Program-made: the position numbers and the translations under genes | Notes under the pieces: generated by a model | Database searches by the model: none | Seen by the model: the letters and a program-made list of their open reading frames with translations, nothing else | What the model was told of the DNA's origin: nothing | Source: Canna indica | Taxonomy: Eukaryota > Streptophyta > Magnoliopsida > Zingiberales > Cannaceae | Direction: 5' to 3' | DNA: 64,000 nucleotides | NCBI GenBank assembly: GCA_034359265.1 | Contig: CP136890.1 | Span: 54,987,501 to 55,051,500 of the forward strand | Shown here: one piece after another, positions 1 to 64,000 of the stretch | How positions within the stretch are numbered: position 1 is the first letter of the stretch | Layout of the letters: the number at the start of each line of letters is the position of its first letter

Positions 1-296
1 CTTTGTTCAAAATCAAAATCTATCAATTGATTTATACATGACATCTAATTGAGATTTCAAAACGTTGTTTTCACTTTTGATTTTTGAATTCTCAATTTTT
101 CAAATTTTCATTTTCATTTTTCAAATCCTTGCTTTTAATTCTCAAATCCTAAATCTCAATATCTAAGCTTTTTTTGACAAGGATCAATAGCAAACCGTTA
201 TGGAACCTAAAAGTATTTCTCTATAAAATCATTAGTTCCATATTTGTCATCATCAAAACCAAAATTAAAACCTAGGTTGAAAACCTTAGGCCAACA
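1..296 (-). mobile_element. Remnant of a gag-only Copia-like LTR element
   Basis: Positions 1 to about 190 resemble, on the minus strand, the coiled-coil part of the Gag gene seen near 30.0-30.2, 49.1-49.3 and 63.2 kb. At about 190-200 the sequence jumps to the last 100 bases of the matching LTR, which ends GGCCAACA at 296 like the LTRs ending at 17098, 32615, 51377 and 59597. An internal deletion has therefore joined gag to an LTR end. No intact reading frame remains. The element continues off the left edge. Confidence 0.7.
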
Positions 297-551
297 CTAC
301 TCTTATGAATTATACAAGCATAGATTCTTTTTTATTATTAAGATTCACTCATGTGACAAATCTTAATAAAAAACATATCTTTTATGCAAACTAGGCTGTC
401 ACATCAGTCACTAACAAATACACTATCACACATCCGATGGAATATAAATTGATATGAATTTGAAAGTTTGGAATATATTAGGTGTAAATGAAAATATGTG
501 ATAAATTTGTTAATTGGTTGATAGTTTGGATTAGATTCGTCACATTTTCTT
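297..551. other. AT-rich spacer, no gene seen
   Basis: This is short AT-rich sequence between the LTR end and the Mutator-like element. I see no reading frame with protein-like composition and no repeat shared with the rest of the window. Bases 543-551 form the left copy of the 9-bp target duplication of the next element. Confidence 0.5.
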
Positions 552-1512
552 GGGAAAAAATACATAAATTGTCCTATAAGTTTGCCATTTTTTGAACTTC
601 AGTTCTATAAGTTTGAAAATGCAAAAATCAGTCGTAAACCTTTTCAAAATATATAACTTAAGTCTGTTCCCTTACGGACCGTAACGGTTTGTCACTGCCG
701 TTAGCACTTGGACCTAACGTCGTCAGAAATTTTACAGAATAATTTATAAATTATAAATATTCAAAAATTATTGGTTTGTCACTGCCGTTAGCACTTGGAC
801 CTAACGTCGTCAGAAATTTTACAGAATAATTTATAAATTATAAATATTCAAAAATAATAATAATAATTTTTGCAGCACACTATCTTGGCTCAAGTGGTTT
901 CACTTTTTTTTTTCTTTTTTCCCAATGGGAATTCGATATTTGTTTGGATTTTTCACCATTTGTGATTTACATAATGTTATTATGTTTATAGGTTAAATTT
1001 TTTTATTGATTAACCAAAAATTATCGATTAACCGAATCAAAAAAATCAAAACCGAAAGTGATGATTAACCGAAGTTAATGGATCGGTTTATAGTTAATGA
1101 TTTTGAAAAAACCAAAGTGAATGGACTAGCTAATAAAATTGCTAATGGATCGATTAACCAATCCATGCTCACCCCTAGTCATGGCGACAACAAGGCGATT
1201 GTGCTGGCCGTTACGGTCCATAATGGAACGGACTTAAGTTGTATATTTTCAAATGATTTAGGATTGATTTTTACATTTTCAAACTTATAGGACTAAGGTC
1301 AAAAAATGACAAATTTATAGGACCATTTTGTAATTTTCTCGATGGCGTTAGGTCCAAGTGCTAACGGCAGTGACGAGCCATTACGATCTGTAATGAAACA
1401 AACTTAAGTTGTATATTTTCAAATGATTTAGGACTGATTTTTGCATTTTCAAGTTTATAGGACTGAAGTTCAAAAAATGGCAAACTTGTAAGACTATTTT
1501 TGTAATTTTCCC
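552..1512. mobile_element. Non-autonomous Mutator-like element (MULE)
   Basis: The left end (GGGAAAAAATAC...) and right end (...GTAATTTTCCC) are inverted copies. The similarity runs inward for well over 100 bp, through 'cctataagtttg' on the left and its complement on the right. The element is flanked by near-identical 9-bp direct repeats, CATTTTCTT (543-551) and ATTTTTCTT (1513-1521). Long terminal inverted repeats plus 9-bp target duplications are the hallmark of MULEs. No transposase is present, and the frame at 1078-1290 has no recognisable product. A second, inner copy of the right terminus lies at about 1205-1340. Confidence 0.7.
686..859. repeat. 87-bp tandem duplication inside the MULE
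   Basis: Two nearly identical 87-bp units (686-772 and 773-859) each begin GGTTTGTCACTGCCGTTAGC and end in an AT-rich stretch. The GC-rich part (ggcgttaggtccaagtgct) also appears inverted near 1345-1370 as part of the right terminus. The duplication therefore copied the inner end of the left inverted repeat. Confidence 0.85.
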
Positions 1513-1694
1513 ATTTTTCTTGGTATATAAGAGTGAAAATCCATATAACCCTATTTCTCCCATGTTAGTATTTTTTTGTCTCTATTATTGGTCATCTTTG
1601 TTGAATATAATTTTTGTAACTCTGTCATTGTTGAATATATTTTGGTTATTCTATTTTCTTCTATAGACAAAAAATAGTACACTAGAGGAAGAAT

Positions 1695-1939
1695 TATAAT
1701 ACCCAAGGTTTCCTAATATAAAAGTTTATTTGGTTCAGCGATCCGGATCGGGGACTAGCCGGGTGGAGTCGCGAGATCGCCGCGAGTAGAATGTGTAATT
1801 TAATTTGTTGGACTTGTAATTAATGCTTTCATATTTTATAACTTGAATTGACTCAAGTCGGGTTGCAACCGGATTTGCTGGTCAAGTCGGGCTCAATTAA
1901 GGTGAGGGTTGAGTCGAGTAGGGGTTTAAGTGAGTATTG

Positions 1940-1973
<34 letters not shown>

Positions 1974-4195
1974 GCCCATCAGTTGTCGTACGGCTCAAGA
2001 AGAGCCGCATGGAAATCGAGAAGGGCGAGACAGAGAGAAGGGAGAGAGGCGATCAAGGGGGGCGGCGCCGGAGTTTGTGGTCATCGTCGGAGGCCGAGAC
2101 ATCTTTGATCTTCTTCACTTTTCCTTCCATTAAGGCTAAGGTGAGTGGTTGAACCTTAGATTAGGGTGAAGCCCTTGGCCGAACCCTTGGGTTTATGAAG
2201 TTGACGATTTTTCGTGATGATTCTTTGTCGATTCTTCTGGTTCTTGATCCGGTATTTCCCTCATGTTGTCAATGTGTGATCTTGTGATTTTTCCGCGATA
2301 TTTTCTCGATTCATAGTGCAGGCCGAATAGAGGAAAAAGATGAAAGATCATGCCAAAATTTTCCCTAAGTTCCTCAAGTCCTTAAATCCTAGTAGATCTA
2401 TTCTTAAGCATGATTATGATCTTAGGAGAAATTTGTAGAGACCTTGGTCGAGGGTTTGATTTTCCCCAAAATCCCTAGGGCCGACCATGTGAGGTTCTTC
2501 CCCAATTCAAAGGGGTCGGGTGAGAGGGGTAAACCAAGGCTTGGCTTTGGGAATGAAGAGGGGAAAATAAAATATATGACTTAGCTTGTTGAGATCATAG
2601 CATTGAAAACATGAATTTGATGTAGTGTTAATTATGATCATCATTTATTAACTGGTGTAGATTGTTTCTTGTCTTGAGATGTATTAGAAGGCTCTCTATA
2701 TATTTTTATGCTTGCTGGAATTTATTTCTATATGCTGTAATTAAATAATTAAATGCTATACATAATTATTTGATTGATGAAACTATTGCTCATAGGCTTC
2801 CATCAAAGTATTGTTGCTGAAATTAAATTTTCACATGCTTCAATTAAATATTTGAATGCAGGCATTTAATGTTTAATTGCTATGATTATATAGGAAATTA
2901 TGGTGGTATAATTGTTGAATCCTCCTATTTCTAGTATGCCGTAATTATTAATTATTTCGAATATTATGTCAATGATATGCCTAATATTGATGAGCATGTA
3001 TGGTATGTGACATGAAACTAGGTGGAGGAAAATTTGTTGTATTTGTTTAGTACCTTGGACATGAGTACGAGACGTGAAACTCCGCTAGTAAATGACATAT
3101 GTTATTAGGAGTTAAATTGGATAAACTTTGCACATAAATACATTAGGTATTCATGCCTAGGGAGGGTAACTCAGAACAGTTGACCTAACACGGCCCGGGG
3201 TAGGGTCGGGTACGTGCGGAAGATCGAGAGATGTTTAGTAACTAGTGTAATACGTTGTATGTGTATTGTGTTTGAGATGGTCGGGCTGAGGGGTGTTTAT
3301 AGCCGACACGGCTAATATCCGACTCAGTGGGTGATTAGGGTCTTGAGATTGCACCAGTGGGCCACGCTAGGTGTTAGACCTGAGTGGCGGAAGGTCTTGA
3401 GATTCTGTTAGTGGGCCACGCTGACGGTAGACCTGAGTTGGGTGGGACTAGCTATCCCTAACCCGGTGGAGTTTCTGAAACTAGTTGACCATCCTAGTTG
3501 ACGGACTCGGTAATTGAATCGCTAAATGCGGAATTTATGTAAGAATATATAACCTACTGTGGTTAGTGTACATACTTATATGATTGTGTGGGCCGGTGTG
3601 GCCGAGTATTGTAAAGAGATGAAGGTCGGGCACGACCGAACTAATTATGCAGGGTAAGGCCCATAGTGGCCGAGTGATACTTATTGTGTAGTGCCATAAT
3701 TGACGGGTTTGTTTACTCACAGGGAATGGCCAACTGGCCGGTTATTGTGATACGACCAGTATAAATTTTATGCACATGTTTTATTGCTATATATGATATT
3801 ATACTGGGGACTTAGGTGGAGGTTCGGAAGAACCACTCACTGAGTTCCTGATGGACTCATGGTTTTATTTGTCATTGTTTTGCAGAGCCTGACCAGTGAG
3901 GTATGACTTGATAACATGGCGCGGTTGGAGTGCAGGTGGTGACGCATATCTCATAGCAGGTAGTTTCATAGTCAGTCATGTAGGGAGAGTTTTAGCTCAT
4001 GCACTGAGTCATGTTCTTTGATCGTTGAGTTGTGAAATTTGTTTTCAACATTTAATAAAGTTTAGCATACCTCATTTATATTGTCTATGTCATTCTGATT
4101 GCATATTGTTATTTGGTTAATGAGTGCATGTGGTAGGCTTTGGAGTACAAACACCTACCGTGGCCGGTCACGCAACCGTAAGTTGGGGCGTGACA
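1695..4195 (+). repeat. 5' LTR of element F
   Basis: The LTR starts TATAATACCCAAGG, a mutated form of the TGTATTACCCGAGG start of element B's LTR at 32791. It ends GGGGCGTGACA directly before the PBS. Its second part (from about 2510) matches 8352-9912. The start, including 'ggtttcctaatat' and the 'gagtcgcgagatcgccgcgag' block, resembles the LTRs of B, so F and B are related subfamilies. Confidence 0.85.
1941..1971. repeat. (AT)n microsatellite in the LTR
   Basis: About 14 uninterrupted AT dinucleotides precede GGGCCC, at the place where related LTRs carry a promoter. The run can act as a TATA-like element, but a simple-sequence expansion explains it equally well. Confidence 0.85.
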
Positions 4196-4199
4196 AAGT

Positions 4200-4211
4200 T
4201 GGTATCAGAGC
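4200..4211 (+). other. Primer binding site of F (tRNA-Met)
   Basis: TGGTATCAGAGC lies four bases after the LTR end and is complementary to the 3' end of plant initiator tRNA-Met. The same motif follows the LTRs of B, C, A and G. Confidence 0.9.
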
Positions 4212-4412
4212 ATGTGGTTAGGTCTTGACTACGACTAGGGTCTGGATACCGTATGGGCATAGCTAGCATGTCGTCGACATACGGTATAGTTATGCTACGA
4301 GATCAGGCGGTCACGATTGCACCTCGGCGCATCATGCGGTCAGTAAATTAGAATAACAATTTGAATAAATTATTTGATATTAATGGCAATCTTTTTCTTA
4401 AAATTGAGTGTG

Positions 4413-5640
4413 ATGGAGGCTCACAATGTTGCGTTGAGCGGCAGCGGCAGTAATTCCATAGCACGCTAGCGCCGAGGCCGGGGACGAGACCGAGGTCGGG
4501 GCAAGGACCGTCAGAGAGGTCAGTCAGGGGGGGCAGGACAAGATCCCATAGTTGCACAGCTACAGACTTAGGTAGCACAGTTGACTGAGGCGCTCCGCAT
4601 GGAGCAAGAGTTGAGGCAGCATCAGCCGCAGCCGGTACCGGTGGCACCGATGGTACCGAAAGTGGCCTAACCAGTCCAACCAACAGAGAGGGATCCTAGA
4701 GCGGCTACCTATACTGTCTTTGTGAAACTAAGGCCGTCAAAGTTCACTGGGGCATATTAGCAAGAGGAGGTCACTAGCTTCCTTAGCAACAGCTACGAGT
4801 TGTGTGAGGAGCTCGGGTGTTCCTCGGAGGTGGTTGTTCGTATGGTCGGGCTACAGCTTAGACGGTCGGCCAAGGAGTGGCTGCATACCTGGAGAGATGA
4901 TAGGGTGCCAGGTGCGTCACCCCTTACCTGAGCAAATTTAAGGCTGCTATCGTGGAGTGGTACATACCGATGAGTGTCCGTGACCGATGGGCAAAGGAGT
5001 TTGAGCAGTTGCGCCAGACTGATGGTATGTCAGTGTTTGATTATGAGAGGCAATTTACTCGACTCTCGGAGTACCATCTTGCATTTGTAGCGACTGAGAC
5101 CCTAGGGTCAAGAGGTTGTCGAGGGGCTGAGGGTGCATATCAGCAGGCTGTTTTGCTCAGGTAGTGGATGAGGCACTTCGGAAGGAAGAACTGGTGCCAT
5201 TCGAGAAACATGACAGATCCCCAAAGAAGAAGTTCCAGCCTCAAGGATCTGGAGGTCGGCCTTGGCATTCTGAGGGGACTATTGCAGCGGCAAGTCACCA
5301 ACCGAGCAGAAGACACAGTAGTAGCAGGGGCCGTGGAGGCCCAGGGTCAGGGGCAGCTCAACAGGCAGGGTCAGGGGATGCTTCGCAGGGGATGCTTCAT
5401 AGAAGACCGAGATGTCGTAGTGTGGCCACTGTAACAGGAGGCATTGGGGGGATTGCTAAGTCCACACGGATGCCTGCTTCAGATGTGGGCAGGTTGGGTA
5501 CTTCAGGAAAGATTGTTTGGACAGATGTGGCCCGAAAGTTGAGTAGTCCAAAGGGAAATCGTCGATGTCAATTAGTTCTGTAGCTTAGAAGGGTCAGGCA
5601 GAGGGCAGAGGGCAGGGGGCAGCAGACCAGTCACTCTAAT
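4413..5640 (+). pseudogene. gag of Gypsy element F, degenerate
   Basis: From the ATG at 4413 the region aligns codon by codon, through several frames, with the better preserved gag of element B (35.7-36.6 kb). Both show an early segment rich in Gln and Glu, a retrotransposon Gag domain (frame 4952-5164, with 'VFDYERQFTRLSEYH'), and a basic, glycine-rich tail. A zinc knuckle near 5480-5517 keeps its three cysteines, but the histidine position reads Tyr, so metal binding would be lost. Several stops (for example before 4680 and at about 4929) and frameshifts break it. Role inferred from the family: capsid assembly and RNA binding. Confidence 0.75.
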
Positions 5641-7376
5641 AGGCCTTCCGCCAAGGTTTATGCTATGAACCATTATGACGCTGAGGTATTTAAGGCAGTA
5701 GTAACAGGTACACTTATTGTTGGTTCATCTGCAGCTTATGTTATCCGGGTGCTATGCACCCCTTTCTCTCTGCTAGTTTTGCTGCTAAGTTACTTGGGGC
5801 ACCTTCTTTGCTTGATGTGCCATACGTTGTGTCAACGGCTATGGGCGATGCAATATTAGCCTAGACAACCTTCCGAGGCTGTTAAGTGCTCATTTGTGGG
5901 CATGTGTTGAAGGCAGAATTGACACTCCTACCAATGCTTGAACTTGATGTTATACTCGGCATGGATTGGCTGGCAAAACACTTTGCGTCAGTGGATTACG
6001 GGGCTAAGATGGAAGGGGGGTGGAAGGGGGATCCTATGGGAGTCATTTCAGCCCTAAAGGCTCACAAACTACTTATGGGCAGCTGCCAGTCCTTCCTAGC
6101 CTTCATATCTGTGGTCGAGGAGGATAGAGACACGGCAGGGGATGTCGGGGGAACACAGGTGGTGGTTTATGAGTTCCGTGACATATTTCCCGAGGAGTTG
6201 TCAGGCTTACCGCCAAGAAGAGAGAGATTTTTGCATCGACATGCAGCCTAGGGTGAAGTCGATCTCCATTCCACCCTATCGGATGGCACCGGCTGGGTTG
6301 AGGGAATTCAAAACACAGTTACAAGAATTGCTAGACTTGAGTTTCATCCGCCTGAGCGTGTCTCCGTGGGATGCTCTAGTGCTCTTCGTGAAGAGGGTGG
6401 ACAGGTCCATGTGCATGTGCATTGACTACAGGCAGCTTAACAAGGTGACAATCAAGAATTGTTTATCCACTGCCAAGGATCGATGACATGTTCGACCAAC
6501 TGTAGGGGGCACAATGGTACTCAAAAATTGACTTGAGATCCGGATACCATCAGTTGAGAATCTGGGACTGTGATGTGCCTAAGACTACCTTCAGGACTCG
6601 CTATGGCCACTTTGAGTTCTTGGTGATGTCCGTTGGGCTGACTAATGCGCCTGCAGCCTTCATGGACTTGATGAATCGAGTGTTCAAGGAGTATCTGGAC
6701 AGATTTATGATCATCTTCATTGACGACATCCTGATTTACTCTAGGAGTAGGGAGGAGCACTCCGAGCATTTGAGGATGGTCCAGGAGACCCTCATAGAGC
6801 GTCGGTTGTATGTCAAGATCTCCAAGTGCGAGTTCTGGTCAAAGAGCGTAGGGTTCTTGGGCCATGTGGTGTCCAAGGAAGGGGTAAGAGTGGATCTCGC
6901 AAAGGTGGAGGCAGTGCAGAACTGGAGGCGGCCGACCAGTGTGATTGAGATCCGCAGTTCTTGGGGTTGGCCCGGTATTATAGAAAATTTATGGAAAATT
7001 TCTCTAGGATTGCGGCTCCATTGATTTGATTGACCCAGAAAAAGGTCAAGTTTGTTTGGGACGACAAGTGCGAGGAGAGCTTTCAGAAGCTCAAAGAATG
7101 CTTGACGTCAGCACCAGTGTTGGACGTACCTTCAAGCTCGGGAGGGTTTGTGATTTACTATGATGCCACTCGGGTTGGCCTCGACTGTGTTCTGATGCAG
7201 TATGGCAGGGAGATAGCCTATGCATCCCGCCAGTTGAAAGTTCATGAGAAGAATTACCCGACACACGACCTAGAACTGGCAGCAGTAGTTTTTGCTTTGA
7301 AGCTATGGCGCCACTACTTGTATGACAAGGCCTGTGAGATTTACACTAACCGCAAGAGCCTCTAGTACTTGCTTAC
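5641..7376 (+). pseudogene. Partial pol of element F (protease-RT-RNase H), degenerate
   Basis: Domains are recognisable in order. A retropepsin-like region spans 5665-6000; its Asp-Ser-Gly site is destroyed, although 'ELDVILGMDWLAKHFASVD' after it is clear. Reverse transcriptase spans about 6240-6960 with '[14 protein letters not shown]' and the catalytic FIDD (6716-6727). RNase H spans 7030-7376 with '[20 protein letters not shown]'. Each domain lies in a separate short frame because of frameshifts and stops (for example TAG in the Tyr-Leu-Leu-Thr stretch near 7363). The frame ends abruptly at 7376, where a family-E LTR begins. No integrase or chromodomain follows. Confidence 0.85.
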
Positions 7377-8351
7377 TGTAATATCCTGGATATTTAATTA
7401 TATCATTTTCCTTTATGGTTGTATTTGCCAGCCTAGCGGACTAGATCGAGGTCGAGCCGAGTCGACTCATGGTCCGGTGCGAGTTTGCGAACTCGAGTAA
7501 GTAAGAATACGAGTTATGTAATTTTGCCTATGAAGATTAATTTATTTAATCGTTTTATGTTGCATATGCATAAATGTTTAATTATGTGGCATGTGGATGT
7601 GGATGTGCATTGTGTCTATATTATTTATGGGTGGTTACGTGGAGAATAGAATTAATTTAGTTAATTTAAGTTGGCGGGTTCGGGTTCAGCTTGAGGCGGA
7701 TGTGGGTTGGATGAAAGGGTTAGAAGGGTTAGGGTTAAGGAGAGAGTATAAAACCCTCTCCCCTTGGCTTGTGGCTTCCTATTGGAGCCACACAAGACTT
7801 TTGAGAAGAGGAGCCAGCCCCCTAGCCGCCCACCCACCAGCCCCTCTCCTCTTCCACTTGGAGCCACCCCCGCCCAAGGCTCCATCCCTTCTCCTTCCTC
7901 TCCTTCTTCCTCCCCTTCGGAACCGAGCCGAGAGGAGCTAGCCGAAGCCAACCCCTCTATCTTCCTCTCTCCCTCTCTCCTCAAGCCGACGGCTTGAGGT
8001 GAGCCGCCGCCCCCTCTCTTCCCCTTCTTGAGTTGAGCCGTCGTCTTTTGAAGCCGGATTCGAGGGCCATCGTCCAGGATTGCTTCTAATCATCTTTCCA
8101 AATTATGAGAGTAGTTTTACCCTCCTCCCTCTTTCGGGATTTCTTCGAGTTTCTTGAAGCCGTTCTTGGAGGCTTGATGTTCTTGATTTGTTTTCGATGA
8201 TTTTTTGAATTCTCAACGTTCTTTTTGTGTTCCGTATTTGAGGAGACCCTAAACCCTTCCCTATGGGGTTCGGTAGCCCTAGGACGATCCTAGGGGTGCT
8301 CGGCCAAGGGTGGAGCAAGGGTGCCTTCAAGGTGTTCGATGAAATGCCTAA
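7377..8351 (+). repeat. Proximal part of a family-E LTR
   Basis: It begins TGTAATATCCTGG and matches the start of solo LTRs E2 (52035 on) and E1 (reverse, ending 41834). This includes the TATA box (TATAAAA at about 7747-7753), the CT-rich leader with 'gagccgccgcc', and 'ggtgttcgatgaaatgcctaa'. At about 8351 it stops matching E and continues as the F LTR. The proline-rich and serine-rich reading frames here are low-complexity shadows. Confidence 0.8.
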
Positions 8352-9912
8352 GGGGTCGGCCGAGAAGGGTAAACCAAGGCTCGGCTTTGGGAATGAAGAG
8401 GGGAAAATAAAATATATGACTTAGCTTGTTGAGATCATAGCGTTGAGAACATGAATTTGATGTAGTGTTAATTATGATCATCGTTTATTAACGGGTGTAG
8501 ATTGTTTCTTGTCTTGAGAAGTATTAGATGGCTCTCTACATATTTTTATGCTTGTTGGAATTTATTTCTATATGTTGTAATTAAATAATTAAATGCTATA
8601 AATAATTATTTAATTGTTGAAACTATTGCTCGTAGGCTTCCATCAAAGTATTGTTGTTGAATTAATTTTTCACATGCTGCAATTAAATATTTGAATGCAG
8701 GAATTTAATGTTTAATTGCTATGATTATGTAGGAAAATTATGGTGGTATAATTGTTGAATTCTCTTATTTCTAGTATAATGTGATTTATTAATTATTGTG
8801 AATATTATGTCAATGATATGTCTAATATTGATGAGCATGTATGGTATATGACATGAAACTAGGTGGAGGAAAATTTGTTGTATTTATTTAGTACCTCAGA
8901 CATGAGTACGAGACGTGAAACTCCGCTAGTAAATGACATATGTTATTAGGAGTTAAATGGGATAAATTTTGCACATAGATACATTAGGTATTCGTGCCTA
9001 GGGAGGGTAACTCAGAACTGTTGACCTAACAGGGCCGCGCGTAGGGCTGGGTATGGGCGGAAGCCCGAGAGATGTTTAGTAACTAGTGTAATACATTGTG
9101 TATGTGTATTGTGTTTGAAATGGTTGGGCTGAGGGGTGTTTATCGCTGACACGGCTAATATCCGACTCAGCGGGTGACTAGGGTCTTGAGATTGCACCAG
9201 CGGGCCACGCTAGGTGTTAGACCCGAATGGCGGAGGGTCTTGAGATTCCGTCAGTGGGCCACGCTGACGATCGACCCGAGTTGGGTGGGACTAGCTATCC
9301 CTAACCCGGTGGGGTTCCTGAAACTAGTTGACCATCCTAGTTGACGAACCGAGTGATTGAGTCGCTAAATAGTGGCCCATAGTGGCCGAGTGATACTTAT
9401 TGTGTAGAGCCATAATTGGCGGGTTTATTTACTCGCAGAGAATGGCCAATTGGCCGATTATTGTGATACGACCAGTATAAATTTTATGCACATATTTTAT
9501 TGATATATATGATATTATACTGGGACTTAGGTGGAGGTTCGGAAGAACCACTCACTAAGTTCCTCGTGGACTCATGGTTTTATTTGTCTTTGTTTTGCAG
9601 AGCCTGACCAATGAGGTATGGCTTGATGGCGTGGCTCGGCTGGAGTGCAGGTGGTGACGCAGATCTCGTAGCAGGCAGTTTCATAGTAGTAGTCGTGTAG
9701 GGAGAGTTTTAGTTCATGCATTGAGTCGTGTTCTTTGATCGTTGAGTTGTAAAAGTTGTTTTCAACATTTAATAAAGTTTAGCATACCTCATTTATATTG
9801 TCTATGTTAGTCTGATTGCATATTGTTATTTTGTTAATGAGTGCATGTGGTAGGTTTCGGGGTACAAACACCTACCCTAGTCGGTTACGCGACCCTGAGT
9901 TTGAGCGTGAAA
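8352..9912 (+). repeat. Distal part of the 3' LTR of element F
   Basis: This is colinear with 2511-4195 of the 5' LTR, from 'ggggtcgg..gagaagggtaaaccaagg' to the end, which has decayed from TGACA to TGAAA (9908-9912). It lacks about 130 bp present at 3530-3660 of the 5' LTR. The right copy of the target duplication (AGAAT) follows at 9913-9917. Confidence 0.85.
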
Positions 9913-10025
9913 AGAATATAGGGTGTGAATAGTGTATAAGTTAAAAATTCAAGTTGAATAGAACCTATTTGGTATATTTCATGTCTTCTGATTGTAACTT
10001 AGATCTCGTTTGGTTGACATGGGAA

Positions 10026-10187
10026 GTAACTTTCTGCAGAAAGTTACAATTCACATGAATTAACTTTCTATATGTATTTTTCGGGAAGTGTCTAAAAAAT
10101 ATTTGGTTGGCAAAAAGTTAATTTATAGAAAGTGCAACTTCCCTCCTAAAACATGTTTGGTTGACATGAGTACTTTCTAGAAAGTAC
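10026..10187. repeat. Two perfect palindromes in a repeated module
   Basis: Bases 10026-10047 form a perfect 22-bp palindrome (half-site GTAACTTTCTG). Bases 10170-10187 form a perfect 18-bp palindrome (half-site GTACTTTCT). Both follow 'gtttggttgacatg', and a more diverged third module lies between them (about 10102-10135). TTC..GAA pairs inside them resemble heat-shock-element cores. A small inverted-repeat transposon is another possible origin. Confidence 0.8.
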
Positions 10188-10580
10188 ATATCAAATGACC
10201 AATATACTATTTTTTAATTTTTTTTATAAAATAATATTTTAATTTATATGCATTAGTATATATATGAAAAAAAAAATTATTTATAAATTAATATTTTATA
10301 ATATATATATATAATATAATTTTCGTGTATATAATTAATATAATATATACTTTATTATATATGGAAAATTAATTTTTTATTTATAATTAATATAAAAAAT
10401 TTACATATATTTATTAAAAATAAATTAAATTAAAATAAATATATAAAGAATTCAAGAATTATCTAATTTATAAGGTTGAGAATATAAATTATAAATTGAT
10501 AAATACAAATGTTAAAATAGAATTAATATTTTAAAAAAATATAACACAGAAAATGTAATTTAATAGATTAACTAGAGAAG

Positions 10581-10650
10581 AAAAACGATCATCTTAGTCT
10601 CAGCACTTGGTACAGAGAAAAAAACCGATCATCTTAGTCTCAGCACTTGG
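10581..10650. repeat. 40-bp tandem duplication
   Basis: The block GATCATCTTAGTCTCAGCAC occurs twice at a 40-bp period (within 10581-10610 and 10621-10650), joined by an A-rich linker. The function is unknown. Confidence 0.85.
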
Positions 10651-11219
10651 AAAAAGTGATGCCATACGGAGCAGTGAAGCAAAGCAGAAATGATGCATGT
10701 CAAAGCCTATCTCTTACTTTAATCTGATCAACAAAGTTTCCGCGTACTCTTGCTCAAATCATTTATCTTACCTAATTGTACTTGAATGTTAAGCTTTGAG
10801 TTAACAGCATCAAACAAAAATCCTTTTAAACTAAACCGCACACAAGATAATTATGTTAGAGAAAGAAAAAGAGAGTTCAGGCAACAATTAATACTGTTGC
10901 ATCATTATCACTATTATTATTCTCAACTTGTAATTAACGCATATTCACAAAAACAAGGAGAAGATAGCTTGACAGAAGTTCGTACTCCCAACACAACCAA
11001 ATACATCCAATTAACTGTCTAAATACTTTTAATTAATTATAAAAATACCACTTTTTAATCTAAATTTCACTTGCAACATTATATATAATATATATAGTCT
11101 TTTACTTGACAAGAAAAGAAATGAAAATGTTAAAGCATATGGTGAATTCTTTGACCTCCTTTAGGGGGTGAAGAAAGAAAATTTTCTCCATCCACTTGGC
11201 AGGCAAACTTTGACTTCTT

Positions 11220-12932
11220 TCACATGATCCTGCAACCGCTGTCGGTGTTCTCGTCGCTGAAGTAGGTGGTGTACGGATCGGCGTGGTGCGGCGCCGGAGG
11301 TGGCGCCATGTTGTTGTACATCGCCAGAGGCGGCCGCGCGTAGCCCATCATCGGCTGGTAGACGCGGTCCTGCGCGTTCATCATCATCATCATTCTCTGT
11401 TGTTGCTGTTGCTGCTGATGTTGCTGCTGTTGCTGTTGCAGCTGCTGTTGTAGCTGCTGTTGGTGTTTCTGCATCATGGCAGCCACGTATTGCTGCTGGT
11501 ACGGGTTGGCGGCGGCGTTCACCTCCGCCGGCGGCATAGCTCCTTGGAAATAGCCTGGCGGCGGAGCTCCCGCCGCGAATCCTGGCACCGCGGCCGCGGC
11601 CGCCGATGGAATGCTGCTTATCTGGCCCACGGGGCTAGCGTGTATGGTCCCCATGGGGTGTCCCCGGAAAGCTTGGCCCATCATGGAAGGGCTGATCATG
11701 GGGTGGCTTCCGCCGCTCGCTTCGTTCTTGCCCTGCCCCTTGTTGACTCCATTCACTGGATTCCCGAGCGCAGCTTGGCCATTGGCGCTGCCTTTGCCAC
11801 CGGGAGTGCCCTTGTTGTTGTTGGCACCATTCTTTCCCCCGCCACCACCTCCGCCATTCTTTTTGGCAGATCCGCCACCGCCGCCGCCCTGGTTCTGGTT
11901 CCCACCACCACCTTTCCTCCCGCTTCCGCCGTTGTCATTCTTGGGTGCATTATTCTGGCACACGCCTTTGTTCTGCACCGCCACCTCACCCTTCTTCGCA
12001 CCGCCGCCGCTTGCTTTCTTATCGTTCACGGGCTTGATCTTGATGTTCTTGAAATCATCATCGAAATCTGCATCGAAGCAGTCCAACTCCTCCATTTCCT
12101 CGTCATAATCATCATCCTCGTCATCATAATCGTCGTCGAAATCATCTTCGTCCTCAAATCCATCGAAGCCCTTGGGGTCCTTGGGAGGGGGGAACTTGAA
12201 GTCCTTCAACTGGGGCAGCTGCAGATCCTTGGATCCCTTCATCTGCTGCAACTGCTGCAGTTGTTGAAGCAGCAGCTGCTGATGATGCGGCGTTGGTTGC
12301 GGATGCTGAAGCTTCTGCTCTCGCCCACCGCCATTCCCCCCCTTGTGGGGCTTTCCATTATCCTTCTGTCCCTTGCCATTTTGCAGCTGCGGCTTCTGCG
12401 CCTGGTTGTTGTTGTTGTTGCTCTTGATGTTGTTGTTGTCGTTGCTGCCACCATTTGGAACCAGAAGTTGGGCATGCTTACTGGCCTTGGACAGCTTCTT
12501 GATGAGGGTCGCAGGATCGACATTGCCGGAGACCGTCACCTTCCCTTGCTCTGCATCTATGCTCGTTGTGTACACCCCTGATTAAAGCAATAATGTCAGA
12601 TCATGATGTTAGGAACGAAAAAAGAAAAAGAAAATGACAACAATATTCTCCTTGAAGTACCATCAATTTTGTGGAGCAGTTTCTTGACCTTCTTCTTGCA
12701 TCCATCACAGTGTATGTTGACTTTAAGAATGCATGTCTGCAGTGGGGTCAAGAAATGCATCATCCAATTGAGAGAGAAAAAAGAAGAAGAAAATGACTTC
12801 TTATGACTTGGAGATGAAGAAATAGCAAGCACAAGATCTTGAGTTCAGAAGAAGCAAAGGCAAAGGAAGAGAGAGGTGAGATGTAGTAGTTACCTGTATC
12901 TTGAGGAAGTTGGCATCTTCTTCCTTACTCAT
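11220..12932 (-). CDS. Heavy-metal-associated isoprenylated plant protein (HIPP)
   Basis: Three exons: 12932-12894, 12736-12661 and 12577-11220. Both introns are GT-AG (157 and 83 nt), phases agree, and the product is 490 aa. Residues 14-80 form an HMA domain with the metal-binding pair Cys23-Asp-Gly-Cys26 in '[14 protein letters not shown]', followed by '[18 protein letters not shown]'. A Gln/Asn-rich stretch, a very acidic block (about residues 176-214, mostly Asp/Glu), a Gly/Lys/Asn-rich linker and a Gln/Met-rich region follow. The C terminus is [13 protein letters not shown], in which CRIM is a CaaX prenylation box. This architecture is typical of the long HIPPs of the Arabidopsis HIPP32-36 type. 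Family knowledge: metal binding, with prenyl anchoring to membranes. The start is set by the conserved MSKEE...FLKIQ opening. It is the only intact host gene here. The long plus-strand frames across it are antisense shadows. Confidence 0.93.
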
Positions 12933-13300
12933 CCTTTCCTGTGCCTCAAATAACTGCTATGATTGGAGGAGAGGAAGAAGGGAACAAGATCAAGGGAAAA
13001 CCTACACAAGTGAACTGTTTGCTAAGTGTTTCTTGTCACTCTAACTAGAAGCAAGAGGGATGAGTTCAGAGATGCAGGCTGGGGGTTTTTAGAGAAGGGC
13101 ATTAAGCATTTGGCTTCTTTCATAGGAGCTGTGTGAGTGGGCTATAGGGATGGGGGGAGGGTCCCACAAAATGCAGGAACTCTCTCTCTCTCTCATGTAT
13201 GCACTAAACCCTGAATTCAAGAAAAAGTAGAAAAAGACACCTCACTTAACTGCAAATGTGATTACATTCAACAAAAACAAAGTTAACAAACCATTTCACA
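12933..13300 (-). promoter_or_regulatory. 5' UTR and proximal promoter region of the HIPP gene
   Basis: This lies directly upstream of the HIPP start codon. Read on the minus strand, the first 100 bases are pyrimidine-rich (cttcctcctc-type), as plant leaders often are. A short CT/GA microsatellite lies at about 13180-13195. No strong TATA box is visible; CTATAG near 13141-13147 is a weak candidate. The start site cannot be fixed from sequence alone. Confidence 0.4.
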
Positions 13301-14901
13301 TTTTATAAAAATGAATGGAAAGAGGGAGAAGAAGCAGTAACAGCATATATCAAGGCATTCTTTAAGGAAGAATAAGTCCAGTGATTGCTCAAATTGCATT
13401 GGAAATGTTTTGATGGCTCAGCCAAAGTCATGTCTACAAGTAATACAAAGAAAAAGGACTGATTGCATGAAAGTTACTTGAACATCTGATTATAATAAGT
13501 AGATTCCTAAAATCTTAAGGTATTGCATTATCAGTCAGCACCAAGTCAAGACTGGAAAAGTTGGCTGAACTCTACATTCAAATATGAACAAGTTGCTTGG
13601 TAAAAAAGAGTTTTATTTGGTTCTAAAACAATTGTATTACTTATATACGTCTAAATCTTCAATTGAATTAAATAAAGATTGAAATCTGAGTCAATCCTGA
13701 GCATATTTGTTGTACTTATATGAAAATTTACTTCTGAAAATACCCCCAAAAAGATACGAAAATACTTTTATGCATGCTAGACTATTTGCTATATCACAGG
13801 ACAAATAACTATTTGAAATTAATTGTTTATTCTTTAGTATATGTGTGCACTGCCATCGTGCTTTAAATATTTCACAGTCCATAGATTCTTATCACATCAA
13901 ACGAGATGGTGAATACAGTAACTCTACGTACAAAGAAGAAATCTAGCTAGATTTGGTGATATAAACCCATATTTAAAAGGAAAATTTACGACCCTTTTTT
14001 TTTTCCAGTTTTTACATAGAAACCCTGTCTATTTATTAATTTGTTTATTAAACGGGGTCTCCACTTACTCTCTTTCAGCCATAATAAGGTATTAGTTTGA
14101 TTCATCATTTTGTTAATTCCACTCATACCCTACAAAATTAACTGAATTAATTTAATTAATTAATAAAAGCATACAGTAAATTAATTAGTCAATCAAACTA
14201 AATTTATACCTATTGAATTAATCAATTATTATAAAATATGATATTACAACCATTAAGTTTGTTGTTTATTAACTATATTAAGTGTGTTTATGCAATTTTA
14301 ACTTTTAAATAAAAGCATAATTGTATATTAAAATTACTATAGTATAATTAATTTTAGTTAATTTGGTTAATTGAATTTTAAAATCCCATATCACTAACCG
14401 ATGGAATTAACCAAAATTATTTTAGATATAAATCATATATAGACCAATGTACCATCTAAATCAAAATTTCACTGTTTAATTTGGTTAATTTGATATTTAT
14501 TAAATTATGCAGGTTAGTTAACGCAATAACCTCGAGGCAAAAAATATTACGCAGGCTAAAAAGTGAGTGATTCTTTTGGTCATTAAATGAAAGGGATCTT
14601 CTTTTAATTTTTTACAGAATTCAGAACTATAAGTTCCAAATTATAAAAATCAAAATTGTAGAAATTTTTTTATGAAAATCGAAATCAGTTTTGATAGGAT
14701 ATCCTTAATGTCCTTGTATATTATTTTAACAAAACATAATAATTTGAGTGAAACAATGTACTAAACACAAAATTTTATTTTTGGTGAAATAATATACTGA
14801 ATAAAAAAATAATAATTCTTAACTCTGCTTGAGCTACGTGTAACATCCACCCTTTGACATTTTCTCCTTCCCTCTCCATGTCGATTTCCAACCAACCGGA
14901 G
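13301..14901. other. AT-rich spacer, no gene recognised
   Basis: About 1.6 kb of AT-rich DNA with runs such as 'aattaatttaattaatta'. The only frame of note (13691-13882, minus, 63 codons) lacks recognisable features. I see no terminal repeats that would define an element. It probably combines distal HIPP upstream DNA with old degraded repeats. Confidence 0.5.
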
Positions 14902-15599
14902 TGTTACGCCTCAAAAATTGCATCACGTGATCGGCTAGAGTGCGGACAAGCACTCCGAATGCCATAAGAAAACGGATCCAAAAGATGCAACATAATGTTA
15001 ATAGTTCAACATGTTCAAAGACTAGACACTGGACTCATATTACAACTCGACTACATCATCTAGATCCACGAGACATGCCACCATAGCTTGCCGCCACTAG
15101 CCGCACCATATAAAAAAATGTGAGGATCTTTAATAAGTTTTTTATGCGCGTCGCGCACCCTCCGGCCTAACTCGGCCAACACAGAGAATCCTCATAAACC
15201 ACAATGCATAACTCGCAAGTTGCTCACTAGGCTCGCCTCCCTAGTGAACTTCCAACCTCGGGCCCGCCGAGCTAGGAAGGCCCTCTAGTCTTAGTGGCCT
15301 AAATACTCAACCTTGATCATGGCAATGAAAAAATCAATCCAAGAGGGAGGGAAGAACCCACTCACACTACATTATCATTTGCCTCCGTTGGCAACCCAAA
15401 AAACATACAATAAGCATATCTAGCACTTTAATATACAGTTATTAAATGATCATACGTACCATCACTGGTGCGCGCAAGCTTCGTAGATCAGTCTTGTGAA
15501 ATAGGACACACCGTATATCGACATACTAACAAATGCATATACGATACTCTATGCCCTAATGATGTAGTATGAACCTAACCACATGATCTGATACCACTT
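14902..15599 (-). mobile_element. Left remnant of Gypsy element I: 3' LTR piece joined to leader
   Basis: TGTTACGCCTCAAAAATTGC at 14902 is the diverged counterpart of TGTCATGCCCCAAAATCGGG at 15600. Both are the minus-strand view of a Gypsy LTR end. About 540 bp of LTR similarity follows. At about 15440-15480 it runs into an internal leader, whose 'acaccgtatatcgacatac' is the complement of the leader after the F and B LTRs. All of gag and pol are deleted. Confidence 0.65.
15585..15596 (-). other. Primer binding site of element I (degenerate)
   Basis: On the minus strand this reads TGGTATCAGATC, one base off the tRNA-Met complementary site. It lies just outside the LTR end at 15600, so the LTR to its right is the 5' LTR of a minus-strand element. 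Confidence 0.75.
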
Positions 15600-15909
15600 T
15601 GTCATGCCCCAAAATCGGGTCACACGATTGGCCAGAGTGTGGACAAGCACCCCGAAGCCTAGACCATATAACCACAACAAGCATGTGAATTAACAACTTA
15701 GATTAACACAACACATATATTTAGTTATATAAGGTATCAATCCAAGTACTAAACCCAATGAGTAAGCAACATATCCAAGGTTCTAGTATTAATACTACAC
15801 AACTTCACATACCCAAAATAAACTACATGACTCGACCTCACCAACAGGTTTTACGAGACTGCCATCGGAATCTGCCGCCACCAACCGCACCATACATCAA
15901 TGATCATGT

Positions 15910-17098
15910 TGTAAGGTGTTAAGGCACACTAGAGGGGAGATGAATAGTGTGTTAACTAAACTTTAGCCTAGTTCTGATTTTAATTTTTTCTTACAACTTA
16001 GGCAAAACACAATATGAGTTAATTACATGCGGAATCAAATGATAAGTAATTAAGCAAGCACAAATAGAAATAATGCTAACACATGAATTTAGAGTGGTTC
16101 GGCCCCAATGCCTACTCCATTACCTTGGCTCACCATTAAGGATTTCACAACCACTTGTATTAACTCCCTTTCCTTCTAATGAGGGTCTACCAAGACCTTA
16201 TCTCTTACACTAAAGAGTGTCTCTACCTCAAACCTAAGAAACCCTATAGTTACAAACAAGTGAACCCAAGGTGTGTCACTCATACCTTCTTAGAAACACA
16301 AGTAAGAAAATACAACAATAATGGAGTAATAATTAAAACAATAAATTACTTAGCTCCAACACAAGATCCTAGCTTCCTCTTTATGCATTTAATGATGAAA
16401 CTCAAGGTTGAAGGCTCAATTAAAAAGGTAGAAGCTCAAAGCTAGAATGTTGCACAAAGATTGACTCAATGAAGGCTCTTGGATGTCAAAAGATATCTCA
16501 TGAAGTATTAAATAGCTTGGAAGGCAAGTTTGGGGTCTTATATAGAGATACCAAGGATAGGAGCTCGGTTTCCAACAAGCTCAACGGGTATAAATTCAAA
16601 ATAGAGACGTTGGGGATATTTTGAGAATTCTGGATAGTTTGACTAGTTGAAGTCATTCTGGGAATACTTGGAAAGTACCGATAGTTTCCTGGCTATTTCG
16701 GAATTTTAATTCAGGTTGTTCCGGGTTGTTGTTTATGAAACTCTTGGTAATACTTGAAAGTACTGGTACATTTAGGTTAAATTCTGATCGACCAAAACAA
16801 CAAGATTTTTTGTTCTAGTTCAGGTTTTGGATTTGGTTCTTTAAAGATCTTTGCATCATAAAGAGGATTAATACAATCATTCTAGACACCCTAAACATAA
16901 ACTCTATTCTTCTCGACGAATCCGAGCGCGTCGATCAACGTCCTTTTAATTTATCGATTTTTTTTTATATTTTCGATTGGGGACGTCGTGCGCTAATCGA
17001 TATGGAATCTAAAAATATTTCTCTATGAAAATATTAGTTCCATGTTTGTTATCATCAAAATCGAGATTAAGACCAAGGTTGAAAATCTTAGGCCAACA
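15910..17098 (-). repeat. 3' LTR of element G
   Basis: 1189 bp, TGTAAGGTGTTAAGG to GGCCAACA, matching 50142-51377 along its length. On the minus strand a TATA box (CTATATAAG, about 16537-16546) lies roughly mid-LTR. The frame at 16179-16445 is inside the LTR and is not a gene. Confidence 0.85.
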
Positions 17099-17543
17099 AT
17101 CTCTCCCTTTTTGATGATGACAAACAACCTTAAGAAATTTTTTTTATTTAAGCATAAAGGAAGTCAATCGTATGATTTCTCCCCCTATCAACCTGCATAT
17201 CTAGATAAAATTACTCCCCCTATCTATATTCACGAATCTCCTATATTTTCTTCCATTTACCTATATTTTTCCCCCTTTTGACATCAATCAAAAAGGACAA
17301 GAAAAAGTCAACTAAAGTCAAAATTGGGAATTTTTTCATGACATTTTTAGAATTTATTCAAACTTTCATAATACCTAGATATGGTCATGTAAAGCATGTT
17401 TGTCAACTTTGAAGAGAAGATGGTGTCATTTGATCAAAATATCAACCTAGCATAATTTCATTAAAAAATAAGCTTGATAACATGAAATTGCTAAGTATCA
17501 AAAATTTGCTCATTACTCATGGTTTTTCAAGTTTAAACATATG
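17099..17543 (-). mobile_element. Polypurine tract and first internal segment of element G
   Basis: Just inside the LTR the minus strand reads a purine tract (AAAAAGGGAGAGAT, 17099-17115). The non-coding internal region of the gag-only family follows, with the characteristic 'ctccccctatc' blocks. It is cut at 17543 by element A and resumes at 32616. Confidence 0.8.
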
Positions 17544-18387
17544 TGTTAACGAAATGGCGACATTAGAGGGGATTGAATAGTGTGTTTACTATAACAACTA
17601 GCCTAAATTCATTTTTAATCGTTTGATAACTTGTTTTAGGCAATTTGCTATTTGACAATTATATGCGGAAGCGATAAATGATAAGGCAATGAAAACAAAC
17701 AATCAATCACAATGCTAACACAATAATTTTATAGTGGTTCGGTCTCAATGCCTACTCCACTACCTAAGCACCCCGCTTAGGATTTCCAAACTAGTTTTAC
17801 TAGATTAATTTATGTTTCCCTTACACACGAGGACTTTTCACCGAAGAGACGCACTCTCGACCTAAGGCACTTTCACACCCGGAAGTCACCGCCTTCTTAC
17901 CGAGAGTCCTCTTCCACCTCAACCCTAAGGAACAACTAAACTAATCCTAGTAAACACTAAGTTTACACAAGTGGCTTTACTCCTTTTCACCAAGGATACC
18001 ACTTATACACTCAAGACCAAACACCTGGTCTTCACACGCACAGATAAAAACAAAGAGTTCAAATAAACAATAAACAATAAAAGATACAATCAAAGAGCTA
18101 AATGATTAAACCAATGATTAAAGCTCCTTTGCAAGCCTTGGGTGCCTTCAACTCGTCAGGAGGTAGAACTCGATCGAGACCCGAGTTGAGCCCAGCTTGT
18201 GCACTTGAAGAAGTTGTTCGCAGAGGGAGCAGAGCGCAAGCAATCTTTCTTTTGGAAGTCTCAGATCTCTCTTCTTGATGGCTCAATAAATTCTATAAGA
18301 GTGTGAGAGAGAATTAAAAGAAGTTATAATAGGTATATTTATACCGTATGGAAGAAACAGTTGTTCAACGGATAGAAAACTATCCGT

Positions 18388-18745
18388 TGCAGACCGCCGG
18401 TCGAATGGTCGGTCGATCGGTCTTTCGACCGCTCCTTTTCTCCCTGTGGGCGATCGACCGACGGGTCGACCGCTTGACACAAAAAATGTCGATCCGTGAC
18501 TTTCGGTCGACCCATCGATCGACCGACGCATTTTGCGTCTTCTTGTATCAACAGGTCGGTCGACCGCCCGGTTTGGGCTTCCATCGGTCGATCGCCCGGT
18601 CGACCGAAGTAGCTCTGCTACTTTTCTTTCATATGTTCGATCGACCAAATGCCTACTGCCTGATTTCGGCACTAGTTGATCGACCGAAATGGCTGATGCA
18701 ATTTACTTTACCCTATTCGATTGACCGCCCGGTCGATCGAACTTA
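18388..18745. repeat. Array of GGTCGACCG / CGATCGACCG palindromes in the LTR
   Basis: More than a dozen variants of the self-complementary core (GGTCGACC, CGATCG, TCGACCGA) are packed into about 350 bp between the TATA box and the LTR's U3 end. They are separated by short recurrent spacers such as 'agtagctctgctac'. The same array occurs at 31920-32270, 37380-37530, 37970-38030, 57945-58090 and 59145-59250. Reading frames rich in Arg, Ser, Thr and Asp across it are artefacts of the repeat. Confidence 0.85.
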
Positions 18746-18934
18746 GGTTGAATTGAATTTTCAGCATTATTTTCTTCCGTGCTTTGTTTTCGGATTCCGG
18801 CTTTCAACGAGCATCATCTTGGAGGGCTTTCATGTGATCTTTGAGCCCGTCCAATGCGGCTTTGGTGCACTCGTTGATATTCGAGAAGTTTCCGCGACGA
18901 ACTCGAGCGCGACGATCAATCACTACTAGAAAAA

Positions 18935-19272
18935 TGGTCATCAGCAACGGCTGATGCCGTTGCTGCGCCGTTGCCGAAGAGCATCAGCAACGGCCGAGCC
19001 GTTGCAATAGAGCCATGACAAAAACTCGCGTTGCTGATAACTTAGCGACGCATCAGCAACGGCCGCTCGGGCCGTCGCTAAAAATATTATCAGCAACGGA
19101 CACCGAGCCGTTGCTGATAACATTAATAACAACGGCCGCTGAGTCCGTAGCAACGCCGTTAGTAAAAGCCCGTCGCTAAGCCGTTGCTGTAGGTCATCAG
19201 CAACGGCTTTCGATAAACTTTTAGCAACCCTTTCCCACGGACAGCCGTGGGAAAGCCGTTGCTGATGATGTG
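18935..19272. repeat. Left subterminal repeats of the CACTA element
   Basis: About ten copies of CAGCAACGGC or its complement GCCGTTGCTG lie within 340 bp, many as facing pairs 20-40 bp apart. In En/Spm such motifs are binding sites for the element's own DNA-binding protein and are needed for excision. Frames across them (for example 18941-19153) are not genes. Confidence 0.85.
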
Positions 19273-19559
19273 AACCTGGTAACGAAAAAATTTAAAATTC
19301 CAAATTTCCATTGATACATTGATTCATTATCTGATACATAACTCACACACCCATACACTCATACACACATTCATTCACACATCACAAACACACCAAGATA
19401 TACATCAAAACAATTATATTTATATTGATAATTATCCACGATAGTATAAAAACAATTCAAATGCAAAATTGAAGTATCAATATCTCAGTAACAAAGTCAA
19501 TATAAATTAAACAAGTTAAATATCTCAGTAACAAAGTCAATATAAACAAAATCTCACGA

Positions 19560-21074
19560 TCATGATGGAGGATGGTCTGGATCATATGGCGGGGTTTGGA
19601 GTGCTTGAGTGTACACCGGCGTGGACTGACTCGAGGACGATGGATTAGATGATGCCGAAGAGATGCCTGCTTCGGGATGACCTGACATGTTGCGTAGCAT
19701 AGCATGCATCTCCTCCATCATCCGACTCTGACGCGCGACCGTGTCCTCTAGAGTCCTTATTCTGCTACTATGATCATAACTGGATCTAGAGGTGGACGGC
19801 CGCTTACCAGCGATCGGAGGGGTCGGTGCCCCAAGTGGCCCTAGTACGGCTCGCGCATGACCACTATCTGTGAAGCCATATACGCGGCCATGGTCCCAGC
19901 CACCTGCGGCCTCGACCCACGATGCTGCGTCAAAGTCCTCGGGGGTACCCCCGCGCTGCACCACCGTCTGGCTGTAGGTCTCCTACTCGAGTTTGATTTT
20001 TTATTTAATATTTATCATAAAACTTAAATTATAAATATATAATGAATAATTTAAACAAATATATAATTACCACAATGTATGCAGCGCGGTTGTGGATGTA
20101 CTCCCCCGTCCCATGTGCTCGACGGTGAGTCCGCTCAAACACCGCCATCGGGGAGGGTCGTTGGACAGTCCCGTCATCCGACACCGTCGTCTACATTTAC
20201 AAAACAAATACATTAATTAGTACACATAGTAACAAATAAAATATATAATTAAAAGATATACTTACCATACGGTTCGCGTGCACTACAAATGCAACAGAGC
20301 CGCCGGTGTGACGCGCTGCTCCCCCCGACATGCGATTTCTAGCCGCATTCCGAGAAACCTCCTGCCATCGATCCGTCGACCATATTCCCACGAGCTGGTC
20401 CCATATATCCGGAGTAATCCAACCGGGGCCGTATCCCCGAGTCTCCGCGATGTTAGTGGTCCCAGCTTGGGCCATCGCCTGGGACCGAGCCTGCCCCAGC
20501 TGCCCGTTGTACCTTGCCCGGGAAATAGCCTCCCAGGCAGCGTAAATGAAGGGCCTCTGGTCCTCGACCCATGTATAGCGAGCCTGCAAAATAATAATAT
20601 CAGTACCAATATTAATATATCATCATGCATGTAAAAATAATAATAATACGTGCCTCAAACTCGCGCCATAATATGTCGACGTGCTCGCTAGGCACGTGAG
20701 ACCACGTAGGCCATGCCCCGTGCATGTATCGTCGAATAGTAGAAGAAATGCTCCTCGGCACTTCTTCTTGCTCGAACCTGCACAACAAAAATAAATTTTA
20801 ATATTATATTATGATATAATGAATTTGTATAATTGTCGTAATTCATGATATATTACCGCTCCCCAATCACGCTAATCAATCTACGTGACTCTGTGGCTGG
20901 TGGAGGCTGCCATCTGTTCGGCCCGCGTGGCCACCTGCATCTGGATGTACTAGCCTCGGCAGTATCATCCTCATGAGGATCAGCAACAGGAGGATCGGCA
21001 GCATGAGTAAGTGCTGGAGTCTCACCAATCGGAGACTCCGAAGCTCTCCTGCGTCGATAACCACGACCAGACAT
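19560..21074 (-). CDS. CACTA second gene (Transposase_24-type, TNPA-like role)
   Basis: My five-exon model is 21074-20857, 20777-20654, 20583-20266, 20190-20071 and 19982-19560. All phases agree, giving 400 aa without a stop. Introns 1, 3 and 4 are GT-AG; intron 2 would be GC-AG (GAG|GCACGT...GCAG). The start MSGRGYRRRR is basic. A Pro/Asp/Glu-rich stretch follows, then a Trp-rich helical core ('RRYMHGAWPTWSHVP', 'YGPGWITPDIWDQLVGIW', 'SRNAARNRM') like the plant transposase Ptta/En/Spm family. Next is 'FERTHRRAHGTGEYIHNRAA', then a C-terminal coiled coil ('RIRTLEDTVARQSRMMEEM') and a Ser/Pro tail. The likely role, from the superfamily, is DNA binding at the subterminal repeats. It lies downstream of the transposase in the same orientation. 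Splicing is inferred, not shown. Confidence 0.75.
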
Positions 21075-21149
21075 ATCTGTCGAACAGACATATAATCAGA
21101 TTATTGTATAAATAGTAGAGATATATTTAATAAAATATATACTTTACAA

Positions 21150-24100
21150 TTATTCCTCATCATCTGAATAATAGTCTTCGAATTCTTCTTCTTCTTCCTC
21201 TTCTTCCTCTTCTTCATCTTCTTCATCTCCAGCTTCCTCAATTTCATGATCGTCATCATCAGCATATTCAACTTCTAATTGAATTGACGTTGTGTCTGCA
21301 TCCTCGAGTATTGGTATAATACGATCTACAGCAGGAGGATCATCTTCTTGATAGAAACCATGTGTCATATCAGGTATCAGCTCATTTTCTCCTACTATCG
21401 GATCAATTTTTCCTCTACCTTTTGTCTTACAGACTACACGCCAATCTGCTCTATCTTTATTTCGAGCCGGATACTTCGCGTAATATACTTGTTCGGCTTG
21501 TGATGCGAATATAAAAGGCTCATTTGCTGCCAATTTCGATTTGTAATTAACCTCAACAAGTTTGTATTTTGGATGAACTTTCATGCCCCTTTATGTTGTA
21601 TCGAACCAATGACATCTAAATAGGATCACTGATTTCAAGCCGAAGTAGTGCAACTCTTTCACTTCTTCCACCAGTCCATAAAAATCCATATCACATTCAA
21701 CATAGGTTGTCCCTTTCACGCAGACCCCAGCATTCATCGTCTTTTTTTGTAAATGAATATTCAACCGTGTGAAATTTATACCCGTTAACAAAATATCCGC
21801 TATAGCACGACACAAGTCGCGACGGTCCACTAACAAACTCAAATATTCTTTCATCTATTTCAGCTCTGTGATCTTTGCTGTAAGTCTGAATCCAAATAGG
21901 GAAATCACGATTCCGTAATCTCTCCAATTCTTGATCGTTGTGAATAGAGTATTTTTGCACCATCTCAATGTCAAATATTTCAATGAATTGTTCAATCTCT
22001 GGACAATTGAGTAATACATACAAGTGTGCCAAATGATACTCTTCATCGCTTAAGTGTCGAGATGGACGAGAACCAAAAGCACGACCAGAGTGATAAAATA
22101 TATTTAAACGTCCATCTGAATGTCGAACACCCCCGTCGTCGTTACGTGGAAGACGATCAAATCTTGTTTGTACTGTCGATTCAAAGTAAAATGAGCAGAA
22201 TATTGAAATTTCTTGGATGATATACGATTCAGATATTGATCCTTCAACAGCTGCGGTGTTCTTTACTTTTTTCTTCAGACGATTCATGTATCTTTCAAAT
22301 AAGTACATCCACCGATATTGAACGGGGCCACCAACTCGTGCCTCGTATGCCAAGTGTATCGGTAGATGCTCCATCGAGTCAAAAAATGCAGGAGGGAAAA
22401 ACTACTCCAGCTTGCATATGATTTCAACAATATTATTTTCAAGTGTTGACATATCTTCGACTCGAAGGACATTTGCACAGATGTTTCTAAAAAACATACT
22501 TAATTTAGTCAACGGACCCTAAATATTATCAGGTAGAAGATCTCGAAATGCGATCGGAAGTAATCTCTGCATGAATACATGACAGTCATGGCTCTTCATC
22601 CCTGATATTTTGCAATCATCGACGTTCACACATCGAGATAAGTTTGAAGCATATCCATCGGGTAATCTGAGTTCTTTTACCCATTGACAAACATCTTTGA
22701 TCTGTTGTTTATTTAACACATATAGGGCCTTCGGTTTCAGATATCGTCAGTTGACCTCTTGTAACTCCAACTCTGGTCTTTTACAAAGTATTTTCAGATC
22801 ATGTCGGGCTTTGACATTATCTTTAGTTTTTCCAGAAATATCCATCAAAGTGTTGAAAATATTATCAAACATATTTTTTTCAATGTGCATGACATCTAAA
22901 TTATGTCGAATCAATAATGAACTCCAATAGGGCAATTCCCAAAAGATACTTTTTTTCACCCAGTTGTGTGTTTGGCCAAAACCTGACACTCTTTCATTGC
23001 GACCAAATACTATATCTGGAAGTGCTGAAACACGTGCTAACATTTGTTCACCAGACAACATCGGTGGTGGCCCATCTCTTTCGACTCTGCCCTTAGTAAA
23101 TTTATTACGATTCCTTCGATACTGGTGATTAACCAGTAGGAATCGACGATGACAATCAAAGAATGAGATTTTTCGTCTGTTCTGAAGACTGATTGATTTA
23201 GAGTGTTCCATACAATACGGACAAGAGAGTCGGCCGTGAGTGCTCCAACCCGACAACATGCCGTACGCCGGGAAATCATTGATTGTCCACAAGACCACGG
23301 CCTTTAAATTGAAGTTTTGCTTCCGATGACAATCATAAGTGACAGCTCCCTCAGTCCACAATGTTTTCAATTCATCTATCAAGGGTCTGAGAAATATGTC
23401 AATTTCTTTTCGCGGACCCTTAGGACCCGGAATAATCATCGAAAGATAAATAAATTCATCTTTCATGCACATTGACGGTGGCAAATTATAAACTATCAGC
23501 AGCACTGACCAAACTGAATAAGGAGTTGCAGAATGTCCAAACGGATTAAAACCATCTGTGCACAATCCCAATATGATATTTCTAGTATCCCTAGCATATG
23601 AAGGATAACATGTATCCAAATGTTTCCATGCTTCACTGTCAGATGGATGAGTCATTACTGTATAATCACGACTTCTTGCATGCCAACTCATGTGGGGGGC
23701 TGTATTTTCCGACATGAATAATCTTTGAAGCCTCGGTGTTAGTGGAAAATACCAAAGCACCTTAAACGGGATATTTTTCTGTCGGACCGATTTCTTCTCC
23801 TTGTAACGAGGGTGTTGACATACAGGGCATTTATCCAACTGCACATTTTCTTTATAATATAAAATGCAGTTATTTTGGCACGCGTGTATTTTTTCGTACC
23901 CAAGCCCCAATTTTCTCATTAGCTTTTTAGTCTTATAAAAAGTTGGCTCAAACTTATTATCAGTAGGCAGCATTCCATTAATCAATCCAGCAATCCGATC
24001 ATACGCAACTCCGCTGATATTACAATCGGCCTTGATGTTTAAGAGTTGTGTCATTGCTGAAAACCTAGTGTATTTAGGACAATTCTCATACAAAGGTTCA

Positions 24101-24636
24101 TCGGCAGCTTTCAACATCTCGTAAAATTCTGCAGCTTCTTTATTCGGTAATTCAATCTCTACCGCCGTTTGTACTTCTGTGATATCAAACGTTGTAGTAT
24201 CTGGTGGGACTGATGTCTGAAGAACTGGCCGATCAACATTATCATTCAGGTGGAATTGACCCCCAAGACTATCAAGTATCATAGTTCTATAGGGATTACA
24301 TTGACCGGATGAAGAAGCACCAGCAGAGGAAGATTCACCATATGTCTGAACGACAGGATTGCTCGACGTCCCGACTTCGCGTGACTCCCCGTGACAAGTC
24401 CATAAAAAATATCTTGGTGCAAATCCTTTGGTATATAGATGCAGAGTGACAGTCTCCCGATCCAAAAATCGTCCATTCTAACAAATGCGGCACGGACATC
24501 GGATTTGATCACCCATGCTAACGAAATTCCGATTCGAATAGGCGAAATTTAGGAAGTACGTTACGCCTAATCGAAAGTCATTCGTTAAAGCTCCACGATC
24601 AAGACGTCGGTACATCCAACTTCGATCAGCCGACAT
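21150..24636 (-). pseudogene. CACTA transposase (TNP2-type) with five stops and a frameshift
   Basis: One reading path starts at ATG 24636 (MSADRSWMYRRL, transposase-associated domain with 'CPCRIC'). It continues through the Transposase_21 core: 'CPVCQHPRYKEKKSVRQ', 'LGLCTDGFNPFG' and 'HNLDVMHIEKNMFDNIFNT', each with a conserved Asp. A DUF4218-type part ('GMKSHDCHVFMQRLLPIAFR', 'MEHLPIHLAYEARVGGPV') and a DUF4216-type end ('VLFRCHWFD'-like) follow. The C terminus is extremely acidic (about a dozen Glu in a row). In-frame stops lie at 24478-24480, 22747-22749, 22519-22521, near 22401 and near 21585. The frame shifts by one base at a run of seven A's near 21742-21748. The protein cannot be made full length. 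Most stops fit C-to-T or G-to-A change. Confidence 0.92.
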
Positions 24637-24710
24637 GATTCTGTCAATCAATGACAATTTCTTTGGTTAATGTCTTTAGGTGAGATTGTCCTATTCCATT
24701 CGGGATTTAT

Positions 24711-24900
24711 GTTATTCGTACTGCACTTACATTTTTATTTTAACTGTTAACTAATTATTCTAAATTTCGGCAGCATCTGCCTACAGTTCTCCGAATACGC
24801 ATATCATCTGGGCGCGTATCGGAGAACAAGAGAGATGTTGCCGAAATTTAGAATAATTAGTTAACAGTTAAAATAAAAACGTAAGTGCAGTACAAATAAC
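24711..24900. repeat. Long inverted repeat upstream of the CACTA transposase
   Basis: Arm 1 (24711-24777) and arm 2 (24834-24900) are 67 bp each and complementary apart from a few mismatches. The 56-bp spacer holds a further short pair (24788-24799 and 24813-24824). Weaker complementarity continues outward for 20-30 bp. The arms lie 75-265 bp upstream of the transposase start, in the probable promoter or leader. Confidence 0.9.
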
Positions 24901-25108
24901 TATATTCCCAAATTGTCCAATCAGGGACAATTCAAGAATTGTACGTCGTATAAAAGATCATCTACTTCTTTTACACGAACATATAATCCCCGAACGGATC
25001 TAAGGTTTTGCTAAATCATATCCGACTCATCGATGCGTACGTGAAACATATCAACTCGTCGGATGGATGATTATTTTCTAAATGTTTCGAGACAGTTCGA
25101 GTCTATAT

Positions 25109-25212
25109 TGGACGATTCCGGCGCGCGTCCGAAGTGGACGATTCCGGCGCGAGTCCGAATTGGACCATTCCGGCGCGCGTCCGAAGTGGACGATTCCGGC
25201 GCGCGTCCGAAG
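25109..25212. repeat. Four tandem 26-bp GC-rich repeats
   Basis: Four consecutive units each contain GATTCCGGCGCG and CGTCCGAA, with only one to three changes between units. They lie about 0.5 kb upstream of the CACTA transposase start, between the inverted repeat and the right end of the element. Confidence 0.88.
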
Positions 25213-25664
25213 TGGATAATTCCGAAATTAATCTAAACTCTAAAAATTATTCTAACAAATTAAATAATTAATCTAAATAATTAATTAACAATTAATTAAC
25301 AATTAAAAAACAATAATAAAATAATATTAAACTACAAATTCCGGCGCCGGAGTCAGGTGGACTCCGGCGCCGGCGTACACTGGCCGGACACACTGTCCGG
25401 CCAATGTACAAGGTCCGGCGGCGGCCATCGGCCGACCGCCGCCGGCCGAAACCCTATTTTTAGGGTTTCGGTCGGATTTTCTACCGACCGCAACGGGAAG
25501 AGACGGCAACCGGAGGGCATATACCTGACAGTGTCGGCAGCAGCGGGAGGCGTCGTCGGCGTTGTCGGCGTCGGCAGCGGCGGCGAGAGGAAGGAGAGGA
25601 GGCGGCGGCGGCAGCAGCGGGAGGAAGAAGGGGGCCGGGCGCGATCTGCGACCTATATAAACTT

Positions 25665-25955
25665 ATCAGCAACGGCTCACTCGCCCGTTAGAAAGCCGTT
25701 GCTGATAATTTATCATCAGCAACGGCTCACTTGTCCGTTAGCAAGCCGTTGCTAATAAGTTATCATCAGCAACGGCTCACTTGTCCGTTAGAAAGCCGTT
25801 GCTGATAATTAAAATCATCAGCAACGGCTCGCATGTCCGTTAGAAAGCCGTTGCAGATACAACATATCTGCAACGGCTCGAGCGGCCGTAAGAATGCCGT
25901 TGAAAATAACAACGGCTTGAGCGGCCGTTGCTGATAGCCGTTGCTGAAGACCAAT
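25665..25955. repeat. Right subterminal repeats of the CACTA element
   Basis: Five or more near-tandem units of about 55 bp each contain ATCAGCAACGGCTC and GCCGTTGCTGAT as a facing pair, so each unit is itself a small inverted repeat. They match the left-end motifs. The promoter of the transposase probably lies among or just left of them. Confidence 0.85.
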
Positions 25956-26136
25956 TTTCTAGTAGTGAATGTCCTTCCGATTTCTAATTTATCTGATTTT
26001 TCCGATCGAGGACATCGAATGCTAATTGATATGGAATCTGAAAGATATTCTCAATGAAATCATTAGTCCCATATTTGTTATCATCAAAACCATCAAAACC
26101 GAGATTAAGGCTAAGGTTGAAAACCTAAAGCCAATA

Positions 26137-26160
26137 ATCTTCCTTTTTTTGATGATGACA
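26137..26160 (-). other. Polypurine tract of element A
   Basis: On the minus strand an A-rich and G-containing tract directly precedes the 3' LTR start. The same tract is found next to the LTRs at 17099 and 59598. It primes plus-strand DNA synthesis in LTR elements. Confidence 0.75.
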
Positions 26161-29100
26161 AACATCCTCAAGAAAATATATATACATTAAAGCATATAGG
26201 ATATCAACTTAGGAATTTCTCCCCCTATCAATATGCATATCTATAAGAATAAACTCCCCCTATCTATATGCATGGATTTCCTATATTTTTCTCCCCTTTA
26301 CCTATATTTTTCTCTCCATTTTAACTATATATTTCTACCTCTTTTGACATCAATCAAAAAGGGCAAGAAGGGTCTATCTATTCAAATGGATGAAAGACAA
26401 GTATTTTTTCATGAAGTTGAGACTCTAAAGATTTTTCATGAAATAAGAAAATCTCGACCAAGGGATGGAAAAATAAATGTTTAACTTAGCATGGTTTCAT
26501 TTGACATATGCATGAAAGCATGAAAATGCTAAGTATCAATTCTTTTGATTTCATTCAAACTTTCAAAATTCCAAGATCTAATCATTTAAAGCATGTTTTA
26601 GAAGTTTGAAATGAAAATGAAATCATTTGATCCAAATATAAACTTAGCACATGGTTTCATTTGAAATAAGCATGAAAACTATGAAAATGCTAAGTCTTAA
26701 TTTTGCTATCTACTCATGTTTTCTTATATTTAGGCATCTAAACATCAAACATGAGATAATATAAGTCTATGAATTTTGTTTGGGCTTAAGATGAGACTTT
26801 TAAGTTATTTTGTTGACTTAGGTCAACCTATCTTCAAGATTTCAAAAATCAACCTTTTAAGTTTACACAAAATCATATTTTTGACAAATATTTTTTAAAC
26901 CAATTTTTGGATGAAAATTTTGATACCAAATATTGAATGGTCATTTGAAATGCACGTATCAAGTTTGAACTCAAAATGAAATTTCTAAGTTCATTTTTCA
27001 TCCTACATTGTTTTTAATGAAAACACTAGATATTTCTAGCAATCATTCAAGAATTCAAAATCATTCCTAGAAATGATTTTACTCAATCAATGGTGTGAAT
27101 GATATTAGAAACATAAACAAAATGGTATACACACACTTTCATTTGAAATTTTTGAAGAAATATCAAAGTATCAAAAAGATTGATATTTCATATAATGATA
27201 CTTTGTGTTTTCGAAATCCAACTTCAAAATTGTATTATAAATTAGATTCTTGATGAAACTTTTTGAAATTTTTACACATAAAACTAGATTTTTCATTGAA
27301 TGTGTAGTTTCAAGAATCATCAAAAAATGATTTTTCTATATTTCTCTAGAAATAACTGAAATTGATGATACCAATTGTTGAACAAATGATAATTTTTGTT
27401 ATTTTCAGTTATTCTTAAAACTTGTTCAATTTTCATTCAAACTTTCATGACACCACATGGTTTGGAATGAAAATTATGTCCTTAAGTCAACATATCAACC
27501 TAGCATGGTTTAATTCAAAACTAAACTAGTTTTTATGAAACTTGCTAAGTTTCAATCTTAACATTTACTCATGATTTTTCAAATTTTAATCTATGGATAC
27601 CTAACATGAGTAAATCTAAACATGTTCCACAAATATGGATTAAAAATGAGACCTTTAAGTCAACTTGTTGACTTGGGTCAACATGGTTCAAAAGGCGTTA
27701 ACATGAATTAACCTCTATGTCATTTTATCCATATCCATATGAATTTTTCACTCTAAATGCATGGAAACATGTCATACCTATTTTTAAACATGTTTATTAA
27801 GTTTGGACTTAAAATCAAGTGTCCAAGTCAATTTGTTGACTTAGGTCAACCCTTTTAAGCTTAAGTCCACTAATGTGATCTAGTTATCACATTTTCATCT
27901 GCACATGAATTTTTAAGATTGAACACCTAGAGTCATATCATGTGTGTCTAAACATGTTTGTTTGATGTTTACTCAAAATGAGGTCTCTAGTATGAGTTTT
28001 AACCTAGAGCAAGTTTCATTCAATCAAGATATCATGAAATTGCCTAAGTTATCCAAATTTTTCTTACTCATGAAAATTCAAACAATTATCATGCAAAATC
28101 AATCATGAGTATATAGAGACATCATTAAGGCATTAATATTCAATCATCATACAAAGATTTTTTTAAAGTTAAATTCATACCTTATTTTTAGAAATTTCGT
28201 TTTATTTCAAGTTTAACTTAACATGAAGTCTCTAAAGAAGAATTTTAACCTAGTTCAAATTTCATTCAATCAAGATATCATGAAATTGAGCTAAGTTAAC
28301 AAAAAAATTCTCACTTATGAAGATTCAAATATTTATCATGCATAATCAATCATGAGCATAGAGAAATCATTTAAGCCTGAGTATTCAATTATTTTACCAA
28401 GATTTTTGCAAAATTAAATTCATACCTTATTTCTTGAAAATTTGCCCAACTTTTCATTTCCTTTTTCATTTTCTTTTAGATAGGATAGCCTTTCAAATTT
28501 TTAACTTGCAAGTAGACTTCATTAGTATCATAATGAAATAATATGACTACTAGCAAGCTAACATACTACATAGAAAGGTTCAATCCAAAGTTTCATTTTG
28601 AAACCTTAACCTATGCTAGATAGTAAAGATTCATTTTAAATGAGTTTTCATGATATCTAAATGAATCTAAGAGATCTTAAGATGTGAACTATTTGAGAAA
28701 TAAGATCTCTACCTATGTTAAACTAGTTTGGACTTACAAGAAGGTCTCTAATAATAGATATTTACCTAGAATAAGTTTCATTCAATAAAATTTGTCTAAG
28801 TACTAAAGTTCTACCTACTCATGAGAATTCAAGGATTTTAACATGTAATTCTAATCATGAGTATAGAGACATAGTTTAATCTTAAGCATTGAGGTATAAC
28901 ACTAAGATTTTGAAATTATCAAGGTTATACCATATTCATGATGATTTAGCCAAACTAATATTTTTCTTCCTAAATAGCCTTCCTAAAAACTTATAACTTG
29001 TAAGTAAGCTACACTAATATTTTTAGAGAAAATATAGCTACTTAGCAAGCTAACTCAACCAAAAAGCAAAGAGATGCATCAAGTATCATTATGAAATATC

Positions 29101-29545
29101 ACTTTGCTAAATGGTTTCAAATTCATTTCAAAATGAAATCGAGTGATATCAAAACGAATTTTAAGAGATCACAAGAATAATAAATGAAAAATATGATCTC
29201 CAATCCTTTCTACTGGTTGAAAACCGAAAGGCCACAAGATGCCTACAATTTAAAACCGCAAGGTCGCTTAGGCCCATTACAGGCCACCGGGGTCTCCGAA
29301 GAGATCGGAAATCAAAAATTAAAAATCATTTGATAAAAAGAACTCTTTTACAAGAGCGGGGAAAACAACTCAATCTAAAGCATGTATCAAAACTCCAACT
29401 TTAATTTAAGCAAGAGGGTATAGGAGATGGTACCAAAATAGTTTTGATGCCAACTTTACCTAAGGCATCAATGTAGCTTGAAGTTGCAACCAAAGGAGGA
29501 TTCATCATTCAAGTCTATGGTCAACTTCAACACATCACTTCTCAT
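26161..29545 (-). mobile_element. Non-coding internal region of element A (place of missing pol)
   Basis: About 3.4 kb of AT-rich DNA lies between the gag stop and the polypurine tract, with no long frame on either strand. It is colinear with 59613-62751 of element D and, in part, with 47866-48716 of element G. It contains recurrent phrases ('aaatgargtctctaagt', 'tactcatga', 'cctagcatggtttcatt') at irregular spacing, and inverted pairs GTTGAC-N4-GTCAAC at 26812, 27667 and 27835. No protease, integrase, RT or RNase H motif could be found. Confidence 0.8.
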
Positions 29546-31008
29546 TTATCCTTGTGTGGTAGCTCCCCCTACAAAAGAAGATGAGACTTTTGGTACCCAA
29601 ATGGCTTTGGGTCCTTGGGGGTGAGTTGGCCTAGGAATCCAAAGTGTCTTAACCACACTTGGATTTTTCTTAAATGCACAATCAACAATAGCATAGCCAA
29701 AAATACCACAACAAAAACAATATATGTCCATTGAATTTCTTTTTATTTATGCTATGGACATTAGATCTATCATTTGAATGCTTGACATGTGGAACATGAT
29801 GAGTATGAGCATTCTTTGAAACATCATTTTTCTTTTGACCTTGATGTTTAAATGTGGAATGCCTAATGTGAGATTTTGCATTAGCTAGAATGCATAGCAT
29901 GAGATTTATGATGAACATGCGCATTTTTGAAGGAAGCATTTTTCTTTTCAATTTTCTTGAAGGATGTTGAGTTTCTCAAATTATGTACTTCCTTATTCAA
30001 AACTAAAATCTCATCTTTCCAAACTTCAATTGACTTATGCATGACATATAGTTCAGATTTCAAAATATTGTTCTCACTTATGATTTTTGAATTCTCAAAT
30101 TTTAAATTTTCATTTCCAAGCTTTAAGTCCTTAAGCTCAAAATTCAATCTATCATGACATATATCAAATGAGCTAGACTTCAATTTCTCATTTTCTAGCT
30201 TTAATTCATGCACATGAGAATTAAGCATCACATTTTCTTTCTTTAGCATCTCATTTTCCTTATCCTTTTTAGCAAGCAAGGTGTACATTATCTTATATTC
30301 GCTTACTAACTCATCATATTGTATATCATGTGAATTAGAAGAGCTAGTACTATCATTATCGTTATCATGACTAGATGAAGAAGAAAGTACCTCATTATTT
30401 ACAATTTTGAGGCTCACTTTGGAAGTGGCTTCATAGTCATGGGTAGAGGATGCTTCAAGTGAGTGAGATGTGGAGGTGGAAGCACTTGACCTCTTCCTTG
30501 CTTTGATATTCATGCTTGGGTAATTTTTGTTCACATGCCCCTTTTCTTAGCAAGCATGATAGATTACTTTTGTTTTTCGGCTCTTGGTTCTACTTCTTTG
30601 ACTAGAAGAGCTATGGGCATCAAAACTAAGATTAGTAGTAGGTGAGTGACCATTGTCATCACCACCTTCATCAAAAGTGCTAATTTCTTCGGTTTTGGCA
30701 TGATCGTATAAAATATTTAAGCTAGCCCATAAATCATAAGCCGAAGAACAATGCATGACTTTATCTAGGATGCCATTTGATAATGTGCAAAGTATGTAAT
30801 TCATGGCATCACCATTATATTTAAATATTTTCTTATCCATTTCACTCCAAGCATTCATATCAACCTTAGGTTCAATAAATTCCCAATGTAACATGTTAAA
30901 TACACCAAAACCTTTAGTCTTCAGAAATGTGTACATCCTAGATTTCCATAGACTAAAGTTTGATTCATCGAACCTATGAGATGAAGACGCTACACTCTCT
31001 AGAGCCAT
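29546..31008 (-). pseudogene. Gag-like gene of element A, degenerate
   Basis: The start at 31008 (MALESVASSSHRFDESNFSLW) is chosen because gag openings of this type carry F-x-x-x-NF-x-x-WK-x-RM-x-x-FL, seen also in element C. A UBN2/Copia-type N domain ('WASLNILYDHAKTEE') is followed by a first zinc knuckle that is dead: two of its three Cys read Tyr, and a stop sits inside (30547-30549). A long coiled coil (about 30290-29960) and a histidine-rich linker follow. A second knuckle (CFCCGIFGYAIVDC, with Tyr for His) precedes a tail ending FVGGATTQG. Frameshifts lie near 29900-29950 and 29700-29730. The product would bind and package the element's RNA. Confidence 0.85.
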
Positions 31009-31062
31009 TTCTAGATCGAGGCGAATTGTAGAATGGATGGTGAAATCACAATCTACGAACCC

Positions 31063-31074
31063 GCTCTGATACCA
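31063..31074 (-). other. Primer binding site of element A
   Basis: The minus strand reads TGGTATCAGAGC, two bases inside the 5' LTR end at 31077. Confidence 0.9.
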
Positions 31075-31076
31075 AT

Positions 31077-32615
31077 TGTTAACGAAATGGCGACACTAGA
31101 CGGAGGGTGAATAGTGTGTTTACTATAACAATTAGCCTAAATTCACTTTTAATCGTTTGATAACTTGTTTTAGGCAATTTGCTATTTGACAATTATATGT
31201 GGAAGCGATAAATGATAAAGCAATGAAAACAAACAATCAATCACAATGCTAACAGAATAATTTTATAGTGGTTCGGCCCCAATGCCTACTCCACTACCTA
31301 AGCACCCCACTTAGGATTTCCAAACTAGTTTTACTAGATTAATTTACGTTTCCCTTACACACGAGGACTTTTCACCGAAGAGACGCACTCTCGACCTAAG
31401 GCACTTCCACACCCGGAAGTCACCGCCTTCTTACCGAGAGTCCTCTTCCACCTCAACCCTAAGGGACAACTAAACTAATCCTAGAAAATACTAAGTTTAC
31501 ACAAGTGGCTTTACTCCTTTTCACCAAGGATATCACTTATATACTCAAGACCAAACACCTTGTCTTCACACGTACAGATAAAAACAAAGAGTTCAAATAA
31601 ATAATAAAAGATACAATCAAAAGAGCTAAATGATTAAACCAATTATTAAAGCTCCTTTGCAAGCCTTGGGCGCCTTCAACTCGTCAGGAGGTAGAACTCG
31701 ATCGAGACCCGAGTTGAGCCCAACTTGTGCGTTTGAAGAAGTTGTTCGCAGAGGGAGCATAGCGCAAGCAATCTTTCTTTTGGAAGGCTCAGATCTCTCT
31801 TCTTGATGGCTCAATAAATTATGTAAGTGTGTGAGAGAGAATTAAAAGAAGTTATAACAAGTATATTTATACCCTATGGAAGAAACGACTGTTCAACGGA
31901 TAGAAAACTATCCGTTGCAGACCGCCGGTCGAATGGTTGGTCGATCGGTCTTTCGACCGCTCCTTTTCTCCCTGTGGGCGGTCGACCCATCGGTCGACCA
32001 ACGCATTTTGCATCTTCGGGTATCAACAGGTCGATTGACTGACGGGTCGACCCCCCGAGCTACTGCCCGTTTTGGGCTTCCATTGGTCTATCGCCCGGTC
32101 GATCGAAGTAGCTTTGCTACTTTTCTTTCATATGTTCGTTCGACCGACGGGTTGACCGAATGCTACTTTTCTTTCAAAAATCGGTCGACCGGTCGGTCGA
32201 CCAAAATGGCTTATGCCATTTATTTTACCCTATTCGGTCGACCGCCCGGTCGACCGCCCGGTCGACCGAACTTAGGCTTAATTGAATTTTCAGCCTTGTT
32301 TTCTTCCGCGCTTTGTTTTCGGATTTCGGCTTTCAATGAGCATCATCTTGGAGGTCTTTCATGTGATCTTTGAGCCCATCCAATGTGGCTTTGGTGCATT
32401 CATCGATCTTCGAGAAGTTTCCGCGACGAACCCGAGCGCGCCGATCAATGTCCTTGTGATTTTTGATTTCTTTGATTTTTTCGATCGAGGACATCGAACG
32501 CTAATAGATATGGAACCTGAAAGATATTCTCAATGAAATCATTAGTCCCATGTTTGTTATCATCAAAACCATCAAAACTGAGATTAAGGCTAAGGTTGAA
32601 AACCTAAAGCCAACA
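31077..32615 (-). repeat. 5' LTR of element A
   Basis: 1539 bp, TGTTAACGAAATGG to AAAGCCAACA. It carries the palindrome array at 31920-32270 and 'ccaatgcctactccactacctaagca', shared with all related LTRs here. It is intact, while the 3' LTR carries the CACTA element. Confidence 0.9.
31861..31873 (-). promoter_or_regulatory. TATA box of the element A 5' LTR
   Basis: The minus strand reads GGTATAAATATAC, about 780 bp inside the LTR, directly downstream (in element sense) of the palindrome array. The same motif sits in the 3' LTR at 18332-18345, and GGTTATAAATAC occupies this place in the C and fold-back LTRs. Confidence 0.65.
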
Positions 32616-32790
32616 ACATGTACACCGAACATGATTAAATCAAAACATGTTTGTAATGTTTGGGCTCAAAATGCAATTTCTAAGTCAATTTGTTCCTCTA
32701 GGTCAAACTTTTCAAGAATGAGTCCCCTAAAGTGATCTAGTTATCACTTTGTCTATCTACACATGATTTTTCAAGTTTAAGCACCTAGAA
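32616..32790 (-). mobile_element. Middle internal segment of element G
   Basis: This piece of the gag-only family's non-coding region ('aaaatgcaatttctaagtcaa') continues the sequence broken at 17543 by element A. It is broken again at 32790 by element B. TAGAA (32786-32790) is repeated at 47861-47865. Confidence 0.8.
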
Positions 32791-35510
32791 TGTATTACCC
32801 GAGGTTTCCTAATATAGAATTTATTTTGGTGCAGCGCACCTGATCGGGAGCTAGTCGGGTCGAGTCGCGAAATCACCGCGAGTAGAAGGTATAATTTAAG
32901 TTTTATGAAATTTTTGCTAAATATCCCTTTCCTTCATGATCATGAAATGATTTAGTAGAGTTGGATCTGAAATTGTGTTCGCAGATCGAGTCGGGGTTCA
33001 AATCGGGCTCGGATTGAGTTGAATAGGGGCTAATTAAGTGAGAGGGGCAAATTATGAGGGAATTAAACCCTCACCCCCCCTAGCAACCGTGCGGCTCAAG
33101 CATTGGAGCCGTACGCAGCCCGAGAAGAGAGAGGAGAGAGGGAGAGCTTTGAGGTCGGCACTGGATTCGTGCTGCCATCGGAAAAATCGAGATTGTCGTC
33201 GCTCGTCCAATTTTTCCCTTAGATCAAGGAGAGTGGATCTTACCCGGTTATGTAGGGTAGGCGGGTAGCCGACCCAAGGTTTTAAAGGTATTTCCAATTT
33301 CTCTAGTAATTTCATCGATAAACCAATGTTTCTTCCAAGATTCAATTCACCCGGTTATGTTGTTCGTATGAAGTTTTCTCATTGTTTTCTTGATGATTGG
33401 GGCTGGCCACATGAAAGGAAAAAGGGGGAAGGTCATGCTGAATTTTCCCCCAATTTTCTAGAGTGGTCGGAAGCCCTCGGATTGAGTTTCTCTCGCGATT
33501 GATGACTTGATTCCTCTCAACCATGGCTGAGAACCTTTTTCCCCTACACTGGTTGCTCTCGGCCGAGCATGAGCAGCCTTGGGTAGGCTCGGCCAAGTAG
33601 GTGGGGGAAGGGGAAAATGGTTCGAGTTGGTTCACGTTTACATATAGGGTATTAAATCCTTGATTTCATATGGATTACTCAATCAATATATGAATTGATA
33701 GATTGATTTCATATGGATCACTCAATCAATATAGATTGATTTCATATGGATCACTCAATCAATATATAGATTGAGAATATCATAATATAAGGAAATGTTC
33801 TTGATAGTGTATACATGTTTAGAATTTCGTATGGCATATAATTTTGAGAAAGTTCCTCCATTAATTTACTAGTATTGAATTTTTACCATGATAGTTCAAT
33901 TATTACCTTGCTGAAATTTATTGATTAAATGCAGAATTAAATTTCTTTATTGTTGCAAACATGTGGTTATTCATGGTACTAAGTGTAGAATAGTTTCCTT
34001 ATAATTTAGATGTTGTTATATAACTATATTTGAACATTTCTATGCTTATGACATGTGATTTACACTTAAGGAACGTGGCGAATGAAACTAGATGATTATA
34101 AGAAAATTATAGGGTGTTAATTGTCGGAGAAATTTGGACATAGACAAGCTGGGTTTCACACCTAGAAATAAATCAGCGGGCACTAGTGTGCGGATGGGAG
34201 ATCTCGGAATGGGGGAACCAGATGCGGGTGAATGCCCGGGATTAAATAAGGAAACTTTATAATACTTTGCTTGTGTATTGTGATTGTGATGGTCGGCTGA
34301 GAAGCATGGACGGTCAGAATGACTAATGCTTGACTCGGCAGGTGATTAGGGTCTTGAGATTGCTTCAGCAGGCCCGCTAGCCCTAACCCGATGGGTTCTT
34401 GAGACTAGTTGACCATCCTAGTCGACGGCTCGATGATTGCTCTGACTTTCCTTATGTGATATGTGGGCCGTGCGGCCGGATTATTATTTTGTGGTAAAGG
34501 GCGGGCAGATTCGAGCCACCAGTTCTTGAGCAGATTCTAGTGGCCGAGTATTGCCCAGTCTAGTAGGGCCGTTATGACCGGTAGTATGGTTTATATAGGA
34601 TGGCCTCTGGGCCGGTTATCATATAATGACTTGAATAGATCCCTAAATTTATAAATTGCTGACTTATATACATGTTGTTATTGGGGATTTATGTGGTGGT
34701 TCGGAAGAAACGCCAAACTAGGTCTGGCGCGCACCGGCTTGGTCCTGAAGTGCGCTAGGCCTAGTCTGCAGTGCGCCGGCCTAGGCCTGTCATGCGCTAG
34801 GCCTAGTTTGGCCCGAGCCAGAGTCTGGCTCAAGCTCGATCGAGTAGATTTTTTTTAAAAAATTTAAAAATTTAAAATTAAATTTTTAACCTTTAAAATT
34901 ATAAATTTAAATATTTAAAAAATTAAATTTAATTATTTAATTATTCAGGCCAGACCGAGCCCGAGTGGGCGGGCTCGGGCCCGAGCTGGGCTTGCCCGCG
35001 GTGTGTTCGGGTTGTTCCTGGCACGGCCCAAAATATGGTCGGGCCGGGCCGAGCCCGGGCCTGGGTCGGCCCAAGCATGGCCCATTGCCACCTCTAAATT
35101 GTGGACTTAGTTTATTTCTCTTGTTTTTGCAAAGCCCAACCATTGAGGTCAGGCTTGGAGTCATGGTGCAGCTAGAGGGCAAGCAGTGGCGTAGATCTCG
35201 TAGTAGCGTCCAGTAGTCGTAGTCGTGATGTCTAGGGTTGTGTTTTTTTACACTGATTGATGTTTAATTTGAAAACATGTATTTGACTTCTAACTCGATA
35301 TGTTCTTAATAGTTGGTTTGTTTTTACAACTCTTTTAAATTTGTTCGAGACTTGTTTTAAATTAAATAAAATTTTGCGTCGTTGTCCTTCTACATGTATG
35401 TTTTCTGGTTGGCGTGTATTCTCAGTATTTTGCTATTCAGTGTATGTGGAAGGCTTCAGGATAGGACATAAACCCTGGCCGATCACGCAACCCCGAGTTG
35501 GGGCATGACA
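32791..35510 (+). repeat. 5' LTR of element B
   Basis: 2720 bp, TGTATTACCCGAGG to GGGGCATGACA. Compared with the 2361-bp 3' LTR it carries an extra block (about 34708-35098). It lacks about 90 bp between two GCTA repeats near 34378 and has a short tandem expansion of 'atatggatcactcaatcaat' at about 33670-33765. Confidence 0.9.
34708..35098. mobile_element. Insert in the B 5' LTR, possibly a hAT-type MITE
   Basis: This block replaces about 15 bp of the LTR as judged from the 3' LTR. It starts with a small inverted pair (CCAAACTAGG ... CCTAGTTTGG, 34713-34813). It has a strongly AT-rich core (34850-34945) and a G+C-rich part with 'gggccgagcccgggc'. It ends TTGCCACCTCTA, which resembles the termini of many plant hAT MITEs. 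A matching left terminus and target duplication are not evident, so it may be truncated. Confidence 0.45.
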
Positions 35511-35514
35511 AAGT

Positions 35515-35526
35515 TGGTATCAGAGC
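35515..35526 (+). other. Primer binding site of element B
   Basis: TGGTATCAGAGC, four bases after the LTR end, is complementary to tRNA-Met. Confidence 0.92.
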
Positions 35527-35728
35527 TTTTGGTTAGGTCTTGAGTATGACTAGGAGTTGGGTACCGTATGAGACATATGCTAGCGTGTCGACATACGGTC
35601 TAGGTATGCTACAAGACCTGGCAACCACGACTGCACTTAGCGCACCATACGGTTAGTAATTTAAATTACAGTTGAATAAATTATTTATGTTAACGGGAGA
35701 ATTGTTCTTTTTTCTCTATGCTAGTGTG

Positions 35729-36597
35729 ATGGAAACTCATAATGATGCACTGAGCGATAGTGGCAGTAATTCGAAGGATGCCAGGGCCGAGGCCGGGGCA
35801 GGGAAAGAGAGTAGTCCAAAGAGCAGGGACGGAATTCCGCGGTTGCTCAATTGCAAGCTTAGGTGGCTCAGTTAACAGAGGCGCTCCGCAGGGAGCAAGA
35901 GTTGAGGCAACAAATGCAGCAGCAGCAGTAGCCGCCGCAGCCAGTACTTGTGGCCCCTTTGGTACCGAAGGTGGTTGAGCAGGTGACACCACAGATCAAG
36001 GTCCCAGGAGCACCTACATACGCAGACTTTGTCAAGTTTAGGCCGCCAGTATTCATCGGGACAGACCGACAGGTGGAAGTCATCGAGTTTCTTGGGGACT
36101 GTTACGAGCTGTGTGTGGAACTGGGATGTTCATCAGAGACAATGGCTCGCATGGTTGGCCTACAGCTGAGGGAACTTGAGAAGAATTGGTTGCATACTTG
36201 GAGAGGTCGTAGAGCAGCAAACGTACCACTTCCCACCGGGGAAGAATTTAGGGCAGCGGTAGAAGAGCAGTACCTGCTGATGAGTGTTCGCTATAAGCGG
36301 GCACGAGATTTTGAGTTGCTGCGTCAGTCTATAGGCATGTCAGTAACAGAATATGAAATGGAGTTTACCCGACTTTCTAAGTACCACCCAACACTGGTGG
36401 CTACTGAGACCGCCACGGTGAAGAGGTTCGTCAAGGGATTGAGATCTCAAATAGACAGGCTTATCCATTACACCGAGGATTCCACATTTGCTTGTGTGGT
36501 GGATGAGGCCCTTCGGAAGGAAGCACTAGAGTTGTACGAGAGAAATGACAGACCACCCGAGAAGAAATTTCGGCCTAAAGGATCTGGGGGTCGACCG
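35729..36597 (+). pseudogene. gag of element B, 5' part
   Basis: An ATG at 35729 (METHNDALSDSGS) opens the gene, followed by a frameshift. A Gln/Glu-rich helical stretch is interrupted by TAG codons, including one near 35930 after a Gln run. From 35950 there is a long open stretch with the retrotransposon Gag domain: 'CYELCVELGCSSETMARMVG', 'FRAAVEEQYL', 'FELLRQSIGMSVTEYEMEF' and 'LRSQIDRLIH'. The basic tail is cut at 36597 by the fold-back element. Confidence 0.85.
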
Positions 36598-38850
36598 TGT
36601 TGGGTGAAATGGCACACTAGAGGGGGGTGAATAGTGTGTTATCTAAAACTTCTTGCCTAATTCCGGTTTTAATCCTTTTTCGATTAATAGCAAGCAGAAG
36701 CAATAAATATGAAGCAATAAACACAAACAGAAAATCAATGTTAACACAACGATTTATAGTGGTTCGGCCCCAATGCCTACTCCACTACCTAAGCACCCGC
36801 TTAGGATTTCCAAACTAAGTTTACTAGATTAAATTGATTCCCTTACACAGAGGACTTTGACCCGACGAGTCTCACTCTCAACCTAAGGCACTTCCACACT
36901 CGGAATTCTCTGCCTTCTTACCGAGAGCACTCTTTCACCTCAACCCTAAGGGACAACTCAACTAATCCTAGTAAACTACGTTTACAACGGTGGGTTTAAG
37001 CCTTAACACCAAGGCAACCACCAACTCAATCAACCTAGAACTCTAGGTTTGCACAAGTTCAAATACAATGAAAAAAACATCAAAATACAACAATAATGAG
37101 AGCAAACAATAAACAATACACACTTAGCTCTCAAACAAGATGTCCTAGCTCCTCTTGATGACTTGAAGATGAATCAAGATAAGCTAAAAGTCAATCACAA
37201 GGTTTCAAGGCTCAAAGCTAGGGCTCTTTGCAAGGATGGCTCAAGAATACTTGTAGAGATGCAAGGATTGGTTCTTTGAGGCTTAGAAGCATCAATAATT
37301 CGCTGGGAGAAGGATTGGGATGGGTATTTATAACCTCCCACACGAAATAGCGTGTCAACGGGCGAAAAACTAGTCATTTTCGCCGTTCGATCGCTTGCCG
37401 GTCGATCGTCGGTCGACCGACCGATCGACTGCCCAGCGATCGCTGACTTTCTGTGCCTTAAATACTCTGTTCGATCGACTGAAATAGGCTACTGCCGGTT
37501 TTTAACACCATTCGATCTATCAATCGGTCGATCGAACCTGAACTGGGCAGTTTGGTTAGGCTTTGTTTGTTCGTTTTCAGGTTCCATCTTCGCTAAGTCT
37601 ACTTATATAACATTTATTAACTTTACCCCCCATTTGGATTCAATAAAAATATACCTAACCATTTGGTTTAGTACAAATTTTCGGAAAATGAAATTTTCCT
37701 AACCTTCCGGATCAAGAATGGGTACGCTAAAGGCTTCCAAAAACTCCTAAAAGATACCTTGTTATCTAGTTTTAACCCAAGGAATAATTACCACCATTTT
37801 TTATGTCAGGAAAATATCTAGGTCATATAGCCCTCGAAGGAGTTCCCTAGGACGATTTTCGGGTTTTCATGTTTTGGGATTCAGGGATGGTTTTTGGGTT
37901 CTTATGCATCATCATGAGGATTTTACAACATAAACTAGATACCCTAAACCTAGACTCGGTCAACCGAAGTGAGCCCAGAAGCGGCAGAATGCCGCGGCTG
38001 CTTGGGCGGTCGATCGACGATCGACCGGCAAGCGACCTGGCGTTGGCAACAGGCAAAAATACGCCCGTTGATGAGCCATTTCATTTGGGGGTTATAAATA
38101 CCCATCCCAAACTCTCTTCCAAGCCTTCCATGATGCATCCAAGCTTCCATTGAGCCATATTTGATCATCTCTAAAGGATTTCTTGAGCCATCTCTTTGCA
38201 ATGCCTAGTTTCCAAGATAAAACCTTGATCTAGCCTTTGAACCTTCAAGATTCATCTTCTCAAGGCATCAAGAGGACTAGGGAGTTTCTTTTGGAGCTAA
38301 GTATAGTTTGATTTGTTTATTGCTCCAGTTGTTATTGTATTTTCTTGGTTATTTTCATTGTATACCATTTGTGTAAACCTAGGTTGATAGGTTTGATTGA
38401 TTTGGTGGTTGCCTTGGTGTTAAGGCTTAAACCCACCATTGTAATTGTAGTTTACTAGGATTAGTTGAGTTGTCCTTAGGTTGAGGTGGGAGAGTGCTCT
38501 CGGTAGGAAGGCGGGATACTTCCGGGTGTGGAAGTGCCTTCGGTTTGAGAGCAGAGACTTTTCGGTGAAAAGTCCTCATTGTAAGGAAACTAAGTAATCT
38601 AGTTAAACTAGTTTGGAAATCCAAAGCGGGGTGCTTAGGTAGTGGAGTAGGTATTGGGGCCGAATCACTATAAATCATTGTGTTAGCATTGGTATCTTTG
38701 TGTTTGCTAAATTGCTTTATTATTGCTTCCGCATTTAGTTGATAAATTTCAATTTGCCTAAGTAATCAAGTAAACGATTAAAATCGGAATTAGGCGAAAG
38801 ATTTAGATAACACACTATTCCCCCCCTCTAGTTTGGCCATTTCACCCACA
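36598..38850. mobile_element. Fold-back element made of two inverted LTR-like arms
   Basis: The left end TGTTGGGTGAAATGGCAC and the inverted right end TGTGGGTGAAATGGCCA are complementary. The similarity runs inward about 840 bp on each side (36598-37435 and about 37985-38850) around a unique centre of about 550 bp. Each arm resembles the Gag-only family's LTR, including 'gccccaatgcctactccac', a TATAAATA box and GGTCGACCG palindromes. The LTR ends that normally face the PBS both point outward. No PBS, gag or clear target duplication was found. It sits in the gag of element B. Confidence 0.8.
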
Positions 38851-38981
38851 CTAGGCAACAAGGCAGGCAGAGTCAGGGGGTGCCGCTCAGAAGACAGACA
38901 TGCCGTAGTGTAGTCGCTGTAACAGGAAACACTAGGGGGCTTATTATGGCCGTACTGATGCATGCTTCGGATGTGGGCAGG
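38851..38981 (+). pseudogene. gag of element B, middle part with first half of the zinc knuckle
   Basis: This resumes the basic, Gly/Gln-rich gag tail seen in element F at 5340-5490. It ends inside the CCHC zinc knuckle, after the first two cysteines (Cys-Phe-Gly-Cys-Gly-Gln). The solo LTR at 38982 interrupts there. GCAGG at 38977-38981 is its target duplication. Confidence 0.75.
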
Positions 38982-41834
38982 TGTCACGCCCCAACAAAGG
39001 GTCACGTGACCGGCCAGGGTATACGTGCCTATACCTCGCAGCCTAAACCATGCACATGCCTACTCAACAAATAAATAATAGCGGAAAGAAATAACACGTT
39101 TCTTTTCAAATGAAAAGCAAACCAAAATAGAGTTTATTACAAGTAGTTTAACTGAAACATAAAGTGCAGTAACAACAAATTAAGTTCAACATTTTAAAAG
39201 TCCAGATAAAATAAAGTATGAAATAAATGACATAAATGTTCTCAGGTGCTACAACTCCAAATCAAACCAATAAAAGTGCATGACCACTACCAAAATACTC
39301 GACTACGACCCTAACTAGGACTGCTATAAGATCATGCAGCTCCTCTACCCTCCAATGTTGCCAACTGCTCCAATCCACCTCACCGGTCAGGCTCTGCAAA
39401 ATAGAAATCAAACGACAACGGGTGAGTTCAAAGAACCCAGTGAGCGGTTCTACCAACCCCCACAAAAAATAACATAGAGACAACAAGAATACATATATCT
39501 CTACAGGAGGTAAAGTCACAAAGGTGTGACTAGCTAACAGGCCAACTGGCCACACATGCCCCAAGGTATCCAACCCTTTAAGAGTGGAGTACATCAGGCC
39601 GAAGCCTACCATGCCTGAAGGCAACAACACATACTAGGATAATCGGGAAGACCCTCCGAACTTATCCTAGTATAAGGAAACCCGAGAGCAATCGAGAAGG
39701 CCCTCCGTACTTGCTCCGCGAGACGTGACATCACAAGAGTAATCGGGTAGGCCCTCCGAATTTACTCTTTTAAGACATCACAGGAATAATTGGAAAATGC
39801 CCTCCGAACTCATTCCTCTTTAAATAAAAATCACCTCGGGAATAATCGGGTAGGCCCTCCGAATTTACTCTTTTAAGACATCAAAGGAATAATTGGAAAA
39901 TGCCCTCCGAACTCATTCCTCTTTAAATAAAAATCACCTCGGGGATAATCGGGTAGGCCCTCCGAACTTATCCCACGAGGCCAAACTGGAACAATCGGGA
40001 AAGGCCATTCGAACTTGTTCTACAGGTTGGGAATTTGTCATCCAACTTCTCGGGCCTAGCCCGCAATCTGGCTCCTAATCGAGCTGCTCCACCATTCATA
40101 AAGATATGGTGCAACATAACCGAAGTCAAGATTCTCCTGCGGTGTCCTAGGGGTGTAATTATAAAGAAGCGTCTCAACACTCCAAACCTGACCCCTATCG
40201 CTTAGACCCGTAATGTCTTGAACTCGTGTGGTTTTATTTCATGCAAACTTTATGTGTTGGTTCATAACAGATTATGTTGACCCTTAACCCAATTTTTAAT
40301 TATGCAATTAAAATTTAGATCACCAAGATTAGGGTTTTGTTTTAGCTTACTGTTGTGCCCAGTACTGATGTATCTAACCCAATTCAAGTCTCCAAAGTGT
40401 GTCCTATATTTCCAAACTATGTTTTCTGGTCAAAACAATAGGTTACACGACTATATTCAAAGTATAATACACACACCGCAGAAAGCAATCTAAAAATAAC
40501 ACAGATTCATCATCTCAGCATAAAATTCCAGCAACATTCAATTTTCAGCCTATCATGAAATTAAATCCAAAAATTAATAGAAATTAAATCCTTAATTATC
40601 ATTAGGACAGAATACTAATCTCAAGATTAATTTCACAGATTTCTTGCTTATTAATCAAGATTAACAAGAATCTACAACACCTTAATCAAGAAACAAACAT
40701 CAAGATTAAGAACCCCTTTCCAAGAATCTCCATGGCATAAATATCAGGATCCTGATCCTATAACATGATTTCTACCCAAAAATCAAAGATTTAAATCTAA
40801 TGCATGCAATCCATAAATAAAGAAACTATTTAGGTAAAGGAATGAAAATTTGCATATCAAGGTAACGAGAACGCTCATTCGGGCATTTCATCGAACACCT
40901 TGAGGGCAACCCCAATTTCCCCCTTGGCCGAGCACCCCTAGGTTTACCCTAGGGCTGCCGAGCCTCATAGGGGAGAGTTTAGGGCCTCCTCAAGCACAAA
41001 CCACAAGAAAACACGGTAAGAACTCGAGAAATCATCGAAACAAATCAAGAACGATAAGCTGCCAAGAATGGCTTCAAGAATTCGAAGAAATACCGAAAGA
41101 GAGGGTAAAACCACTCACCTAATTTGGAAAGATGATTGGAGAAGAAAGTCCAATTGACGGTCTCCGATTTCGGCTCCGAAATCCGACGGCTCAACCCCAA
41201 AAGAAAGGAAGGCAGGCGGCGGCTCCTCCCAAGCCGCCGACTCCAAGGGGAAAAAGGGAAGCAAGAGGGGTGGTTGGCTTGCTAGCGGCTCCCTCGGCTC
41301 GGCTCCACAGGGAAGGAAGAAGAAGAGAGGAGAAGGGAAGGGCTTTAGGCGACTGCTCCAAGGTGGAAGAGAAGGGGGGGCCCGGCTAGCAGCTTGGCTG
41401 GCGGCTGGCTCATCTTCTCAAAAAATTTGGGTGGCTCCAAAATAGGAGCCACAAGCCAAGGGGAGGGGTTTTTATACTCCCTCCTCAACCCTAACCCCTC
41501 TAAACCCTTTATCCAACCCGCATCCACCTTAAGCCGAACCTGAACCCGCTAACTTAAATTAACTTAATTAAATCTTATTCTAATCCCATAATAAATCATA
41601 AGTAATTAAATAAGCATATCCACGTAACATAATTAAACAATTATGCATACACAACATCAAATTGTAAAAATTAAACTATTCAAGCCTAATTCACATATTT
41701 TATATCCTACTTACCCGAGCTCGCAAGCTCGCACCGGACCGTGAGTCGACTCGGCTCGACCTCGAATTAGTCTGCTAGGCTGGCAAACACAAACCATGAG
41801 AGGAAAAATAAAATTAAATATCTAGGATATTACA
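38982..41834 (-). repeat. Solo LTR E1 (family E), minus orientation
   Basis: 2853 bp, from TGTCACGCCCCAAC to ...ATATTACA (sense: TGTAATATCC ... GGGGCGTGACA), with a perfect target duplication GCAGG (38977-38981 and 41835-41839). No internal region is present, which indicates unequal recombination between the two LTRs of a full element. It is related along its length to E2 (52035-54763) and to 7377-8351. A minus-strand TATA box lies at about 41470. The proline- and glycine-rich frames at 41132-41389 and nearby are low-complexity shadows. Confidence 0.93.
39631..40020 (-). repeat. Covarying hairpin array in solo LTR E1 (8 units)
   Basis: Eight units of about 30-43 bp share the core TCGGGTAGGCCCTCCGAA (with variants). 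In most units the core is flanked by complementary arms whose sequence differs between units: 12-bp ATACTAGGATAA with its complement (39631-39673); GAGCAA/TTGCTC (39686-39716); AAGAGTAA/TTACTCTT (39735-39769); AGGAAT/ATTCCT (39782-39817 and again after 39880); GGGATAA/TTATCCC (39942-39974); GAACAA/TTGTTC (39989-40020). One unit, near 39838-39872, has mismatched arms at a duplication boundary. An inner TCGG/CCGA stem closes a loop of about 9 bases. Confidence 0.9.
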
Positions 41835-44800
41835 GCAGGTTGGACACTTTAAGAAAGATTGTCCGGACAGAGGTGGCCAGAGATCTGAGCCATCGAAGGG
41901 AAAAGCGTCGATGTCCATGGGGTCAGTGGCACAAAAAGGTCAGATGCAGAGCAGGGGTCTGCATGCTAGCCATTCTGAGAGATCGTCTGCTAGAGTCTAC
42001 GCCATGAACCGTGATGGGGCAGAGGCATCTAAGGCATTGGTAAGAGGTACTATTTTAGTCAATTCATCTACTGCTTATGTTCTGTTTGATTCGGGTGTCA
42101 CGCACTCATTTGTATCTGTCAAATTTGCTGCTGGATTACCTATGGCACCTTCCTTGCTTGACGTGCCGTACGTTGTATCGACGCCTACGGGCGATGCATT
42201 AATAACTAAATCAATTTTTCGAGACTGCGAGGTGCTCATCTGCGGTCATGCATTGTGGGCAGAATTGACACTCCCGCCAATGCTTGAACTCGATGTCATA
42301 CTCGGCATGGATTGGCTGGCGGAGCACTTTGCGTCGGTGGATTGCAGGGCTAAGACTGTCACATTCAGCAAGCCCGGGTTGCTACAGTTCACCTTCCAAG
42401 AAGAAGGAAGGGGTGAGCCGATGGGAGTCATCTCAGCCCTTAAGGCTTGTAAACTACTTTTGGGCGGCTACCAGTCTTTCATGGCCTTCATATCTGTTGC
42501 CGAGGAAAAGGGGGGCACAGCAGGGGATGTCAGAGGTACTCAAGTAGTCTGTGAGTTCTCCGATGTATTTCCATTGGAGTTACCGGGATTGCCGCCTAGG
42601 AGAGAGATTGAATTCTGCATCGAGTTATAACCTGGAGTGAAACCGATCTCCATCCCACCCTATTAGATGGCGCCGGCCAAACACAGGGAATTAAAAGTGC
42701 AGTTGCAGGAGTTACTAGACTTGGGTTTCATTCGCCCAAGTGTGTCTCTGTGGGGTGCTCCGATTCTATTTGTGAAGAAAAAAGATGGGACCCTACGTAT
42801 GTGCATCGACTATAGGCAGCTTTACAAGGTGACAATCAAGAATCGTTACCCGCTGCCGAGAATCGACGACTTATTCGACCAATTGCAGGGGGCAAAATGG
42901 TTTTCAAAAATTGATTTGAGATCTAGGTACCATCAGCTAAGAATCCGAGACTGTGATGTGCCCAAGACTGCCTTTAGGACTCGTTATGGCCACTATGAGT
43001 TCCTGGTAATGTCGTTCGGGTTGACTAATGCATCTGCGGCTCTTATGGATCTAATGAACATAGTATTCAAGGAATACCTGGACCGATTCATGATCGTCTT
43101 TATTGATGACATGCTAGTGTACTCCAAGAACAAGGAGAAGCACTTTGAGCATTTGAGGATGGTCCTGGAAACCCTCAAAGGATATCAGTTGTATGCCAAA
43201 TTCATCAAATGTGAGTTTTGGTTAGAAAGTGTAGGGTTCTTAGGTCATATAGTGTCCAAGGAAGGAATAAGCATGGATCCCACCAAGGTAGAGGCGGTAA
43301 GAGACTGGAAGTAACCAACCAATGTGATTGAAGTCCGTAGTTTCTTGGGGTTAGCTAGGTATTACAGAAAGTTTGTAGAAAACTTCTCCAGGATTGCAAC
43401 CCCTCTAACCCGATTAACCCAGAAGTAGATCAAATTTGAGTGGGACAAGAAGTGTGAGGAGAGCTTCCTGAAGCTCAAGGAATGCTTGACGTCATCACCA
43501 ATATTGGTCGTACCTTCAGGCTCGGGAGGGTTTGTGATCTACTGTGACCTCTCGTGTCGGCCTCGGGTGTGTACTGATGCAGTATGGTAGAGTAATTGCT
43601 TACGCGTCCTGCCAGTTAAAGGTACATGAGAAGAACTATCCAACACATGATATGGAATTGGCGGCGGTAGTATTTGCTCTAAAGTTATGGCGCCACTACT
43701 TGTACAGCGAGGCTTGTGAAATTTATACCGACCATAAAAACCTCCAGTACTTGCTCACTCAAAAGGAGCTGAATCTAAGGTAGAGGAGGTGGCTAGAACT
43801 TCTGAAGGATTATAACTGTACCATCATGTACCATCCTGGGAAGGCCAATGTGGAGGCAGACGCCCTGAGCATGAAGTCCATGGGCAGCATGGCCTATTTA
43901 GCTGTCAGGAGGAGGCCGCTAGCTCGGGAGTTGGCACCGTGCCTGGATAGGGGAGCAGTACTAGCAGTATCAGCTTTAGGTGCCCTTGTGGTGCATCTGC
44001 GGGTACAATCCACCTTGGTGGATATGGTGCGTACCGCGCAGGGGGAGGACTCCTTCTGTTTTCTGACGAAGGACCTGGTCCAGAGGGGCGATGTGGATAA
44101 TGGCTTCAGGATTGACGCAGAGGGTGTCTTGAGGTACAAAGACTGGATCATGGTGCCTGATATAGCAGAGATGTGCAGGCAGGTTCTAGAGCTGGGCCAC
44201 CGTTCCACTTATACGATGCATCCGGGGGCCACCAAAATGTACCGAGACTTAAGGCAACACTACTTGTTGAAGGGCTTGAAAAACGAGGTAGTAGAGTTCG
44301 TATCCAAGTGTTTAGTCTGCCAGCAAGTGAAGGCCGAACACTTGAAACCCGCAGGGCTGCTTCAGAACCTCGAGGTGCCTGAGTGGAAGTGGGAGAAGAT
44401 CACCATGGACCTAGTGATCGGGCTGCCTAAGACAAGAGGTGGCCTTGATTCCATTTGGGTGGTAGTGGATCGGTTGACTAAGGCCGCGCACTTCATCCCG
44501 GTCAAAACTACCTTTTATGCTGAGTAGTACTCCAGACTATTTTTAGATAGGATTGTGGTATACTATGGTACCCCAGTGATGATCATATCAGATCGAGGTA
44601 CCCAGTTCAAAGCCCAATTTTGGCAGTCCTTCCAGGAAGCCTTGGGTACTCAGGTGCGCTTCAGCACAGCTTTCCATCCGCAGATGGACGGACAGTCAGA
44701 GAGAACCATCCATACCTTGGAAGATATGCTGAGGGCATGCGTTCTGGACCTGGCTGGCGGTTGGGAGAAACACCTCCCATTGATTGAGTTCGCCTACAAC

Positions 44801-45487
44801 AATAGCTATCACAGTAGCATTGATCCTTTCGAGGCCTTGTATGGGCGGAGGTGTAGATCACCAGTGGGATGGTTTGATGTCAGAAAATCTCTCATGGTGG
44901 GTCATGATCTAGTTGAGGAGGCGGTGGAGAAGGTGAAAATCATAAAGAAAAGATTGTTGGCGGCTCAGAGTCACTAGAAGATGTATGCTGACAAGAAGGC
45001 CAGAGAGTAGGAGTTCATGGAGGGCGACCTAGTGTTCCTGAAGGTCTCCCCCATGAAAGGAGTAGTTCGATTTGGAAAGAAAGGAAAGTTGAGCCCCAAG
45101 TTCGTCGAGCCTTTTTCCGTTCTCCAGTGAAGGGGTGTTGTAGCTTATGAGCTGACCTTGCCCCCTAGCATGAGTAGGGTACACCCGGTTTTTCATGTAT
45201 CAATGCTCAGGCGATATGTGAGGGATGATTCGCATGTGATTGAACCTTCTGTGGTTGAGGTGGATTCAGCTATCTCATTCGAGGAAAGGCCGACGGAGAT
45301 CCTTGACCGCAAAATTAGAAAGTTGTGGTCCAAGGAAATCCCTTTGGTAAAGGTTAGATGGGAACACCACTCAGGGCAAGAATCTACTTGGGAGATAGAG
45401 CGAGACATGAGAGAGCGCTACCCTTCCTTGTTTGAAGAACCGGTAAGTCCTTATGATTCAACAAAATTTGAGGGCGAATTTCCCTTC
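41835..45487 (+). pseudogene. gag end and pol of element B (protease, RT, RNase H, integrase, chromodomain-like)
   Basis: It resumes in the zinc knuckle (His and last Cys present). Then come a retropepsin with LFDSGVTHSFVS (about 42085-42120) and 'ELDVILGMDWLAEHF'. Reverse transcriptase spans 42667-43310 with catalytic FIDD (43099-43110); RNase H follows at 43500-43790. Integrase spans 44180-44980 with a His-His-Cys-Cys zinc site ('CLVCQQVK') and DDE residues ('ISDRGTQF', then 'SERTIHTLED'). A chromodomain-like end ('VRWEHHSGQESTWE') lies near 45350-45400. In-frame stops lie at 42628, 42664, 43312, 43426, 43781, 44525, 44975, 45008 and 45128. A 2-nt deletion near 43546 shifts the frame. The terminal stop is lost and the frame runs into the LTR. 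Confidence 0.93.
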
Positions 45488-45499
45488 AGGGGGGAAGGT
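45488..45499 (+). other. Polypurine tract of element B
   Basis: AGGGGGGAAGGT directly precedes the TGTAAGACC start of the 3' LTR. Confidence 0.85.
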
Positions 45500-47860
45500 T
45501 GTAAGACCCGAGGTTTCCTAATATATAATTTATTTTGGTGCAGCGCAACGGATCGGGAGCTAGTCGGGTCGAGTCGCAAAATCGCCGCAAGTAGAAGGTA
45601 TAATTTAAGTTTAATGAAATTTTTGCTAAATATTCCTTTCCTTCATGATCATGAAATGATTTAGTAGAGTCGGATTTGAAATCGTGTTTGCGGATCGAGT
45701 CGGGGTTCAAATCGGGCTTGGATTGACATGAGTAGGGGCTAATTAAGTGAGAGGGGCAAATTGGTCAAAGGTAAATGAGGGAATTAAACCCTCACCCCCC
45801 TTAGCAGCCGTGTGGCTCAAGCATGGGAGCTGCACGTAGCCCGAGAAGAGAGAGGAGAGAGGGAGAGCTTTGAGGTCAGCGCTGGATTCATGCCGCCGTC
45901 GAAAAAATCGAGATCATCGTCGCTCGTCCAATTTTTCCCTTAGATCAAGGTGAGTGGATCGAACCCAGATATGTAGGGTAGGCTGATATTCGACCCAAGG
46001 TTTTAAGGGTTTTTCCCATTTCTCGAGTAATTCTATCGATTCACCGATGTTTCTTCCATGATTCGATTCAAATGTTATGTATGTTGTTCGTATGAAGTTT
46101 TCTTGTCGTTTTCATGATGATTGGGGCCGGCACATAAGGGAAAAAGGTGGAGAACCTCGCGTTGGAAGCCCTCGTATTGAGTTTCTCTCGCGATTAATGA
46201 CTTGATTCCTCTCAACCATGGCCGAGAACCTTTTTCCCCTACCCTGGTTGCTCCCGGCCGAGCATGAGCAGCCTTGGGTAGGCTCGGCCGAGTAGGTGGG
46301 GGAAGGGGAAAAGGGCTCGAGTTGGTTCACGTTTACATGTAGGGTATTAAATCCTTGATTTCATATTAATCACTCAATCAATATATGAATTGTTGGTAGT
46401 GATAGATTGAGAATATCATATTATAAAGAAATGTTCTTGATAGTGTATACATGGTTAGAATTTCGTATGGCATATAATTTTGAGAAAGTTCCTCAATTAA
46501 TTTACTAGTTTTCAATTTTTACCATGATAGTTCAATTATTACTTTGCTGAAATTTATTGATTAAATGCATAATTAAATTTCTTTATTGTTGCAAACATGT
46601 GGTTATTCGTGGTAGTAAGTGTAGAACGATTTCCTTAAAATTTAGATGTTGTGATATAACTGTATTTGAACATATCTATGCTTATGCATGTGATTTACAC
46701 TTAAGAAACATGGTGAATGACACTAGATGATTATAAGGAAATTATAGGGTGTTAATTGTCGGAGAAATCTGGACATAGACAAGTTGGGTTTCACACCTAG
46801 AAATAAATCAGCGGGCACTAGTGTGCGGATGGGAGAGCTCGGAATGGGGGAACCGGATGCGGGTGAATTCCCGAGATTAAATTAGGAAACTTTAGAGCAC
46901 TTTGCTTATGTATTATGATTGTGGTGGTCGGCTGAGAAGCATGGACGGTCGGAACGACTAATGCTTGACTCGGCGGGTGATTAGGGTCTTGAGTTTGCAC
47001 CAGCGGGCCCGCTAGGTGTTAGACCCGAGTGGCAGAGGGTCTTGAGATTCCGTCAGTGGGCCACGCTAACGGTAGACCTGAGTTGGGTGGGACTAGCTAT
47101 CTCTAACCTGGTGGGTTCTTGAGACTAGTTGACCATCCTAGTCGATGGCCCGATGATTGCTATGACTTTCCTTATGTGATATGTGGGCCATGCAGCCGGA
47201 TTATTATTTTGTGGTAAAGGCCGGGCAAAGCCAAGCCACCAGTTCTTGAGCAGGTTCTAGTGGCCGAGTATTGCCCAGTCTAGTTGGGCCGTTATGGCCG
47301 GCAGTATGGTTTATACAGGATGGCCTCTGTGCCGATTGTCATATCATGACTAGAATAGATCCCTAAATTTATAAATTGCTGACTTATTTGCATGTTGTTA
47401 TTGGGGATTTATGTGGTGGTTCAGAAGAACCGCTCACTGAGTCCCATGTGGACTCACGGTTTATTTCTCTTATTTTTGCAGAGCCCGACCATTGAGGTGA
47501 GGCTTGGAGTCATGGTGCAGCTAGAGGACAAGCAGTGACGTAGATCTTGTAGCAGCGTCCAGTAGTCGTAGTCGTGATGTCTAGGGTTGCTTTTTGTATA
47601 CACTGAGTAATGTTTAATTTGAAAACACGTATTTGACTTCTAACTCGAGATGTTCTTAATGGTTGGTTTATTTTTACAACTCTTTTAAATTTGTTCGAGA
47701 CTTGTTTTAAATTAAATAAAATTTTGCATCGTTGTCCTTCTACTTGTATCTTTTTTGGTTGGCATGTATTCTCAATTTTTTGCTATTCAGTGTATGTGGT
47801 AGGCTTTAGGGTAGGACATAAACCCTAGCCAGTCATGCGACCCTGAGTTGGGGCGTGACA
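45500..47860 (+). repeat. 3' LTR of element B
   Basis: 2361 bp, TGTAAGACCCGAGG to GGGGCGTGACA, colinear with 32791-35510 apart from the insert and deletions noted there. It keeps the 'gggtcttgag...agaccc' hairpin units (about 46984-47080) that the 5' LTR has lost. Confidence 0.92.
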
Positions 47861-47865
47861 TAGAA

Positions 47866-48716
47866 GTATGCCATGTGTATATCTAAACATGTTTAACTAT
47901 TTTGGACTTGAAAATGAAGTATCTAATGATAAATTCTATCCTAGGGCAATTTCATTCAATGAGAATTGCCTAAGTCCTAAACTAATACCTACTCATGAGA
48001 ATTCAAAGATTTGTCATGCAATTTCAATCATGAGTATAGAGACACCAATAAAACATGAATATTAAGGAATTAGAGTAGATTTTTGCAACAACTAAAATCA
48101 TACCTCATTAATGGGAATATAGCCAAACTTTTCATTTTCTTTTCTAATTAGCCTTCTATTTAAACTTAGATTTAACTTACAAGAAGAAATCATTGGTAAC
48201 ACGATGACAAAATTATTTCAAACAAGTTAATCACTCTAAATAGCAAAGTAAGCATCAAAGTTTTCATTCAAAATACAACTTTGCTAAATAGTTAAAGATT
48301 CAGAGTACGATATGATATCAGAATGAATCAAAGAGATCTCAAAAATATGAAATTTTGAAAGAATAAGATCTCCAACCCTTCCTATTGGTTGAAAACCAAA
48401 ATAGCCATAATTAGCTTTGGTTTCGAAACCGATAGGTTACATAGACCCATTATAGGTCACATAGGTCTCCGAAGAGACTGAAAATCAAAAATCAAAATTC
48501 ATTTTTGAAAGTATAGCATGAGCGGGGAAGATAACTCAATTCAAGCAATATCATGAACTCTGACTATTAATGGATCAATTGAAGTTGAGAGATGATACCA
48601 AAACTTTGAGATGCCTACTTTAATTACCATAAGCATCTTGATAATAATTTGAAGTTGCAACCAAGTGAGAATTCATCAATTAAGACTTTGGTCAAGTTTA
48701 ACACTTCATCAATCTT
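47866..48716 (-). mobile_element. Non-coding internal region of element G (gag-proximal)
   Basis: It continues the sequence interrupted at 32790 and shares blocks with 28730-29540 of element A ('cctactcatgagaattcaa', 'ggtctccgaagagac', 'agcggggaa'). No protein-like frame is present. Confidence 0.75.
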
Positions 48717-50100
48717 TCACCCTTGTGTGGTAGCTCCCCCTACAAAAGAAGATGAGACTTTTGATACCCAAATCACTTTGGGGCCTTGGGGGTTAGTTGG
48801 CCTAGGAATTCAAAGTGTCCTAGCTACACTTGGATTTCTTTTGAATGCACAATCATAAATAACATGGCCATAGATACCACAACAATAACAATGTTCATTA
48901 AACTTTTTCTTTTGAACATGAGGTTTAAGTGTAGAATGCTTAGCATGAAAATGATGATGAACATTAGCATTCTTTACATAAGCATTTTTCATTCTAATGT
49001 TCTTAAAAGATGAAACACTTGATAAATCACTAACTTTCCTATTTAGGAATACAATCTCATTTTTCAAGTCATTCATGGATTTATGGATAGCATGCAATTG
49101 AGATTTCAAAATATCATTTCATTTTTAATTTTTGAAATTTCCAATTTCAAGTTCTCATTCTCATTTCTAAATTTTGAATTATTAATTAGCAATTCATAAT
49201 TCTCAATTTCTAAATTTTCATTACTACTTTTCAAATCCATAATCTTAAGACTTAAGTTATCATGGCAAGGATCAAGAACTAGTTTTCAAAATGTCAAATT
49301 CCTTTACAAGGGAATCATACGATGAAAGCAAGGAGGCATTTTCATTCTCTAATTTATCATTTTTCTTTTGAAGTTCTTTAAAGGATTTTCTAACAACCCT
49401 AAATTGATCATGCAACTTATCAAGCTCATTTTCAACTTCATCTTGAGTATAGCCTTTGTCAAATATAGTAATGGTAGGGATTACCTCATCATTTATGGCC
49501 ATAAAGCAAAAGTTTCCCTTTTCTTTTTCGGATTCTTCACTTGATGAAGGTTCACTTTCATCCCATGTTGTCATGTATGCCTTGTTCTTCTTTTTTCTCC
49601 TATCTTTTTAAAATGATGAAGAGTTGGAGATTTTGTTTAAGGGGCAATCCTTTATTAGATGTCCCAACTTCTTGCATTTGAAGCATGTCCACTCTCCCTT
49701 GTTCTTCTTTATGTGTGATGGCTTTATTGTTAGTCTTCACATTCTTTTGGCTAACATGCTCATTTCATTGGAAACTCCCACATCTTTGGAGGAGGAGGAG
49801 TAATCTTCACGGTGAGAAGTCTTCAATGTTATGTTCTTCCCTTTTGAATCTTCTTTTGCTTCTTCCTCCTTGTGACTTCTCATGTGGATTTCATGGGTCA
49901 TTAGGGACCCAAGTAGCTCCGTAAGCTTCAACGTTGAGAGATCATTTGCTTCTTGTATTGCAAGCACTTTTGGTTCCCACATTAGTGGCAAAGACCGAAG
50001 TGGCTTCTTTACTCCTTGATTTATTTGCCAAGACTAAATAGACCATTTGTGATATTTTGATATCTATAGTACATATCATTGATAGATTCATGGGTAAACA
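48717..50100 (-). pseudogene. Gag-like gene of element G, degenerate and N-terminally deleted
   Basis: Minus-strand pieces in order: the end of a UBN2-type Gag domain ('IQEANDLSTLKLTELLGSLM', about 49990-49900); a CCHC knuckle with all four ligands (CFKCKKLGHLIKDC, about 49690-49640); an acidic segment 'DESEPSSSEESEKEKG'; and a coiled coil (49400-49270). A second helical part with His-rich linker (49109-48920) follows. A second knuckle (CYCCGIYGHVIYDC, intact) precedes the tail ending FVGGATTQG before TGA at 48717-48719. Frames are broken between pieces, and the N-terminal half expected next to the PBS is missing. Confidence 0.82.
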
Positions 50101-50127
50101 TACCATTAGGTCACAAACTACAACATT

Positions 50128-50139
50128 GCTCTGATACCA
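50128..50139 (-). other. Primer binding site of element G
   Basis: The minus strand reads TGGTATCAGAGC, two bases from the 5' LTR end at 50142. Confidence 0.9.
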
Positions 50140-50141
50140 AA

Positions 50142-51377
50142 TGTAAGATGTTAAGGCACATAAGAGGGGGGGGTTGAATAGTGTGTTAACTAAATTTTAG
50201 CGTAATTCCGGTTTTAATCTTTCCTTATAATTTAGGCAAAACACAATATGAGTTAATTACATGTGGAAGCAAATGATAAGCAATTAAAAAAGCACAAATA
50301 GAAACAATGCTAACACATGAATTTATAGTGGTTCGGCCCAAATGCCTACTCCACAATATTGGCTCACCACCAAAGATATACACAACCACTTGTATTAACT
50401 TTTCTTTTCCTTCTAATGAGGGTCTACCAAAGCCTTATCTCTCACACTAGAGAGTGCTTCTAAATCAAACCTAAGGAACCCTAAAGTTATAAACAACTGA
50501 ACCCAAGGTGTGTCACCCACACCTTCTTACAAACACAAGTAAACAATAAACAACAAGAAAATACAACAATAATGGAGCAATAATCAAAACAATAAATTAC
50601 TTAGCTCCAACACAAGATCCTAGCCTCCTCTTGATGCCTTTGATGATGAAACTCAAGGTTGAAGGCTCAATCAAGAAGGTTGAAGGCCCAATCAATAAGG
50701 TAGAAGCTTAAAGCAAGCGTTTTGCACAAATATTGACTCAATGAAGGCTCTTGGATGTCAAAAGATGTCTCATGAAGTGTTAGATAGCTTGGAATGCAAG
50801 TTTGGGGTCTTATATAGAGATCCCGAGGGTAGGAGCTCGGTTTCCAACAAGCTCAATGGCTAAAAATTCAAAATAGAGCCATTGGGGGCATTCTGAAAAT
50901 TTTGGACAGTTTGACTAGTTGAAGTCATTTGGGAATACTTGGAAAGTACTAGTACTTTCCAGGCTATTCTGGAATGTCAATCCGGGTTGTCCATCTAGGT
51001 TGTTGTTTATGACTTGGAAACTCTTGGAAATACTGGAAAGTACTGGTACATTTCGATTGAAGTCTGGTCAATTGAAACAACAAGGTTTTTTCTTCTAGTT
51101 TGAGTTTCGGGTTTGGTTCTTTAGGGATCTTTGCATCATAATGAGGATTAATATAATCATTCTAGACACCCTAAACCTAAACTCTATTTTTTTCGATAAA
51201 TCCGAGCGCGATGACCAACGTCCTTCTGATTCACCAATTTTTTTGATATTTTCGATTGGGGACGTCGTGCGCTAACCGATATGGAACCTAAAAATATTTC
51301 TCCATTAAAATATTAGTTCTATGTTTGTTATCATCAAAATCAAGATTAAGATTAAGGTTCAAAATCTTAGGCCAACA
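50142..51377 (-). repeat. 5' LTR of element G
   Basis: 1236 bp, TGTAAGATGTTAAGGCAC to GGCCAACA, paired with 15910-17098. A minus-strand TATA box (CTATATAAG) lies at about 50809-50818. The copy includes a short internal duplication ('aggttgaaggctcaatcaa'/'aggttgaaggcccaatcaa', about 50655-50700) absent from the 3' LTR. Confidence 0.88.
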
Positions 51378-51382
51378 CATGT

Positions 51383-52034
51383 TCTGCAAAACAATGCTAA
51401 GAAAAGAATGGTAGTTCAAAAGAACTTAGTGAGTGGCCGTCTCGGCCATCATCAAGCCAATTTACATAAATAAATATAGTAAATAATTTCAATGCTCATT
51501 CAACTGATATGAAACATAACATGATTTTTCGTAAGTCATCTCGTGCGCTACACATACTACTCGGTGTAATTCGGCCCAAATGAACCAACCTCAATTTAAC
51601 CGCCAACAACTCGCAGGTTGCTCACTAGGCTGGCCACCCTAGCGAACTCCCGGCCTCGATCTCACTAAGCTAGGAAGGTCGTCTAGTATCAGTGCTGAAA
51701 ATTTGGCCGAAAAAGGCCCTCCGACCAATGCCACTCAGCTCAATCATCGACGTGGCTAACCGACTCATATCTCGACCAGAATCAACTCGTGCGCACTGCG
51801 CACCCTCAACCCAAAATCAATTTGTACGCACTTCGTACCACTCGGCCATCACATGCACATCCACAAACACTCTCATTAAGTGGATTGATTTATATATTTA
51901 TAAAGAGGTCGATTACTTGGGTAGATACGACGTAGCATACATTTCTCGGTGCATGCTCGGTAGCACTCGCACGGCTACCACTCGGCCCAATTAATTATTC
52001 ACCACCGAATTACCCACCGTTAACACCTCAATAC
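51383..52034 (-). repeat. Middle segment of LTR I
   Basis: It continues 15909 after removal of element G. On the minus strand it reads the conserved Gypsy LTR block '...cactaagttcttttgaacta' near its left end. It is interrupted at 52035 by solo LTR E2. The 100-codon frame at 51692-51994 is inside LTR DNA and is not regarded as a gene. Confidence 0.7.
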
Positions 52035-52367
52035 TATAATATCCTAGAAATTTTAATTTTATTTTCCTTTTATGGTTGTGTTTGCTAGCCTAGCAAACTA
52101 GTTCGAGGTTGAGCCAAGTCGACTCATGGTCCGGTGCGAACTTACGAGCTCGAGTAAGTAGGATATGAATTATGTGAATTTTGCTTGCATAAATAGATTT
52201 ATTTAATTATATGTTATGTTGCATGATTGTTTAATTATGAGCATGTATTGGTTGATTATGTGGAGAGTAGGATTAATTAAGTTGAATTAAGTTAGCAGAT
52301 TCAGGTTCGGCTTTAGGTGGATGCGGGTTGGATAAAGGGTTTAGAGGGGTTAAGGTTGAGGAGGGAG

Positions 52368-52374
52368 TATAAAA
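52368..52374 (+). promoter_or_regulatory. TATA box of solo LTR E2
   Basis: TATAAAA in 'ggagggagtataaaaccctc', conserved at about 7747 and, inverted, at about 41470. A CT-rich leader follows it, as expected for an LTR promoter. Confidence 0.7.
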
Positions 52375-53840
52375 CCCTCTCCCCTTAGCTTGTGGCTCCC
52401 TATTTGGAGCCAACAAAATTTTGAGAATAGGAGCCAGCCGCTAGCCGGCCCCCCTTCCCTCCCCCCTTTGAGCCGCCACCACCAAGAGCGGAGCCGCCGC
52501 CCCAAAGCCCTCTTCCCTTCCCTCTCCTCTCCTCTTCCTCCCCTTTGGAGCTGAGCCGAGAGGAGCCAGCCGAAGCCAACCCCTCTCTCTTCCTCTCTCC
52601 CTCTCTCCTCAAACCGGTGGCTTGAGGTGAGCCGCCGCCTGTCCTTCCTCTTCTTTGGGTTGAGCTGCCGAGTTTCTTGAAGCCGATTCGAGGGTCATTG
52701 TCCGGGGTTCTCTTCTAATCATCTTTCCAAATCTAGGTGAGTGATTTTACCCTCATTCTTTCGGGTTTCTTCAAGTTCTTCAAGCCAATCTTGAAGGCTA
52801 TTGAAATCTTGATTTATTTTCCGACGATTACTCGAATTCTCGATGTTCTTTTTGTGTTCCATGTTTGAGGAGACCCTAACCCTTCCCTATGGGGTTCGGC
52901 AGCCCTAAGACGGCCCTAGGGGTGCTCGGCCAAGTGTGGAACAAGGGTGCCCTCAAGGTGTTCGATGGAATGCCTAAGTGAGGGATCTTGATTATCTTGT
53001 GGTTTATATCTCCAATTGATGTTTGAAATGAGTTCTTATATGTTCCAGCATGCTTAGTATTAAATCTGTGATTTTAGATAAAAATCATGTTTAAAAAAAA
53101 ATTGAATCTTGAGGTTGATGCCATGAGGGTCCTTGAAAGAGAGGTACTTGATCTTAATGTTTGTTCTTGATATTGTAAATTCTTGTTAATCTTGATTAAT
53201 AAGCTTGAAATCTGTGAAATAAATCTTGAGATTAGTATTTTGTCCTAACGATAATTAAGGATTTGATTTTTGTTAATTTTCGAATTTAATTTCATGATAT
53301 ACTGAAAATTGAATTTTGCTGGAATTTTATGCTGAAATGATGAATCTGTACTATTTTTAGATTATTTTCTGTGGTGTGTGTATTACTCTGAATATAGTCG
53401 TGTAACCTATCGTTTCGATCAGAAAATATAGTTTGGAAACATAGGATATAGTTTGGAGACTTGATTCGTGTTAGATACATCAGTTTCGGACAAAACAATA
53501 AGCTAAAATAAAATCCTAAAATAAAACCCTAATTGTGGTGAACTAAAATTTAATTGTATAATTAAAATTGGAAAATGGGTCAGCATAATCTGTTATGAAC
53601 CAACATGAGAAATTTATACATGAAATAAAACCACACGGGTTTATGACATTACGGGTCTAGGAGTTGGGGTCGGGTTTGGAGTGTTGAGACACTTTCTAAT
53701 AGGATCACCCCCAAGACACCATAGGAGAGTCATGACTTGGGTCATGGTGCGCCATATCCTTGTGAATGGCGGAGAGGCTCGTAGAGGAGCCGGATTGCGG
53801 GCTAAGCCCGGGAGGTTGGATATGGCTAATTCCCAACCTG

Positions 53841-54166
53841 CAGAACAAGTTCAGAGGGCCTTTCCCGATTGTTCTGGTTTGGCCTTGTGGGATAAGTTTG
53901 GAGGGCCTACTCGATTATCCCCGAGGTGGTTTGTTAAGAAATAAGTTCGGAGGGCCTACCCGATTATTCTTGAGATATCTTAGGGGACTAAGTTCGGAGG
54001 GCCTACCCGATTACTCTTATGATATCTTAAAGGGGCAAGTTCAGATGGATGAATCTCGATTGTCCCTACGTGTCTCGTCGAGCAAGTTCGGAGGGCCTTT
54101 CCCGATTGCTCCCGAGTTTTTGTATACTAGGATAAGTTCGGAGGGTCTTCCCGATTATCCTAGTAT
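53841..54166 (+). repeat. Covarying hairpin array in solo LTR E2 (7 units)
   Basis: Seven units share the core GTTCGGAGGGCCTACCCGA (with variants) and have arms that pair within a unit but differ between units: CAGAACAA/TTGTTCTG (53841-53876); GGGATAA/TTATCCC (53889-53921); AAGAAATAA/TTATTCTT with one bulged base (53936-53971); a weak unit near 53986-54020; GGGGCAA/TTGTCCC with one G-T pair (54032-54066); GAGCAA/TTGCTC (54080-54111); 12-bp ATACTAGGATAA with its complement (54124-54166). The order of arm types matches E1 read in sense. Confidence 0.9.
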
Positions 54167-54768
54167 GTGTTGTTGCCTTAGGGCATGGTAGGCTTAGGCC
54201 TGTTGATCTTCACCATATGCGTGTTGGCTGCCTTCGCGCAGGTGGTGGCCTGATAGCTAGTCACACTTTCGTGACCTTATTCCTGTAGAGTTGGATGTTA
54301 TGCTATTGTTTATCTCCGTGCTATTTTTATTGTGGGGGTTGGTAGAACCGCTCACTGAGTTATTTGAACACACCTGTTGTCGTTGTTTTGTTTTGCAGAG
54401 CCTGACCGGTGAGGTGGGCTGGAGCACTTGGCGCAGCTGGAGGGCAGAGGAGCCACGTGATCTTATAGCAGTCCTAGTTAGGGGTCGTAGTCGAGTGTAG
54501 GTTGTCATCCACTTTTGTTTTGGTATTTGGAGTTGTAGTCCCTTCGGGACATTCATATTTTATTCAGTTTTTATTTATTAATAGAACTGTTGCTATTCGA
54601 TTTAAATATTTCCGCACTTGAGATATTTATTTAAAACCTTGTTGTTTTAAAAAGCTGTTGTTTATTCTGCTATCTTATGATGTTGGCATGTGCATGAGTT
54701 AGGCTATGGGGTATAGGCACATATACCTGGCCGGTCACGTGACCCTATTTTTGGGGCGTGACAAATAG

Positions 54769-56337
54769 ATTACCTTACCATTTTCTATTCACAGAATTTA
54801 ACATCCGTGGTGGGTTGTCGCGTAGCGAAAATGCTAACGTTCTGTCGAATAGTTTTCGCACGACGTACCTTTTCGTCACCACCATTCCTCGTTCGAAATC
54901 CCTTCCGAACTCACAGAAATTCCCGAGCAAACTAAAAGGATGCCACATCTGTCCAAGGGTTCCCTTATTTAGTGAGAGGTCGTAAAAATCTCATATTTCT
55001 ATTTTATCCAAGCCTCGCGGAAATTTCAGCCTGTAAGCTGAAATTCAGCCCTCTTTAGTGAGACTTTCCCTCATTTTCACCAGATAGCTTATACTCTCAT
55101 GCAAGGGTGGAAATAGCTAACTAACCTGATATTCTTATAGGTTCGACTAATAACATCCACAACAATCCACTAGGTGACAACCCGGACTCGCAACTTGACC
55201 AATTCAACAAGCAAGTCATAAATTCCAACCTACTTGACCAGTCCAGTTAATGTTCATACACAACTGAACATCCCTCGATATGGTACTCAAAATTCATTGA
55301 ACCTAGTGTACATAAAGATCGATATACTACATCGACAATTTACAACATGTAATACCCGTTCCGACTTGAAGAAAATGTGAATTCAACATATCTTTAAGTA
55401 ATTCCAGCATACATAGCATAATTTCAGCATAACACCATAATATTCAGCTTTAAACAAATTAATCACAGCATGATGGCAAGTGTTTGATCAAGTAGAACTC
55501 AAACTAATTACCCTTAAGGGTACCCTACACCCTTAGGGATACTCGGCCACCCTAGGCTACAACACAACTTGGATTTCTAGCATGCTTTCCATCTTAGAAA
55601 TTCGGAATTAATCATGAGATAATTATAAAGTAAACTCAAAACATCAATTTCATGTTCTCTTCACTAGGGTCGGCCCTCCCTAGGGTTTGGGGGCATGCCC
55701 TATGGCTATCGCCCACTCTAAACCCCAGGAAGGTGTCCTACACACAATTTGAGGCAACAAACACGAACAATAAGGAGTATACTCTCAAGAAAATGAATCA
55801 ATTTTGCTCCCGAATCCATTTACAAGGATCGGCAGCCCCTTCTTCCTAAGTTTAGGGATTTTGGGTAAGGACCACTCACCTAGGACTTGTTTAGGGATGA
55901 GGAAGACGATGGAGAAGCCCTGCATCGTATCTAATCTGACGAAGCCCTGATCCTCTGGCCGATTCCTTCTATTTCACCTCCTCTCTCACTCACCTTCCTT
56001 GGGTGGCGTGCGGTTCCTCCTTGGATCCGTACACCCCAAGTGGCAGGTCTTTTATATATATTTTTAATTTTTAATTGCCAAATTATGAAATTGCTCTTTC
56101 TCACTTAACCGGACCCAACTTGCTCAAAATGAGTCCGATTCGAGCTCCGATCGCCCCCTCAGACTCGGCTCGAATCCAACTCAGACTTAACACAATAAAT
56201 ATCTCTATATTTTGGTAATTTAAATTGAGCAAATGTCTCACCTCAAATCACACCCATCCGCGATCAACTCCGTGCATGTCGCACTCATCCTGCTGAAAAC
56301 AACATACACAGATTTAATAAATTTCGCAAGTATTACA
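54769..56337 (-). repeat. Distal segment of LTR I with promoter
   Basis: This is the U3-side part of the minus-strand Gypsy LTR: TATATATAAAAGACC on the minus strand at about 56049-56063 (TATA box), then a CT/GA-rich leader, ending ...TATTACA. It includes 'ggcatgccctatggctatcgccc', which recurs at about 57440-57465. Confidence 0.65.
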
Positions 56338-57558
56338 GTGCCACTCGGGTTTCGTCGGCATGGCCCACCAACGAATATCTCGACCCAATATCAATTCGCA
56401 GGGTCGGGCATTAGCTTGACATGCTAACGCACTTCCCAGCTCGACCATTACAATCACAATCACATACACATCCAAATAATGGAAAGAACAAACATTATAT
56501 ATAGAAGGTGGTTAACTCGGGTGGGTACGGCTGTACATACGTTCCTCGGGTGCATGCGCATGCGCACCTCACACGGCCTTACCCTAGCCCCAAACTCTCG
56601 GCTACTCGACGTGCAACCCACCATCCACACTTACTGAAATTCAGATTCCGATTTTCTATCCAAAGGAAAATATATGACAGGTTGTCGTGTACAGAAATTT
56701 CAGCACCTCGCTGAAAATTTCAGCACGTCGCATCTCTACGCCATCAACCATTTCTCACTCAAAACTTTACCCAACCACTCAGGAATTTCCGAACATTCAA
56801 GCATAGTTCCATAGCTAGACATAAATGTTCAGCGCAAACAGTAATAGAAAATACAGATTTCCTACCTCATCTACCCCTCGTTGAAAATTTTAGCTTAAGG
56901 CTGAAATTTCAGCCTTACAAAGGGTAAATTCCTGCAGTTTATTTTTATAAGATTTAGGGTCATTATAGGGTATATGGAAGCCTACATACAATGATAAAAT
57001 CAACATGAAACTAGGTTAAATTGTAACCACACATAAGGAATAATTTTAGCATATAACACTATGAAATTTCAGCATGACCTAAAGATAAATTTCAGCATAC
57101 GATCTCTACAAAATTTCAGCATATAACAAAATTTCAGCATATAACATTATGAAATTTCAGCCAATTCAAAGGATAAATTTCAGCATAAATATAATAATTT
57201 CAGCAACATAAATAATGGATTTCGGTCTAGATAAATCCCACATGAATCAACCCATTGCTACCCTACAACTTAAGGATTATTCAACCCACCTTAAACAAGA
57301 AATTTCAGATTTTAAGTTGGATTTTTAGTATGTCTTTTGTAAAGTAAAAATTCGGAATTTAATTCAATAAAAATTCCTAAACAAATGTATCAACTTCCCT
57401 TGTCTCAAACACAAGGGCAAACCAACCCTAAGGCACAAGGGCATGCCATAGGGTTGCCGCCCATACCCTACCTCAAGAATACCCCAAATGAAACATATAT
57501 GATTCATTCACGGAAATAAACCAGAGATATGAACCAAACAAAACAAAATCACAACTTT
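56338..57558 (-). repeat. Second, truncated LTR of the I family
   Basis: Starting at 'gtgccactcgggtttcg' this region repeats, with divergence, the order of blocks in LTR I: 'gggtgggtacggc...cgttcctcgg' like 51915-51950, then 'tgtcgtg..agaaa', then 'gggcatgccatagggttgccgccc' like 55685-55710. It is rich in 'aaatttcagcatata' repeats (56690-57200). It has no intact ends and is cut by element C at 57559-57604. Confidence 0.5.
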
Positions 57559-57625
57559 TGTATAACCTAAGGTTTTCTACAAACAAAACAAAATCACAAC
57601 TTTTGTATAACCTAAGGTTTTCTAC
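57536..57625 (+). repeat. 45-bp tandem duplication at the start of LTR C
   Basis: Two identical 45-bp units (57536-57580 and 57581-57625). Each contains flank sequence (AAACAAAACAAAATCACAAC) and the first bases of the LTR (TGTATAACCTAAGG). Confidence 0.9.
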
Positions 57626-58893
57626 CTTGGTCTTAATCTCGATTTTAATGATAACAAACATGAAACTAATGTTTCATTGAGAAATATTTTCAGGTTCCAT
57701 ATCGGTTAGCACTCAATGTCCTCGATCAGAAATATCAGAGAAATCGGAAAATCGAAAGGACATTGGTCGATGCGTTCGGGTTCGTCGCAGAAATTTCTAG
57801 AAGTTTGACGTGTGCACCAAAGACGTCTTGGCGAGTCTAGAGAACATATGGAAAGCTCTGCAACTTGACGCATGCTGAAGGACGAAACTCGAAAATGAAG
57901 CACGCGAGAAAAATACACAAGAAATTAGCCCCTGCCCAGATTTGATCGACCGACTGGTCAACTAGCAGAAGGCAAAAATAGGCAGAAGGCTATTCGGTCG
58001 ACCGACTAGTCGACCGAACGATGCCCAGAATGACCAAAATGCCTTCAGTCGCTCGATCGATCGACCGACGATCGACCGACAAGCGATCAGGCGTCGCCAA
58101 AGGGTAGAAAAATATCCATTGACGAGCCTTGGTGCTTAAGGGTTATAAATACACATCACAAACTCATTCCTAGCCGGTGGTTAATGCTTCCAAGCCTCAA
58201 AGAGTGATCCTTAGCATCTCCTAAGCTCTTTTGATCAAATCCACAAAACCTATCTCTTGATCCCTCATCCTCAAGTTTTCTTCATTGAAGGGGTCTTCAA
58301 GCTTGCTAGGCTCAAGAAGAAGAGGTGTTCTTATTGTGATAAGTCCTTTTTGCTCTCTTCTTGTGATTAAAGTATTTTTATTTTGTTTTGAATTGATTTG
58401 CTTGAGCTTGTAAGACGACCTAGTGTTTGGTCTTGTGATTGAGTGGTATCCTTGGTAGAGAAGGTGTAAAGTCACTTGTATAAACTAAGTTTGGAGTAGG
58501 TCTTAGGAATTGAGATGGCAAAGCTCACTCGGTAGGAAGGCGGGATACTTCCAGGTGTAGAAGTGCCTTCGAGGTGAGTGTAGTGTCTTTCCGGTGTAAA
58601 GTCCTCGATTGTAAGCTACTCGTAATTTAGTGGATTTTGTTGTGAAATCCTAAGCGCGGTGCTTAAGAAGTGGAGTAGGAATTGGGGCCGAACCACTATA
58701 AATTATTGTGTTAGCATTGATATTTTGTTTGTGTTAATTGCTTTATCATTTATCACTTCCGCATTTAGTCGCTCAATTTTGAATTGCCTAAGTAATCTAA
58801 TCTAAGAAACGATTAAAATCGAATTTAGGCAAAAAAATTTAGTTAACACACTATTCACCCCCCCCCCCCTCTAGTGTAGCCATTTCATCAACA
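57604..58893 (+). repeat. 5' LTR of element C
   Basis: The LTR is in plus orientation, TGTATAACCTAAGGTTTTC to CATTTCATCAACA. It is the complement-oriented relative of LTRs A and D, with palindromes GGTCGACCG (57945-58090), a TATA box GGTTATAAATACAC (58141-58154), and the C-run near its end (58859-58869). Confidence 0.85.
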
Positions 58894-58895
58894 TT

Positions 58896-58907
58896 TGGTA
58901 TCAGAGC
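58896..58907 (+). other. Primer binding site of element C
   Basis: TGGTATCAGAGC, two bases after the LTR end. Confidence 0.92.
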
Positions 58908-58960
58908 TGGTCGTGGATTGAGATTTTACCATCTCATCTACATTTAGCCTCGATCCTAGA

Positions 58961-59125
58961 ATGACACTAGAGAGTATAGCGTTTGCACCACCTAGGTTTG
59001 ATGAGGTAAATTTTGGTGTTTGGAAGAGTAGGATGTATACTTTTCTTAAAACACAAAGTTTAAATCTATGGTGCATGCTAAAGAATGAATATGTTGAGTC
59101 CACCTACTACCCATTGAAAGTTTAG
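58961..59125 (+). pseudogene. Gag start of element C, truncated
   Basis: An ATG 53 bases after the PBS opens a 54-codon frame: MTLESIAFAPPRFDEV, then NFGVWKSRMYTFLKTQ, then NEYVES. It matches the opening of the element A Gag (31008 down to about 30870). The similarity stops near 59112 and a TAG follows at 59123. Downstream sequence is an LTR fragment in the opposite orientation, so the rest of the element is missing. Confidence 0.85.
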
Positions 59126-59130
59126 GTTTG

Positions 59131-59597
59131 CATCTTCAGCGAATGCAGGTCGGTCGACCGACAGACCTACTACCCATTTTGGGCTTCGATCGATCGATCG
59201 CCCGGTCGACCGAAGTAGCTTATGCTGCTTTTTACCTTCGCCCAGTCGACCGAACCTATTCTGAATTTGTTTTCTTCTGTCTTCTTCTTCCGGGCTTCAT
59301 TTCCGGGTTCCGGCTTTCAACGAGCATCAACTTGGAGAGCTTTCTATATGATCTTTGGACTCGTCCAATGCGACTTTGGTGCACTCGTTGATCTTCGAGA
59401 AATTTCTGCGATGAAATCGAACGCGACGATCAATGTCCTTTCGATTTATCGATTTCTCTGATTTATCCGATCGAGGACCTCGAATGCTAACTGATATGGA
59501 ACCTGAAAATTTCTTTGTAAAATATTAGTTTCATGTTTGTTATCATCAAAACCGAGATTAAGAGATTAAGACCAAGGTTGAAAACCTAAAGCCAACA
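59131..59597 (-). repeat. Partial 3' LTR of element D
   Basis: It corresponds to 32009-32615 of the element A LTR, from 'gcatcttc' through palindromes (59145-59250) to AAAGCCAACA. About 930 bp expected to the left are replaced by the LTR and gag start of element C. Confidence 0.85.
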
Positions 59598-62500
59598 ATC
59601 TTCCCCTTTTTGATGATGACAAACATCCTTAAGAAAATATATTCATTAAAGCATATAGGATATCAACTAAGGGATTTCTCCCCCTGTCAATATGCATATC
59701 TATGAAAATAAACTCCCCCTATCTATATGCATGGATTTCCTATATTTTTCTCCCCTTTACTTATAATTTTCTCCCCAATTTTCCTATACTTTTCTCCCCC
59801 TTTTTTCTTATACATTTCTGCCCCTTTTGACATCAATCAAAAAGGGCAAAAAAGATCAATCTAGTTAAAGGGATGAAGAACAAATATTTTTTCATGAAGT
59901 TGAGACTCTAAAGATTATTTTTCATAAAACATGAAAATCTCAACCAAAGGGATGGAAAACAAATATTTTTTCATGTCATTTTTAGATTTCCTTCAAACTT
60001 TCAGAATACCAAGATATGGTTATTTAAATCATGTATATCAAGTTTGAAGTAAAACTAATATCATTTAATCAAACTTTCAACTTAGCACGATTTCATTCGA
60101 ATTAAGCATGAAAACATGAAAATGGCTAAGTATCAAGTTTTGCTATCTACTCATGTTTTCTCAAACTTAGGCATCTAGACATCAAACATGAGATAATGTA
60201 AGTCTATGAATCAAGTTTGGGCTTAAGATGAAATTTTTAAGTTATTTTGTTGACTTAGGTCAACTTATACTTCAAGTTTTGAAAAGAATCAAACTTTTAA
60301 ATCTATACATCATATTTTCGATGAAAAACTTTGGTACCAATTTTTGGATGAAAATTTTGATACCAAATATTGAATGGTCATTTGAAATGCATGAATAAAG
60401 TTTGAACTCAAAACAATTTTCAAAGACCATTTTTCATCCTATATTGATTTTAATAAACAAATGGATATTTCTAGCTATCATCCAAGATATCAAAATCATT
60501 TCTAGAAATGATTTTACTCAACAAATTGTGTGTATGATATTAGAAATGGAATCCAAATGGCATGCACAAAGTTTCATTTGAAGTTTTTGAAGAAAGATCA
60601 AAGTATCAAAAAGATTGATATTTCAAATAAGTGATACATTGTGTTTCCGAAATCCGACTTCAAAATTTCATTTTAAATCATATTCTTGATGAAATTTTTT
60701 GAAATTTTTAATGATAAAACTAGATTTTTCAGTGAATGTGCAGTTTTAAGAATCATCTGAAAATAATTTTTCTATATTTCTCTAGAAATAACTTAAATTG
60801 ATACCAATTGTTTGTTGAAATGATATTTTTGTAATTTTCAGTTATTCTTAAAACTTCTTCAATTTTCATTCAAACTTTCATGACACCACATGATGGTCAT
60901 TTAAAAGCATATGTCACGTTTGAAATGAAAATTATATCCTAAGTCAAGACATCAACCTAGCAAGGTTTTATTCAAAACTAAACTAGTTTTTATGAAACTT
61001 GCTAAGTTTCAATATTAACATTTACTCATGATTTTTCAAACTTAAACCTATGGATACCTAACATGAGTAAATCTAAACATGTTCCCCAAATATGGATTGA
61101 AAATGAAACCTCTAAGTCAATTTTTGACTTGGGTCAACTTTGTTAAAAAAAAAGTAAGCATGAATTGACCTCTATTGTCATTTTATCCATATACATATGA
61201 ATTTTTCACTCTAAGTGCTTGGAAATATGTCATACATATTCCTAAAGTTTGGATTTAAAATGAAGTGTCCAAGTCGATTTATTGACTTGGGTCAAACTTC
61301 TCAAGCTTAAGTCCTCTAATGTGATCTAGTTATCTCATTTTTCATCTATACATGAATTTTTAATTTTAAATACCTAGACAACTAATTATTAACACACCTA
61401 AACATGTTCATCAAATTTTTAACTTAAAATGAAGTCTCTAAAGAAGAATTTTAACCTAGTTCGATTTCATAAATATCATGATATCATGAAATGAACTAAG
61501 TTATCAATTTTTTTCTTACTCATGAAGATTCAAATATTTATCACGCAACATCAATCATGAGTATAGAGACATCATTAAACATGAAAATTCAATTATTATA
61601 CTAAGATTTTTGCAAAAATTAAATTCATATCTTAGTCTTAGAAATTTGCCCAACTTTTCATTTCCTTTTTCATTTTCTTTTAGATAGCATAGCTTTTCAA
61701 TTCTTAACTTGCAAGTAGACTTCATTAGTATCATAATGAAATAATATGCCAACTAGCAAACAAACTTACTACATAGCAAGGTTCAATGTAAAGTTTCATT
61801 TAAAATCTTAACCTATGCTAGATTGTAAAGATTCATTTTAAAGAATTAACATTATCAAAATGAATCAAAGAGATCTTAATATGTGAAATATTTGAAGAAT
61901 AAGATCTCTACTCATGTTAAATTAGTTTGGACTTACAAGAAGGTCTCTAATAATAGATATTTACCTAGAGCAAATTTCATTCAATGAAATTTGCCTAAGT
62001 GCTAAAATTCTGCATACTCATGAAAATGCAAGGGTTTGACATGCAATCCTAATCATGAGTATAGAGATATAATTTTAGCTTAAGCATTGAGGTATAACAC
62101 TAAGATTTTGAATTTATCAAAGTTATACCTTATTCATGATAATTTGTCAAACTAATCTTTTTCTTCCTAACTAGCCTTCCTAAAATATTTATAACTTGCA
62201 AGTATACTTTATAAGTTAAAAAATGAAACCAAATCTACATGCAAGCTATCAAACTAAATAACGAAGAGAAAAACCAAATATCATTTTCAAAATTCAACTT
62301 CACTAAATAGCATGGATTCATTTTCATAATAATCATTCATGATAACAAAATGAATTAAGAGATCTCAAAATATGAAATTTTCAAAAGTAAGATCTCCAAC
62401 CCTTCCAATTAGTTGAAAACCGAAAGGCCATAATTAGCCTACGATTTAGAACCGCAAGGTTGCTTAGGCCCATTACAGGCCACTTAGGTCTCCGAGGAGA

Positions 62501-62751
62501 CTGGGAAATCAAAAAATCAAAAATCATTTGAAATATATTAAGAGCGGGGAAAATCAATCAATTTTAAGCATGTATCATGAACTCCAACTATTAATGGATC
62601 AATTAAAGTTAAGAGATGATACCAAAACTTTTTAGATGCCAACTTTCATTTCCATAAGCATTTAGGTGGGAATCTTGAAGTTGCAACCATGTAAGGATCT
62701 TTCCTTCAATTTCTTGGTCAACTTCAACTCTTCAATTTCCATTACCCTTGT
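59598..62751 (-). mobile_element. Polypurine tract and non-coding region of gag-only element D
   Basis: The minus-strand polypurine tract (AAAAAGGGGAAGAT, 59598-59612) is followed by about 3.1 kb colinear with 26161-29545 of element A, with no pol motif. GTTGAC-N4-GTCAAC pairs recur at corresponding places (60249 exact; 61123 and 61281 with small changes). Confidence 0.82.
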
Positions 62752-64000
62752 GTGGTGGCTCCCCCTACAAAAGAGCATGAAACTTTTGGTACCCAAATGA
62801 CTTTGGGTCCTTGGGGGTTAGATGGCCTAGGAATCGAAAGTGTCCTAGCAACACTTGGATTTCTTTTAAAAGCACACCATGGATAGCATGGCCATAAACA
62901 CCACAACAAAAGCAATGTCCATGAAACTTTTTCTTTTCATTTTTAACATGGACATGAGATTTAATGTTAGAATGCTTAACATAGGAGGCATGATGAGCAT
63001 GGGTATTCTTAGATGAACCATTTTTATTTTGAGCATGAGGTTTAAATGTGGAATGTCTAACATGAGAATGATGATGAACATTGGCATTCTTTATATAGGT
63101 ATTTTTTATTCTAGCGTTCTTAGGAGATGAAACATTTTTTAATTCATTTACTTTCCTATTCAAGAAAGTAATCTCACTTTTTAATTCATTCATGGATTTA
63201 TGCAATGCATGTAATTGAAATTTTAACATGCAATTCTCATTTTCTAAATTGTTATTTTTAAGCTTCAAATCCTTGAGCTCAAGTTCTATATTATCATGGC
63301 ATGAATCAAATGACCTAGATTTCAATTTTTCATTTTCTACAAATGAGAATTAAGCATCTCATTTTCCTTTTTCAACCTTTTATTTTCTTTATCTTTTCTA
63401 ACAAGCAAGGCATATATTTTTTGACATTCCTCAACTAGTTCTTCATATGACATATTGAATGAACTAGAAGAACTAGTACTATCATAATCATTATTATAAC
63501 TAGAAGGGAAAGAGTGTACCTCATCATTTATACTCATGAGGCAAACCTTTGAAGTAGCTTCATAGTCATTGTAAGAGGATGCTTCATTTGAATGAGATGA
63601 TGATGTAGAAGCTTTTGACCTCTTCTTTGCCTTGTTTTTCATGGTAGGGCAATTCTTCTTCACATGCCCTTTTTCTTTGCATGCATGGCACACTACCTTC
63701 TTTTTTTGGCTCTTGGAGCTACTCCTTTGACTAGAAGAGCTATGAGCATCAAAACCAAGATTAGTAGTAGGTGAGTGACCATTGTCATCACCACCTTCAT
63801 TAAAAGTGTCAATCTCTTCGGTTTTGGCATAATTATATAAAACATTTAAAGTGGCCCATAAGTCATAAGCCGAACAACAATGCATGACTTTATCTAGGAT
63901 GCCATTTGGTAAAGCGCAAAGAATATAATTCATGGCATCTCCATTATACTTAAACATTTTTTTATCTAATTCACTCCAATCATGCATATCATCCTTAGGT
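62752..64000 (-). pseudogene. Gag-like gene of element D, N terminus beyond the window
   Basis: From the window edge inward: a UBN2/Copia-type Gag domain ('WATLNVLYNYAKTEE'); an intact CCHC knuckle (CHACKEKGHVKKNC, about 63690-63650); a Ser-rich linker; and a coiled coil to 63340. A small deletion near 63335 shifts the frame. The coiled coil then continues ('ELELKDLKLKNNNLENENCM') with a strongly His-rich linker ('NVHHHSHVRHS', 'HAHHASYVKHS'). A second knuckle starts CFCCGVYGHAI but loses its last Cys by a frameshift at about 62880. The expected C-terminal frame ends at TAA 62752-62754. It is the best preserved Gag of the three gag-only elements here. Confidence 0.85.

Follow-up and report, generated by a model that had tools for sequence, protein, structure and literature searches.

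Parts of an LTR that vary in length between copies have been described for Del/Tekay elements, whose LTRs have CpG islands of variable length (Cruz et al. 2014, PMC4029996) and in that respect resemble the locus considered here; the cluster of that study which holds all eudicot elements is predominantly without such islands. Short tandem units within the LTR, again as here, are familiar from the U3 repeats of retroviruses and tobacco Tnt1 (PMC3601003), and structured cis-acting retroelement RNA from retroviral packaging stem-loops and the Gag-binding RNA of Ty1 (PMC8096270, PMC8396678). Retrozymes provide structured RNA in plant retrotransposons (PMC4918200).

How does a hairpin array in an LTR of Canna indica compare with these? 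The window, i.e., the whole stretch of 64,000 nucleotides analysed, holds such an array in a solo LTR; related arrays are spread through the genome, the arms of their units pair and change in compensation for each other, and the core between the arms is constrained. Among the literature matches listed, which are mostly open-access, none describes an LTR hairpin array of this kind.

The array and its host element

On the + strand, positions 53841-54166 consist of seven hairpin units, head to tail at steps of 47-50 bp, within a solo LTR, termed E2, which occupies some 2.7 kb of the same strand from 52032, its approximate 5′ boundary, to 54763 and has the 3′ end GGGGCGTGACA. Sequence and unit alignment give each unit the layout arm, AAGTTCGG, AGGGCCT(A/TT), CCCGATT, arm. 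Read as RNA, this involves AA/TT pairing, a two-base GT bulge, a TCGG/CCGA inner stem and a loop with GGGC.

The arms differ from unit to unit, and their pairing, followed outward from the core and classed as Watson-Crick, G-T or no pair, is as follows. Unit 1 (53841-53876; CAGAAC/GTTCTG) is Watson-Crick at all six positions, TGGAAC/GTTCCA also being found in related copies, and unit 2 (53888-53922; TGGGAT/ATCCCC) at the first five, the paired arms being GGGAT/ATCCC, with the sixth unpaired. Unit 3 (53937-53971; AGAAAT/ATTCTT) has one mismatch, at position 4, followed by a G-T and a Watson-Crick pair, the commonest form in the sample being AGGAAT/ATTCCT; unit 4 (53984-54018; GGGACT/ACTCTT) also has one, at position 2, and G-T at positions 5 and 6, with AAGAGT/ACTCTT or AGGAGT/ACTCCT found elsewhere. 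In unit 5 (54031-54067; AGGGGC/GTCCCT), which has a second core type of 25 nt (AAGTTCAGATGGATGAATCTCGATT in E2), the only departure from Watson-Crick pairing is a G-T pair at position 2, retained in 42 of 47 aligned copies. Unit 6 (54078-54113; TCGAGC/GCTCCC) pairs as GAGC/GCTC and not at its two outermost positions, and the arms ATACTAGGAT/ATCCTAGTAT of unit 7 (54124-54166) are paired at 10 of 10 positions, or 12 of 12 when AA/TT is included. Just upstream of the array, sequence and a single-copy fold give three simple hairpins (53776-53839, +; GGCTC..GAGCC, CGGGC-TAA-GCCCG and AGGTTGG..CCAACCT), and downstream of it small hairpins are visible by eye (54175-54275, +; GCC-TTA-GGGC, AGGC-TTA-GGCCT and GTCAC..GTGAC).

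A sequence-only reading had proposed seven tandem units with differing arms at this place, and E2 bears this out. The complementary arm pairs that it listed are all right, including the 12-bp pair of unit 7, the exceptions to complementarity being the single mismatches of units 3 and 4. Its description of the inner stem and loop as constant does not hold: TCGG/CCGA is altered in units 1, 2 and 5 of E2, and genome-wide there are two core types, the loop of unit 5 differing from the others and resembling the second type.

Self-comparison of the window matches E2 (52034-54763) at 75% to another solo LTR, E1 (38982-41835), and places in the latter a sister array of eight units at 39636-40025 on the - strand, in which duplication of a 103-bp block of two units gave four of the eight. 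The flanks of E1, 38874-38982 and 41835-43759, are matched by 5386-5494 and 5489-7377, from which the insert is absent; this apparent empty site would give the insertion boundaries and fits insertion with a short target duplication.

To what kind of element does the LTR belong? The motif TGGTATCAGAGC, which we take to be the primer binding site (PBS) for initiator Met tRNA (iMet), is present with at most 2 substitutions 3 nt downstream of the LTR 3′ end in 12 of the 55 copies, from 79 examined, in which that end was located, and since it directly follows the LTR end, + is the sense strand. E2 itself, as a solo LTR, is without it. Next to a related copy (L019), in L109, the domain order is RVP_2, RVT_1, RT_RNaseH, Integrase_H2C2 and SH3_Tf2-1, from five of six pieces searched; the reading frames there are broken and the six pieces, from 11 listed frames, were searched separately. 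On the chromodomain side the SH3_Tf2-1 match is accompanied by a chromodomain-like stretch seen by eye only. The end of E2, GGGGCGTGACA, has GGG at -8 to -10 of the LTR and so a U5 att of type A, which alone is non-specific and is the type described for Del elements (PMC4029996). Judged by PBS, PR-RT-RH-IN order and att type, the element is probably a Ty3/gypsy chromovirus of Del/Tekay-like character. By eye, no clear TATA box was seen in 54262-54400 in any of the 40 copies, out of 79, that were viewed.

Spread, pairing and compensating change

Such cores are not confined to one solo LTR and number in the thousands. Across the 752.9 Mb of the 9 contigs searched there are 2217 occurrences of the exact core AAGTTCGGAGGGCCTNCCCGATT (1053 + 1164) and 2055 of the second core AAGTTCGGANGGGCRAATCCCGATT (998 + 1057), with 0 for the reversed control of each. 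The core pattern had 0 matches in viral_contigs. At 20 second-core loci, 4-12 units were detected per locus, in stretches of 500-700 bp that have possibly cut some arrays and of which a few rows are upstream look-alikes.

Two local series may be mentioned. On C6 the unit-4 cores at 20710768, 20711973 and 20713178 are exactly 1205 bp apart, perhaps a tandem repeat holding an LTR piece with its array. On C3 three E arrays (L028-L030; 46869362, 46959533 and 47049347) are on the same strand ~90 kb apart, and as only L028 was retained as distinct, this series is probably a segmental duplication.

The sample for the study of pairing, 88 loci with 89 arrays of which 80 were distinct and provided 482 units, is biased by its choice: resemblance to E2 brought in 8 + 20 loci and resemblance to E1 another 30, while a further 30 were picked on contig C1 for having the exact core. 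Within units, the Watson-Crick fractions at positions 1-6 outward are 0.90, 0.87, 0.93, 0.89, 0.79 and 0.57, so that the arms of other copies are complementary (79-93% at positions 1-5 of the 482 units). When arms are mixed between units of the same array, the fractions become 0.47, 0.47, 0.45, 0.89, 0.43 and 0.23, position 4 being the same both ways because it is nearly always G-C. Among the 5040 permutations of the 3′ arms of E2 only one, the real order, pairs as well as observed when 5 positions are scored, with or without G-T; when 6 are scored and G-T is disregarded, two do. For E1 it is 48 of 40320, a weaker result attributable to its duplicated units. Units with the second core follow the same trend less sharply, at 0.85, 0.91, 0.87, 0.89 and 0.82 within units for positions 1-5 and 0.46, 0.75, 0.72, 0.87 and 0.67 between them (141 of 153 rows, those with the 25-nt core and full flanks).

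The comparison between copies covered 44 outer pairs in 79 arrays, the divergent array L075_2040 being left out and the tree null applying to the outer pairs. Watson-Crick pairing makes up 89% and G-T 5.5% at these outer pairs; in slid controls the Watson-Crick share is 22-44%. They contain 79 double-change cells. In the tree null, for which columns were simulated independently along the tree 200 times, the mean was 23.2 and the maximum 50; the six slid controls had 6-25. Three pairs provide the bulk of the double changes: unit 1 position 5 (AT 39, GC 25, GT 9, AC 1; n=77), unit 1 position 6 (CG 24, TA 23, TG 15, CA 8; n=77) and unit 4 position 5 (AT 36, GC 22, GT 11, AC 0; n=71), whose double counts were reached by 0, 3 and 0 of the 200 simulations, respectively (seven of the 44 pairs were listed). 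Comparison by eye of the most frequent arm pair at each of the seven units shows only transitions between them at positions 1-5.

Coordinated arm change with selection for a hairpin, which the sequence-only reading had suggested, thus gains support, both from double changes, which are more numerous than under the tree null or in any of the six slid controls, and from internal-branch change that is lower in the core than in the arms and lower in the arms than in the spacers. The covariation check which it had put forward had a divided outcome: the test restricted to stems was above its null, but an unrestricted scan singled out no array stem. The latter was a G-test in the manner of R-scape and took in every pair of columns up to 200 columns apart; of these 285453 pairs 4 had E<0.05, none of them an array stem, and columns diagnostic of subfamily dominated. 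Of the 44 outer pairs RNAalifold on 61 arrays recovered 0 in the sense direction and 6 in the antisense, and of the 42 inner pairs 4 and 12, respectively; applied per unit, it gave the expected hairpin for unit 5 (sense) and part of that for unit 3 (antisense), and not the hairpins of units 1, 4 and 6, the column window having left 1 sequence each for units 2 and 7. Decay of old copies, alignment gaps and the two-subfamily structure are possible reasons why neither the scan nor RNAalifold recovered the stems, but both outcomes count as negative.

The ratio of internal- to terminal-branch change is 0.00 for AA/TT, 0.08 for the GT bulge, 0.14 for the inner stem, 0.16 for the loop, 0.27 for the arms and 0.38 for the spacers, from which it follows that the core is kept, the arms vary under a pairing rule and the spacers are freest, with the constraint on the core possibly exaggerated by the fetching of copies through core similarity. 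Terminal-branch changes would mostly be decay after insertion. In 40-bp bins the array ranges over 0.15-0.49 and the upstream LTR over 0.30-0.57, so that the array is not uniformly the more conserved; the lowest of the 35 bins listed, 54160-54199 with a ratio of 0.09, includes part of two downstream small hairpins.

Probable sense-RNA hairpins and the rival explanations

Selection on the sense RNA would be expected to put up with G-U but not with A-C. The standard for comparison is the ratio outside the array, where for each transition that would create A-C there are 1.2-1.4 that would create G-T. At unit 1 position 5, exact genome-wide counts of three classes are AT 83, GT 32 and AC 1; as copies share descent, 32 versus 1 does not represent 33 independent events. 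At unit 4 position 5 they are AT 46, GC 92, GT 16 and AC 5 (Fisher 1e-20, kinship not corrected for), GT 16 against AC 5 being borderline (p ~0.05). Positions 1-5 of 141 second-core units have GT 51 and AC 21, a ratio of 2.4 versus ~1.4 in mixed arms. Counted on the tree, G-T versus A-C is 18 versus 7.5 on internal branches (p ~0.08) and 78 versus 52 on terminal ones (p ~0.10), neither significant alone. The trend is the opposite at arm position 4 of all units, with A-C 22 and G-T 10 in 489 cells, and the A-C type is also frequent at unit 1 position 6 (CA 8 of 77). As to folding, single units are more stable in the sense direction in 297 of 482 cases, with 10 equal; the intended pairs have a local pairing probability of 0.60 for antisense and 0.53 for sense, the latter being higher in 12 of 79 arrays, and the fold z-scores of the E2 copy are -3.59 for antisense and -2.33 for sense. 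The predicted folding energies do not settle the strand. Taken overall, sense RNA as the selected form is supported but not proven.

Could the selected structure instead be of DNA? Compensation alone does not specify the nucleic acid, and with antisense local folding at least as good, a DNA hairpin or cruciform, or a hairpin of single-stranded cDNA, might be what is selected, for example for chromatin, promoter or integration function and with no preference for sense RNA. We regard this as unlikely, since a cruciform would be hurt alike by G-T and A-C, yet G-T exceeds A-C beyond the neutral 1.2-1.4 at unit 1 position 5 and, less clearly, at unit 4 position 5, and the G-T pair of unit 5 is retained in most aligned copies. 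Nor need pairing of arms by itself imply function. Template switching in reverse transcription or replication, the alternative which the sequence-only reading had allowed, would mend imperfect arms by palindromic copying, and so account for perfect arms of 10-12 bp and for simultaneous two-sided changes; parsimony does count some steps from one Watson-Crick pair to another within one branch (7 on internal and 5 on terminal branches). However, no inverted core turned up in the 80 arrays when as many as 5 substitutions were allowed, G-T intermediates are common, with single-sided G-T steps outnumbering double steps by 18 to 7 on internal branches, the arm differences are of the transition-only kind described above, and internal-branch change is far lower in the core than in the spacers; functionless copying of this sort is in our estimation improbable. 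The core, being more constrained than any other part of its unit, could also be read as a double-stranded site for a transcription factor within an enhancer repeat of Tnt1 type, U3 tandem repeats being able to act in retroviral transcription and being present in tobacco Tnt1 (PMC3601003), and the pairing of arms would then be the remnant of an ancestral palindrome. A remnant would decay, though, and these arms have changed and yet stayed paired across units and subfamilies, with two core types on similar stems; we consider the enhancer explanation improbable as well.

Two further candidates were set aside. A known RNA family or ribozyme, the hammerhead included, was sought in Rfam for 52000-54900 on both strands, with 0 matches at E<=1. 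Kissing-loop dimerisation through a GGGCC loop is attractive for the first core type and for the LTR family A discussed below; it was dropped as a general function because the second core (GGGCAA/GGGCGA) is, by eye, not self-complementary.

The explanation that we consider probable is that the array consists of RNA hairpins of the sense transcript, kept by selection and multiplied by tandem duplication. Duplication in steps of 47-50 bp would multiply the units, their count varying between LTRs, and during activity of the element selection would keep every unit foldable. The arms would drift mostly via single transitions through G-U pairs, with compensation afterwards, and would serve as scaffold only, the likely recognition surface being the common part, namely AA/TT, the GT bulge, TCGG/CCGA and the GGGC-containing loop. 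The full-length RNA of an LTR retrotransposon holds every part of the LTR, with R at both ends, U5 at the 5′ and U3 at the 3′ end, so that the array would be included whatever the position of the transcription start. From the form, one conserved bulged core in several copies on free stems, we infer a multivalent docking platform, whose most likely partner is either Gag, for packaging or the assembly of particles, or an RNA-binding protein of the host. The fuller proposal, an undescribed LTR feature in which a variable number of sense-RNA hairpins with a shared bulged core and compensated stems docks Gag or a host protein on the genomic RNA of plant Del/Tekay-like elements, and in which the cores GGAGGGCCT and GGANGGGCRAATC reflect a change of partner between subfamilies, is a tentative one in which we have less than even confidence.

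Family A and the comparison with known systems

LTRs of another family, A, have copies near 2510-4196, 8350-9913 and 45500-47433. The first contains, at 3337-3440 (+), a two-unit hairpin repeat with a GGGCC loop and, by eye, the stems CACC-AG/CT-A-GGTG and CTGTTAG/CTGACGG, and the sequence of another has a two-unit repeat at 46983-47083 (+). The arms are unlike between the two units and pair by eye, with one unpaired A in the first. In 20 further copies only the second unit matched the search pattern, and in 19 of them 4 or 5 of its first 5 arm positions are Watson-Crick or G-T. Downstream of the hairpin repeats, ~140 bp of E2 (54332-54471) match 3816-3959, 9531-9650 and 47408-47555 at ~75%, the block common to E and family A LTRs being 54337-54401 (+), with GGTT..AACC, GAGTT..AAC and TTTTGCAG/AGCC. 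The last (54390-54401; near 3885 and 47478), common to the two families, is like a 3′ splice site, and just upstream of it is a hairpin, GAGTTC..GAACTC or GAGTCC..GGACTC, whose stem is by eye family-specific and yet paired. Together, families E and A suggest that structured LTR RNA may be of wider use, family A having been examined lightly.

Repeats of other kinds are also present in the window. At 25665-25909 there are about five 50-bp units whose arms, ATCAGCAACGGCT/AGCCGTTGCTGAT, are nearly constant between units, unlike those of the E2 array, and at 25109-25224 a GC-rich unit of 26 bp, TGGACGATTCCGGCGCGCGTCCGAAG, which has dyad symmetry within itself, is present in 4.5 copies.

To our knowledge, the cis-acting RNA of plant LTR retrotransposons, whether for packaging, dimerisation or translation control, is largely unmapped. 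If the explanation by selected sense-RNA hairpins is right, the array is a testable candidate for such a signal, its paralogous units constituting built-in covariation with thousands of core copies in a single genome, and the two core types and copy-number variants are natural controls on offer. It would also mean that sequence repeats of LTRs, often taken for enhancers, can be RNA structure.

How far, then, does the array depart from the systems with which we began? For the Del/Tekay LTRs with CpG islands, the main text of PMC4029996 makes no mention of hairpin, stem, palindrome, tandem, inverted repeat or secondary structure. The U3 repeats of Tnt1 and retroviruses are treated in PMC3601003 as a matter of transcription regulation; the arms of E2 instead differ and covary. 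In contrast to the retroviral packaging stem-loops and Ty1 RNA (PMC8096270, PMC8396678), E2 has several near-identical hairpins in the LTR itself. Unlike retrozymes (PMC4918200), E2 is without a hammerhead or other Rfam match, and the domains found for a related copy include protease, RT, RNase H and integrase. Structured cis-acting RNA and tandem repeats of LTRs were known already; what appears to be new here, going by the literature matches listed, is their combination as arrayed, covarying LTR hairpins.
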